Of a stretch of 64,000 nt of DNA, positions 1 through 64,000 are shown piece by piece. Each line of letters opens with the position of its first letter. The first letter of the stretch is position 1. The DNA is from Cliona cf. orientalis (lineage: Eukaryota; Porifera; Demospongiae; Clionaida; Clionaidae). The translations under genes and the position numbers were made by a program. The stretch is taken from positions 4,822,135 through 4,886,134 of the forward strand of contig OZ005692.1 in NCBI GenBank assembly GCA_963930775.1, given 5' to 3'. The notes under the pieces were generated by a model that was not told the DNA's origin, did no database searches, and saw only the letters and a program-made list of their open reading frames with translations.

Positions 1-971
1 TTTCATTAAAAATATATTTTACCCCGTCAAGAACTCATTAAAATGGCATAAATTTAGACCCCTCAGAAGTAATTATGGCTCTTCCATGGGGGTGCATCTG
101 AAAAGTGGAAGAGGATGCGCAGTTTTGTAGTGGTTTACGGTGCACCTGGCATCATGAATATATATTATTATCTAGTGGGGTCCTGACCGTGCCGTGTGGT
201 TGACCAATACTCTGTGTTTGTGCCCACAAAGTCAGCAACACTAGGACGGTGCTACTGATCAACAATCCAGCGTATATATAATATTCAGTGATTTGGAATT
301 AATGTAGCATGCTAACTGTTGCATGGTACTGACATTTGATAGATATAATACTACTGTCAAATAATATCATAATTTATGTGTGTTTAACTAAAACTCATAG
401 ACGGACATTGTACTTTGAGTAGCTAACTTACAGTGTATGCAGAATAATAACATTGGGATTCAGCTACATAATAATATTATGTAGCCAATAAACAACTAAC
501 ACTTTCGATTGGCTGTGGGATACCATTGGGATTTAGCTACATAGCCAATAAACAACAGTTTCAATATTATTATTAGCTATATTAAATGATGATCCACTGT
601 GGGATGTCGCAAAGATCTCTATTGACACAAAATTGGTTTAGATTTACTCACATCATGCTGCAGTATGCAACTGGTACAGATCCACGCAATGATGGGTAAA
701 AATAATATTATTATTAAGACAGCCACAACTATTGTTGTGGTGACAGACAGTGACAACTTTAAAATTAATAATGAATAGCTGATTTTTATAAATCTAAACT
801 AGGTTTTGATTCACTCATCATGCAGCATGCAACTGGTACAGAACCACAAAATATTATTAAGATAGCCACAACTATTATTGTGGTGACAGACAGTGGCAAC
901 TTTAATTTCATATTAGCTGATTTTTATACTGATCTAAACCAGTAAGTGATGTCTCATGTTGGTCCAGTGGG
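1..971. other. AT-rich non-coding region upstream of the first gene
   Basis: No open frame with recognisable content is seen. The stretch has many short AATAATATTATT-type palindromes, two related copies of a CCAATAAACAAC-containing block near 470-560, and the tandem duplication listed separately. It ends in a TATA box and is best read as the 5' flank and promoter of the gene starting at 1108. Confidence 0.6.
632..951. repeat. Imperfect tandem duplication, about 160 bp x 2, in promoter
   Basis: The blocks around 632-797 and 798-951 share, in the same order, GCAACTGGTACAGA, AATATTATTAAGA, AGCCACAACTATT, GTGGTGACAGACAGTG, CAACTTTAA and AGCTGATTTTTATA. Small indels and substitutions separate them. 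The second copy ends only about 20 bp before the TATA box, so the duplication lies in the proximal promoter. Confidence 0.75.
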
Positions 972-978
972 TATAAAA
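972..978 (+). promoter_or_regulatory. TATA box of the first receptor-like gene
   Basis: TATAAAA lies in a GTGGGTATAAAAGTGAG context, about 130 bp before the ATG at 1108. That spacing would put a transcription start near 1003. The assignment rests on motif and position only. Confidence 0.5.
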
Positions 979-1107
979 GTGAGTGGCAAACTTAGTGCCC
1001 TTTCAGTTTTAATCGAGACATTGGTTTCTCAAAGAAAGTTTTACTGTAACATTTTAGCTGCGCTGGATATCACTGTATCAGTTAGCTAAGTCTTATGACG
1101 GAGAGGC

Positions 1108-4100
1108 ATGGGCAAATTGTCAATGCTACTGACAAGCATAGTAATATTATTGTCCATTATTGAGGCAGTTGCTTCAAGTTTACTATTAACTGAGAATTAT
1201 GTCGCCACCAATAATGGGACTAAATGTTTGGATAAAAATCGATTGCGACACCATTGTCTCAGATTCGAGGAGTATGGAAGGCAACCGGATGAGTATTTCA
1301 CAATATTTTACTTTGAATCTGGTAGACATCTACTGAATATCAGCTTGAAACTGGTACACCTACACAATTTCACCTTTCAAGGTCTGCCAGATATTAATGG
1401 GCTAGTTGTTGTTATTTTCGATGCACTAGTCAGTATCGCTTGGGAGAGTTGTTCAAATATCACAGTTTCTTCTATTGTCTTTACAAAGTTCACTAGTAGT
1501 ATTACATTATTAAGTTTTACAAACACAGTGATGGCCCAGTTGTACAATATTTCAATTGCTAACAGCAATATTACAGTGAAAATGTTAAGTTCAATATGGT
1601 GTTATCAGAGTGAAGTAGTTGTTAGTGATTGCAATTTTATTGGAATCCAGGGATTATTCAGCTCTGCAATGTTTATATTGAAATCAAAAGCTAACTTCAC
1701 TGGGAATAATATATTTATTGATAATACAGCATCGTATGGAGGAAGCTCGTATCTTTACAAGAGCAAGATAATCTTAAATGGAAGGAACATTTTTGCATAC
1801 AACAAGGCCACCACAAATTCCAACTATACTAGAATTTTTAAAGGAAATCGTTTCGTCAGAGGTTCTGGTGGTGCAATCTATTCCAAAGCATCTATGCTTA
1901 CCATCAACCATGCATCTATCTTCATGAACAATTCTGCACAATACAATGGTGGATCGATAGCAGCTGAGGATGGACACATTTTTGTTAAAAGATCATGCAT
2001 ATTAAAGTTTGAAAGAAATGCTGCTCCTTATGGTGGGGCAGTTGCAGTCTATAATGTAACCTCACTCTTGTATGGAAGGGTCTTATTCATTAACAATAAA
2101 GCTACAGTTGGTGGTGGTACACTGATGATGTATAGCAGTGGTATACAGCTGGGGTCTAAAACAGCCATGCATCACAGAATAATGGATAGCAGTAATCTTA
2201 CATTTTTGGGAAATGAAGCTAGAGAAGGTGGTGCAATTAAAGGTATCAGCAGTGTTATATTGATCGTGGTTGATGTCTATTTCATAAACAATAGAGCTTT
2301 TCTTCATGGTGGAGCAATGTTCTTGGAAGGTAGTTCAAGGCTAATGCTATCACCAGCTGTTAACACCACCTGCAGAGAGCAAAGGAGGCGCACTCTATGT
2401 TAAGGATTCTGAATGTTCGTTTGGATCATCTGATTCAATCCTTCCATCAATAGAATGCTTTCTTTTCATTTATGGTGATGAATTAAAAGGAAATGTTTTA
2501 CTGAGATTTGTGAATAACACAGCTGGATCCATAGGTAGCACTCTCTATGGAGGACAACTTGACAAGTGCAGGCTGTATTATAGAACCAGCCGTAGTGTAG
2601 ATAGGTGTGCAGGTGGTAATAAACCCTATAGTGATAACAGTAATGATGCGATCGGAGTATTTAAGAACATTTCGTAAATCATTCAGTTCCAGTCAGCTAC
2701 AAGCATTTCTTCACAGGTAGTGCGAATAAAGTTTTGTCAAGATGGAAAAATATTGGATGATATATACACAAAATATATCAAGTTATATCCGGGAGAACGA
2801 TTCAACGTCACTGTAATTGCATTAGATCAAAATGATTATCCAGTGCCAACAACAATTTCTAACCAGAATGACTATGAAGGTGATGACTTTCAACTTCGTC
2901 CGTCAAGTCAACGCATAGTTTTAAACGATTCGAATTCATGTACCAACATCACCTTTCAAATACTTTCAGTTAAAGAAAACACTCAAAAAATATTTCAACT
3001 ATATTCAAAAAATATTTGTAAGGGCTCTTTTAATAATTTAAGCCTTCAAGTTGACATTTTAGCATGTCCTGTTGGTTTTGAGCTGAAGGATCAAAGATGT
3101 CAGTGTGATAGCAGGCTCTCACAGTTCACACAAACTTGCACAATTTGCAACCATAGTAGAACTTTTAAACGGAACAGAAATAATTTCTGGATATCTAAAT
3201 TGGACACTAATACTTTAATCATTCATGAGTACCGCTGTCCTGTTGACTATTATAAAGATGATAATGATTCAGTAAACGTTACTCTTGAAGATCCGTCAGT
3301 TCAATGTGACTTCAACAGAATTGAAATGCTCTGTGGACGATGTGAAAAAAACTTCGACTTGGCTCTTGGTAGTCTACACTGTATTCCATGCAACAGTAAC
3401 TACCACTCCGCTTTAATTTTGTTTTTTGTATTGGCTGGTGTGATTCTCGTTGCTGTCATTTTTATCCTTCGATTAACGGTTTCTGTTGGAACACTGAATG
3501 GTCTACTCTTCTATGCAAACATCATCCAGGCAAACCATCAAGCATACTTCCCAAGAGTGACAGCAAGAGTGAAATTTTTCACCATCTTTATATCGTTTCT
3601 TAATCTTGATCTTGGGATCGAAATTTGCTTCTATGATGGCATGGATATCTATGCATACTCATGGCTACAGTTCCTATTTCCCTTCTATCTATTGCTACTT
3701 GTTGGCGGCATCATCCTAGCCTGTCGATATTCTCGCTCAATCGCTAAACAAGTGGGTCAGAATCCTGTGGCAGTTCTGGCAACTCTGCTACTTATGTTGT
3801 TCAGTAAAATACTCCAAGCCAGCATTGTTCCTCTCTCCTGGACCCACCTAATTTATTACACTGGTAGTCCTTTAAACGAAACTCGTAGAGTTGTTTGGTT
3901 GTATGATGCAAACATACAGTTTTTCAAGGAGCCCAAACACACTGCTCTTGGATTGTTTGCTATTAAATTTCATCACTTGTCATGTTTGTTTTACCATACA
4001 TTCTCCTCCTATTGACTGGCCACTGGCTTCAAGGTTGCTCCAACTGCATGGTGGATTCTTTCATGGTTGAACAAGATCAAGCCATTCATGGATGCTTATC

Positions 4101-4663
4101 ATGCTCCATACAGGAAGCACACTCGATACTGGACTGGGCTGCTGTTGCTCTCGCGATTTGGACTGTTTCTCACTTTTGCCATCAATGCCAATGGCAGTGA
4201 GAATGTCAATCTTGTAGCCGTATCTTCCGTCAGTCTTGCACTTCTTGCAGTCCAAAGAAGAGTCTATGAGCAGAGGTGGAAGGACCTACTCGAATCATTC
4301 TTTATCCTCAATTTGGGGATTTTTTCAGTGGCAATGTTTTATATCAAAGAAGAATCGAAAGATTCCAGTCAGTTTGTTGTTTCGAATATCTCCATTGGAA
4401 TTGCTTTCATTGCCCTAATGGGAATTATAACTTATCACATCTGCCTGGTCTTCAAATCAGCATCTAATCTCTGGAAATTGCACTTGCTTCCTTTTGTCCA
4501 GAAATCACAGAGAGTCTTTAAGGCTATGTTAGTCAGTGAAGGTGAAAGAGTAGCTGCAGAGGGTGACGAGAAAACTGAGCTATGTACTCTTAGACTACCG
4601 ACTTTGTCTGAGATTGGTGTTGATCTTCGTGAACCACTTTTGGAGCTGGAGAGTGAGTCATAA
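1108..4663 (+). pseudogene. Secreted beta-helix / multi-TM receptor-like protein, copy 1 (broken)
   Basis: The product begins with a signal peptide (about residues 1-23). An N-glycosylation-rich region follows, then repeated GGAI/GGAM-type turns typical of a right-handed parallel beta-helix (polymorphic-membrane-protein-like repeats). Next come a cysteine-rich linker (CPVG, CQCD, CTIC, CGRC, CIPC) and about seven hydrophobic segments with a cytoplasmic tail. The frame is open from 1108 to about 2375, then a small indel moves it to frame 2 (GGALYVKDSEC resumes at 2384). A TAA at 2675 interrupts frame 2, which reopens to 4015. Near 3965 the frame shifts and near 4050 it shifts back. The second shift is an extra GCAT in copy 1, absent from the copy at 54.8 kb. 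The last segment, 4067-4663, ends normally. Four lesions in one gene argue for a pseudogene, although assembly errors could mimic this. The family resembles large lineage-specific sponge expansions; ligand and function are unknown. Confidence 0.75.
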
Positions 4664-5834
4664 TCACAGATACGGCCTGCTACCTACTGATTAGAACTTA
4701 GTAATATACTAGTACTTTTAGGAGGGAGACTTGCTTGTACTAGCTAATAATAATAATAATACCAAAAGTATAGCTTACACTTGTTATAACTGGTCTACCT
4801 TATACATATACATTAATTTTTCTCTTATTGTATACTCTCAATTCTTACAATATTATCATTACGATCATAATAATATTATAATAGTGACAAGCTTTCAAAG
4901 TGCGTTGCTATCTATCTGTTTCGATGCCATGCAGTGCTGATGGACGCTAGACAATCAACAACATGCAGGCTATTATTAATTACTTTTTATTAAAGGGCTA
5001 ATTTCTGAATGTATAATGCTGTTATTATTATTATTATCATGAATGCTTGCATTCCGCCATGATATCTACAAGGTAATAAAAATTATGATTGGAATAATTT
5101 ACCACAGTGTACAGTAACAATGACAATAATCCATACTAAGTACAGATTGAATGTCACATATAATTATACCCAATCAAGAATCTCACTAAAGAGTGCTTAT
5201 TATTGGTATTCACCGTACTGAACGTGGCTGAAGGTCTGGCGAAGGATCTGGAGATCATAATAATATGTTTTTATGCTATTAAGTTATTATAGTTATTATT
5301 CTGTTACTGTAACAATTGAATCCCAATGGGTATACTGATGATATATAGCTAAACTAACAATGATCTATTATTATCCTTTAGTTTCAAAACGAACCCCATG
5401 CATAGCAGAAAAATAATAATTATGCTGGTATTTGCCAATCTCATGCATACTGATTCCAACCATGATTAGTAGTGTTATTCTGTAGATAATAAATAGATAG
5501 TAGATCTTACATGTGTTCAGAAGATTTATAGAGATATTATTTTCAGTGTTGATAATAACTGTATATATAATATTATGTCACCAGGGACTTCATGTTTACC
5601 AAAGAACCATGGCTTGCGGCTACTCTAGACCTGGTCTGTAGTACTAAGCTGTGTACGGTTCTCTAGCTAGGTTTGGGGAATGTTAACTTATGACCAGAAC
5701 ACGTAGTACCATTAATAATAATGCACAGCTGATATGTACGGCCATTCAGTATCACAAGCCAGATTGTACTGCCATAAGTAGCTATACTGCATTTGGAACT
5801 GAGTAAGTTTGGATAGCTATAGTTAGGAGTCATC
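4664..5834. other. AT-rich spacer between copies 1 and 2
   Basis: This spacer holds TAATAATAAT microsatellites and short palindromes but no coding signal. It includes the 3' flank of copy 1 and the presumed promoter of copy 2. No clear TATA box or transposon ends are seen. Confidence 0.5.
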
Positions 5835-7140
5835 ATGAAGTGGTTTTCTGTGATACTTAGAGTTGTCATTGTGGCATTATATGACTCTGGATTTAAAGCA
5901 GATTCTGAAACTAACTGTTTGAATCATATAATATATTATGTCACACCAAGACTTGTTGGATGTGTTAATGATCAAGTACCCTGTCAAACTATGGAGCAGT
6001 ATGCAACTTAGCCAGAAATATATTTTGCAAAATTAATAATACTTTCTTTTATTTTCAACCTGGTAACCATCAACTAAACAGTAGCTTAAAATTGACAAAC
6101 CTACGAAATGTGGTGTTTAAAGGTTTGCCTGATATTAGCGTTAATATTCTCTTGGGTCCATTTGTTAATATCACATGGGAAGACTGTTGGTTTGTTCAAA
6201 TTACTTCTATTAATTTCATATTGCCAGAAAATTATTCTTTTAGCATTGTATTCAAACAAACACAGCTGATAGACTTACACAACATTTCAGTCGCAGCCAA
6301 CGGGCATAATACTGGCTGTAGTGCAATATTGAGTCAGCGGAGTGAAATGGGTATCAGGGATTGCAAATTCATTGGAATCCAGGGATCATTTGGTCCAGCA
6401 ATAATGATGTCAAAGTCATCTGTTGTTACAACTGGAAATAAATTAATATATTTGCTAATTGTACAGCATATACAGGAGGAAGTGTGTATTCCTCTAATTC
6501 TACGCTAATATTGAATGGAACCAATGTTTTTATGAACAGTACAGCCAGTGTGCCATCCCTTTATAACCTTTTTAGTGAGTACTATAATAATATTATTGAT
6601 GCAATATGCAACCATGGTACAGGGAATTATCCCAAAATGCGCTTCAATACGGCAAGTGCATATGGTGGTGCAATTCTATGCAGCAATTGTACCCTTCAAA
6701 TTAATGAGTATTCTACGTTTAAAAGTAATGCTACTGAATACGGTGGAGCTATAGTAGGTTTATATTGCTGGATATCCATTCATGATTCTACTTTATTTGA
6801 TGGGAATTCTGCATATGCGGGTGGAGCAATGTACCTTAAAGATACCAATTTAATCATTTCTGGAAATGTCTCTATAGTTAATAATAGCGCTGCATACGGT
6901 GGTGCAATACACATATCTGACACAAATATTTCATTCAATATGGACACTACTTCTGAATCAAAGGTTTCAGAAATTTTGGTAGATGGATCAAGTTCTATGG
7001 TAGTCTTTCGACAGAGCATAGCATCACAGGTAGGAGGAGCTATTGAAAGCCATGCTAACAACGTTTTGATATTTACGGGAACAGTGAAATTTATTGACAA
7101 CTCAGCACTTAAAAATTTGGATTTCGAAATTTGGATGACA
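5835..7140 (+). pseudogene. Secreted beta-helix / multi-TM receptor-like protein, copy 2 (truncated)
   Basis: The ATG at 5835 opens a signal-peptide-like start (MKWFSVILRVVIVALY) followed by the same N-terminal layout as copy 1. The shared motifs FYFQPGNHQLN, KGLPDIS and CKFIGIQGSFGPA match copy 1 in order. A TAG at 6009 and a frameshift near 6030 break the start. A further frameshift lies near 6450, between the 6092-6508 and 6484-7185 segments. GGAI-type beta-helix turns continue to about 7120. The reading then runs into the 3' part of a reversed pogo-like transposase, so the cysteine-rich linker and membrane segments are missing. It lies in tandem with copy 1 on the same strand, about 1.2 kb downstream. 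Confidence 0.75.
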
Positions 7141-7142
7141 CC

Positions 7143-8021
7143 TTATGTCTTTCCAGTGTATAACAGCTGCATCGGTAAGAAATGACCACTGAGAGAGCAG
7201 GTAAAAGTGGCCGTAATCATTCGCTTGTCATTCAAGCCTTTTAACTCGACTCTCTTTGTACTTTGCTCTTCAAGTGTCCAGTTGCCTGAGGGAACTAATT
7301 GAAGACCTGTTTGGTCCCAATTCAAAACCAGTTGATCAGGGATTTTGTGTTCAGCCACCATACCCGAAATTTCTGACAGGAATTTGTGTTTTTTGGCTTG
7401 AACCTCACTATTACTAAGAATGCTCGTTTTGGTTGTTGCTTTTCGTTTCACATAGCCCATTCGTTTAAGAATAGAGATTGCCCATCCCCTGGTTAGTGCT
7501 ATATGACCTCCATTCTCAACAAGTAGATTTCTATCCTTGGATGTGACAATACCTTCAGCTGCTGCTTGAACTAGCTGAGCACTCACGGGTGCACCTGTTT
7601 GTCTGAGAGCTCGAATATACTTTTGGACATCTCGATCAAGATCTTCTCCCAATGTTAGAGGCCTTCCCCGCTTTTTCATGGGCAGGGTAGTGATTTCACT
7701 GGTGTCATTTTGTTTTGAACGTGTAGCCAACTCGGTTGTATACAAGTTCTTGTACTTTCTGACAGTACTTTCTGGTAGATCACCCAGATCAGTTTTGAAA
7801 TGCCTCCTTGCTGCTGCTGCGCCATTCTCTGCCGCGTATTTGCCAATTTTTGCCCTAGTCTCTTCCGAATGCTTCTCAGGTTTGCGCTTTTTACCCGCAA
7901 TCGAAGTCTCCAATACTGCTGACACTCGTTTGTTGGCCTCCTCGGTTTCCCTCCGCCCAATTCCAGTCAGCTCATGTGTAGGCAGAGCATCCTTTTTCTT
8001 AAAATATTTTAGCAAACTCAT
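7143..8021 (-). mobile_element. pogo-like transposase, 3'-truncated
   Basis: The minus-strand frame begins at the methionine of MSLLKYFKKKDALP (ATG at 8021) and holds the N-terminal half of a Tc1/mariner-pogo type transposase. A basic KKRGRP linker is followed by the conserved YIRALR, NGGHI and VKRKA stretch and by the first catalytic aspartate in LNWDQTG. The frame stops after LLYTGKT, so the second and third catalytic acids are missing. It is clearly related to the intact transposase at 34140-35576, which has the same motifs in the same order, but the two are diverged in sequence. The broken end abuts receptor copy 2, suggesting a deletion or rearrangement joined them. No matching terminal repeats were found. 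Confidence 0.8.
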
Positions 8022-8063
8022 GATTAGCACTGTAGCTACAACGCAACTAGCACTAGCATGCAC

Positions 8064-9179
8064 TCGTGTATGATCACGTGGTAAACCACTTGCGCATGCG
8101 TGTGGGTAATAATTGTGTTGGTTAAAATAATGTAATGTTATTCATGCGTCTAGGCAATACCGCGCACGAATACGCATGAATAAGATACACGCATAAATTT
8201 CTTGATTTACGGTAGCTTTAATTTCAACAAATGCAGCCAGGTGCACCACATGTGGTTTGTTCAATCAGGATCTGATAAAAACTCCTTGTATTCAGCTATA
8301 TGCACCAGTAAGATTAGGCAGACTATGCATAAATGAAAGGAATAATGCATATACCCTATGATATTCAGAGTGGTCGGTCAATTGGAGTACAAGATTTGCT
8401 TTCGGAGTGGCTTGATACAGAAATGGTTCATGGTTATTGTGATGGGTAAATTTGCAAAGCATGAGTAGACTATAATATAATATAATAATATTATAGTCCT
8501 GGGTATATAAGCAAATACCATAGTGTCCCAGGCAAGCACTCTGTGCACTCCTGCGTAAGTATTAGCTTCGTACCCAGGCCCTTTGATCGAGGGGGAGGAG
8601 AAAGGGCCTGGTACCCATTGCACGCGCATGTGCCAACTACCCCAAGAAAACCTGGGGTACCGCGAACGACTGTACGCTTTTTCGCTCTCCTTTCGCGCCT
8701 AGGGTATGAAGCGATGTCATATTGGTGTAGCCTCGTACCCTAGGCCGCTGGAGGAGGGCGAAAATGCGTACAGTAGTTCGTGGCACCCCAGGTGCCACGA
8801 ACTAATGTACCATGCACATACCAGCTTGGATAAGCCCCCATGCACGTTGGCAAAGATTGTGATTTTACTAACATTCAGGCGGGACACTACAATAATGACC
8901 TACTAGCTGTATACCCATACCATATTATTATACAGATGTGGACAGGAAGTATCCCTGGAAAAAGGGAATGCAATTACAGAATTACCAGGTGTACTATGTT
9001 TACATGTCTTTGACCATCATGCTACGTAAGTATCAATAAATGAACAATCATTGGAGTCTCAAAATACTACCTAGTATATATATTATTTCTAGAAATGGAA
9101 TGAAGTCAACTGTTCAAATCCAGGTGCAAATGATAGTACCCTGTTAATATACAGTGCTGGCAAGGAGAGCTCAGGGACT
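8064..9179. other. Non-coding region with a GC-rich foldback segment
   Basis: Most of this stretch is AT-rich and empty. Around 8550-8815 it is GC-rich and folds on itself: CCCAGGCCCTTT and AAAGGGCCTGG face each other across about 10 bp, CCCCAGGTGCCACG is locally palindromic, and CGTACCC(A/T)AGGCC recurs. This looks like a small inverted-repeat element, but its ends could not be fixed. Confidence 0.45.
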
Positions 9180-9720
9180 CAGGGACTCAACTGGGAAACT
9201 TCGGTCGTATAGGCTGATCAAAAACGAGTTCCATAGGGAAATGTACCTGACCCTCCCCCCGTACTTGAGAGTCCCACATATACCAGACTAAGAATTAGCG
9301 CACACGCACTGTGGATAGAGACAGGCCGATATAATCTTCCAGCTCCTCTACCTGTCCAGGAAAGAACCTGTTGGTTTTGTTCAGAAGAGCAAGCAATCGA
9401 AGATGAAGTCCATTTTTTGTTCAGTTGCAGTCTATACACGCAGGAAAGGCAAGAATTCTTTGATTACAGTAAACAAATAAACAAAAGTTTCCCCTACCTC
9501 ACAGATATTGATAAATGGAGATTTATGTCACGTAGTAACGACAAACACTTAATCTACTTGCTCAGTAAATTCATTTCAGTAGCTTTTTGAGAAAAGAGCA
9601 CACTCTCACTAACTCTCATTAACTGCCATTATCTCTTTTTATAATGCTTGTACTATGCTGACTATTGGGCCTCCTGGCCTCTACTGTCATTAAAATTAAT
9701 AATAATAATAATATTATTAT
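9180..9720 (+). mobile_element. LINE (non-LTR retrotransposon) 3' remnant
   Basis: Read with one frame change near 9290, the stretch gives a typical C-terminal end of LINE ORF2: LRISAHALWIETGRYN, then a CWFC-x9-HFLFSC zinc-knuckle-like block, ending at TGA 9588-9590. A short 3' UTR and an (ATA)n/AATAAT tail follow near 9700, as expected for a 5'-truncated insertion. The reverse transcriptase core is absent, so the copy is dead. Confidence 0.7.
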
Positions 9721-9773
9721 ATTCTTATATGTACTGTATACATGTAGAAATCACACATAATACTAGGGCATAG

Positions 9774-11060
9774 GGTGCATTATGGCCTGACGGGAGTTGT
9801 TATTTATGAAAGATTGTCAAAAGGTCTAGCACATTATTCAGCCTTCGTAAAGTCAATAAAAGATGGAAGCAAATGGTTCTACATAAACAATTCTCAGGTA
9901 CATCTACGTATGCAGATAAGTCACTACATTATGTATCAAGTTCAGTATACTCCTGTAGGTTACACAAGTGAGCATTGCAACTGTTCTTTATATGCTTTTT
10001 TATGAACAGCAAGGTACTGTCATTAATAATATTATGACACATGCTAAATTACTTCTAGCCCATTGCTATGCGGTTGCTAAGGTACTATTATAATTATTAT
10101 AGTATAATTATGTGATGCAGTCCGGTCATGTCCATATAGTTGAGGGCTAAAAACATGTTTATTGTATCCATGCAGCGTTCTCCCCAAGCTAAATTCAAGG
10201 CATGATGGGAGGGCATAGTTAGGGTGGAGCCTGTGGCCACATCAAAGCTCCTATTCCCACACCAAAGGAAACTATTTACTAAAGGCTTGTTGGGCCGACA
10301 TGCCTTAGGTATGCTAGGGAGAACACTGCCATGGATACAATGGGATAAAAAAAATTAATGTAGATCAATCCCTCGCCTTGTATATAATATTATGCAGTAT
10401 AGTAGCACACATCCCGAGGGCAAAGTTGGGAGTTGGTCAATTATCAGGACCATCATTAATTTTTACAGATAAGCAAGAATTATTCACACTTTCTTTGACT
10501 GAATGCAAGTCATTGCTGGGGATGGGGTGGCTGAATGATCAGGTATATGGTACAATGTCATGACAGTTACAATTAAATTCTATAGACATGCATCTTGTAT
10601 CTTGCAGGTCATAGATGCCTACATTGGTCTAGTGTGTAAAGAAGCAGCAAATGTATGGTAACAATTCTATTTTCTTAAAATTTACCACTATTGACATGCA
10701 CACAGAGTGGTATCGATATAATGGCATTTGGGTGTGTCTTCTTTGAAATGTTTGACCGTGGCTATACAAAGCTTCCAACCAGATATAAACAAGTAAAATT
10801 AATTATGTTTTCTATTGAAGAAAATTTATTACTTTTATGAATAGCCTGGCATTTTGAAAAACGATAAGCTCTTCTTCATTAATAATGAGGGTAGAAGTCA
10901 CTGGACACTCTTGGTATAGTTTTATTATGAGTACATGCATAACTGACCACAGAATTAAACAATTATTTCAGGTCATAAGTATTCCTGAACAAAGAGCAGA
11001 ATATTATGATTCTTGTCTTTCAGAAAACCAAGAAAATAATTTAATTATGAAGACAGTTGC
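9774..11060 (+). CDS. Partial deubiquitinase / Ulp1-like protease gene, spliced
   Basis: Exon 9774-9897 encodes a block like the C-terminal box of ubiquitin-specific proteases (YGLTGVV, HYSAFVK, KWFYINNSQ). Later exons read as a Ulp1/SENP (C48) domain. Exon 10406-10542 ends in GMGWLNDQ, exon 10608-10652 continues VIDAYIGLV, and exons 10706-10792, 10845-10913 (GRSHWTLL, catalytic His) and 10972-11060 (AEYYDS, catalytic Asp) follow. The internal Ulp1 exons have GT-AG borders and join in frame. The exon carrying the catalytic cysteine is not seen before the MULE transposase at 11196. The gene may therefore be cut off by that element, or be cargo of it, since Ulp1-like genes are known in Mutator-like elements. 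The link between the USP-like exon and the Ulp exons is inferred from order and strand. Confidence 0.6.
10161..10341. mobile_element. Short MITE, hAT-like ends
   Basis: ATTGTATCCATG(C)AGCGTTCTCCC at the left faces the reverse complement GGGAGAACACTGCCATGGATACAAT at the right, an imperfect 24-bp inverted repeat around about 130 bp of non-coding DNA. The CAGNGTTCTCCC core resembles hAT termini, but I could not find an 8-bp target duplication. It sits in an intron of the Ulp-like gene. Confidence 0.6.
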
Positions 11061-11195
11061 GTGAGTCAAGAACAATAATATATACTGAAGAGTTGTATAC
11101 ACCGTATTACCTCTAATTTAACGGATACCAGAAAAATAATTATTTTGGCCAATGTCCGCTATAATTAGAGCACACGAAAATAGCCGGCGTTCGAA
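11061..11195. other. Junction between Ulp-like exon and MULE transposase
   Basis: This short stretch begins with a canonical GTGAGT donor. It holds no further Ulp1 exon and no clear Mutator terminal inverted repeat. Confidence 0.4.
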
Positions 11196-13538
11196 GTGTC
11201 CGATGAATTAGAACACGCTTTCACGCATGCGCATTCGGTCAAATGGACATGCGATCGAGCAGCTGCAGAGATTGAGGAAATGAGACGGTACCTGGAGCTC
11301 CCTGTTCATGGTGGGAAAGAGAACAGCTCGCCTCCTTCATTACCACCAAAGAAGCTTGACTGGGGACATAATCACACCATAAACTCAGCAAAGGCACTCA
11401 GTTTCAGACCTATAAGTAACGATACAAAAGATAAATTTGAAAATTATTTTGATCAAGGGCATTCGCCATCCTCGGCTCTACATTTTCATCAGTTGAATCT
11501 AGCAGCTATGCATGAATGTAACGAACAAGAGCTAGAAAGGTGTCGAGCAGACCGATCTACTAATCCTTTGTACAAGGATGTCTACTACCTATTCAAAAAA
11601 TGGCGATTGAAAAACCACGGTAAAGAGAATGGAAAAGAAATGTTTCAAAAACTAGAGGAAATTATCAATGACTACAATAGGAATCATAGTGATGAAGGTG
11701 GACGAGCATTTATACAGCGTTATATGAGAAAGGTATCTCTAACAAATCGGAAAGTTGGGATAACAGAGATATAGACAAACCACTTGTTCTAGCTATCTGT
11801 ACACCTCTGATGGCTAGAGCGCATGCACTGTTAAGGCAAGCTTCAGAAATGGTATTTTGTGACAGTACAGCTAGTCTTGATAGATACAATTGTCCAACCT
11901 TTTTTATGAGTACCTCATGTAGTGCTGGTGGGATACCACTAGGAGTCGTAATTACTTCTGGTGAAAGCCTACCAACTCTGACACAATCTTTCTCTTTTTT
12001 AAGATCAATTTTTCCATCTAATGCATTCTACAGGAAAGGGACTAATGGGCCATCTATATTCATTACTGACAACAGTGATGCAGAACGTGGTGCATTAAGA
12101 GAGGTTTGGCCAAATTCCATGCAGCTGCTGTGCATTTTTCATTATTTGCAAAGCTGGTGGACATGGTTATGGGATGGTACACATGGGATAAGTAAAGAAG
12201 ATCGGTATCCTATCATGGCACTTGTTCGAAAACTAGTGTACAACGATAATGAATCAGACATGGAAACAAAATATTTGGCACTAATGAACCAAGACCATCC
12301 TGATAGCTATATAAAAATGTATCCCCTACTGGAAAAGCGATTGGAAATATTTTGGAAGAGAAGGAAGGAATGGGCTCTTTCATACCGCCTAAATGATATG
12401 ACTAGAGGAAATAATACCAATAATTATGCAGAGGCAGGAATGAGGATAATTAAGGAACTTGTATTTGGCCGAGTGAAAGCATATAATCTGATCCAGATGT
12501 TTCAGTTTATAACAACTACAATGGAAATATATTACATGAATCGTCTATTCGACATAGCACATAGTCGCTATAGACCAGGTCTTACTCTACGTTATCGTGA
12601 GTTGGATAGGCAACAAAAACATATTTCAGAAGTGAAACCTGTTAGAGATTCTGTATATGTTGTATACGAAACAGTTAAAGAAGTTGGGCAGCTAGACTAT
12701 ACGGTTGGCATGGAACTTTGTACATGCTCATGCTCTGTAGGACAAACCGGTGCAGCATGCAAACATCAGGCAGCAATAGCCAAGAAATATAACATTGTGT
12801 CACTTAACATCGTACCTATTCACTGCAAAAAAACAAGACAATTGTATGCCTATATAGCTAGAGGAGAGAGCTACATTATGGAGAAGGAATTTTACGCTGA
12901 TTTATGTGACATCACTAGCGACGCAGCAGGAGTGGATCAAAACTTGGTCATCTCGAATGTAGACGACAATGACATAATTATTATATCACAAGCAGAGTCT
13001 ATCCCCAGAAAAATTGTTAGATGATAATATTATGTCTGAGTTTAAAGGGGAGGACAGTTGGCAGATGCACTGTAGCCAACTACAACACTCACTAAGTGCA
13101 ATAACCACAGATCTAATGGGCAGACTTACAGAAGGTGACCATACTATTTTATCTGGAGTAACCAAGTTTGTTCGTACATACAATGCGTTGAAACAGTCTC
13201 ACTCTCCTACCCCTGCCATTGCATACGCACTGCATAATTTTGGGCGACCAGATAGTAAGTTAAACCAACACTGCTCATACATGCATGTGTATCTTCTTCA
13301 ATATTTACAAGAATACATGTTTACAGGATTTGTTCAAGCTAGAGGACACACCGGAAGGTACATTAAAACCAACTCCACTGGCATAAGAGGGAGGAGAAAA
13401 GGTCTACCCAGAGGGACAAAACAAGCACCACAGGGAAGACCGACTAAACATCCACTTCAAGAGCCTAACTATTTCCCTCCCAAGGCATGCAAAGAGACCC
13501 AAGAAACCACACTGCTTAAGTGTAAACATCAAAGCTAA
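11196..13538 (+). pseudogene. Mutator-like (MULE) transposase with SWIM zinc finger, frameshifted
   Basis: Three segments form one product. Segment 11196-11774 (frame 3) is the N-terminal region. Segment from about 11747 to 13024 (frame 2) is the MULE catalytic domain: FCDSTASLD with the first Asp, ITDNSDAERGAL with the second, CIFHYLQSWW, and NNYAEAGMRIIKE with the likely catalytic Glu. A SWIM finger CTCSCSVGQTGAACKH follows (CxC...CxH). From about 13005 the frame shifts again and the C-terminal part runs to 13538, with a GTAAGT...TTACAG intron at 13255-13326 that joins GRPD to RFVQARG. Two frameshifts make this copy inactive as read. The tail RGRRKG/GRP is basic and AT-hook-like. Host MULE-derived genes also exist, but the lesions and surroundings favour a decayed transposon. 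Confidence 0.75.
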
Positions 13539-13566
13539 AGATATAACATACAAACCTTGATAATAA

Positions 13567-15357
13567 GGATCAACTGGCACAGACGGCCCCTCATTAAATA
13601 TGCACGAAAATGACCGGATATGGAGATACGTAATAATATAATACTACAATAATATTATTATGTCACGGCCCGGATATTGGCCGGCCGCGCGCGCAAGCGC
13701 CAGCGCACACACCACGCGTACGTACATATAATATTATTATAGCTGTATTACTGCTACACACGCATGCGCGAATAGTTTAGTACATGCACATCTACCTGTA
13801 AAATGTTGTTACATGTTATATGCGCGCGCGTTTAAACCACAAACTGGCGGGAACTGAGCTGTCATCTTCTTGGAAATCATGTCACTCCTGGAGGTTGGAC
13901 CAGTTATTTTTGGTGGCAATGATAAAATCATCAGATACTTCCGTCGTAAGCACCTACTGGCAAGATCTAAGAACTGCAATAGGTACAATAAGAATGGCTG
14001 AACAACAAATCAATACATGCATGAACACCAAGCAGATTTATGCCAAATAGCAGTTTCTAAATGCATGTTTTTTCATAAAGGTGTGGTATAGCCATGGTGG
14101 AGAGAGTAAGGAACGATGTCTGTGATGGTATCAGGTGGAGGTGCACAACCTGCAAAACCAGCACATCTATCAGGGAGGGAAGCTTCTTTTACAAGTCAAA
14201 GCTACCTTTGCAGAAATGGCTGATACTCATTTTCTGGTGGGCACAAGAGTATCCTGTAACAGATGCTGAAAAAGCAGCTGAGGTGGATGTGGGCACAGCT
14301 GTAGATGTGTACCGATGGCTCAGAGAGGTCTGTTCCACTAAGCTTTTGGGAATGTCAATCACCCTCGGTGGTCCAGGAGTGGTTGTCCAAGTCGACGAGT
14401 CTCTATTTCGTCACAAACCCAAGGTATAAACAAGATGCGAGCAATATTGCAGGTTGATGCAGCTGCTATGCGATGTTGTAGGACAATCTGTGAAACCATT
14501 TTGTATATGAGTATCATTACAAAGGTCATGACCCCCGTAAAGGGTTGTAATACAGGCCCATAGTGAAGTAGGATACTCTCCCTCCTTTATAGGCGGCCAA
14601 ATAGGCTAATGCTCCCTTTCCTCCTTAACATATATTTAACAAACCATTAATAATGTATCCATCACAGCACCACAGAGGACGAGCAACCTCACAAGAGGTG
14701 TGGGTGTTCGGTTTGGTGGATACATCACACACTCCAGCTTTGGGATACATGGAAGTTGTCGACAGGAGGGATGCTGCTACACTCCTCCCTATCATCCAAG
14801 CCCATACTGCTCCGGGAACGATCATCCACTCAGATGAGTGGAGCTCATATCGACGAGTAGCCTCCCTACCCAATATTGCTGCTCATGGCGCTGTAAATCA
14901 CAGCCTCCACTTTGTTGATCCAGTGACTGGTGTGCACACACAGAATGTAGAGAGCTACTGGGGAAGAGTAAAGAGGAAGATAAAGCACATGAAAGGTTGC
15001 CATGCCACTGAAATTCCAACGTATCTTGACGAATTCATGTGGAAGGAGAGGTTTGGTAAACCAAAAGAGCCGCCTTTAGAAACATCTGCCGGGATATTGC
15101 AGCATTTTATCCTGTTTAAACTGAGAGGTCCAGTCAATCTCGGACTCTTGATACTGGTACTTTGATAGTGACATTGAATTTACACATTATAAGCTATTGG
15201 CCTTAACTTACCTTCTTATCTTTGTGATTTTGTATTTTATTCATACTTCAAGTAGCCACGCCCATAATTGTGCAGCGCATGTGCGTGTGCACAACGGTGA
15301 CCACATCCGGTCATTTTCGTGCATATTTAATGAGGGGCCGTCTGTGCCAGTTGATCC
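13567..15357 (+). mobile_element. Merlin-type DNA transposon, apparently complete
   Basis: The element starts GGATCAACTGGCACAGACGG and ends with its exact reverse complement. The terminal inverted repeats are about 53 bp (13567-13619 and 15305-15357). The flanks carry a perfect 8-bp target duplication, GATAATAA, at 13559-13566 and 15358-15365; 8-9 bp duplications are the Merlin signature. The single gene inside is intact (see 13879-15165). Uninterrupted ends, duplication and coding frame together suggest recent insertion, just downstream of the decayed MULE. Confidence 0.92.
13879..15165 (+). CDS. Merlin (IS1016/ISXO2-like) DDE transposase
   Basis: Three exons, 13879-13982, 14081-14423 and 14668-15165, join in frame to 314 codons plus stop, with GT-AG borders. 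The splice between exons 1 and 2 restores a CNRC...CTTC zinc ribbon. The DDE residues can be counted: Asp140 in VQVDESLF, Asp205 in IIHSDEWSSY and Glu244 in NVESYWGRVK, a D-x38-E spacing that fits the family. I chose the ATG at 13879 because it opens MSLLEVGPVIFGG and continues without a stop into the zinc ribbon. The enzyme should cut and paste the flanking terminal repeats. No lesion is seen, so the copy may be autonomous. Confidence 0.9.
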
Positions 15358-15365
15358 GATAATAA

Positions 15366-16019
15366 TAGCCATCCAGCATGATCCATCTTGTCAGTATCAG
15401 TAGTATTTCCGTGCCCCACCCAATTATACAAGTCGCGAAGAATATCATACCAGATCGCATGCTTTATGCATTGCGCAGCGCTGTTGAATTCAAAATCGCG
15501 TGGGCATAGGGTTAAAGTAATCACATATTAACCTTTGACCCCAAAAAGTACGCCCAAATTTGAAATTCGCCAGTATGAGACATGCATTTATGATAAGCAT
15601 AATAATGTAATACGAATGTCAGTATTCTATGCTATGTAGCTTCATGGTAGATCTATATTATGGCATGTGTCTTGTGTAGTTGTCAGTTCTTACACATTGT
15701 AAAAACTTAGGTGGGTAGTGACCACCATTATGTCTCCCCTATCACTGACACCAATTGCCCATTTGGGGTGTCGTGGGAGACAAAGTGGTGGGATATACCG
15801 GGCCTACCTATGTTTTTACAGTGTAGGCATAGAATAAGAATTAGTGTGAGTACAAGCCAAAGCATAGTGCATTCGGCTCATGACATGCATGCTAAGCTTA
15901 GTCTCGATCTCGTGCCCCCTTCATGCATGACGTAGAGGTAGGAGGGGCTGGCCCGCTTTAATGTGCATGTAATATGTGCACATGCAGTCTCGCGGCGCCG
16001 CCCCTTATGAAGAGACTAC
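15366..16019. other. Upstream region of the ankyrin-Roc-COR gene
   Basis: The region is non-coding. A small foldback lies at about 15719-15792, where GACCACCATTATGTCTCCC faces GGGAGACAAAGTGGTGG. The last 100 bp are GC-rich with CATGCA repeats and probably contain the promoter of the 16.0-kb gene. No TATA box is obvious. Confidence 0.45.
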
Positions 16020-19000
16020 ATGCATATGGCGCATGTGAGCGCAGATGAGTCATGTGATTTTTACAGGACAAGTTCAGCAATACAGTACAGAATGTCGATC
16101 GCGGATGACTCTCTGTATCTGGCTTGTTTTGAAGGCCAGAAAGATCAGGCTCTCAAGTTAGCAAACCAGAATAACGTCAATTATGTACATCCTCGTATTG
16201 GTGATACTTCTCTCCATCTCGCCTGTAAACAAGGTTGGTTAGATATTGTTGAGATGCTCATTGAAAAATATGGTGGTAATCCTACTGTGGTGACTAAGAG
16301 AAACCAAAGTGTACTGCATAATGCTTGTCGATATGGTCATGTTGATGTTGTTAAGTATCTCATCAATAAACAACACCTAAATCCATTGATGAGGAACAAT
16401 GTTAACTTAGAACCTCTTGATTATGCTGTACTCTATAACAAACACTACATTGCTGTATACATCTGTCAGCATATATCCTCAGATGAGATGGTAAATCCAA
16501 AAAGAATTAAGACAACTATCAATCTCATAAGATATATTACCGATCCATGGGCACGTACTAACATTGAGGATCCAATGTGGAAAACTGCCGATGGTGACTA
16601 TATTCTTCAACTTGTGGGAAGTTCCAAGACATGTATAGCACATATGCCATCAGTAGTAGTGTCAGAAATACTAAATTTGCATAATGCCGATTGTATTACT
16701 AGATATTTTAAACCTGATTTGAGAACGGCTGATGGTGATACTATCGCTCAAGTTGTATGCCAATCTCGAAGAATCGTATCACAAATGTCTTCAAAAGCAC
16801 TGAGAAAGTGGCTAAGTGAATCAACTGATCTCATGAAAATTGCTACATTAGAAGGGAGTACAGCAGATGGTGATAATCTCCTTGAACTAATATGTCAGTC
16901 TGAGAAATGCTTAATACAAATATGTTTCCCAGTATTTTTGAAGTGGTTAAGAAAGACAGTTCTTCGCTCAGTGACTACAGCCATACCCGACTGTATGACA
17001 GCTGATGGTCATACCCTCCTTGAACTCATACTGCGATCAGAAATGTCTATATCAAGAATTTCTTCGCAGATGCTGGCGAAGCTATTGAGCATTAGCAGGA
17101 ATATAACTATCGGTGAAATGAAAAATGTTAGTCCAAATTGGAAAACAGTTGATGGCTCTCACTTTCCTCATGTTCTCTTTCTATCCAACATTGAGAATGA
17201 CAAAGTAGCTGAGCTATTGCAATATTATACAATGGAGAATGGTTGGAATCCAGATACTCCTGACAGTGAAGGAAATACTATCCTTCATATTGCTTGCCAA
17301 ACTGATAAGTTTGCTTTAGTATCATATTTAATTGATCAAGCTCAGTGCAATCCAAATCGAGAAAATGGTAAGGGGATTTTGCCTGTTGACCTAACAACAA
17401 GTTTGAAAGTAATCAATCATCTTTGTCAACATGATAGAGTATCACTACCCTCAAAAACAATTATCAAATGGCTGAACAACCCAATGATTAATGATACAAC
17501 AATGTTGTGTATACTACAATCATTGGTAGATCATCACAAAACTAAAACTAAAGATGGAAGCACCCTCCTTCACATCATATGCACATGTATCATATCACGT
17601 GAGAAGAATAGTTTGGTTGATTACCTACTTACTGAATGTCAGTGTGATCCTAATTGCTTGGATAGCGAAGGGAGAATGCCACTTCAATTGACTTCAAATT
17701 TAGAGATCCTGAAATCACTCGTTGTGCATGGTGCAAAAATGACGACAGATGTTGTATTTAAAATAATAGAAATGCGAATACCAGAGTCTAGAGCAGTTGA
17801 ATTGTTTGCTCTCTCATCAAATAAAGGAACAATGTCATGGAATCTTGTAAACGTAATTGGTGAAACTGCTTTTGATCTTGCTTATACTCTCAACAAGCAA
17901 GCAATTGTAAAATATTTGCTTAAAGAAACTAAAAATGATTATTTAAGTTCATTACTGGAGTTGACTAGAAACTTAAATGTTGCTAAGTTGCTTATTAAAC
18001 ATGGAGCAAGGGCAACTCCAGAGTTGGTGCTCAGATTTGAAGCTATGGAAACTGCACCAAATAAGGGTGCATTACTTGAACTAATATTAACAACCTGGAA
18101 TCCTAATGATAAAGATAGCAATGGCTACACTGCCCTTCATCTTGCTTGCAAAGCTGACCACCTTACTACTGTGAACCTTTTACTCTCTGTTGCTCACTGT
18201 GATCCAAATATTAAGAGTAAAAGTGAAGAAATGCCAATTCAGTTGACTACAGACTTAAAAATCATGAAAACACTTGTTGAGCATGGCGCACAAATGACAA
18301 TAGATATTGTATCCAAACTGATATCAAAATGCTGCACACATTCCAGTGTATGTGAATTATTTAAACTCCCAACAACAATAGGAACAATGTTAACGAATCC
18401 TAATGACTTGAATAGTGATGGCTATAGTGCCCTTCATCTAGCTTGCAAAGCAAATAGCTTTATTATAGTGAAGTATTTACTCTCTGTTGGTCATTGTGAT
18501 CCAAATATCAGGACTAAAAATGAAAAAGTGCCCATTCAGTTGACTTCAGATTTAAAAATCATGAATGTCCTTATTGAGTGTGGTTCACAAATGACGACAG
18601 ATGTTGTATTTAAAATAATAAAAATGCGAATACCAGAGTCTAGAGCAGTTGAATTGTTTGCTCTCTCATCAAATAAAGGAACAATGTCATGGAATCTTGT
18701 AAACGTAATTGGTGAAACTGCTTTTGATCTTGCTTATACTCTCAACAAGCAAGCCATTGTTAAATATTTGCTTACAGAAGCTAAAAGTGATTGTTTAAGT
18801 TCACTACTGAAGTTTACTAGAAACTTAAATGTTGCTAAGTTACTTATTGGACATGGAGCAAGGGCAACTCCAGAGTTGGTGCTCAGATTCGAAGCTATGG
18901 AAACTGCACCAAATAAGGGTGCATTACTTGAACTAATATTAACAACCTGGAATCCTAATGATAGAGATAGCAATGGCTACACTGCCCTTCATCTTGCTTG

Positions 19001-22000
19001 TAAAGCTGACCGCCTTACTACTGTGAACCTTTTACTCTCTGTTGCTCACTGTGATCCAAATGTCAAGAGCAAAAGTGAAGAAATGCCAATTCAGTTGACT
19101 ACAGACTTAAAAATCATGAAAACACTTGTTGAGCATGGCGCACAAATGACAATAGATATTGTATTCAAACTGATATCAAGGTACCGCACACATTCCAGTG
19201 TACGTGAATTATTTAACCTCTCAACAACAAAAGAAACAATGTTAACGAATCCTAATGACTTAAACAAGTATGGCTATAGTGCCCTTCATCTAGCTTGCAA
19301 AGCCAATAGGTTTATTATAGTGAAGTATTTACTCTCTGTTGGTCATTGTGATCCAAATATCAGGACTAAAGATAAAAAAGTGCCCATTCAGTTGACTTCA
19401 GATTTAAGAATCATGAATATCCTTATTGAGTGTGGTTCACAAATGACAACAGATGTTGTATTTAAAATAATATCTATGCGAATACCAGAGTCTAAAGCAA
19501 TTGAATTATTTGCTCTCTCATCAAATAAAGGAACAATGTCATGGAATCTTGTAAACGTAATTGGTGAAACTGCTTTTGATCTTGCTTATACTCTCAACAA
19601 GCAAGCAATTGTAAAATATTTGCTTATAGAAGCTAAAAGTGATTATTTAAGTTCATTACTGGAGTTGACTAGAAACTTAAATGTTGCTAAGTTGCTTATT
19701 AAACATGGAGCAAGGGCAACTCCAGAGTTGGTGCTCAGATTCGAAGCTATGGAAACTGCACCAAATAAGGGTGCATTACTTGAACTAATATTAACAACCT
19801 GGAATCCTAATGATAGAGATAGCAATGGCTATACTGCCCTTCATCTTGCTTGCAAAGCTGACCGCCTTACTACTGTGAACCTTTTACTCTCTAACGCTCA
19901 CTGTGATCCAAATGTCAAGAGCAATAGTGAAGAAGTGCCAATTCAGTTGACTACAGACTTAAAAATCATGAAAAAACTTGTTGAGCATGGTGCACAAATG
20001 ACAATAGATATTGTATTCAACATGATATCAAAGAGCCGCACACATTCCGGTGTACGTGAATTATTTAAACTCTCAACAACAAAAGAAACAATGTTAACGA
20101 ATCCTAATGACTTAAACAGTGATGGCTATAGTGCTCTTCATCTAGCTTGCAAAGCCAATAGGTTTATTATAGTGAAGTATTTACTCTCTATTGGTCATTG
20201 TGATCCAAATATCAGGACTAAAAATGAAAAATTGCCCATTCAGTTGACTTCAGATTTAAGAATCATGAATATCCTTATTGAGTGTGGTTCACAAATGACG
20301 ACAGATGTTGTATTTAAAATAATATATATGCAAGTACCAGAGTCTAGAGCAGTTCAACTGTTAGCTCTCTCATCAAATAAAGGAACAATGTCATGGAATC
20401 TTGTAAACGTAATTGGTGAAACTGCTTTTGATCTTGCTTATACTCTCAACAAGCAAGCCATTGTTAAATATTTGCTTTCAGAAGCTAAAAGTGATTGTTT
20501 AAGTTCACTACTGGAGTTTACTAGAAACTTAAATGTTGCTAAGTTACTTATTGAACATGGAGCAAGGGCAACTTCAGAGTTGGTGCTCAGATTTGAAGCT
20601 ATGGAAACTGCACCAAATAAGGGTGCATTACTTGAACTAATATTAACAACCTGGAATCCTAATGATAGAGATAGCAATGGCTACACTGCCCTTCATCTTG
20701 CTTGCAAAGCTGACCGCCTTACTACTGTCAATATTTTACTCTCTGTTGCTCACTGTGATCCAAATGTCAAGAGCAAAAGTGAGAAAGTGCCAATTCAGTT
20801 GACTACAGACTTAAAAATCATGAAAACACTTGTTGAGCATGGCGCACAAATGACAATAGATATTGTATTCAAACTGATATCAAAGTGCCACACACATTCT
20901 AGTGTACGTGAATTATTTATCCTCTCAACAACAAAAGGAACAATGTTAACAAATCCTAATGACTTGAACAGTGATGGCTATAGTGCTCTTCATCTAGCTT
21001 GCAAAGCCAATAGCTTTATTATAGTGAAGTATTTACTCTCTGTTGGTCATTGTGATCCAAATATCAGGACTAAAAATGAAAAAGTGCCCATTCAGTTGAC
21101 TTCAGATTTAAGAATCATGAAACTACTTATTGAGTGTGGTTCACAAATGACAATAGATGTTGTATTTAAACTGATATCAATACATAATACAGATCCTAGA
21201 GTACTAGTAAGTGAATTATTTCAAATATCAACAAGAAAAAGAATAATGTTAAGGAATCCTAATGACTTAAACAGCACGCGCAATGGATACACTGCTCTTC
21301 ATCTCGCTTGCAAAGCTGATAGTTTTGCTATAGTGAATTATTTACTGTCTGTAGCTCACTATGATCCAAACATAAGGAGCGAAAATGAAGAAGAGTGCTT
21401 GCCACTTCAATTGACAACAAATACAGAAATCGTTAAAGATCTCATAAGACATGGTGCAAAAACACAAATTATGTATGAATCTCATGAAAATCCTCTGAGA
21501 ACAAGTAAACCTGTCCAACCTCCAGTAAAAATATTTGTCGTTGGAAATCCTTCTGTTGGAAAGAGCACCCTCACTGCAGCACTTAAGACTGAGAGAATCG
21601 GAATTTTGGGTTGGTTATTTACCTCAGGAAAAGTCTCAGGTGTGGATAAAAACACAGTTGGAATAGTACCACATGATGTAGAGAGTGATACATTAGGTCG
21701 AGTTACACTCTATGACTTTGCAGGTCATAGAGAATTCTATAGTGGCCATGCTGCTCTTCTTCAGACTGCTATTCAATCCATACCTCCAATTTTTATCCTT
21801 GTAATCAATCTCTGTGAAGAGAAGGGTGAAATCATCAAGAGTGTCCTTTATTGGGTGTCATTTCTGGAAAATCAGTGTGCTTCAGTCACTTGTAAACCAC
21901 ATATTATTATTGTTGGAAGCCATGCAGATGCTCTGAAGGGCGTGAATCCTAAGGATAAGATTAAAATGATCACAGATTCTCTTGACATGTACATCAACTA

Positions 22001-25000
22001 TTTTACCAACATGGAATATGTTGGTATTATTGCCATGAACTGTCAGTATCATGAATCAGCTGGGATGAAGGAGTTACGGCATTTATTGAACAAAAGTTGT
22101 GGGCAATTGCGAATACAAGAACCAATTACATTCAATGCTCATTGCTTTCTGGTGTATCTGATAGACATGTTTATGGATCTACCAGCAGTTACTATCAAAA
22201 CTGTTTCTGAAAAGATTGAAAATCAACAAACAGAAGAAGGTGGTACAGTATTAGAATTCCTCCCTAAAAGTATTGAAGCTCTTTATAAAATTTGTTTAGA
22301 ACTTAATGACAGAGGCCACATCTTATTGTTAAAGAATCGAGTAGCAGCTGAAAACAGCTATGTTGTCATTGATAGAACGTTTTTGCTCACAGAGATATCA
22401 GGCACTATCTTTGCTCCAGAAGGCTTTATGCAACATACACAGTTATCTACCAATTCAGGAGTAGTACCTCGGTCAAAACTTGCTGATTCATTTACCGGAA
22501 AAGATCTTAACATTGTGATTGGATTTCTAAATCATCTTGAATTCTGTCATGAAATTGTAGACCAAGCTCTTCATCAGCTCATATCAAAGGAATACTCACA
22601 GACATATGATAGTAAAGAAAGTTACTACCTGTTTCCAGGACTAGTCTCTGTGAATGCTGAAGATTCTGTTTGGAAGACAGAATCACATTTTGAACATAGT
22701 TTTGGTTGGATTTTGAAATGCGTTAATGATGAACAGTTTTTTAGTTCACGATTTCTTCAAGTTCTTTTATTGCGATTAGCCTTCTCCTTTGCTTTGAAAG
22801 TATCTGGTAGTGATCACACGTTTGGAATTCATCGCAAATGCTCCATATGGAAGAATGGGATCTTTTGGGGAAAAAATTTTAATATGGATGTACTTGTGGA
22901 AGTAACTGATAACAAATCAGTGACTCTTATAGCTCGTTTTAAGAAAATTAATCTTTTGAAATGCATAAATCAGCGATCAGAAGTAAAAGTGACAATTTTA
23001 AAATGCGTCAAACAGTTTTGTCCAAGAGTAGCAACTGTGGAGTCATTCATTGACTCATCTTCAGCCCTTCAGTATCCTTTAGCTCTTAACTCTGACAGAA
23101 CTCTCTGTAGTATACAAGATCTCAGTGAAGCTTTGGTAAGTAGCTGTGAGTGTCCTTCAGTTGTCCTTTCAGATTCTGGAAAGTCAATTCCAGCTGAATC
23201 ATTCCTATCATATGAGTCTTATAGTGAAATAGAGCCACAACTCCTCCAAGTGTTATGGGACAAGGATAATGAAAGCAAAATAATTTCGGACACCTTTCTT
23301 TCAAGGTTTGTGAAGAAATCATCTAAGAAACTGCACTGGTTTGTTAACATATTCAATGAATCTGCTAATGTTCCTGGTAGTAAAGAGGATCTTTTTCACG
23401 AATTAATAATGTGGAGAGACAATAAAAAGACATACAAAGACTTTCGACACAAATTGGATCAATATAGTGTCTTTGCAGGAAGGAACATACTGGTAAGTGT
23501 ATTTAAATAAGTACAAGCATTAAGTTTATTGGCATTATTTCATTGCCTTCATCCTAACTCATAGAATATTGCTGAATATGAATGTGAAGCTTCATCAAAG
23601 GAGGAGGAACTACAAAAACTTTTAGATGGAGAGCAAATTCCCAAACTGAGAGTTAAAGGTATAAATACATTATCATACCATGAATCATTGATTTAAACAT
23701 TAATTTTGACCCTCTGGTGTCGTTAGGCAGTGCACCTCAGTTGCATGAGCTTCAGCTGCTCAATTTTGATGATGGTAGAGAACTCAGAATCATGGAGACA
23801 GTAGCTCCAAAGTGGAAGAAAGTAGCCACTGCCATTGGCTTCAATAAGGAAAGGATTGAGGCAATAGAAGAAGATGAACATTATAAACAAGAGAAGGCCA
23901 CTTTTGAAATGTTTGGTCGTTGGTTGAAGGGAGAACATAATCTGAAACCATTGACTTGGAATACTCTTATTCAGTGTTTAAAAGAAGCAAATCTACTGGA
24001 CATAGCAAAGACGCTAATAGATGCTCAGATTGTAAGTAAAATGTATACAAAGTTATCTGCAAGATTAATAAGTAACCACATACTTATGGTAATTATAAGG
24101 ACGGTGTCAGCGGTTGTGCAAAGATCACATGCACCCACAAAGAAGTCAAAATTACAAGGAATATCACAGAAGAAGTTCTGATAAACACAGACTCTGAGTC
24201 TAATAGTGAAGTACTTCAAAATAATCATGGAGGTATTGAAATTAATTTATGTGGGCCCATATTAATTATTGTATCAATGATTCCCTGATCCTTGCAGACT
24301 CTGGATCCCTTCCCATTCTGAACACTGCAGCTCTTGAGCCGTTAGAAGGTCGTGGGGGGAGAAGTATTACTATAGTAAGCTTACACAAATTTGCTGACTC
24401 ATTATGTACATTATTAACCATAATCAGGATCTTGTGGGATATCAGCGTGAACCATTATCAGAGGAGGAATCACAAATAGTTATTAATAAAGACCAAAATT
24501 TACTTTCAACATCGAGGGTAGAAGGTAATACAGTCATAGTGCTAGCTAGCTGGTAGAATTGTGACTGACTAAATATCATGTGGAAATGTAGAGAAAATGG
24601 CCGAAGCATGGAAGGATTCTGACATAATCAAAACAATACAATTGGATGATGATAAGGATCAAAGTGATACTGGTGCTACTTCATCTGCTGGAAATGAAAC
24701 ACAATCTGCAGGAGTTACACACGATGAGCTCCCCATGGCTAGTATTACTGTGAAAGGTATATGTAGTGTAATAGTGGATAGCTATTCATTGAATGAGCTA
24801 GGGTTTGTTTTCATGATTTAGGCAAAACACCTGAATTGTATGAGCTACAACTGCTTGAATTTGGCAAAAGAAGGGAGTCTGTGAGAATCATGGAGAGAGT
24901 GATACCTAAATGGAAGCAGGTGGCAATTGCTCTTGGCTTCAATGGATCTAGGATTGAGGCGATAGAGATAGGGGCACTCCGTCAACCAGAAGATGCCTGT

Positions 25001-26116
25001 TTGAAGATGTTCACTGACTGGTTGGCTGGAGGGCATGACCTTCAGCCTCCAACATGGAATGTTCTCATCCAGTCTTTAAGAGCAGCGAAACTACCAGAAA
25101 TAGCTGACGTGTTGAAATTTATTGAGATTGTAAGCTTCATATAAAAGTATACAAGCAAGGGTAGGCAGGTAGCTACATCATGACATTGTACGTACTTAAA
25201 AGATGTAGGCACATGGGGTGCATATATGTGTGGGTCTATCAGCACCCAGTTCATAGATATTCTTTGCATGAGTAATTTCACGATTATCGCTATATAGTAT
25301 AATGATTCCTCTTTGCGTCTAGTGATAACTTTTTGGTACTGCCATTTCCACTTCATTTTCCAATTTCATTGTTTCAATTCAGTCCCATTTTCAGCGGCCA
25401 ATTTCAAGGCCACATAGAGCCCTCATGCAAACTCTAGCTGGCCTGGTTTACTCACTTTTTTCATTAATTTTAATGATTATTTAGGGAGTAAAGGATGCTA
25501 ATGCTAATGGGGCTCCAATGACTGTAGACACCAAAACTCAAGTGGCATCGACCTTTGCTACTCCTGATGCCAGTGCTGTTAGTGGCAGTGTTCAAGGTAT
25601 TATTTAATTTATTATTCCTCTATAACTGATGCCACTGTGTACCAAAACTTGTATCTATGCGTATACACAGTTGAATCTGCCAAATGTGAAAGTGAATCCA
25701 CTAACAATAGTGGTAACAGTGAACTCACTGGTCAACTACAAATCAAGCAAGGTATACAATCACATAAATTTTAATATAATTATACCATTATGCATGTAGA
25801 CTCTGATATTAAAACAATGCTTAATATCAAAGCTCTTGAGGAGCTAGAAGGTCATGGAGGGAGAAAGGTCAGAGTTGTTGAGAGCATAGGGTCTGAGTGG
25901 GAGGAGGTGGCCAAAGCACTGGACATGGGACAAGAAGACATTGACATGATCAAGACCAGACATTCAGATCATGATGAGGAAGCATGCTATGAGATGCTAG
26001 CCACATGGTTAGAAGGCAATAATGGTGAGGTATCCTGGACTGCACTCACTCAGGCTTTGATTGACGCTGGACTACCACAATTAGCTGATGATGTGAAAGA
26101 TGTTTTGAATTTGTGA
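16020..26116 (+). CDS. Ankyrin-Roc-COR-Death domain (ROCO family) protein
   Basis: Eleven exons join in phase to about 3053 codons: 16020-23492, 23565-23658, 23727-24031, 24100-24232, 24298-24374, 24428-24524, 24592-24756, 24822-25129, 25485-25596, 25671-25751 and 25800-26116. Residues 30 to about 1810 are ankyrin repeats, including four 284-residue units. Near residue 1840 a Roc GTPase begins: P-loop GNPSVGKST, switch-2 DFAGHREF and VGSHAD in place of NKxD. COR follows to about residue 2490. The later exons encode death domains at 23727-24031, 24822-25129 and 25800-26116, with WKKVATAIG, WKQVAIALG and WEEVAKALD helices. The architecture matches DAPK-like ROCO proteins without the kinase and suggests a death/innate-immune signalling scaffold in the cytoplasm. 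Translation may start at the internal ATG 16092 (MSIADDSLYLACFEG), where ankyrin homology begins. The frame is intact throughout. Confidence 0.88.
17739..21146 (+). repeat. Four in-frame 852-bp tandem units within the ankyrin gene
   Basis: The anchor ATGAC(G/A)ACAGATGTTG occurs at 17739, 18591, 19443 and 20295, and a variant (ATGACAATAGATGTTG) at 21147. The spacing is exactly 852 bp (284 codons) each time. Each unit codes for several ankyrin repeats, including the recurring TALHLACKAD and SALHLACKAN blocks. By eye the units are over 90% identical, with differences scattered. Exact length conservation points to unequal crossing-over or gene conversion. Confidence 0.92.
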
Positions 26117-27387
26117 TTATCATTAGTTTGTAGAGATTAAATAATAATAGCCCAGTACATTAATTTTATATTTGAGCCCCAAATCTTATTAGCTACAACC
26201 AATAATTATTACAAGTATAAAAATAATATAAAAATTAATTGAAGGATGAAGTAGGGATGGCAGGGTCAAAAAGTACACAAACAAGATTTGTAGGGATAAT
26301 CACATACACTATACATCCCTACACTTGCCTTTCTCAATTATCATGCACCTAACTTGTTCGTTAAGCACTCTTGACTTGCATGTGTAAGATATTACTGTTT
26401 TTGCACCCCTCAAAAAGCAAGTGTAGGGATGTATAGTGGATGTGATTATCCCTACAAATCTCAGCTATTTAAACTCTTGTGGATTTTGCTTGGACTGGAT
26501 ATTACGTAACTAGCTAGCTATGATCTAATATTTTTTTTAGAATCTTTCTCCTGTACAATCAACTACCAGCAGTTAATCTAATTATTCTATAGCTAATCTT
26601 ATACTGAAACAACAACAGTGGGAATTGCGAGTAGTGATGGATAGATAATTACCACCTGCAACCGCCATCAAAATGATAAACAGGAAAAGAATAACATCAA
26701 CAGATGGCCTACAAACATGCCTATGCTTGTGAGCAAATAATGTGTGACGTTTTACTAGCTTAAATGCTATTTAGTCACTCCCTGAATGCCCTTCCTTTTC
26801 CTTCTTTTGTTACTTTACATAATTATTCATTCGAACTTCTATTATAGAGAATCTAGCTATAGGGAAACTTTTTGCTATATTTGGTACTACGGTGGTTCCT
26901 ATAATAATGCTGCATGTGATAATTTAATTAATAGCAACCTCTAGCTACATATAATGACATGTTGCCACTGTAGCTACGTACGTCCATTACACTGGATCAA
27001 ATTAAAGTAAGCTTTCCTTACGTCATGCTTACCAAAACATGCATAAGCTTTCCTACATGTTTGACAGAAGGATAGGGCAGAATTTTGTATAATAATGAGA
27101 AACTTTTGCCCTCATGATCCTATACATTTCCTACATGCAGAGTAATAGTTAATACTCTTGATGAAATCCATATTTTTGTCTAGCTATAGTGTCATCGCAT
27201 GTGATACTGCAATAGCTAAGGTAGTGGTAATGAAGTATGAATTTCATTCGGGACTGCAGCAACTAAAATAGTCATTGACTATGCCATATAAGGTAGCTAG
27301 TGCTAAATTGGACATGACCTCTTCTGTGCTTTTGGAAAAAGGGGTGAGTCTCTAGCTACTAATTCAAAATGGCCAGTGGAAACAGCC
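26117..27387. other. Intergenic region between the ankyrin-Roc-COR gene and the TRIM-like gene
   Basis: Apart from the foldback at 26284-26461 this is AT-rich DNA without coding signal. It should hold the polyadenylation region of the upstream gene and the promoter of the TRIM-like gene. An out-of-frame ATGGCCAGTGGAAACAGC at 27370 looks like a former start of that gene. Confidence 0.5.
26284..26461. mobile_element. Foldback MITE, about 178 bp
   Basis: The left arm reads AGATTTGTAGGGATAATCAC and continues to CATCCCTACACTTGC. The right arm is its near-perfect reverse complement, ending GATTATCCCTACAAATCT. The arms are about 53 bp and the loop about 70 bp, so the unit forms a long hairpin. No target duplication is certain. 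Confidence 0.75.
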
Positions 27388-29329
27388 ATGCAATCAGAGG
27401 TGAAACGAGGAGTAGAAGATGAAATCACGTGTCCAATCTGCCAGGACCACTTCCAAGAGCCAAAGATCCTGCCATGCTGTCACTACTACTGTAAGGGATG
27501 CATAGAGAAGCTAGCCCTGAGAGCTGGCGGCCCCAACCAACCCTTCCCCTGCCCAGAGTGCAGGAGTGACACCCTCCTCCCTGGAAATGACCCCAACCAG
27601 CTACCAACGGCTTTCTTTGTCAACCGCATGAAGGAGCTGCTCCACACTAAGATGGAGAAAGCCCACGGAAAAGTGGAGGCCATCTGTGAACAGTGCTCTG
27701 GAGGTAAGGCCACCGCCTTCTGTCGACACTGCACCGAGTTCATTTGTGAGGAATGCATCAAGAGCCATCAAAAGCTGAAAGTAGCTAGCTATTTGGTGGG
27801 CACAAGGTGACAAGCCTGGAGGAGCTGAAGAAAGGAGAGACGAAAGAGATTCTGATCAAGAAGCCCCCTCCTCCAACTTGCAAGGATCACGATGAACAGA
27901 TGAAGATCTACTGTTTCGACTGCAATCGCCTGATATGCCGAGATTGTATCGTCATCGAGCACAAGGAGCACAAGTGAAGAAGGCTGCTCCTACGATGAAG
28001 GAGAAGCTTAGTGAGAACCTTGCCCCACTCAAGAAGATCCAGATGCATGAGTCTGCATGGAGTGACTCAGACTGTCAAATCGACAAAATCAGCAGTTGCA
28101 GAACATGGGGTATCTGTAGCTACTACAATCGAGCAATCATTCAATGAGCTTCACAAAATCATCGAGCAACGCAAGCGAGAGCTATTGGAGAAAGCGGCAA
28201 GTGTGATGAAAGGCAAGCTAGATCGATTATTAATAATAAGTGTCCAAGAGAAAGGGTTTGAGATGGCGTCAGGTATAGTCCAGAGCCTGGTGGATTTTGT
28301 GGAACAGAATATTGAGAATGCAACAGAGAAAGAGCTTATGAGCATCCACACACAGGTGATGAATCGAATCAGTGAGGAGACCAAGAAGCACCAGTGCAGT
28401 AAGGCTGAGCTGGAACCAGTGGAAAAAGCAAATTTGATGGTGGATATGAGGTGTGCAATGGAGATAAAGAAAATTTGCCAAGAGAAGACAAATTTGCTCG
28501 AAATTTTCGTGAATGACCCCTTGATGAAGGATGCAGAAGTTGGCAAACCAGCTGTTATTCAAGTATCATGCAAGTCCGTGAATCCTGTGCTGATTGAATC
28601 AGAGATAATATCTGCAGCAGATGGAACAGTGGTTAAAGCTACAGCACAACAGAAACAAAATGACGTATACCAGATTGAGTATGTACCCAAAGTTCGAGGT
28701 CGACATAAGCTTGAGATAACAGCCAATGGCCTCCCAGTGCCAGGAAGTCCTTTTCCTGTGTTTGTAAAGATCCCTCCCACCCAGCTTGGTAAGCCAGTGA
28801 AGATCATTGGAGGAGTGAAGGGGCCAATACATGTTGCAATCAACTCAGTTGGAGAGCTGTTGGTTGCTGAGGAAGACGGTGATGTATAATAGTAATGGAC
28901 AAAAGTGGAAGGAAATTACAAAGTATATTATATGGTTTTAAGAAAGTACGTGGTATTGCAGTTGACGAAGATGACAATATCTATTTAACTGATTATGGTA
29001 GTGGTAAATTATTCAAATTCAATCGAAATTATGAACTAGTCAAGGAGCTCAACACTAAAACACCCTGGGGGATTACCGTGAAAGACAATATTATGGTGGA
29101 GTCACCAGGTCATTCAACACATCTTCATATTTTTGACCGAGAACTTAACCTTGAAAGGACTATCGCTCTTGAAACAATTGGAGTTAGAGATATAATGGGC
29201 ATTGCAGTTGATGTCGAGCACATGCACCTCTACGTCTGTGACTATAGTTATGGTGGCATCTCTCTTAAATCTCAAGTGCACCCACATACAGCACATCAAA
29301 CATTAAACATAGTCTCAGAAAATCACTAG
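27388..29329 (+). pseudogene. TRIM-type RING/B-box/filamin/NHL protein (broken)
   Basis: The N-terminal part has a C3HC4 RING (CPICQDHF, CCHYYCKGC, CPEC) and a B-box (CEQC, CRHC, CEEC). A second B-box (CKDH, CFDC, CRDC) follows in another frame after a shift near 27800. A stop at about 27976 and a shift near 28050 lie in the linker. The coiled coil and filamin/ABP280-like repeat (VPGSPFPVFV) are open from about 28060 to 28889. A 1-2 base insertion near 28887 (GTATAATAG) creates stops before the NHL region 28895-29329 (GIAVDEDDNIYLTDYG), which ends early. Intact homologues (TRIM2/3/71 type) are E3 ubiquitin ligases with an NHL propeller. Four lesions and a truncated propeller support a pseudogene. 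Confidence 0.8.
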
Positions 29330-29451
29330 CTATACGTTAGTCCTTAGTTCTGCTTCAGGTCCTTGATGCAACAGGACTTGGCATCACTGGAGTCCACTTA
29401 ACATTTCTGCGATGTATAGAGAGACCAGGGGCACCATTTTGCTCTTGGTAC

Positions 29452-29725
29452 CAGGCCCATAGGCAGGGGGGGTGCAGGGGGGTGCATGTGCACCCCCTTT
29501 TTTCAGCTAAATAACTGCATGTCATTTCACAGAAGTTCTTAATTGCATGAGCAATAGACTGAGGCTGCATGCTATCCTCTCTATTAGCTTGACAAAACCA
29601 CACTTAGTGCAGCTATTATTAACATCACACCTCAATCAATAAGCAGTTGTGACCAATACATGCATAGTAGCTAAACCCATACACATGTGCACCCCCCTTT
29701 AAAAAATCTGGCTACGGGCCTGGGT
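29452..29725. mobile_element. MITE with GTAGCCAGA-type ends
   Basis: CAGGCCCATAGGCAG...GGGGGGTGCATGTGCAC at the left faces GTGCACCCCCC...TCTGGCTACGGGCCTG at the right. Both flanks show GGTAC, a possible short target duplication. The core is non-coding. CAGGGGCGTAGCCAGG-like ends are common among invertebrate hAT-type miniature elements; that assignment is from memory. Confidence 0.6.
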
Positions 29726-29773
29726 ACTGGACCTTTCTGCTGCATGACACATCATTATTACAACGTCATACAG

Positions 29774-30360
29774 GAAGGCAGAACAGGACTAATGATTGCT
29801 GCCTGTAGAGGCCATTCATCGATAGTGGCAGAGCTGGTCAGAGCTGGGGCTCAAATTGATGCCCAGGACCAGGTATATAACCTGTATGTGTTATTGTGTT
29901 TGGTTACTTGGTAACCCAAGATTTATTATAATATTATTATGCGTTTGGAAGCACCCCATGAATATCGGCATGAAGCTTCAAAAGTAAAATAATTATTATG
30001 GAAATTAAGACAAATCCATGGGCCTGGGTTGGACCAGGGAGTTGTTATGATGACATTGTTTATGGCATTGTGTTCTTATCCAATCACATCTGACATTAAA
30101 TTTTACTAATAGAATGGATTGACGGTGTATGATGTTGCTAGCAGTGAGTCTCATGCAGCAGTGTGTCAGCTATTGGAACAATATGGTTACAAGGTATAGT
30201 TATAGCTAACTAATAATATGATTGTTATGGTGCCATTAACTTATTTATCCCACAGCCGAGTCATCTTGTGCCAGCCCCTCTCCAGTCAACTAGCCGGCAA
30301 CATGATCCTGTCCTTTCAGGGATATCCTGGAGCATGGATCTGAACTGTCTGATACTCTTA
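29774..30360 (+). CDS. Orphan ankyrin-repeat exons, gene interrupted
   Basis: Exon 29774-29872 (33 codons) is exactly one ankyrin repeat (GRTGLMIAACRGHSSIVAEL). Exon 30113-30193 (27 codons) carries the next (NGLTVYDVASSESHAAVCQL). Exon 30256-30360 (PSHLVPAPLQSTSRQ) runs into a TTAA-targeting element. Splice borders are GT-AG and frames agree. The 5' end and any downstream domain are not visible, so this is a fragment, possibly of another ankyrin-Death gene. Confidence 0.6.
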
Positions 30361-30361
30361 A

Positions 30362-31370
30362 GGTACCATTTAATTGCGTGGGCGTGAGCGTCAGGAATGG
30401 CTAATTCAATTAGCGAATCGTGAAGGGGCGTGGCCGAAGAGGCCATACGAGTGCTTTTGGTCGAAGGTGGGCGTGTCCAGAATCTGCCAGGGATGATTAT
30501 GCGCGTGTAATTAGCGACCGGAAGTGGCCCCTGAAGAAAAGGCCGGTAATTGCCCACATCAAAGCAAGATCAAAGCATTCTTGCTTAACTATTAACCGCA
30601 ACGACAAAAAAAAAAAAAAAAAAAAAAAGCTAATTAGGCTTAATTAAGCATGTGGGCGTGTTCCTGGCACTGTGTGGAGTGTGTGCGTGTGCGTTAATGC
30701 TGGTTTTATTGCTTCCGATTGGGCGTGGCTTCACGGGCCAGTGCTTGGACATCGGGGCCGGGGACTTGGCTGCGGCGATAGGTGGGCGTGTCCCGGATGC
30801 GGTGGTGACCTTTGAACCCGTCCAGGAGGCTTTGGGGGCGTGGCAGGAGGTCAAAGGTGAGGCCGTGTCTGTTAATGAGGCACTGCACGGCGGTGCGATC
30901 GAGGGGCCTGTACGGCTGGACGGAAGCTGACGATGGTTTGAAGCGGATGTGGTTGCGATGACGTGTTGTTACTCCGCCCACACAGGAAATGAGGTGAGCT
31001 CTTGCGTGGGCGGTGTGGCAGAACGGCCTCCAAGTGTTTGTGTGTGTTTTGGCCTTGAGGAAGCTGTGTGTTTTAATTGGGATTGATTGTGGGCTTCCGG
31101 TGGACATCCGGTGGTTAGTAGGCACTTGATTGAGAATGGTGGTCCTTGGGGAACAGGGTGGGGCTGTTTTGGGCGTGGCCTGGCCCCTCCCTTCCGGCTC
31201 GGCTTCCGGTCCATGGATGATATTAAATGAACACTTCCGGCTCTAGCAGCCACACCCCTGAGACCTGTGCAATTAAAAGGGCGTGGTTACACATCATGCA
31301 CCTCACTAATGACTTTGATGTGGTTTAGGTGTCATATCCCCACCTCACGCCCACGCAATTTAATGGTACC
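30362..31370. mobile_element. Non-autonomous TTAA-targeting element, 1009 bp (copy 1)
   Basis: The ends are GGTACCAT(T)TAATTGCGTGGGCGTGAG and its reverse complement, flanked by TTAA on both sides (30358-30361 and 31371-31374). TTAA duplication is typical of piggyBac and Kolobok elements. The interior is GC-rich with many CACGCCC/GGGCGTG motifs and an A-run at 30607-30628. Short frames inside recur in the other copies only because the DNA is the same; no transposase is seen. A second full copy lies at 46649-47662 and a partial one at 48540-49271. Confidence 0.85.
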
Positions 31371-31414
31371 TTAAACTGCTCCTTTTCTCAGTTCCTACAG
31401 TTTACAAGGATATA

Positions 31415-31990
31415 CAGTGGAACTTCTCATAACGGACCCTCCCAGGAGCGACCACCCACTATATAACGGACAACCGCTATGGAACGGATTGAATTTGCCA
31501 TAGACTTAGTACATTACGAACCTCCGAGGAGCGGACAACCTCTCAATTCTCTATAACGGACGGATTGTTCGGACCCGATTGAACATCTCAGTATAATTTT
31601 ACTTCTAAATAGCGGACGGCCAGAAAGCCACACCCCTTTTCGCGGCCAGTGACGTAATCATGATAGCCTAGCCAGGCCCTTCCCCCTTTGTAGGAGGGGT
31701 GCTATCTTGAAGGTGGGTCTGGGGCAAGACTAATGCATCAATGCATGATACAATTCAAGTGTATACACAGTACTTAAATTGAAATAGACTCAAATCCAGC
31801 TCATATCCTGCTTTCCTGTTGATTCTTTCTCCAGTCACCTCTGCAAACGCTAACTAGCTATATAGCTATCATAATGTGTAGACTATATTATACTAGTATG
31901 TAAATTGTCTCCGCCTCTATAAAGGGACAACCTCCATATAAAGGACAAAAGGCCTGCTCCCAAGGTGTCCGTTATTCGGAAGTTCTACTG
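31415..31990. mobile_element. pogo/Tigger-type MITE, 576 bp, TA target
   Basis: The left end CAGTGGAACTTCTCATAACGG and right end CCGTTATTCGGAAGTTCTACTG are inverted repeats, each flanked by TA (31413-31414 and 31991-31992). Several CGGACAACC/ATAACGGAC motifs recur near both ends. CAGT(A/G)GAACYTC ends and TA duplication are typical of Tigger/pogo elements. No frame of note lies inside. Confidence 0.85.
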
Positions 31991-32629
31991 TACGGATTTA
32001 ATTATCCGCAATTGCAATGCATTTGCACAGCAGTATACAAAGGCTTTCCCTCTCTAGATCTTTTAACTCCTATTATATACTCTTGACACATATCCATACT
32101 TTGAATTTAGTTTTTTTTTCAAGCAAGCCTACACACTAAGCAAAAAAATTGTCCGGAAACCACCATATAATTGAGCTGGATGCATAGTAGAACCATACAA
32201 TGCAAGCAGGCAGCCTAAATTTCAATTTGGGAAAAAAATTTGGTAAAGGTCGTCACATTTATGTGCGCGCGAAGCCCCGCCCCTCACGTAGCGCGTGGGC
32301 GGAAAACATTGCAAACGCATGGCTTCCCTGTACAAACATATGGGGAAACTTCAAAGGGCCGTAACTAATTCTAAGGTGTGAATCTAAATTCCGCTTCCAA
32401 GAAACTTCTAGTTATGACCCATTCTGCATGCTCATATCAATAATTTGTCGTGAATGTTTTCCCAGAGTCTCAAACATTTCTTTACTTTACATTAAAATTT
32501 TTTTTTTTTTTTACAAGGGGACCACACACTAGCAGAAAAAAAGATGGTCCGAAAACCACCAAATAATCGAGCTGGGTGCATAGTAGAGCCATACGATGCA
32601 AGTAGGCATCCAAATACCCATATACCGTA
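31991..32629 (-). repeat. Repeat A copies, minus orientation
   Basis: After about 130 bp of AT-rich DNA, one Repeat A unit runs from about 32128 (CACACTAAGCAAAAAAATTG) to about 32511 and a second begins at about 32524, truncated at about 32620 where the two-gene element starts. Both show the family landmarks in reverse: GGATGCATAGTAG, CACGTAGCGCGTGGGCGG and the CATATG(G)GGAAACTTCAAAGGGCC block. Confidence 0.7.
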
Positions 32630-32884
32630 TAGCTCCAAATTTTCGTGGTTCAAAAATTTCGTGAAATTGCTGAAAATCCCATAAATGAAAATTTTCGTGA
32701 TAAAAATTTCGTGATTGCTACATTTTTTCGTGATTATCGTACCGCCGCGGTGCGCGTGCGGCGCCCGTGCGGACAGTTCATGTTGTCGCCCTGCCCACAA
32801 TTGCACGTGGCTAGGCTCGGCGTTGGTCACGGACTTCCTTGTCGACTGCGCTAGGCAGCTACAGTGTGAAGAGAAAGAAACAAG

Positions 32885-33871
32885 ATGACACGATTCGAGT
32901 CCCAATCATGCGTCAGAGGCTTTCACGTCTACAAGTCTATCTGGACACCCTTCATAGGAGAGACACTTTCGTGTTCTCGGGAGACGACTAATCTTCACGA
33001 TCCGTTTGCTGTGAAGGTGCTAAAGACGGACGAGATAGTCGGTCATTTGCCAAAAAGGATCAGTTCTACGTGCAGCAATTTCATAAGAAAAGGAGGAATA
33101 ATAACATACACAGTCAATGGAGAAAGAAGGTTCTCGAGGGATTTGACACAGGGTGGACTAGAAATCCCATGCCTGCTAACATTTGAGGTCAACGACGAGT
33201 CTCTGATCAGCAAGATAAAGAAAATGCTTGATCAGTGCCAAAAACAAGAGGAAAAATCGGAAGTACCAGCAAAAAGGATCAAGCTAGATGGTAAAGAAAA
33301 TGACAGAAATGAGACCAACGCTGACAAGGAAATTTTGCGCACTGTGTGGTTGAGTTCAAAGGAAGCTCACATTACTCTGTACAATAGTGACAAAGAAGCA
33401 ATCTTGAGAGGAGAGAGATTGAATGACATACACATTTTGTTTGCCCAAACTCTCCTGAAACAGCAATTCCCTGGAGTTCAGGGTTTGAGCTGCACACTGA
33501 CTCAAGACCGTCTTAGATTCGATATCGACAAGGACATCGTTCAAGTCTGCCATGTTCGAAATAACCATTGGATTGTGGTTTCGAATATATTGTCAGAGTC
33601 AAAGCAGATTGATATCTTTGACAGCGTGTACTCGAACATTGAAGAGAACACTGCAGCTCTAGTTAGTGGCATGTTCGACCAGCCTGTTGAACTGAAAGGT
33701 TACCCCAGTTTAGAAAAGCAGAAGGGAAGTATGGATTGTGGGGTTTATTGTATTGCTGTATGTGCGTCTCTTTTACACAGATCATCCATGAATTTTTCTC
33801 AGTCACTTTTACGCCCAAAGCTTATTTCATGTTTTGAGAAGTTTCATGTTTCACCTTTCCCATGCAAGTAG
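32885..33871 (+). CDS. HIRAN domain fused to Ulp1-like (C48) cysteine protease
   Basis: The intact 328-residue product opens with a HIRAN-like region at about residues 8-105 (RGFHVYKSIWTPFIGE, LHDPFAVKV, VGHLPKRIS), known from HLTF/SNF2 proteins as a DNA-end-binding module. A charged linker with KRIKLDGKE follows. The C-terminal half resembles Ulp1/SENP proteases: RLNDIHI, His228 in NNHWIVV, Asp246 in IDIFDSVY, Gln280 and Cys285 in GSMDCGVYCIA. The catalytic set is complete. The ATG at 32885 is the first in frame and lies about 150 bp inside the left CGTGA-motif array. The gene is convergent with the pogo-like transposase, with a 268-bp gap. The likely role is a DNA-binding deSUMOylase-like accessory of the element; that is inference. 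Confidence 0.75.
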   Translation: MTRFESQSCVRGFHVYKSIWTPFIGETLSCSRETTNLHDPFAVKVLKTDEIVGHLPKRISSTCSNFIRKGGIITYTVNGERRFSRDLTQGGLEIPCLLTFEVNDESLISKIKKMLDQCQKQEEKSEVPAKRIKLDGKENDRNETNADKEILRTVWLSSKEAHITLYNSDKEAILRGERLNDIHILFAQTLLKQQFPGVQGLSCTLTQDRLRFDIDKDIVQVCHVRNNHWIVVSNILSESKQIDIFDSVYSNIEENTAALVSGMFDQPVELKGYPSLEKQKGSMDCGVYCIAVCASLLHRSSMNFSQSLLRPKLISCFEKFHVSPFPCK

Positions 33872-34139
33872 GCAGTTCATCATGCATAACACATGTTAAG
33901 TCACTTTTTATTCCACATGTACCTATATAAAGCCCATGTTTATACATAATATTGACGTACATGTACATTGTCATGCAAGTAGTAAAGTCGTCCTTAATAA
34001 AAAAATTTGTGTATACATTATTCAGAACAGTTGTAAAGTGCAGTGTAATAAATCACAACAAAATTCGTAACTTAAACTCAACAAGAAATGAAATTAAGAT
34101 TTAAAGGTAGCTTTAAAACAAGGTCAACAAAAGAAGAGA
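33872..34139. other. Convergent 3' gap between the two transposon genes
   Basis: This AT-rich stretch of 268 bp contains AATAAA-like signals on both strands (for example AATAAAAAAATTTG and GTAATAAATC) and no coding frame. It can serve as overlapping 3' ends. Confidence 0.5.
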
Positions 34140-35576
34140 TTAAGATTTAACACAGTCGAAGATTCCTGTAGCCTTGAAGCCATTAACGACAACTTCAGGA
34201 GTACTCTTGAAGTGGTCATAGAGTTGGATCATCCATCTTGCTCCAAGGGGCTTCATTACACTTAGTTTGAGATCAACAGGCTTGAACTGGCTTGGATTCT
34301 CTTCCATTTGTGATGCAATTTTTTCGGCGTACCATGCTTGGAAGCAGTTGCGAAGAAAAGCTTTTGCAGGCTTATTGACGCTCACGTCCAGAGGCTGTAG
34401 TTTGTCAGTGTAGTTCGGTGGTACTATGACATAGTAGATGTCATTCTTTTCAAGTAGGTTGTATACAGCATCAGTTGTTTGACCATTAAATTCATCGAAA
34501 ATGGCAAGTGCTGGGTGTGTAGCATCTAAGCTGAGCTCTTCTCGTTTGCTTTGAACGTAAGGAATGAAGATTTTTTCAACATAGTCGATCATGGTGCTCT
34601 CATTAGACCAATGATTCGCTGAGAAGGTCAAGTGCCACTGCTTGGGAAAATCCACTGTAGGAAGACTCTTTGTAGTCTTACCCTGGTAGACTAATTGCAC
34701 GGGTAAGAAGTTGCCACTCATGCTTCCACCAAAAACAGCTGTGATCTGTCTCTTGTCTTTCAGACCAACAACCTCCACCCTCTTCGATCCTTCTTTGGAC
34801 ATTGTCCACTCGGATACAGGAACATAGTTGACTCCCGTTTGGTCCCAATTGATAATCAGGCTGTCTGGGATCTCTTCTAGCTGAATTACAGCCTTGATGT
34901 CGAGCAGATACTGATCCCTCAAGTCATCAAAGTTGTGTAAGTTCGGCACATGTTTGGTTATCGCACGGCGTTTGACAAAATCCATCGTCTTCAATAGGTA
35001 CTTTGCCCAGCTCTTCTTGAGGATAATATGACCTCCATTACAATGAAGAGAAGCAGGGTCTTTTCTCTGTAAAATGCCGGTTGCAGCTGCTAACACAATG
35101 GCAGTGTTGACCACGCCTCCAGCATCTCTAAGGGCACGAATGTAGCATTTTATATCAGCTGTCACTGAATCTGGAAGCAAAGAAGGTCGACCTCTCTTTT
35201 TCTCCTCCAATACAACGATCTTCTCCAGCTGACCATCTCTTGCTGCCTTTTTGGTTTCCTTTATCATCGCTTCCTTCCAGTCGTTGACGGTTGTCCATTT
35301 GAGATCAGGAAAGCGGGCCTTGAAATGCCTAATAGCAGCAGATGTTCCATGAAGGGTAGCAACTTCTGCCCTGTCTTTCGACGTGTACTTCTTGTACGGG
35401 CCTCTCTTTCTTCCTTTAGCACCTTCTGCCGTCTGTTCGGTCACCTTCTGAACGTGGTCGTTGGCTGATTCAATGCAAGAAGAAGGAAGCTGTTGGGACA
35501 AAGGTCCTTGAGGATTCGGTAGGCAGGTTTTGCTCGTGCTCGTTTTCTGGAAGTAAGCGTACAGAGTCTGAGACAT
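34140..35576 (-). CDS. pogo-like DDD transposase, intact
   Basis: The frame extends from 35621, but the related truncated copy at 7143-8021 supports the methionine at 35576 (MSQTLYAYFQKT) as start, giving 478 aa. Numbered from 35621, the N-terminal DNA-binding region holds RGPYKKY and a helix-turn-helix (AIRHFKARFPDLKWTTVNDW). A KKRGRPSLL linker follows, then the DDE_1 catalytic domain with Asp260 in INWDQTG, Asp376 in AIFDEFNG and Asp412 in DKLQPLDV. The D-x35-D spacing fits pogo/Tigger enzymes. It has no stops or shifts and lies between the same CGTGA arrays as the HIRAN-Ulp gene. It should catalyse cut-and-paste movement, probably into TA. Confidence 0.88.
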   Translation of the reverse strand: MSQTLYAYFQKTSTSKTCLPNPQGPLSQQLPSSCIESANDHVQKVTEQTAEGAKGRKRGPYKKYTSKDRAEVATLHGTSAAIRHFKARFPDLKWTTVNDWKEAMIKETKKAARDGQLEKIVVLEEKKRGRPSLLPDSVTADIKCYIRALRDAGGVVNTAIVLAAATGILQRKDPASLHCNGGHIILKKSWAKYLLKTMDFVKRRAITKHVPNLHNFDDLRDQYLLDIKAVIQLEEIPDSLIINWDQTGVNYVPVSEWTMSKEGSKRVEVVGLKDKRQITAVFGGSMSGNFLPVQLVYQGKTTKSLPTVDFPKQWHLTFSANHWSNESTMIDYVEKIFIPYVQSKREELSLDATHPALAIFDEFNGQTTDAVYNLLEKNDIYYVIVPPNYTDKLQPLDVSVNKPAKAFLRNCFQAWYAEKIASQMEENPSQFKPVDLKLSVMKPLGARWMIQLYDHFKSTPEVVVNGFKATGIFDCVKS

Positions 35577-35808
35577 CTTTAGCAGCGATTCAACACTTCG
35601 TTTCAGATATGGTTCACACATTCACTTTGCTGTACGCGTTGCGATCGCGATCGCGATGCGCATGTACGTGCACACACCGTAGCCACGCCCACAATAGTAC
35701 TAATTTTCATGAGGAAAATTTTCGTGATCAGAAGGCAAATCACGAAATTCACGAAAATATTGTGCCACGTGGTGTGCGTTATTCAGAAAATTTCTCAAAA
35801 TTGGAGTA
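35577..35808. repeat. Right terminal array and Repeat A remnant
   Basis: From about 35700 the CGTGA-type array of the two-gene element is seen. From about 35778 the sequence TGGTGTGCGTTATTCAGAAA continues into TTGGAGTA, a Repeat A segment that is cut by the TA-targeting element at 35809. Confidence 0.65.
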
Positions 35809-36407
35809 CCGTAGTCTCCCGGGTAAGCGCCCATGGGCGCTCTACCATAACTCGCTGATTTCACCATACTGGGCACTTACCCGGTGTACTGGGCGCTTAC
35901 CATGTGCAAAAATCGAAATAGGCGGGGCCAATTTTGTGTGCGTGGCAGTAAGCTAGACTCGTGGTAAGCGCTCTATATATAGAGCGCATGCATGGAACGC
36001 TTGAAGCGACTGCATGTACCATGAGATGCATAAAAAGAGAAAAGTTTAAACTACACAAGCTGCCAGAGAAAGTTAGCTAGTCATCTGAATCAGAGAAGGG
36101 ATCGAGATCGTCGACATCGTCATCTTCGCCAGCACCCTCCTGACTCTGATCGCCGTCCTCGAGATCCCTCGGGATTTCTTCTCGACGATGATGAAATGAT
36201 CTTCGGACCCATCGACTGCGCTGGAGTTTGATATTGCTATGTATTTGATATTCCTATGTAGAGGCAGTAATCTTGTAAACTTTTCTTGATGGGCGCTTGC
36301 CATGTTGATCTAGGTGCAGTGGCCTACCTGGGCGCTTACTATTCGACTGGGCAAAACAGTTATCTGGGCGCTTAACCGGGAGTGGGCGCTTACCCGGGAG
36401 ACTACGG
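35809..36407. mobile_element. TA-targeting MITE, 599 bp, with subterminal GGGCGCTTAC repeats
   Basis: The ends CCGTAGTCTCCCGGGTAAGC and GCTTACCCGGGAGACTACGG are inverted repeats and each is flanked by TA (35807-35808 and 36408-36409). Removing the element rejoins TTGGAGTA to TAGGTTG, the sequence seen in uninterrupted Repeat A copies, so the insertion is proven by empty sites. At least five GGGCGCTTAC-like motifs cluster near the two ends and probably bind transposase. A second copy in opposite orientation lies in the palindrome (46613-48539). No transposase is encoded. Confidence 0.9.
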
Positions 36408-36878
36408 TATAGGTTGTTCGCTTGCTTTGTGTGGCTCTACTGTGCATCCTAGGTGTGTATGTGGTTTTCTGGACAATTTTTTTCTGCTTAGTATGCACGT
36501 TAGCTTGAAAAGAAAAAAAGAATAGGGAAGAAATTCATGGGGGATTTGGGAGTACTTGGGGGGACAATTTTTACATGGGCACGCAGAATGGGTCGAAACT
36601 AGACCAGACGGATTTTTGATTCACACCTTGTAAATTATGGCCCTTTGAAGTTACCCATATGTTTGTGTAGGAAGCCATTCATTTTCAATGTTTTCCGCCC
36701 ACGCGCTACGTGAGGGGCGGGGCCGAGCGCGTACATCAACGTGACGACCATTACCCACTTTGATCAAAATTGATGTATAGGCTGCCTGCTTGCATTGTAT
36801 GATTATACTATGCATCCAGCTCAACTATGTGGTGATCTTCAGACAACTTTTTTCTGCTTAGTGTGTGGTCTCCTTGTT

Positions 36879-37511
36879 ACAACCTAAGATAAAAGAATAT
36901 GTGAGCGTGTAATGTAATGTAATGTAATGTAATGTAATGTAATGTAATGTAAATAATTCATTCGAAGCACAGGAAAAGGTATTGTGCAATAATTTTTATA
37001 TCAGCATGTAGAGTGGATCAAAAATAATAATTGAATCGTCTCAGATTTTTGATTTTCACTTTCAGTTTTGAAATACGAGTCGTAGTAGTTTCTGACCACT
37101 AAAGTATGCAGGAAATGACTACTGTCCAGATGGTGCAATGGTTAAGCTCAGTGTCTGCCAACCAGTGTCAAATGCGTGCACTGGTTCGAATCCCACCCGG
37201 AGCCAATTTTTTTTCCATCTTTTTTTCACTGCTAGTGATGCTGGGAAGGCAGTCTACATACACAAATAACATTCCATGGGTAATGCTCCTTATGTTGGAT
37301 CTAGACTGGGGGATGATTACATATACAAGCCCCAGATATACGTTGTGCATTAGTATTATGACATTATAGTGGGTATAGTAATCAATGTTTGCAAGTTGAG
37401 ATTTTCTGCCTTACCACATACCTGACCTATTGTAGCAGACATATATGATAGGAACTGGTGACATACCATTAACTAATTACTGGTTGATAAAATTCTTTTA
37501 TCTTAGGTTGT
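36879..37511 (+). mobile_element. Repeat B copy 1: inverted-repeat element with tRNA-like core
   Basis: ACAACCTAAGATAAAAGAA at the left faces TTCTTTTATCTTAGGTTGT at the right. Near the left end is a (TGTAA)n microsatellite (about 36908-36950). At 37124-37205 a tRNA-like stretch has TGGTGCAATGGTTAAG (A-box like) and GGTTCGAATCC (perfect B-box at 37183), followed by a T8 run as in RNA polymerase III terminators. The acceptor and T stems do not pair well, so it is not a functional tRNA. Confidence 0.75.
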
Positions 37512-37764
37512 GGTTTAGCTTGTTACACACTAAGTAGAAAAAAAGAAAATATAATAATTCGTGGGGGAACTGGGAGCACCTGGGGAGATACTTTTTACAT
37601 GGGCACGCAGAATGGGTCGAAACTAGAGATTTGACCCTGGGGAATTTTGATTCATGTCTTAGAATTAAAGTTACGGCCCTTTAAAGTTTACCCATATGTT
37701 TGTACAGCGAAGCCATGTGTTTGCAATGTTTTGAGTCCCGGTGTGCGTTATTTAGAAAATCGCT

Positions 37765-38225
37765 AGTCCAGTACATGCATAGGCTACCATGCAGCTGGTA
37801 TTGTATCCAGAGACTTGCTGAATGGATGAGGAAGCAGTCACAACAGTAACTCTCCCGTTTTTGCTGAGAGGTAGGTGGGGTAATACAGCTATAGTTTTAC
37901 ATTTTGTATGTGTGGATCAGTGTGTGGGAAAATACATCTAATTGAGCTCTAGAAACATAACTAAAATTGTTTTGTGCTCCCCTAGCCTTGTGTGTGTGCT
38001 GTGGTGATCTTGAGTACTAGTACAAAGTAACGTGTTACAGTGACCACAGGTACTGAACCTCTTCCCCTAGCCTTGTGTGTGAGCTGTGGTGATCTTGAGT
38101 ACTAGTAGGAAGTAACGTATTGCAGCGGCCACTGGTACTGAACCTCAACACTGATCATATACTCTGTGTTTTCTAGGCTCTATTAGGAGCATAGATGGCC
38201 TTGTTTCCGATTGTATGGGCATCCA
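37765..38225. repeat. Insert with two tandem units of about 87 bp
   Basis: CCTAGCCTTGTGTGTG(T/A)GCTGTGGTGATCTTGAGTACTAGTA occurs at 37982 and again at 38069, with GAACCTC closing each unit. The remaining DNA is non-coding. The block interrupts a Repeat A unit. Confidence 0.65.
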
Positions 38226-38391
38226 CCTCAACTATGTGGTGGTTTCTGGACAATTTTTTTATAGTAATACTCGAGATGACTATAATATTACTATACTGTA
38301 GCGTGTGAATATTATATACATGCATGTTTCTAATTATGTGGAACTTTTTGTGCTTAGTGTGCATGGTAGGTCCTTAGATGATTTCCTTAGA

Positions 38392-38447
38392 TGATTTCCA
38401 GCAAGCTCTAACTGCGCCTGCAGCGCAGTTAGAGCGGGTGGAAATCA
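38392..38447. repeat. Strong hairpin
   Basis: GCTCTAACTGCGC (38405-38417) and GCGCAGTTAGAGC (38423-38435) pair perfectly over 13 bp with a 5-base loop. TGATTTCC and GGAAATCA extend the stem on the outside after small bulges. The surrounding region is otherwise AT-rich. Confidence 0.85.
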
Positions 38448-40397
38448 CCTGAGGTATTTGGTATTGTTACTATGGTATACCAATGCTAAATCGTACAGGC
38501 ACTATACATTGATTAAATTATTGTGGGCTAGGGTAGCTGTTTTGAACATGACTTGACTATCTCCGGGATGCTCTACTCTACTGAAGAATGGTTTTAGTGA
38601 CATTAGATGTTGTTACCATAGTAATATATACCAAATGTACATAAAGTATTGCAGTGTATGTATGTGCATGGTAAACAATCAATGTAAAGTAAGCCTAAGT
38701 GCATATTAATTTGTGCGAACATATACAATGCAGGTATGTATACTTATGTGCCGCAGTTTTTTTTTTTCTGCTTAGTGTGCACAGTAGCTTGAAAAAAAAA
38801 GATTTAAATAATTAATTAATGTTTGGGGGGTTTGGGAGCACTTGGGGAGATAATTCTTACATGGGCACGCAGAGTGGGTCAAAATTAGAGACTTGACCCT
38901 GGGGAACTTTGATTCACGCCTTATAATTAAAGTTAAGGCCCTTTGAAGTTACCCCATATGTTTGTATAGGAAGCCATGCACTTGCAATGATTTCCGCCCA
39001 TGCGCTACGTGAGGGGCGGGGCTACCCGCGCACATCAACGTGATGACCATTACCCACTTTGGTCAAAATTGATGTATAGGCTGCCTGCTTGCATTGTATG
39101 GCTCTACCGTAGTATGCATCCAGCTCGACTATGTGGTGGTTTTCGGACAATCTTTTTCTGCTTAGTATTCTGGTCTCCTTGTTACACACTAAGTAGAAAA
39201 AAATAAAGATTTTAATTATTGGGACTCTGGGGAGTGGTTGAGACCGTAAGTCTTATATGGGCATGCAGAATGCCGGGGGCTCAAATTACGAACTTTGATC
39301 GAGACACTTTTTTTTATTCATGCCCTATTATTGAAGTTATGGCTCTTTGAAGTTTGTATAGGAAGCCATTCACTTGCAATGTTTGCCAAAAAAATTTTTA
39401 CGGGCAAACGGTATAAATTTTACGGGCGCGCGGGGTACGTTGACGACCCTTTACCGAACATTGTGCTTATTGCTGTTTGGGTGCCTGCTTGCATTGTATG
39501 GCTCTACTATGCATCCAGCTCGACTGTGTGGTGGTTTTCGGACCATTTTTTTTCACTTAGTGTGTGGTCCCCTTGTTACACACTCTAAGTAGAAAAAAAA
39601 AATTAATGTAATGAAATGTTTGAGACTCTGGGAAAACATTCACAACAAACTATTGATATGAGCATGCAGAAGGGGTCAAAACTAGAAGTTCCTAGGAAGC
39701 GGAATTTTGATTCACGCTTTAGTTATGGCCCTTCGAACTTTACCCATATGTTTGTATAGGGAAGCCATGCATGCGTTTGCAATGTTTTCCACCCACGCGC
39801 TACGTGAAAAACGGGGAATACCTGTGGTGTGCGTCATTTAGAAAAATATCAAAATTGGAGTATAGGTTGTTTTCTTGCTTTGTATGGCTCTACTGTGCAT
39901 CCTAGGTGTATTATGTGGTTTTCTGGACAATTTTTTTCTGCTTAGTGTGCAGAGTAGCTTGTTACACACTAAATAGAAAAAAAGCATATTTAAATAATTA
40001 AAAAATCTAATTCATGGGGGGATTGGGAGCACTTGGGGGGGGGGGGTTACATGAGCATGCAGAATGGGTCAAAACTAGAGATTTGACCGGACAGATTTTT
40101 GATTCACACCTTACAATTAAAGTTATGGCCCTTTGAAGTTTTCCCATGTTTGTATAGGAAGCCATGCGTTTGCAATGTTTTCCGCCCACGCGCTACGTGA
40201 GGGGCGGGGCCACGCGCATACATTAAAGTGACGACCATTACTTACTTTGATCAAAATTGATGTATAGGCTGCCTGCTTGCATTGTGTGGCTCTACTATGC
40301 ATCCAGCTCAACTATGTGGCCGTTTTCGAACAATTTTTTTTTTCTGTTTAGTGTTCTGGTCTCCTTGTTACACACTAAATTACACACTAAGTAATTA

Positions 40398-41084
40398 CAA
40401 CCTAAGATAAAAGAATATGTGAGCGTGTAATGTAATGTTACAACCTAAGATAAAAGAATATGTGAGCGTGTAATGTAATGTAATAAATGTAATGTAATGT
40501 AATGTAATGTAATGTAATGTAAATAATTCATTCGAAGCACAGGAAAAGGTATTGTGCAATAATTTTTATATCAGTATGTAGAGTGGATCAAAAATAAAAA
40601 TTGAATCGTCTCAGATTTTTGATTTTCACTTTCAGTTTTGAAATACGAGTCGTAGTAGTTTCTGACCACTAAAGTATGAAGGAAATGACTACTGTCCAGA
40701 TGGTGCAATGGTTAAGCTCAGTGTCTGCCAAAGAGTGTCAAATGCGTGCACTGGTTCGAATCCTACCCGGGGCCAAATTTTTTCCATCTTTTTTTTTCAC
40801 TGCCAGTGATGCTGGGAAGGCAGTCTACATACACCAACAACATTCCATGGGCGATGCTCCTTACGTTGGATCTAGACTGGGGGATGATTACATAATATAC
40901 AAGCCCCAAATCACTCTCAGATATACGTTATATTATAGTGGGCATAGTAATCAATGTTTGCAACTTGAAATTTTCTGCCTTACCACGTATCTGACCTATT
41001 GTAGCAAACATGTATGATTGGAAATGGTGACATACCGTTAACTAAATACTGCTTGATAAATTCTTTTATCTTAGGTTGTGGTTT
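40398..41084 (+). mobile_element. Repeat B copy 2
   Basis: The layout matches copy 1, but the left end ACAACCTAAGATAAAAGAATATGTGAG is duplicated (about 40405 and 40440). The tRNA-like core lies at about 40694-40775 with B-box GGTTCGAATCC at 40753 and a T-run after it. It ends TTCTTTTATCTTAGGTTGT near 41081. Confidence 0.75.
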
Positions 41085-41722
41085 AGCTTGTAATAAATGT
41101 AATATAATGTAATGTAATGTAAATAATTCATTCGAAGCACAGGAAAAGATATTGCGCAATAATTTTTATATCAGCATGTAGAGTGGATCAAAAATAATAA
41201 TTGAATCGTCTCAGATTTTTGATTTTCACTTTCAGTTTTGAAATATGGGTCCTAGTAGTTTCTGACCACTAAAGTATGCAGGAAATGACTATATACTGTC
41301 CAGATGGTGCAATGGTTAAGCTCAGTGCCTGCCAACCAGTGTCAAATGCGTGCACTGGTTCGAATCCCACCCGGGGCCAATTTTTTTTCCATCTTTTTTT
41401 TCACTGCCAGTGATGCTGGGAAGGCAGTCTACATACACGAATAACATTCCATGGGTGATGCTCCTTATGTTGGATCTAGACTGGGAGATGATTACATATA
41501 CAAGCCCCAAGTCACTCTCAAATACACAGATCTCAGATGTACGTTGTGCATTAGTATTATGACACTATAGTGGGTATAGTAATCAATGTTTGCAAGTTGA
41601 GATTTTCTGCCTTACCACATACCTGACCTATTGTAGCAGACATATATGATAGGAACTGCATGGTGACATACCATTAACTAATTACTGGTTGATAAATTCT
41701 TTTATCTTAGGTTGTGGTTTAG
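41085..41722 (+). mobile_element. Repeat B copy 3
   Basis: This copy follows copy 2 directly and lacks the left terminal repeat, beginning in the (TGTAA)n stretch. The tRNA-like core lies at about 41298-41377 with B-box GGTTCGAATCC at 41357 and a T-run after it. It ends at the usual ATCTTAGGTTGT near 41717. The head-to-tail join with copy 2 suggests slippage or recombination within the microsatellite. Confidence 0.7.
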
Positions 41723-42044
41723 CTTGAAAAAAAAGAAAGAAAATATTGTAATGTAATTAATTAAATAATGTTTGAGACTCTGGGAAGCCATTCATGACAA
41801 ACTATTCATATGAGCACGCAGAATGGCTCACACCTTGAAAATTCTTGGAAGCGGAATTTTGATTCACACCTTAGAATTAAAGTTACGGCACTTTGAAGTA
41901 TCCCCATATGTTTGTATAGGAAGCCATGTTTGCCCATAAAAAAATTACGGGCGCGCGGGGTACGTTGACGACCCTTTACCAAACATTGTATCACCTAAGT
42001 TTCTCACAATAGAGTAAGCTGTCATGCAGTGACTGATATATGCA
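41723..42044 (+). repeat. Truncated Repeat A copy
   Basis: The family landmarks GAAGCCATTCATGACAAACT, GCACGCAGAATGG and CCCCATATGTTTGTATAGGAAGCC are present to about 41990. After that the sequence is unrelated. No gene is seen. Confidence 0.65.
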
Positions 42045-42401
42045 TGGGCGGCGGAACCGGGGGGGGGGGGCGGGGGGGGGGGCCAGGGGGGCCATGGCCC
42101 CCACTTTTCAAGGCTGACACCCACTCTTGCCTTATGCTCAGCAAAAAAAAACAAAACTGAAACTTACCTGTCGGTACAAGCCTTCTGTCAGTTCTGAGTC
42201 AAAAATATGCTAGATTCATTGCTGCTCTCCTTGTCATGGACTGTTTTTGCCTGCCATTCATCGTTGCTTCTTCAACTTCGCCATGTTTCACGAACTCGTT
42301 TACCCTAGTTAGTGGACGTGGCTTAAATTTTTGCGCGTGCACTTCGCGCGCGAAATGTTACACTACCTTGGCCCCCTCACCTTCAAGATGCTTCCGCCAC
42401 C
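42045..42401. mobile_element. MITE with GGCGGAA-type ends and G-runs
   Basis: GGGCGGCGGAACC at the left faces CTTCCGCCACC at the right. Next to the left end are runs of 10-12 G. The interior is non-coding. The ends resemble GGTGGCGGA-type miniature elements; a target duplication could not be confirmed. Confidence 0.5.
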
Positions 42402-42524
42402 TATGATATGTATGCACAATCTAGATCCATGAATACCAACTCGCAGTCTGTGTAGCTACTTCTCTCTGTAGTGCGCTGCATGCATGATATCGATCGGCAC
42501 TCCAAGTTCATCGTTCTGCCTCTG

Positions 42525-42560
42525 TCTCTCCTTTTCTCTCAGTTGAGAGAGAAGGAGAGA
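42525..42560. repeat. Purine/pyrimidine hairpin
   Basis: TCTCTCCTTTTCTCTC faces GAGAGAGAAGGAGAGA across a 4-base loop. It lies about 75 bp outside the left arm of the large palindrome. Confidence 0.8.
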
Positions 42561-42869
42561 TAGCTATATAGCTACCTGCAGAGATAGCTATGCACCTGCA
42601 GTTGCTCTATTTGAGATTTTTTTTTTTTGCTGCATTTTTTCATCCCTGGGAAGTATCTTGGCTTGATATTGCATAAAGTTAACAGTCTATGTAATAAAGA
42701 ATAATATGAATTTTGTGGCTTTATGCTATAATTTATTACCTGTAGGTAATATATTTCCTCCTCCATTGCTGCAAACTCATCAAGTTTTTCTTTATTCTTT
42801 TCCTTCAAAGCCATTGCTGTCATCATCTGTCTCTCAGCATATTGACTGTTGCCAGTTTATCAAGGTTCT

Positions 42870-43195
42870 TCAATGTGCTATTGAGTCTGTTGGATCTACC
42901 ACTTCTCCAGGATAGAAGTCTGGACTCGAAGCTAGGGCTCATGTTCAAGTTGGTGCACAAACTCTGTTTCTTCCCAGAAACTCCTTGTCATTCCATTCCA
43001 ACATCAGGAGCAGTAGAAACTCACACACTCTCCAGTTGTCAAGGCCTTTTGCTCGCACTAATGCCTATTTGCATCCTTCTTCCCTCACACTATGGCTAAC
43101 TGGAATCTATTGGACAATACTACTGTCACTGCTACATCATACAAGTCCTTTATGCAATATATTTGTACACATTTATTTAATCACCTGTAGTTTTA
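42870..43195 (+). mobile_element. LINE 3'-end remnant, left arm
   Basis: Read with two frame changes, it gives LGLMFKLVHKLCFFP, then LSRPFARTNAYL, then SFFPHTMANWN and a closing SYKSFMQYICTHLFNH. That is the order of the conserved C-terminus of LINE reverse transcriptase proteins. It is degenerate and dead. An exact mirror copy lies at 52725-53050. The opposite strand carries a lysine-rich frame (42740-42826) that I regard as chance or as part of an unknown exon. Confidence 0.6.
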
Positions 43196-44534
43196 ATTAT
43201 TCATTCCTAGGGTATACACATATGTATTAGTTTGTCAACTACCCATATTTGTATCCCATGCTTATGCATGAAGTATTATAAGCAAAAAAAAATGCCACCC
43301 ATCATTCTCTCCAACACTGTAACTATGGCTGTTCAGCTTAGGGTCTGTGAGATGGTTCATTTATATATAATATTATGCGGACAAGTCAGGTGTGCACAAG
43401 CTGAAGATTTCCATTATCAAAGTTAGGATCAGCATAGTTGTGCTACAAGAGGTCACCCAGAAATTTCTTTAAAATGCCACTTCAAGATTAGCATTATACG
43501 TTGTAACAAAATAAAATTTATATATTATAAAGCACGTCACTTCCTTTACAACAGTACTATGCTGTTAGCACCAATGGCAATATTGTAATATGGAATTTGC
43601 CTGGGATGCTTAGCTATTAGTACTCAGTCAGACTTAAAGCTGGAGGGAAATTGCTCATTATTGTAATAATTATGTATTGCCCTAACCACAGTGTGTGTAT
43701 GGCATAGCTACCGGGTATATTGCCCTGGCGGTAGCTTTGCATATGTAGGCTTTATAAAAATATTATACTACCGCTAAACCTTAGGAATTACTGACTACAC
43801 AAAAAATAATAGCTACCGTTTGATTTATAGTGTTTCATACATAGGAAGCGGCATGCAAAGTTCCTTAGTTTTCAAAGAACTACATTTATAGTAGTTGGAT
43901 TTCAGTTTGGTACATATACAAGCATTTTACACACTTTACAACTAATGTTTGGCTCAGGTACCAGGTTTCCTTTATGAAAGGTTTCATATTGAATTTTACC
44001 TTGTTGTGATATGAATGCATTCAGATTCCATTGGTGGCTTCCAGTCCAGTGTATACAGAATAAATATTGCTCTAAGTGAGTTCAAGAAAGTTCAACCTAT
44101 CCTTGTATCCTTTGCTAAAGAAGGTCAAATTTTTCAAGGTAGTAAAGGTAATCAGGCAGTGTTTATAATTATTTTAAATGACTGTATTCTTTTGTATACA
44201 GAAATTTTCCTACTCCATATCAATCTTGCAATGGCTATAGCAAAAAGTGTAAAGCATTCTAAGAGTAACTGCCTTTGATTTAGTCACACTTGTATAAACA
44301 CTACAAAGACTCCAGACAACCACTTAGTCTAATTCAGTTATAGTAGTTCTACGCTTTACACTTTTCACTTTTTGCTGTTGCAAGGAGTAGTAAATCTTCT
44401 GTAGCAGAGAGTCTCCTATTTGGTAGCTGCCAAACTAATAATTAAAGCAAGCCTTAATTATTACTACTAACGGCATTTGCAAGAACTTTATCACATAATT
44501 AACCTGCAGTCACTGGATAATTGTCTACTGTACA
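43196..44534. other. Non-coding arm interior upstream of the GIY-YIG-like gene
   Basis: The region is AT-rich with no recognised domain. A possible exon at about 44026-44139 (acceptor TTCAG, donor GGTAGTA) has no identifiable homology. An imperfect inverted pair, GCAAAAAGTGTAAAGC (44240) and GCTTTACACTTTTCACTTTTTGC (44353), lies 160-300 bp before the gene and could be regulatory. Confidence 0.4.
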
Positions 44535-44996
44535 ATGAAATTCGCCACTGTTATTATGATGGCTATTTGTGCAAACATTGTGCTGGAGCAAGCCAATGCA
44601 AGTTGTACCAATGTTGCTGGACACATTTATATCATACAAGAGAGGCAAACAACTGGAGCTGCTGGTATTTACTACAAGGTTGGTGGAGTGCAAGGAAACA
44701 GTGACGAAGTGGATAGGCGCCGAGGTCAACTTCAAACTGGTAACCCCCGTCAATTGGTTGTGAAGGAGAGATATGCAGTGAATAGCTGTCGTGATGGAGA
44801 AAGCGCAGCTCACAATGCTGCACGAGACTACAGAGTTAACTACGGTGGTGGCACAGAGTGGTACAGAGTGAACAGTGATCACTATAATGATTTCAAAAAC
44901 ATCATTGAAAATGCAGTTGAAGATGTACAGCGTGAAGAAGCTGACATGTTAGATGATAGTATTATTCAAAAGTTCATCTCAATACTTGTTGATTAA
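44535..44996 (+). CDS. Secreted GIY-YIG-like (T5orf172/MUG113-type) protein, left copy
   Basis: The product has 153 aa with a signal peptide, cleaved after about residue 22 (LEQANA-SC). The mature part resembles the T5orf172/MUG113 branch of the GIY-YIG nuclease fold. HIYII gives the GIY strand, YYKVGG gives YIG, an arginine lies in DRRRGQLQTGNP, the acidic residue in DGESAAH could be the metal-binding Glu, and EWYRV closes the fold. A single exon without introns runs from the first ATG, preceded by a stop-rich AT region. A signal peptide on a nuclease-fold domain is unusual and suggests an extracellular DNA-acting or defence protein; this function is inferred. An identical protein is encoded in the right arm at 50923-51384, in opposite orientation. 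Confidence 0.75.
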   Translation: MKFATVIMMAICANIVLEQANASCTNVAGHIYIIQERQTTGAAGIYYKVGGVQGNSDEVDRRRGQLQTGNPRQLVVKERYAVNSCRDGESAAHNAARDYRVNYGGGTEWYRVNSDHYNDFKNIIENAVEDVQREEADMLDDSIIQKFISILVD

Positions 44997-46612
44997 AGAT
45001 CACAAGTTTTAATACAATGTTCACATGCATTATAGTTAAGTAGTGAGTTACTGAACTCTTCAGTGAATGTTATGTAGTCTACATTATAGTTTAGTTCAAT
45101 TTATTAGCTAGCAAAAGAATAAGTGATCACATTATAATACTGGGTATTTAATAAGTTTGTTGTTCATTCCATGCATCGTATATAGCTATTAATATTCATA
45201 AAATGGCACAGAAAGCTTCGCGTACAGTGGACCAACGGATAATGCATGAAGATCATTCTGGGAGTAATTTAGGGTGCTGAAGACAATGGTTTTAGTAGTT
45301 ATTTCGTCAAAAGTGCAGTTCTTCTGGTGTTAGCATCATGTAAACTTCTACAGAAACTAATGCAGCATGATAGCTTACTATCAAGTCGTAAGGTTTGGTG
45401 AGGAAGGGGCATATATTTTTGACCAACTCATAACCAAAAAGCTAGAATACATACAAGACATGATTCCACATCGTGTATTTAGCATCACAGTGGCTTTATT
45501 TTATTTGTATGCATAAAATTCCTTGTATTTATTCATTCAGGAGAAATCATAGAGCAAAATAGCCCAGGAATATATCGAATGTGGCATAATATTAACACTA
45601 ACATAGGTCATATGCATATCAGTGTGATCAGCTGGACCTGCATGCTCTACACATTAGTTCACAGGGGTCGAAACTAGAGATTTGACCCTGGGGAATTTTG
45701 ATTCATGCCTTAGAATTGAAGTTACGGCCCTTGTTTTCCCATGTCTGTATAGGGAAGCCATGCGTTTGCAATGTTTTTCGCCCACACGCTACGTGAAAAA
45801 CTGGGAATGTCGATGGTGTGTGTTATTTAGAAAATTTCTCAAAATTGGAGTATAGGTTGCTTGCTTACTTTGTATGGCTCTACTGTGCATCCTAGGTAGT
45901 TTACTTGCTTTGTATGGCGCTACTGTGCATCCTATGGTTTTCTGGACAATTTTTTTTCTGCTTAGTGTGCATGCTAGCTTGTTAAATACTAAGTAGAAAA
46001 AAATAAAATAAAAATTCAGGGGGGGGTTTGGGAGCAGTTGGGGAGATAATTTTTAATGGGCACTCAGAATGGATCAAAACTCGAGATTTGACCCTGGGGA
46101 ATTTTGATTCATGCCTTAGAATTAAAGTTATGGCCCTTTAAAGTTTTCCCATGTTTGTATAGGGAAGCCATGCGTTTGCAATGTTTTCCGCCCACGCACT
46201 AGTTGAGCTGGATGCATAATATAATCATAAAATGCAGCCTATACATCAATTTTGATCAAAGTGGGTAATGGTCGTCACGTTGCTGTACGCGCTCGGCCCC
46301 GCCCCTCACGTAGCGCGTGGGCGGAAAAAATTGCAAATGAATGGCTTCCTACACAAACATATGGGTAACTTCAAAGGGCCATAATTTACAAGGTGTGAAT
46401 CAAAACTGGTCAAATCTCTAGTTTCGACCCATTCTGCGTGCCCATGTAAAAATTGTCCCCCCAAGTACTCCCAAATCCCCCATGAATTTCTTCCCTATTC
46501 TTTTTTTCTTTTCAAGCTAACGTGCACACTAAGCAGAAAAAAATTGTCCAGAAAACCACATACACACCTAGGATGCACAGTAGAGCCACATAAAGCAAGC
46601 GAACAACCTATA
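44997..46612. other. Gene 3' flank and Repeat A copies in left arm
   Basis: To about 45660 there is AT-rich DNA without coding signal. From about 45660 three Repeat A units follow, two in plus orientation (about 45660-45975 and 45990-46200, the second truncated) and one in minus orientation (about 46200-46530), then part of a fourth that the TA element at 46613 interrupts. Confidence 0.6.
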
Positions 46613-46648
46613 CCGTAGTCTCCCGGGTAAGCGCCCACTCCCGGTTAA

Positions 46649-47387
46649 GGTACCATTAAATTGCGTGGGCGTGAGGTGGGGGATATGACACCTGAACCAC
46701 ATCAAAGTCATTAGTGAGGTGCATGTTGTGTAACCACGCCCTTTTAATTGCACAGGTCTCAGGGGTGTGGCTGCTAGAGCCGGAAGTGTTCATTTAATAT
46801 CCTCCATGGACCGGAAGCCGAGCCGGAAGGGAGGGGCCAGGCCACGCCCAAAACAGCCCCACCCTGTTCCCCAAGGACCACCATTCTCAATCAAGTGCCT
46901 ACTAACCACCGGATGTCCACCGGAAGCCCACAATCAATCCCAATTTAAACACACAGCTTCCTCAAGGCCAAAACACACACAAACACTTGGAGGCCGTTCT
47001 GCCACACCGCCCACGCAAGAGCTCACCTCATTTCCTGTGTGGGCGGAGTAACAACACGTCATCGCAACCACATCCGCTTCAAACCATCGTCAGCTTCCGT
47101 CCAGCCGTACAGGCCCCTCGATCGCACCGCCGTACAGTGCCTCATTAACAGACATGGCCTCACCTTTGACCTCCTGCCACGCCCCCAAAGCCTCCTGGAC
47201 GGGTTCAAAGGTCACCACCGCATCCGGGACACGCCCACCTATCGCCGCAGCCAAGTCCCCGGCCCCGATGTCCAAGCACCGGCCTGTGAAGCCACGCCCA
47301 ATCGGAAGCAATAAAACCTGCATTAACGCACACGCACACACTCCACACAGTGCCAGGAACACGCCCACATGCTTAATTAGGCCTAAT

Positions 47388-47418
<31 letters not shown>

Positions 47419-47662
47419 GTCGTTGCGGTTAATAGTTAAGAAAGAATGCTTTGATCTTGCTTTGAAGTGGGCAATTACCGGTGTTTTCTTCAGGGGCCAC
47501 TTCCGGTCGCTAATTACACGCGCATAATCATCCCTGGCCGATTCTAGACACGCCCACCTTCGGCCAAAAGCACTCGTATGGGCTCTTCGGCCACGCCCCT
47601 TCACGATTCGCTAATTAAATTAGCCAATCCTGACGCTCACGCCCACGCACTTTGATGCTACC
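46649..47662. mobile_element. TTAA-targeting element, full copy 2 (1014 bp)
   Basis: This is the reverse complement of the element at 30362-31370, starting GGTACCATTAAATTGCGTGG and ending CCACGCACTTTGATGCTACC, with TTAA on both sides (46645-46648 and 47663-47666). The second end has mutated from the canonical GGTACC. It includes a T-run at about 47392-47418. Confidence 0.85.
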
Positions 47663-48539
47663 TTAAAGGCATTGTGTCATGCTATAAGCGCTGATTGCCT
47701 GCTAATTGAAGCTGCACGCGCCCAAACGGTAAATGAACACTGGGCGTGGCGGATGGCTGATAAGTTCGCGTGTACATTCAAATCTGCCCGCTGAGGCTCG
47801 CTCTGCTGGGCGTTCGACTTTCTAGGCATCGTGTAGGCTCTCGATCCTATACTTATCAGTTTTCTTACTCTTTAGCTGTCCATAACCGAAGATTGTAGGC
47901 TTCTCAACTCGACCGTCGCGAATGTCCTCTGCGCTGCACGTGTTCGATCTCCGCGTACTTCCGTAAACTATACCGTGATATTGGGCGCGCCCGTACTTCC
48001 TGTGCCCACTTTAATTGAATTTTTGAACTAATGAGCTCATTACGAAGCAATTAGGCCTTATGTATGGACACAATGCCTTTAAGCGCCCAGATAACTGTTT
48101 TGCCCAGTCGAATAGTAAGCGCCCAGGTAGGCCACTGCACCTAGATCAACATGGCAAGCGCCCATCAAGAAAAGTTTACAAGATCACTGCCTCTACATAG
48201 GAATATCAAATACATAGCAATATCAAACTCCAGCGCAGTCGATGGGTCCGAAGATCATTTCATCATCGTCGAGAAGAAATCCCGAGGGATCTCGAGGACG
48301 GCGATCAGAGTCAGCTGGCGAAGATGACGATGTCGACGATCTCGATCCCTTCTCTGATTCAGATGATTTCTCTGGCAGCTTGTGTAGTTTAAACTTTTCT
48401 CTTTTTATGCATCTCATGGTACATGCAGTCGCTTCAAGCGTTCCATGCATGCGCTCTATATAGAGCGCTTACTACGAGTCTAGCTTACTGCCACGCCCAC
48501 AAAATTGGCCCCGCCTATTTCGATTTTTGCACATGGTAA
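47381..48539. other. Spacer of the giant palindrome (1,159 bp)
   Basis: The spacer contains the last part of the TTAA element (47381-47662), the second TTAA element (47667-48078) and most of the TA element (48083-48539). The inner junction is precise: at 48540 the sequence switches from ACATGGTAA of the TA element to CTAATTAAGCATGTGGG, the middle of the TTAA element in reverse. Confidence 0.9.
47667..48078. mobile_element. Second TTAA-targeting element, 412 bp, AGGCATTGTGTC ends
   Basis: AGGCATTGTGTC and GACACAATGCCT form the ends, with TTAA at 47663-47666 and 48079-48082. The AGG start after TTAA resembles T2/Kolobok-type miniature elements. It shares the TTAA with the neighbouring element, so the two sit side by side in one TTAA site of the TA element. 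No coding capacity. Confidence 0.85.
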
Positions 48540-49271
48540 CTAATTAAGCATGTGGGCGTGTTCCTGGCACTGTGTGGAGTGTGTGCGTGTGCGTTAATGC
48601 AGGTTTTATTGCTTCCGATTGGGCGTGGCTTCACAGGCCGGTGCTTGGACATCGGGGCCGGGGACTTGGCTGCGGCGATAGGTGGGCGTGTCCCGGATGC
48701 GGTGGTGACCTTTGAACCCGTCCAGGAGGCTTTGGGGGCGTGGCAGGAGGTCAAAGGTGAGGCCATGTCTGTTAATGAGGCACTGTACGGCGGTGCGATC
48801 GAGGGGCCTGTACGGCTGGACGGAAGCTGACGATGGTTTGAAGCGGATGTGGTTGCGATGACGTGTTGTTACTCCGCCCACACAGGAAATGAGGTGAGCT
48901 CTTGCGTGGGCGGTGTGGCAGAACGGCCTCCAAGTGTTTGTGTGTGTTTTGGCCTTGAGGAAGCTGTGTGTTTAAATTGGGATTGATTGTGGGCTTCCGG
49001 TGGACATCCGGTGGTTAGTAGGCACTTGATTGAGAATGGTGGTCCTTGGGGAACAGGGTGGGGCTGTTTTGGGCGTGGCCTGGCCCCTCCCTTCCGGCTC
49101 GGCTTCCGGTCCATGGAGGATATTAAATGAACACTTCCGGCTCTAGCAGCCACACCCCTGAGACCTGTGCAATTAAAAGGGCGTGGTTACACAACATGCA
49201 CCTCACTAATGACTTTGATGTGGTTCAGGTGTCATATCCCCCACCTCACGCCCACGCAATTTAATGGTACC
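48540..49271. mobile_element. TTAA-targeting element, truncated mirror copy
   Basis: The sequence matches the outer 730 bp of the element at 46649-47662 in reverse and ends CAATTTAATGGTACC followed by TTAA (49272-49275). It is a product of the inverted duplication, not a separate insertion. Confidence 0.9.
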
Positions 49272-50922
49272 TTAACCGGGAGTGGGCGCTTACCCGGGAG
49301 ACTACGGTATAGGTTGTTCGCTTGCTTTATGTGGCTCTACTGTGCATCCTAGGTGTGTATGTGGTTTTCTGGACAATTTTTTTCTGCTTAGTGTGCACGT
49401 TAGCTTGAAAAGAAAAAAAGAATAGGGAAGAAATTCATGGGGGATTTGGGAGTACTTGGGGGGACAATTTTTACATGGGCACGCAGAATGGGTCGAAACT
49501 AGAGATTTGACCAGTTTTGATTCACACCTTGTAAATTATGGCCCTTTGAAGTTACCCATATGTTTGTGTAGGAAGCCATTCATTTGCAATTTTTTCCGCC
49601 CACGCGCTACGTGAGGGGCGGGGCCGAGCGCGTACAGCAACGTGACGACCATTACCCACTTTGATCAAAATTGATGTATAGGCTGCATTTTATGATTATA
49701 TTATGCATCCAGCTCAACTAGTGCGTGGGCGGAAAACATTGCAAACGCATGGCTTCCCTATACAAACATGGGAAAACTTTAAAGGGCCATAACTTTAATT
49801 CTAAGGCATGAATCAAAATTCCCCAGGGTCAAATCTCGAGTTTTGATCCATTCTGAGTGCCCATTAAAAATTATCTCCCCAACTGCTCCCAAACCCCCCC
49901 TGAATTTTTATTTTATTTTTTTCTACTTAGTATTTAACAAGCTAGCATGCACACTAAGCAGAAAAAAAATTGTCCAGAAAACCATAGGATGCACAGTAGC
50001 GCCATACAAAGCAAGTAAACTACCTAGGATGCACAGTAGAGCCATACAAAGTAAGCAAGCAACCTATACTCCAATTTTGAGAAATTTTCTAAATAACACA
50101 CACCATCGACATTCCCAGTTTTTCACGTAGCGTGTGGGCGGAAAACATTGCAAACGCATGGCTTCCCTATACAGACATGGGAAAACAAGGGCCGTAACTT
50201 CAATTCTAAGGCATGAATCAAAATTCCCCAGGGTCAAATCTCTAGTTTCGACCCCTGTGAACTAATGTGTAGAGCATGCAGGTCCAGCTGATCACACTGA
50301 TATGCATATGACCTATGTTAGTGTTAATATTATGCCACATTCGATATATTCCTGGGCTATTTTGCTCTATGATTTCTCCTGAATGAATAAATACAAGGAA
50401 TTTTATGCATACAAATAAAATAAAGCCACTGTGATGCTAAATACACGATGTGGAATCATGTCTTGTATGTATTCTAGCTTTTTGGTTATGAGTTGGTCAA
50501 AAATATATGCCCCTTCCTCACCAAACCTTACGACTTGATAGTAAGCTATCATGCTGCATTAGTTTCTGTAGAAGTTTACATGATGCTAACACCAGAAGAA
50601 CTGCACTTTTGACGAAATAACTACTAAAACCATTGTCTTCAGCACCCTAAATTACTCCCAGAATGATCTTCATGCATTATCCGTTGGTCCACTGTACGCG
50701 AAGCTTTCTGTGCCATTTTATGAATATTAATAGCTATATACGATGCATGGAATGAACAACAAACTTATTAAATACCCAGTATTATAATGTGATCACTTAT
50801 TCTTTTGCTAGCTAATAAATTGAACTAAACTATAATGTAGACTACATAACATTCACTGAAGAGTTCAGTAACTCACTACTTAACTATAATGCATGTGAAC
50901 ATTGTATTAAAACTTGTGATCT
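49272..50922. other. Mirror of the Repeat A block and gene 3' flank, right arm
   Basis: It holds 36 bp of the TA element, Repeat A copies to about 50260 and AT-rich 3' flank of the GIY-YIG-like gene. The order is exactly reversed from 44997-46648. No additional gene is seen. Confidence 0.7.
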
Positions 50923-51384
50923 TTAATCAACAAGTATTGAGATGAACTTTTGAATAATACTATCATCTAACATGTCAGCTTCTTCACGCTGTACATCTTC
51001 AACTGCATTTTCAATGATGTTTTTGAAATCATTATAGTGATCACTGTTCACTCTGTACCACTCTGTGCCACCACCGTAGTTAACTCTGTAGTCTCGTGCA
51101 GCATTGTGAGCTGCGCTTTCTCCATCACGACAGCTATTCACTGCATATCTCTCCTTCACAACCAATTGACGGGGGTTACCAGTTTGAAGTTGACCTCGGC
51201 GCCTATCCACTTCGTCACTGTTTCCTTGCACTCCACCAACCTTGTAGTAAATACCAGCAGCTCCAGTTGTTTGCCTCTCTTGTATGATATAAATGTGTCC
51301 AGCAACATTGGTACAACTTGCATTGGCTTGCTCCAGCACAATGTTTGCACAAATAGCCATCATAATAACAGTGGCGAATTTCAT
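50923..51384 (-). CDS. Secreted GIY-YIG-like (T5orf172/MUG113-type) protein, right copy
   Basis: The predicted 153-aa protein is identical to that of 44535-44996, including signal peptide, HIYII, YYKVGG, RRRGQL, GESAAH and EWYRV motifs. The gene faces its twin tail to tail across about 5.9 kb. Identical coding sequence with identical 5' flank means both copies could be expressed alike. Either this is a very recent duplication or the palindrome is kept uniform by gene conversion; an assembly fold-back would also give this result. Confidence 0.75.
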   Translation of the reverse strand: MKFATVIMMAICANIVLEQANASCTNVAGHIYIIQERQTTGAAGIYYKVGGVQGNSDEVDRRRGQLQTGNPRQLVVKERYAVNSCRDGESAAHNAARDYRVNYGGGTEWYRVNSDHYNDFKNIIENAVEDVQREEADMLDDSIIQKFISILVD

Positions 51385-52724
51385 TGTACAGTAGACAATT
51401 ATCCAGTGACTGCAGGTTAATTATGTGATAAAGTTCTTGCAAATGCCGTTAGTAGTAATAATTAAGGCTTGCTTTAATTATTAGTTTGGCAGCTACCAAA
51501 TAGGAGACTCTCTGCTACAGAAGATTTACTACTCCTTGCAACAGCAAAAAGTGAAAAGTGTAAAGCGTAGAACTACTATAACTGAATTAGACTAAGTGGT
51601 TGTCTGGAGTCTTTGTAGTGTTTATACAAGTGTGACTAAATCAAAGGCAGTTACTCTTAGAATGCTTTACACTTTTTGCTATAGCCATTGCAAGATTGAT
51701 ATGGAGTAGGAAAATTTCTGTATACAAAAGAATACAGTCATTTAAAATAATTATAAACACTGCCTGATTACCTTTACTACCTTGAAAAATTTGACCTTCT
51801 TTAGCAAAGGATACAAGGATAGGTTGAACTTTCTTGAACTCACTTAGAGCAATATTTATTCTGTATACACTGGACTGGAAGCCACCAATGGAATCTGAAT
51901 GCATTCATATCACAACAAGGTAAAATTCAATATGAAACCTTTCATAAAGGAAACCTGGTACCTGAGCCAAACATTAGTTGTAAAGTGTGTAAAATGCTTG
52001 TATATGTACCAAACTGAAATCCAACTACTATAAATGTAGTTCTTTGAAAACTAAGGAACTTTGCATGCCGCTTCCTATGTATGAAACACTATAAATCAAA
52101 CGGTAGCTATTATTTTTTGTGTAGTCAGTAATTCCTAAGGTTTAGCGGTAGTATAATATTTTTATAAAGCCTACATATGCAAAGCTACCGCCAGGGCAAT
52201 ATACCCGGTAGCTATGCCATACACACACTGTGGTTAGGGCAATACATAATTATTACAATAATGAGCAATTTCCCTCCAGCTTTAAGTCTGACTGAGTACT
52301 AATAGCTAAGCATCCCAGGCAAATTCCATATTACAATATTGCTATTGGTGCTAACAGCATAGTACTGTTGTAAAGGAAGTGACGTGCTTTATAATATATA
52401 AATTTTATTTTGTTACAACGTATAATGCTAATCTTGAAGTGGCATTTTAAAGAAATTTCTGGGTGACCTCTTGTAGCACAACTATGCTGATCCTAACTTT
52501 GATAATGGAAATCTTCAGCTTGTGCACACCTGACTTGTCCGCATAATATTATATATAAATGAACCATCTCACAGACCCTAAGCTGAACAGCCATAGTTAC
52601 AGTGTTGGAGAGAATGATGGGTGGCATTTTTTTTTTGCTTATAATACTTCATGCATAAGCATGGGATACAAATATGGGTAGTTGACAAACTAATACATAT
52701 GTGTATACCCTAGGAATGAATAAT
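51385..52724. other. Mirror of the 5' flank of the GIY-YIG-like gene
   Basis: This is the reverse complement of 43196-44534 with only one homopolymer difference noted. It holds the same inverted pair before the gene and no other recognised feature. Confidence 0.7.
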
Positions 52725-53050
52725 TAAAACTACAGGTGATTAAATAAATGTGTACAAATATATTGCATAAAGGACTTGTATGATGTAGCAGTGACAGTAG
52801 TATTGTCCAATAGATTCCAGTTAGCCATAGTGTGAGGGAAGAAGGATGCAAATAGGCATTAGTGCGAGCAAAAGGCCTTGACAACTGGAGAGTGTTGGAG
52901 TTTCTACTGCTCCTGATGTTGGAATGGAATGACAAGGAGTTTCTGGGAAGAAACAGAGTTTGTGCACCAACTTGAACATGAGCCCTAGCTTCGAGTCCAG
53001 ACTTCTATCCTGGAGAAGTGGTAGATCCAACAGACTCAATAGCACATTGA
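52725..53050 (-). mobile_element. LINE 3'-end remnant, right arm
   Basis: This is the mirror of 42870-43195 with the same degenerate reading. It differs by a two-base change near 52898. Confidence 0.6.
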
Positions 53051-53293
53051 AGAACCTTGATAAACTGGCAACAGTCAATATGCTGAGAGACAGATGATGA
53101 CAGCAATGGCTTTGAAGGAAAAGAATAAAGAAAAACTTGATGAGTTTGCAGCAATGGAGGAGGAAATATATTACCTACAGGTAATAAATTATAGCATAAA
53201 GCCACAAAATTCATATTATTCTTTATTACATAGACTGTTAACTTTATGCAATATCAAGCCAAGATACTTCCCAGGGATGAAAAAGTTGGAGTA

Positions 53294-54011
53294 CTCAGGA
53301 CTGTTAAGGCAGCCTCAGCTGATAACTGTGCAGGGGCTTGTAAAATGCTTGTATTCAGCTCTTATCACTAATTATTGCCAATTACATGATCGTGAATATC
53401 ATTAAAACTCGAGCGCACGTGATCATATCCCCATAGTCAGTGTACAAGCGACTTGAGTTTCAAAATGCGTTCAAGAAAACGGCTGAGGCGGCTACCAAAA
53501 TCCCTTCAGCACCGAAGCTTTTGAGGATACTGAAGTCCATTGATGATTGTTCGAGGTCGAGCGGGGTGGAAAGGCTGTCCAAATTTTAGCAGTTGCCCGT
53601 GGTAAGGTCATGAATATTTAATGAGATCGATCTCAGCCCAAAATATGTTCATATCCGTCCATAACTTTCGAGCGCTTAGTTTTTTGCAACCATTCCACCT
53701 ACTTTAGACATCGCTAGTGTCTGTTCTTTCGTTTGAATCCTGAATCTTGTATATCTGTGGCCGTTTTGGTACCCGCCTAGTCGAAAGTAGTCAATTAAGG
53801 AAAAAAACTTTGACCCCCACTAATTTACGTTAATTAACGATGTTGCCATGGTAACTCATAATTTTAATAAACTACTTCCTTTCCTCTTCAACATGGATAC
53901 CTTAGTCAGTGATCAAAGTTCACCCATGACTTACACCAACAGGTTTTATGTTGCCATGTTAGCAGTATTTGCTACTTACAATCCAAGTGAGGCTGCCTTA
54001 ACAGTCCTGAG
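53294..54011. mobile_element. TA-targeting MITE, 718 bp, in receptor copy 3
   Basis: CTCAGGACTGTTAAGGCAGC at the left and GCTGCCTTAACAGTCCTGAG at the right form 24-bp inverted repeats flanked by TA (53292-53293 and 54012-54013). Removing it restores GTTGGAGTAGAAACCTGC, a continuous receptor reading (GVETCFYDG). No coding region of note lies inside. Confidence 0.88.
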
Positions 54012-54374
54012 TAGAAACCTGCTTCTATGATGGCATGGACATCTACGCATACTCGTGGTTTCAATTCCTGTTTCCCTTCTCCGCCTGATTCCTTATTGTT
54101 TTGATAATTTTCATCTGTCGTTACTCTCAACTTTTTGCTCAACATCTTGGGCAGAATCCTGTGGCAGTCCTATAGCAAAATACTAGGGGCAGTAATTGTT
54201 CCTCTCACTTGGACATCCCTAACGTACTATACTACTTTAAATGAAACTCAAAGTGTAGTTTGGTTGTACGATGCCAGCATACAATATTTTAGAGAATCTA
54301 AGCATACCGCTCTTGCAATTGGACTATTCGCTATCTTATGTATCGTAGTATTAAATTTTGTCTTACCATATATA

Positions 54375-54790
54375 TATATAGATATTTTTTTTTTGTCTAT
54401 AACAATTCTTGCAGAGCAAAGGACACAAAAATAGCAATATATACATGCTAATAAAACATATGTGCCCGTAGGCTAGACTTAAAAGAGTACAAAGAAGTAG
54501 TGGGGTTATTTACAATAGGGGTAGGTAATGTATTCCATAATCTAACAGTACGAGGTACAAATGAGTTAAAATAATAACATGTGCGGGCATAAGGACAAAC
54601 AAAGGATGGATGATGAGATAATTGTGTAAACCTGTGGGTATCCTGTCTCACAAATACAGCGCTTGGAAAATAAAACATGCCATGAACAATTCTAAACATA
54701 GAACACAAATCTAGATAGAGTCTGCGCTGCTGGAGGTCTGGTAAAGAAAATAACTCTAGCATGCAGTTGCTCATATTTCCCTTCTCTTCT
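54375..54790 (-). mobile_element. 5'-truncated LINE, 3' end, in receptor copy 3
   Basis: The minus-strand frame 54448-54807 ends with LQQRRLYLDLCSMFRIVHG, YARTCYYFNSFVPRTVRLWN and SLYSFKSSLRAHMFY, the conserved C-terminus of LINE reverse transcriptase proteins. A stop and a short 3' region with a T/A-rich end (about 54383) follow. The C-terminal coding sequence is uninterrupted, so the insertion is younger than the other LINE remnants here. It is related to, but distinct from, the remnant in the palindrome arms. Confidence 0.78.
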
Positions 54791-55425
54791 GTGGCCACTG
54801 GCTTCAAGGTTGCTCCAACTGGTGGATTCTTTCATGGCTGAACAAGATCAAGCCATTCATGGATGCTTATCATGCTCAATACAGGAAGCACACTCGCTAC
54901 TGGACTGGGCTGCTGTTGCTCTCTCGACTGGGTCTATTTCTTACTTTTGCCATTAATGCAAATGGCAATGATGATGTTAATCTCTTAGCTATATTTTCAG
55001 TCAGTCTTTCACTTCTTGCTATCCAAAGGAGAGTCTATGAAAATAGGTGGAAGGATCTTCTGGAGTCATCTTATATCCTTAACTTAGGAATATTTTCCGT
55101 GGCAACATTTTATCTCAATGAAGAGCCTGAAGATGATAAAAATCAGCTCATCCTTTCAAATATATATCTCCGTTGGAATTGCTTTCATAATTTTCCTTGG
55201 AATCTTACTCTTTCACATCAGCATTGTACTTAAATCATCAAATTTATGGAAGGAACACATGACTCATTTCATTCAAAGATCGCAATTTCTTAGCAAGATT
55301 CTGGGGGTTACTGTCATCAAAGATGATACTGCAGTGAGGAATGTAGAGGCTGCTATGTTACATGCTCTACCAACAACTACTGAGGTTGCTATTGACCTTA
55401 ATAAACCACTACTGTTGGAGATTAG

Positions 55426-57252
55426 TCGTGGCCCAGGTGCATAAATTGCATGGTTACAATCTGTCGGCTGTTCGTGTTAGTGAGGGTAACAGTCAAAAAT
55501 ATGAAGACGTCAAGTGTGGCAAATACAGATATGGTATGGGGAGTTCTTTTGAGCATGTATACGAAGTTTATTTGAAAGACGTGTAAATATTTTTTAGTAT
55601 TCATGTCTCCTGAAGCGGCTACCACTCGTCCTTGGTGTGCGATATTTGGAGAAGCGTACTTCAAAACCAATCTATCTCTACTAGCCATTGATGAAGCACA
55701 TTGCATCACTGAGTGGTCAGTGTCTGAAGTTAGATACCAAATCAGATTTCTAATGTTTGACAATTTATAGGGGAAAGGATTTTCGCAAGTCTTTCTCCAT
55801 CCTAGGGGATTTGCGGGCACTTACAAAGGCCCCAGTACTTAGCATGACAGCCTCAGCTCCTCCACGTGTTGAGGCTGAATTAGTGCAACAATTACAGTTG
55901 AAAAATCCTGTTTTTGTAAAGTCATCTCTAAATCGTGCTAACATCTTTTTGTGCATACGCACAAAATCAAAACTCGAAGTAAGTGTGTTGCATACTCATA
56001 GTTACATGTACCTTCGATCTGAAAGTATTGTGCAGGATGATCTTTCCAGGATTGCCACCAAATTGACTTCAAGTGACCCTAATTCAATTCCAAAAACGAT
56101 CATTTTCTTCAACACTAAAGCACTAGTCCTAAGGGCATACACATATCTTCGTAACCAAGCATATCAGAAGCATTATGTGGGAGCATATCATTCGTCTTTA
56201 ACCAATGAAACTAAACAACTCATTTCCCATTCATTTTCATCTTCAACAGCTGAAATGAGATGTTTATGTTCGACAATTGCATTTGGCATGGTAAGTAGCA
56301 TGATATATTATCATAGAGGTAGCCTTGATTAGATTTATTCACTTGTACAGGGCATAGACATCCCAGATATTGCATTATCAGTAGTGTATTGGATTCCTGA
56401 TTCAATATGTCAGTTTTACCAGGTATTAGTAGGGAGAGTTGCCGTATAGCGGGTAACTTTGGCAAATTTAAATTTGGTGAAATGGCTCTCTGTTGGTATT
56501 GGCGAAGTTTAAATTTAGCAATCTGAAGCCTAACCACCATAGGCACATGTTGCATTAACTTAAATTGGTGAGTTTGTAATTTGGTGATCTCTACCAAATT
56601 GGCCAATTCGCCAAATTAAAAATCTCACCAAAATTTCCCACTATACGATGATATTATTATTACATCATGTAATAATGCTAAATATTATTTTTAGTTGTGT
56701 GGACGAGCTGGCAGGAATGGTTCTCCATCTCTTTGTGTCCTTTTTTACAACAAAAAGCAATTAAAAGGAATTACAGATGCAGATATGAGAGCATATTGTG
56801 AGGGTAAAGAAAATTGCCGTAGGCAGCATTTACTCAGATCTCTTGGAGATATTGAACGTTTAAACCAAGACCGGTCTAAATGTTGCGACCATTGTACCCC
56901 CCGCATTGTGCCATACCCTAAATTAGCACTAATGATCAAAAGGCACACTACTAAACGTAAGAAAAACGAAGCACTTGAAGCAGCACTATGTGAGGATGAT
57001 GTAAGAGTCCTTACAGAGAGACTAATGGAGACCAGGGATAGTGTTTTGGAAAATTCTATAGGATTGAGGATGTTGGGCTCTGAAGTAGTTTGTGATTCAA
57101 TTATGATTGGTGAGATATGTCGAAAAGCACCATGTATTCGTTCTGTGCAGGATATGTCAAAGATATCTAATCTTAGACCACAATTTTATGAACCAATGTT
57201 TCATGTCATAAATGCTATGACTGACAGTATTTCACCTCCAACAAAACGGTAG
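55426..57252 (+). CDS. RecQ-like DNA helicase, 5'-truncated
   Basis: Exons 55426-55533, 55598-55715, 55771-55978, 56036-56290, 56351-56422 and 56695-57252 join in frame with GT-AG borders. They give LVVAQVHKLHGYNLSAV, then YVFMSPEA, LLAIDEAHCITEW (DEAH motif II), LSMTASAPP (motif III), IIFFNTKA (IV), GIDIPDIALSVVYW (V) and CGRAGRNG (VI). A C-terminal zinc-binding-like region (CREN-type: CEGKENCRRQHLL...CCDHC) and a tail follow. The N-terminal region with the Walker A motif is missing. The first exon is fused directly to the end of receptor copy 3, so the 5' part was lost in a rearrangement. The exons present carry no stop, but the product cannot hydrolyse ATP without motif I. It is convergent with the DUF6589-like gene, only 51 bp apart. 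Confidence 0.78.
56442..56647. mobile_element. MITE in RecQ-like intron, 206 bp
   Basis: CCGTATAGCGGGTAACTTTG at the left faces CAAAATTTCCCACTATACG at the right, an imperfect inverted repeat that continues into AAATTTGG/CCAAATT stretches. It lies wholly within the 56423-56694 intron and so does not disturb the message. Confidence 0.75.
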
Positions 57253-57303
57253 ACCAATCAGAGCATAGTGCTATACATGTTATTGATTTTATAATTTTTG
57301 ATA

Positions 57304-58997
57304 TTATACTACATCAAACAATTCATAATTTATATCATTTTCTCCATATTCAGTATTAGTGTCTTGTTGATCAAATTCAACGTCTCCTTTCAGGTAGTCA
57401 TCTAATTTTCCTGCACTCACTTTCTTGCTGCCCAAAACTCTCGGATCTTCAAATGCTGGTCCTTCACTGCCTTCCTGCTCCTTTGTGACACCTTCACTCA
57501 GTAAGTAATGTGCTATCTTTCCAATATCACCAGTAGCATCTCTTGTGGTATGCGATGCACTTTGTGTAGCACCATACATTTGATCAACCTTTTTGGCTGT
57601 GTTCATCAACATTAATGCACATAGTGATATCTCCTCCAAATGTTTCTTTGTGGCATTGGCTCCGCTAGCCCTCATAGCTTCCTTAATCATCCTGGATAGA
57701 CAAGGTATTATTACATTAATGTATTATTATTAGGCTTGATGAGCATTAATAAGAATTGCTTGGTGAGTATATTAACTTACAAGTTGTAATGTTCTATTAG
57801 TTGATCTAAGGGCTTTGCCTTCCCTTCATGTCCGCTCATGTTTGCACATCGGTTATGTGTAATGATGTATGCAATATGTTGGGGATAATTACATATCAGA
57901 TTGCATAACAGATTAACAGCTTCATGGGTGTAATTCTTCCTTCCACTACCCAGGAAATATAGAAGCCAATGCTTCCATGATCTGATAATTTCTGGACCAT
58001 CTTCATATCGGATTGCATTCCGTAGGTCCACATACAGAAACCCACCGTGCATAAAGCAGCGATGCATAGAGTAAGCGGGATCACTTGAATTTGTTGGCAT
58101 TATGCTGGTTTCTACCACTGACATAGCTTTAGATTTTAGCCATTCAATACTGGTTTCTTCATCCACGTCATCATCCATTGATGCTATATTCAGGTGGGTG
58201 CATATGCTGGCAGCAAGGTGACCATGAAAAGAATGGACGAGAAATTCGTCTCCAGTGCTAAACACCTTGCCTTTTTTGTCGACTCCTAACCGCTCAATGT
58301 GTTGACGGAGATTGGAAAGAGAGCCAATTGCAGAGGGACTCCCCCAGAAGTACTGGAGAAGGATACGTTGGCACTCACAAAGGAAATGGAAATCTCCTTT
58401 TATTTAATAAGATGATTTTGTCATAATGCGTGTACAAATTTATCACATGCACACATGTTTAGATTACCTGGGACTTCATTGACCCACTGGAGTCGATGGG
58501 CAGGAGTTATCTCTGGAAGTCGCCACAACTTTGCTCCACGCATATTCTTACAAGTAAGCTGATCTCCAACAACCACCTTGTTTTGTTGTTAGAGTAAATG
58601 ATGCATGTGTGCACATACACATTATAGCTGATAGTATTCTGTGCTATGCATGTACATACCTGTGGGTCACCTTTCAACTGTGCATCATACATAATTTGCT
58701 CAAGGATCTCTACATTTGCTTCAGTGTACTTCTCATCTTTGTGCAGTATCTTCATTGGAGCTACTATAGACTGACTAACTATACATGGGGTGACTTTAGC
58801 TGGGGAACTTGACTGGCAAACTTGGAGAAAGCTTTGAAGTGGGAAGCCATAAACCTCATAACATAATCAACTGCTCGGTTGTACATCATCAACCCATCAC
58901 TCTCACTGGGGATAATATCATGTACAGCAAGTTCACCCCTACTCTTCTGAGGATGTGTGTCACTCCAATTAACAACACCCTGAGGCAGTGCAGGCAT
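57304..58997 (-). CDS. DUF6589-type protein, possible transposase-like, one frameshift
   Basis: Minus-strand exons 58997-58660, 58576-58468, 58396-57781 and 57691-57304 join in frame with GT-AG borders. Key stretches are VVGDQLTCKNMRGAK, GDFHFLCECQRILLQYFW, HRCFMHGGFLYVDLRNA, SWKHWLLYFLGSGRKNY and ITHNRCANMSGHEGKAKPLD. I recognise these as the DUF6589 family, large and lineage-expanded in sponges, cnidarians and fungi. The conserved D and GDFH acids are reminiscent of an RNase H-like transposase core; that is my inference. A one-base shift near 58818 separates the first ATG segment (MPALPQGVVNWSD) from the rest, so the copy is either slightly broken or misassembled. The tail is acidic. Upstream exons may be missing. 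Confidence 0.6.
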
Positions 58998-59418
58998 GTA
59001 CTGAGGTCAAGGGTTAAACTGCAATTTACTTGTGCTAAGCTTGACCACATCAATTACTAGGCTAGTAGGTGTTTGGTTGACGATGTTAGTAAAAAATAAT
59101 GCTTAGCTGTTTTTGTTTTAGTGTGTAATATTTATTATTGTATGCTATATAGCTAGTGACTTTTACTAGGCGGTAAGCAACAAAGTTTAGTATAGTATTA
59201 TATGACTTCATCCTAGTGTGAATTTTTTTGTATAGCTTTATCTTTAATAGTATTAAAGTTAAAGATCTCTTCCTTTATCTCCCTACTACTGTACTGTACA
59301 AAAAACATTCAATTTATTCAGTGTGTACTTTGATAATAATCCATTTTGGACAATACTAGTCTTGAGTTTTTACAATTATTATTATTATAAATAATTATTA
59401 TTCTGTTTTACTAAACAG
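58998..59418. other. Spacer upstream of the cysteine-rich exon
   Basis: This is AT-rich non-coding DNA. I looked for a signal-peptide exon that could join to 59419 and found none convincing; no transposon end was seen. Confidence 0.4.
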
Positions 59419-59540
59419 GTGAAGCGTGGACTGAGTCATGTGTAAAACATGGTGGTTCTTGTTACTATAAAAGATGCGCTGGATTGACCTGTTACACTGG
59501 TGAATTTGGCCTCTACATATGCTGGAAGTTCTCAGGCTGA
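59419..59540 (+). CDS. Last exon of a possible small cysteine-rich secreted peptide
   Basis: After a TTTTACTAAACAG acceptor, a 122-bp exon (phase 2) encodes about 40 residues with five cysteines (C-x6-C-x4-C-x4-C-x9-C) and ends at TGA 59538-59540. An AATAAA follows at 59773. The acceptor, cysteine density and poly-A signal suggest a real terminal exon. The 5' exon, where a signal peptide is expected, was not found. The spacing resembles disulfide-rich peptides in general; I cannot assign a family or activity. The exon is too short to stand out as an open frame. Confidence 0.4.
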
Positions 59541-62039
59541 AAGCAATGCCAATACTTCAAGATTATTAAGAATGACTGTTGACAATTAATTTCTTTCCTT
59601 GGACATAATTATGACTTGAATCAATCAATATTAGAACACTGAAATTGTACCGAACAATCAAGAAATTCACTAGCTGCATGGTATATATCATGAATTACAT
59701 TAATGATGGTATAACATTGTCCATCATTGTAAACATATGTTTGTGTATGTGCATGTGTGTCCAGGACATGATAATAAATGAAATTACTAATGCTGTCTTT
59801 TTGATTGTGTAGGTGTTTGTTTTTACTGTTAGCTCTTTCCCTAAGAATTGTGAGCTATAATACATTGTGCTAAATAGATCAGTTTTAGACTAGACTACAA
59901 GAATCCTAGCTACATAAAATCTTCAAAGGCTTATTTATTTAGCTAATAAAAACAGTTAAATGAAAGCAAGTAGCTAAAACACAGAAGGTAAGAGATAATA
60001 CACTATGAATGCCAGTTTATATCTCGGGCCACAGTCCTAGCTGTGAATCTGCAACATTGCATGTAGTGACGAAATGGTTTGCGTGAGCTGCCAATTATCG
60101 ACACAGCAACTTCCAATTGGAATGTCTTATTAATAAGATGTTGGCTGGGCACATTATAATACAAAGGTTATAGCTAAAATAGTATATGGAATTAGCTATT
60201 CATTCACAAAACACTGCATGCTGTAGCCAGCTAGCGATTACTGCTATAAAATTATAGCTACTGTATTACTTTGTCATAACTTGAATACGAGAATCCTAGT
60301 TTCTTGGCTTAGTATAATAGTTACTCCAGTTTCAGAACACTGAATTAAATTTTGCTTTAGCAACGGCTTCATATCATAAACAGAATATAGATATTAACTA
60401 TAATAATTATTGTACTTGTTAGGAAAGATTTTTATAGCTTTAGACCATAGTTGTAACAAATGCTGAAATCTAATTGGTCAAAGCAGGTGGTATATATCTA
60501 GCTAATATACCATTTGCAAATTCTCATATACCACTCGTAAAATTTTGCCGGGCCATGGGCTCTGGGATATTAGTGATGTTTTGTACAGTATACAAATCAG
60601 GGGCAGAAAAATGGCGACAGACCGTACAGGGCTATAGCTGTTCTAACAATGAAAGCTGTGCTTTTTCTTAAGGAAAATATCGAAAACAGAGCTTGGCTTG
60701 CCTGTTTGTAGCTGAGCTAGCTACACGCTGTAAAGTTAGCTACAACATACGGTTTTGTACAGTCCACCATAAGAATGACCTCTCGAGCAGTGCTTTGTTC
60801 ATCAGCAAACTGTCTGTACTACAGTCTTTGTTCGAGCAGAAGCCTCAGCGGTGGCATCTAGAAGCAGCAAGTACACAATCTAAATAACGCTCACCTTCGA
60901 CCTGGATGACCTTGGCTCTGCAGGTCACGTGGCCAGAATAAGTGTGCGTGTGCTAGCGAGTCAGCTGGAAGGTTAGCGAAGTCCTGTCTCGTGCACAGCT
61001 TACTCTGCTGAAAGAGGCCATTGTTTGAACGTTTCACCATACTTTTGTGTTGTTGCTACGATCTAAAGTTGTTAGACACCGTTTGGTTTCTGTATACGTG
61101 ACTTCACGGCCAGAAATCTGCACTGCATCCATTCATCTGCATACCTATGGTTAACTCTGTGGCCACACACCCACTTGTTTACATAGTGGTGGGCGCTGCA
61201 CAAACCACGCTTACTGCAACACACTAGGTAATTGAGTAAACGATGCAGCAACTTCGAGAGAAGTGCAGCACTGCTAATCACACACCAGAGTTCTACAGGA
61301 CGCTGAATGACTTGAGTACAGCAGACCTACATGATCTACTACCACCAAGTAGCTACTAGAAGGCTACGAAGCCAAAGACTGACTGCGACACTAAAGGGAT
61401 CTAGTGGATCAGACCTACCTTAATTCGGGTGTGTATCTACAATGGTTCCTTCAGCCATTTCGAGCCTGGCAGCTACACAAATCATCACCCATACTGTATA
61501 CAGTTCTAGAGTAAACCACAATTTACGTTCATAGTGGCGCAAAAAGCGTGGGAAATGGAATTAATGATATTCATAAGGGTGAACATGTGTGCCGGAGATT
61601 AAGTTCACATATATAACTTTCGTGCAAAAAGACTCCGCCTTGGAAAATTCTGGAAAGCAGAGTAGGCGGCGATTTCAAGGATACTGGTCTTCGACATCAA
61701 TGCTTAGACTTCAGACCGTGGCTGACTAAAAATAGACATTTTTATTTACGTAATGAAGAATATATTCTGGGGTCAGACACAAACCCGCAGCTTATTTACA
61801 TACAACAGTACGGCGCAGTAGGTGTGAAAATATATTGGCTTGAGGAAAATCTATATCATAGAAATGATAGCTAGTAGCTAGCTATGGTTCTTTGCGCACG
61901 GTGTTGACAGAAGGCTGAAGAATATTTCTGAACTGCGGCTGTAGTGCAATGCGTGACACGGAGTTTCAGGAGCGATATACGGACGTTTCGTTTTCCGTAT
62001 CCACGCACTTCTGGACACGTAGAAGCCCTCAGGCCTCTA
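59541..62039. other. Non-coding region, nothing assignable
   Basis: Apart from the poly-A signal of the previous exon I see no gene. Open frames near 60474-60887 lack recognisable domains, splice context or codon bias. A partly symmetrical GGTGGTATATA...TATACCACTC pair lies at about 60486-60537. GC content rises at 60880-61440 without a coding frame. Confidence 0.45.
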
Positions 62040-62520
62040 TAGTAAGCTTCCTGCTTGCATTGTATGGCTCTACTAGGCATCCAGCTCAACTATGTGGTGG
62101 TTTTCGGACAATTTTTTTTTCTGCTTAGTGTATGGTCTCTTTGAAACAAAAAATTAATGTTCCACTCCACAAAGTATTAGGCTGCTACCTACTGTAGTGT
62201 ATACTTAACTAAGAAGCACACACTTTGTTGCAGAGAATATACTAAATCGAGTAATGCGGTAAGGTCGTCAGCATTGCATGCGCGTGTGCCATGCCCACTA
62301 ACGTAACGCGTGGGCTTTAAAACATTGCAACAGAGTGGTTTCCCATACAAACATATGGGAGATACATATGAGGCCACATCTCTAATTAGAAAGTGTCAAT
62401 CAAAATTCTGCTGATCCAAAATTCCTAATTTTTCCCATTCTGTGTGCTTATATAAAATGTTTAGCCTGAAGCGCTTCATAGGCCCGGGAACACTACATTA
62501 CATTACCAAATTTTTTTATT
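62040..62520. repeat. Diverged Repeat A segments
   Basis: At 62047-62130 the family's end is seen in plus orientation (GCTTGCATTGTATGGCTCTA...TTTTCTGCTTAGTG). From about 62250 to 62500 a minus-orientation segment shows GCCCACTAACGTAACGCGTGGGC and ACAAACATATGGGAGA. The copies are more diverged than those at 36-42 kb. Confidence 0.6.
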
Positions 62521-64000
62521 TTTTCATAACTTAGTTTGTATCTTAGTTTGTAGTAACATCCCACCCTCAACCCTATGTTTCCATAAGGGTAATGTTACTC
62601 CTTCTCCGATAATGAGAATAAAGCCTGAAAGAGAGATTAAAATTTTGTATACTAAGAGACTAATGTGTAAAAATTTAATTATGAATGAACTGACAGCAAT
62701 AGCTACACAGCTGCAAATCAAACTGTCAAATGAATAGCTATGGGAATCAATAAAGTTAGCAATTTTGGGTACTTAAATAATTGGAGTTAATATTGACAGC
62801 AATATTACCATAGTGATTTACTCAAATGTCAGGCTTACAATAAGTAACTCATGAAGGTCTGGAAACTGTTGGCATGTCCTGCTAGCTATAGTTTTCATAG
62901 GCGATCAAGTGTACTTGTCGATGAGGGGTGACGTACATGGATCACGACACTTACTGAATTCGGTACAATTTCAACACGTGTTATGGTCTCACCAGCTCAA
63001 ACTTTTGTTTCTGTCAACCAGACCTGGTGATCACGTACTGTTTCAGGTGTATAGAATCAGCTAGGATATTTAGTGCTTGTATGAGCCATGTTATGGGTAT
63101 TGCTAGAGTACTCTAGGAGTTTTAAAAGTGCTAATTGGAGATCATTAAAACATTCAGGGTATTGCAGCATGCTTAGGGTACCATGGTAGTTAATACCCCC
63201 ACGATACTGTCACAATACCCCTACTCTTTTGTCTATAGGTTGGGGTATTGACACAGTACCCCAATTTTAACAGTGTATCTCACCTTGGGAAGACACCTCT
63301 GATTCAACCAGTGTGGTCCATGAATACTCAGCTGTCTCAAGCTCCTTGTATATGAAGAGACTTTAACATCGTCAGCATTTCTATTACCATGTATTGCATT
63401 GCCAGACTTCTGTCAATAATGATATTAAGGAAAAATAATGAACTACTTCATGGATGATCTGAAGGTAAATAACTGTGCTAGTGTACCTCAGCTACATATT
63501 ATTGTTTGTATCTAGATCTCCTCTACAAATTTGTACTGTCAGACTTCTGTTAATGATCAAGTAGAGTGACTAAAGGTATAACCTGCTCACTCGTCTATTT
63601 TTACTTGCATTCTCAACATGTATTCATTGCTAGACTTCTGATAATGATGAAATTGAAAAGATTGATTACTTGAATACTCGACTGGCTTTTCGAACAACGA
63701 CGAACGAGCACTACGACAGCAAGCAGCTTCATTCGAGGAGGAGGATGGCATTCTCTGTTGGTGTGTGTGTGACAAAGCAAGTTGCAGCCATGATAAAATC
63801 TTCTTCTCCCTACCTATAACCTTTCGCATCGAGAGCACACAGCTACAGGAAGGGGGGCAGACTGTGGGCTTTTTGCCATAGCCTACGCCACGGAATTCTG
63901 CTTCGGAAATAACCCTGAGTGCAAGAGGTAAATGGTGTGGATAAATACTGCTTGTACACTAGTATGTTGTTACTAATTTTACACTTGCATACAGGTTCGA
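62521..64000. other. Non-coding region to the window end
   Basis: This is AT-rich DNA without a supported gene. Short GGGGTATTG/CAATACCCC blocks recur at about 63150-63260. CATTGCCAGACTTCTGTCAATAATGAT is echoed at 63402, 63538 and 63628, a weak dispersed repeat. A frame at 63587-63838 (minus) has no recognisable homology. Confidence 0.4.

Follow-up and report, generated by a model that had tools for sequence, protein, structure and literature searches.

The window, a 64,000-nucleotide stretch of the genome of the sponge Cliona cf. orientalis, almost certainly contains a pogo-superfamily cut-and-paste transposon with two genes. This single transposon consists of two intact, convergent open reading frames, one for a protein that joins a HIRAN domain to an Ulp1-like protease domain and one for a DD35D pogo-type transposase. 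In related copies, both genes are enclosed by the same TA-flanked inverted repeats and have recently been copied as a pair, and HIRAN is found repeatedly next to pogo-like transposases from several lineages. For cut-and-paste elements of the pogo/mariner kind, the transposase is generally considered the sole protein required. A recurrent second gene, likely DNA-end-binding and at times coupled to a SUMO protease, would imply that some such elements bring their own break handling or counter host control. We give an even chance to the full reading, in which the element is a pogo-superfamily transposon and its second gene, which encodes HIRAN joined in this copy to a cysteine protease of Ulp1/SENP type, has a role in handling DNA ends.

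Table 1. Features of the two-gene element, in window coordinates.
Feature	Position	Strand	Basis or remark
TA target-site dinucleotide, left	32623..32624		TA precedes the left end in 15/17 short copies
Left terminal inverted repeat (CCGTATAGCTCCAAATTTTCGTGG...) with TTTTCGTGA motifs	32625..32712	+	Matches short-copy right ends, opposite strand
HIRAN-Ulp1-like gene, single ORF, 328 aa	32885..33871	+	ORF call, Pfam, alignment of relatives
HIRAN domain, aa 24-73	32954..33103	+	Pfam; HLTF HIRAN structures in PDB profile search
Peptidase_C48-like catalytic domain, aa 219-313	33539..33823	+	Pfam, alignment, SENP1 in PDB profile search
Gap between convergent genes	33872..34139		AATAAA (plus strand) and TTTATT (minus-strand signal)
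Pogo-type transposase, 493 aa, DD35D (Asp260, Asp376, Asp412)	34140..35621	-	ORF call, Pfam
DDE_1 domain, aa 291-439	34305..34751	-	Pfam
Right end retained by short copies: transposase ORF start and subterminal repeat	35391..35769		Homology ends at 35769
Sequence replacing the last ~20 bp expected of the right inverted repeat	35770..35806		Damaged right terminus

The layout in Table 1 agrees with the original prediction that both genes are intact and converge with a 268-bp gap. Within the gap, AATAAA occurs at 33996 and 34047 on the plus strand and TTTATT, a minus-strand signal, at 33907, so that the 3' ends of both genes could overlap. The unit proposed at 32630-35775 stands as one element with both genes; its ends do not, as the left boundary is at 32625 and homology on the right reaches only 35769. 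The window copy agrees with its own short copies up to that position and then diverges, so it has intact genes but a damaged right terminus. A decayed right end is retained at the corresponding place in the C2 copy. The motif TTTTCGTGA has five sites in the window (0.49 expected), one at 28504 and four inside the two ends of the element, where they are parts of a longer imperfect terminal inverted repeat. The genes had also been described as lying between matching motif arrays; the motifs are indeed found in both ends, but the right terminus is incomplete.

We sought copies in the same 217-Mb genome. Nine related two-gene loci, selected for holding both genes, were joined, and all nine lie between TA-CCGTA inverted repeats (on both sides by a strict finder in eight, and from an arm listing in the ninth). 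The C4a copy is 99.84% identical to C18 and 99.52% identical to C8 over 3117 bp, with unrelated flanks, and C5 and C6b are 97.16% identical over 2993 bp. Homology between two-gene copies stops at the inverted repeats. Three near-identical 3.1-kb copies with unrelated flanks indicate that both genes move together. Elements with both frames open are present in this genome, and with the recent near-identical copies they make the role of the second gene directly testable. At least 33 short copies consist of the two ends only, with both genes missing. TA follows the right end in 16 of the 16 short copies that are readable there; the window copy can be read at its left end only. For 16 of 17 short copies, the right end matches, on the opposite strand and at 74-90%, the left inverted repeat of the window copy or just the outer portion of it. 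Recurrence of both genes between the same ends with TA, which the original prediction proposed to look for, is found in other copies, and the same ends without the HIRAN-Ulp gene are seen only in short deletion derivatives that have neither gene.

Genome-wide, a DDE_1/pogo-like transposase lies within 1.6 kb of 44 of the 122 HIRAN loci, against a mean of 0.5 and a maximum of 4 in 1000 shuffles; none of the 122 is near a Tc1/mariner DDE_3 (150 scored hits). Conversely, 78 of the 122 HIRAN loci have no transposase, and 136 of the 182 transposase loci no HIRAN, within the same distance. Several lineages of transposase are represented among the 44 clusters, in three gene orders, and the genes converge in 37. 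Fifteen clusters include a C48 hit and 29 have HIRAN alone, so HIRAN is the commoner companion of the transposase, and we dropped the notion of HIRAN-Ulp as a fixed unit. HIRAN distances correlate with transposase distances (Mantel r 0.84, 16 elements, P 1e-4), as do C48 distances (r 0.89, 9 elements). HIRAN also lies inside inverted repeats in other lineages (L080, L082, L083). Our tree is built from proteins of this genome only, and the nodes that bear on the order of protease gain or loss have 45-76% support.

Some loci have one partner only. For nine transposase-only loci we searched about 2.3 kb downstream, where we find HIRAN in one, a protease remnant in one and neither in seven; the upstream side was read in three of these seven. 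At C10:4166161, a 194-aa ORF on the other side matches HIRAN weakly, at 18.7 bits, which is below the cut-off. C1:34267895, with one inverted-repeat end seen, falls in the tree beside the HIRAN-bearing L058, of which it is a near copy. At C1:23794273, the terminal repeats around a related transposase are different ones and leave 187 and 265 bp, no room for HIRAN, so HIRAN is not always needed. HIRAN-bearing stretches with no detected transposase are L084/L085 (617 bp, 99.2% alike), L048 and L052. L077 and L078 are tandem loci of transposase, C48-like and PHD sequences; these copies are 99.6% alike over 4.1 kb, no inverted repeats were found in the stretch examined, and both loci were set aside. 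L079 and L086 are nested or unclear and were likewise set aside.

In Pfam, the HIRAN domain of the window protein (E 5e-6, 26.7 bits) is above the curated cut-off of 24.7, and its Peptidase_C48 match (0.0074, 16.6 bits) is below that of 20.7. Three of the four scanned HIRAN-C48 relatives exceed the C48 cut-off (L031, L035 and L038; L043 is below). Among nine relatives scanned singly, HIRAN is above its cut-off in L031, L035, L046, L048 and L081, just under it in L038 and L043, and below it in L083 and L089. The His-Asp-Gln-Cys set reported as complete holds up: His228, Asp246, Gln279 and Cys285 are invariant in seven of seven aligned proteins, two of them near-identical copies, and align with SENP1, with a best PDB profile match at E 5.2e-5. 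For a HIRAN profile of 12 relatives, the top five PDB matches are HLTF HIRAN structures (2mzn, 4xzf, 5bnh; E 0.010-0.015). Asn36 and Asp39 of the window protein align with HLTF Asn91 and Asp94, and the counterparts of HLTF Asn90 and Tyr93 are not conserved. HLTF requires its motor to act, and Pfam finds no motor domain in the window protein or in those of the scanned relatives. NCBIfam gives no match for any of four proteins, and a single-sequence fold of the window protein, run with no alignment, gives no usable model (pLDDT 32). A pattern search for the HIRAN-C48 fusion yields 16 stretches in IMG/VR and 44 in prokaryote genomes, and tblastn identifies none of them as a relative. The HIRAN protein is kept across families that are about 40% identical, with dN/dS of 0.24-0.30 in five between-family pairs; among close, often dead copies the values are mixed (0.11-1.95). 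In both L080 and L082, the HIRAN stretch is interrupted by a stop in the matched frame.

The transposase, predicted to be an intact pogo-like enzyme, bears this out with its three aspartates at DD35D spacing and a DDE_1 match (E 9.9e-11) that is its sole Pfam match above cut-off, unlike the integrase-type or Mutator transposases of Ginger or Mutator-like elements. For the transposases of the window element and L046, Pfam detects none of the N-terminal DNA-binding motifs known from pogo elements; it identifies BrkDBD and HTH_Tnp_Tc5 in the L082 transposase, and CENP-B_N and HTH_Tnp_Tc5 in that of L080. A PDB search with the window transposase gives nothing up to E 1.

The presence of HIRAN genes beside such transposases at dozens of sites suggests that they may help the element to handle its own breaks. 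The transposase would cut at the element ends and insert at TA. HIRAN, by analogy with HLTF, would bind 3'-OH DNA ends at the excised element or the donor break, and would hold these ends or pass them to the repair machinery, which would let the element excise and re-insert successfully. Where a protease is attached, as in some families, it might locally strip SUMO from the transposase or from proteins of repair or chromatin. HIRAN binding 3' DNA ends, with the protease removing SUMO there, would be the most likely function, and the end targeting and SUMO removal of the original prediction are plausible. As a mechanism for HIRAN itself, we rate end handling slightly short of even. The HIRAN domain of HLTF binds 3'-OH ends, and an N90A-N91A mutant is impaired (PMC11237066); counting against end handling, the likeness to HLTF is weak by sequence (E 0.01). 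We propose more tentatively that HIRAN is a dedicated module for break handling that pogo-superfamily transposons acquired long ago. One transposon-type HIRAN lineage would have spread through several transposase families and gene orders; it would bind 3' ends at excision and steer repair for the element, with the SUMO protease as an exchangeable add-on that is gained or lost.

The rather less probable alternative is that the second protein counteracts silencing: HIRAN would anchor it on the DNA of the element, and the Ulp1 domain would strip SUMO from repressive chromatin. The invariant protease residues favor this function, and the repeated TTTTCGTGA at both ends could be candidate binding sites, but HIRAN alone is the commoner form (29 of 44 clusters lack a C48 hit). 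HLTF HIRAN is not known to be sequence-specific. Other, unrelated transposons also carry Ulp1 domains (Ginger1, CryptonF/S, VANDAL KIU genes), and in Arabidopsis VANDAL elements the Ulp1-bearing genes of KIU/VANC type may have a parallel role; against anti-silencing, HLTF HIRAN is described as an end binder (PMC11237066). It is unlikely that the HIRAN gene came from the host as a passenger, or serves the host as cargo, with no part in transposition: the relative at C1:23794273 exists without it and short copies need just the ends in cis, but HIRAN co-descends with the transposase and is kept, with invariant residues, across the divergent families, lineages and gene orders described above, at a between-family dN/dS that also argues against a passenger. 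Still less probable is a protein that regulates or limits transposition, as a self-made repressor or a transposase modifier; the HIRAN-bearing stretches with no detected transposase would fit, but such remnants also arise by plain internal deletion. Two unrelated genes that are neighbors by chance can be dismissed, given 44 adjoining HIRAN loci against 0.5 expected and near-identical two-gene copies in different flanks, which rule this out.

We compare the element with known systems, in each case with the accessible portion of the source. The pogo superfamily (IS630-Tc1-mariner) includes the Passer, Tigger, pogoR, Lemi, Mover and Fot/Fot-like families and shares with the window element the TA target site, a DDE_1 transposase, a size of 2.4-3.1 kb and short inverted repeats; the DD35D spacing is that of Passer and Fot/Fot-like, and the L082 and L080 transposases carry DNA-binding motifs listed for pogo (PMC7386202). 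Elements in that survey have one or two ORFs encoding transposases, unlike the HIRAN-Ulp second gene of the window, and its accessible portion does not mention a HIRAN or protease gene (PMC7386202). Ginger1 is also a DNA transposon with an Ulp1-type protease (a C-terminal Ulp1 or OTU), but there the protease is fused to an integrase-type transposase of another family (PMC2836005). CryptonF and CryptonS carry an extra C48 peptidase, but are tyrosine recombinase elements (PMC3212892). Ulp1-like genes of Mutator-like elements, mentioned in the original prediction, are exemplified by the KIU/VANC genes of VANDALs; like the window gene these are separate accessory genes that include an Ulp1 domain, and they are associated with evasion of silencing. 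VANDALs are Mutator-like and found in plants (PMC13317346). KIU is tied to hypomethylation of related elements, and the review calls the Ulp1 function unknown (PMC13317346). HIRAN has no occurrence in the accessible text of these Ginger1, Crypton and VANDAL papers, and a Mutator-element paper (PMC6446971) has none of ulp1, C48, HIRAN or SUMO. HLTF shares with the transposon protein the HIRAN core and the residues aligned with Asn91 and Asp94; HLTF is a host motor protein, whereas the transposon HIRAN stands alone or fused to a protease (PMC11237066).

The two intact, convergent genes of the original prediction are present in the window copy, each a single open exon, with 268 bp between them (see table). 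The HIRAN match in the HIRAN-Ulp protein (a HIRAN domain fused to an Ulp1/SENP-like C48 cysteine protease) scores 26.7 bits, above the Pfam cut-off of 24.7; the C48 match scores 16.6 bits, below the cut-off of 20.7. His228, Asp246, Gln279 and Cys285 are common to all seven aligned HIRAN-Ulp proteins (two of them near-identical copies), of which the other six are 37-42% identical to the window protein. The same four residues align in SENP1, a match of the HIRAN-Ulp profile (best E 5.2e-5). The transposase has a DDE_1 match of 42 bits (cut-off 22) and the triad D260, D376, D412, i.e. DD35D. The polyadenylation-like signals of the two genes run past each other in the gap: AATAAA (+) lies at 33996 and 34047, TTTATT at 33907. 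No second HIRAN match occurs in the window, 32885-33868 being the sole place. A truncated relative of the transposase (about its first 300 aa, 39-46% identical) lies at 7146-8039 (-).

Genes of the window copy and loci in which HIRAN stretches accompany other transposases
Feature	Position	Strand or gene order	Content	Inverted repeats
HIRAN-Ulp ORF	32885-33871	+	single exon, 328 aa	
Transposase ORF	34140-35621	-	single exon, 493 aa	
L080		convergent with HIRAN	transposase 598 aa, CENP-B_N + HTH_Tnp_Tc5 + DDE_1	24 bp, perfect, TACAGTAGAACCTCGATTATCCGA, TA included
L082		divergent	transposase 449 aa, BrkDBD + HTH_Tnp_Tc5 + DDE_1	93% over 29 bp
L083		same direction	370-aa DDE_1 frame + 159-aa HIRAN ORF	13 bp
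	C10:4166161	divergent	194-aa ORF, sub-threshold HIRAN match	78% over 59 bp

Protein searches place HIRAN-Ulp and transposase relatives next to each other at many places in the genome. We joined nine two-gene loci, selected for the presence of both genes, and CCGTA-type inverted repeats flanked by TA surround both genes in all nine (8/9 with a strict finder). Among loci so chosen, the two genes thus recur between matching ends, as had been proposed. The copy at C4:4294736-4297850 (C1, C2 and so on are contigs) is 99.84% identical to C18:2295118-2298233 and 99.52% to C8:654988-658092, each over 3117 bp, and the homology ends at the inverted repeats; the C5 copy and C6b, on C6, are 97.16% identical over 2993 bp. 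Both frames are open in the window copy and at C4:4294736, C5:7069100, C3:2203378 and C1:25252480. The transposase is broken in the C18 and C6:5312747 copies and split in C6:9299472 and C4:7926802, and HIRAN-Ulp is broken in the C8 copy.

In the same genome (216.8 Mb, 149 contigs), a nucleotide-level search that scored 40 of 218 candidates, and whose counts are therefore lower bounds, finds a long damaged copy, C10:5677263-5680258, with identity up to 93%, and a rearranged and damaged one, C2:6951857-6954814. At least 36 short loci match all or most of query positions 2762-3140, at least 33 of which also match the left end in whole or part. The 17 short copies read in sequence retain approximately 32622-32829 and 35391-35769 and no HIRAN-Ulp codons. 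Their termini are, with minor differences, TA followed by CCGTATAGCTCCAAATTTTCGTGG and CCACGAAAATTTGGAGCTATACGG followed by TA, the TA being present at 15/17 left ends and 16/16 readable right ends. These copies look like miniature deletion derivatives, and they suggest that the second gene need not be present in cis. The TTTTCGTGA arrays reported at both ends belong to the terminal repeats, with four motifs in the element and five in the whole window against 0.49 expected. As an intact unit, the window copy holds up for its genes but not for its right terminus, which is damaged: the sequence tracks the short copies up to 35769 and then diverges, and a right end, though decayed, survives in the C2 copy where it is expected. 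Adjoining the damaged end, at 35809-36407, is a miniature element of a separate TA-flanked family with the repeat CCGTAGTCTCCCGGGTAAGCGCCC; another piece lies at 48079-48539 (-), and the family has at least about 40 genomic sites, 40 of 654 candidates having been scored. An inverted repeat of about 470 bp, 75% identical (32131-32602 and 36421-36866), brackets both this nested miniature element and the transposon, an arrangement that would fit their insertion into the centre of a palindromic repeat.

HIRAN is a commoner partner of the transposase than the C48 protease. Two pooled searches per family give at least 122 HIRAN loci (62 + 97 hits), 75 C48 loci (68 + 20/22) and 182 transposase loci (80/93 + 150), no more than 150 candidates being scored in each family search; 13/93 transposase hits were omitted because they are limited to the N-terminal end, which miniature copies retain. 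A transposase lies within 1.6 kb of 44/122 HIRAN loci, against a mean of 0.5 and a maximum of 4 in 1000 position shuffles (with the actual lengths of 17 contigs and an assumed 8 Mb for every other contig), and none of the 122 is within 1.6 kb of the 150 DDE_3 (Tc1/mariner) hits scored out of 548 candidates. Chaining neighbours at 1.6 kb gives 44 clusters with HIRAN and transposase (37 convergent, 5 divergent, 2 same-direction), 15 of which have a C48 hit. Decay can account for a missing C48 hit, but the hit-to-hit gap is below 460 bp in 15 of the 22 convergent clusters made up of HIRAN and transposase alone, and such a gap cannot fit a protease of about 170 codons. In the complete 2412-bp element C3:2203378-2205793 the transposase is 445 aa long, and the companion ORF, of 116 aa, is HIRAN-only. 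Against the link, 78/122 HIRAN loci have no transposase, and 136/182 transposase loci no HIRAN, within 1.6 kb. Some of the solitary HIRAN loci appear to have arisen by deletion. Two loci, L084 (2083-2697) and L085 (reverse strand, 2340-2956), have in common a 617-bp HIRAN unit, 99.2% identical and with inner palindromes, that looks like a young non-autonomous derivative retaining the HIRAN frame.

At L080, L082 and L083, HIRAN stretches share their inverted repeats with transposases of quite different kinds, the L080 and L082 HIRAN stretches having one stop each in the matched frame; the L080 ends resemble Tigger ends. Seventeen columns are invariant across 12 aligned HIRAN sequences, including those of L083 and a further locus, L081. 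Separately, L077 (C14:2582600-2587000) and L078 (C10:1742000-1746600), 99.6% alike over 4.1 kb, carry a pogo-like transposase of 612-613 aa (HTH_psq + DDE_1) with a C48-like stretch and a PHD-finger frame downstream of it, all in one orientation; inverted repeats were not found in the genomic stretch examined around each. C48-like stretches within open frames of about 1,100 aa recur (G000, e.g. C2:13120702, C6:577039, C8:4067351), perhaps as another transposon type.

All counts, trees and alignments of transposon relatives are drawn from one genome. Distances correlate between HIRAN and transposase (r 0.84, P 1e-4, 16 elements), C48 and transposase (r 0.89, 9 elements) and C48 and HIRAN (r 0.92, 12 elements), omitting the near-identical copies C8, C18 and C6b and, from the transposase set, L042 and L044, which are mixed or short. 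In both transposase trees, C3, L053, L057, L049, L058 and L051, all HIRAN-only elements, group together; L054, also HIRAN-only, lies apart in one tree. HIRAN dN/dS is 0.24-0.30 in five between-family pairs, limited to dS below 1.6, some with members in common, and near saturation (dS 1.39-1.59). Among young pairs the values run from 0.11 to 1.95, a spread expected because many copies are dead.

The five best PDB matches of the HIRAN profile are all HLTF (E 0.010-0.015). By analogy, we favour a role in which the HIRAN protein would handle DNA ends during excision or insertion, because Tc1/mariner-type excision leaves short 3' overhangs and the HLTF HIRAN domain binds 3'-OH ends. That binding, and a requirement of the domain for clearing Cas9 from cut DNA, are described in PMC11237066; counting from the NN of its N90-N91 mutant, the invariant Asn36 aligns with HLTF Asn91 and Asp39 with HLTF Asp94. 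Full-text searches give no link of HIRAN to DNA transposons in the titles and abstract openings of the matches listed (Repbase and subscription journals lie outside this scope), and in PMC5512222 HIRAN occurs within a reference only. The chief rival to end handling is that the second gene may be a SUMO-related aid or an anti-silencing factor, since Ulp1 domains occur in Ginger1, Cryptons and VANDAL/KIU elements.
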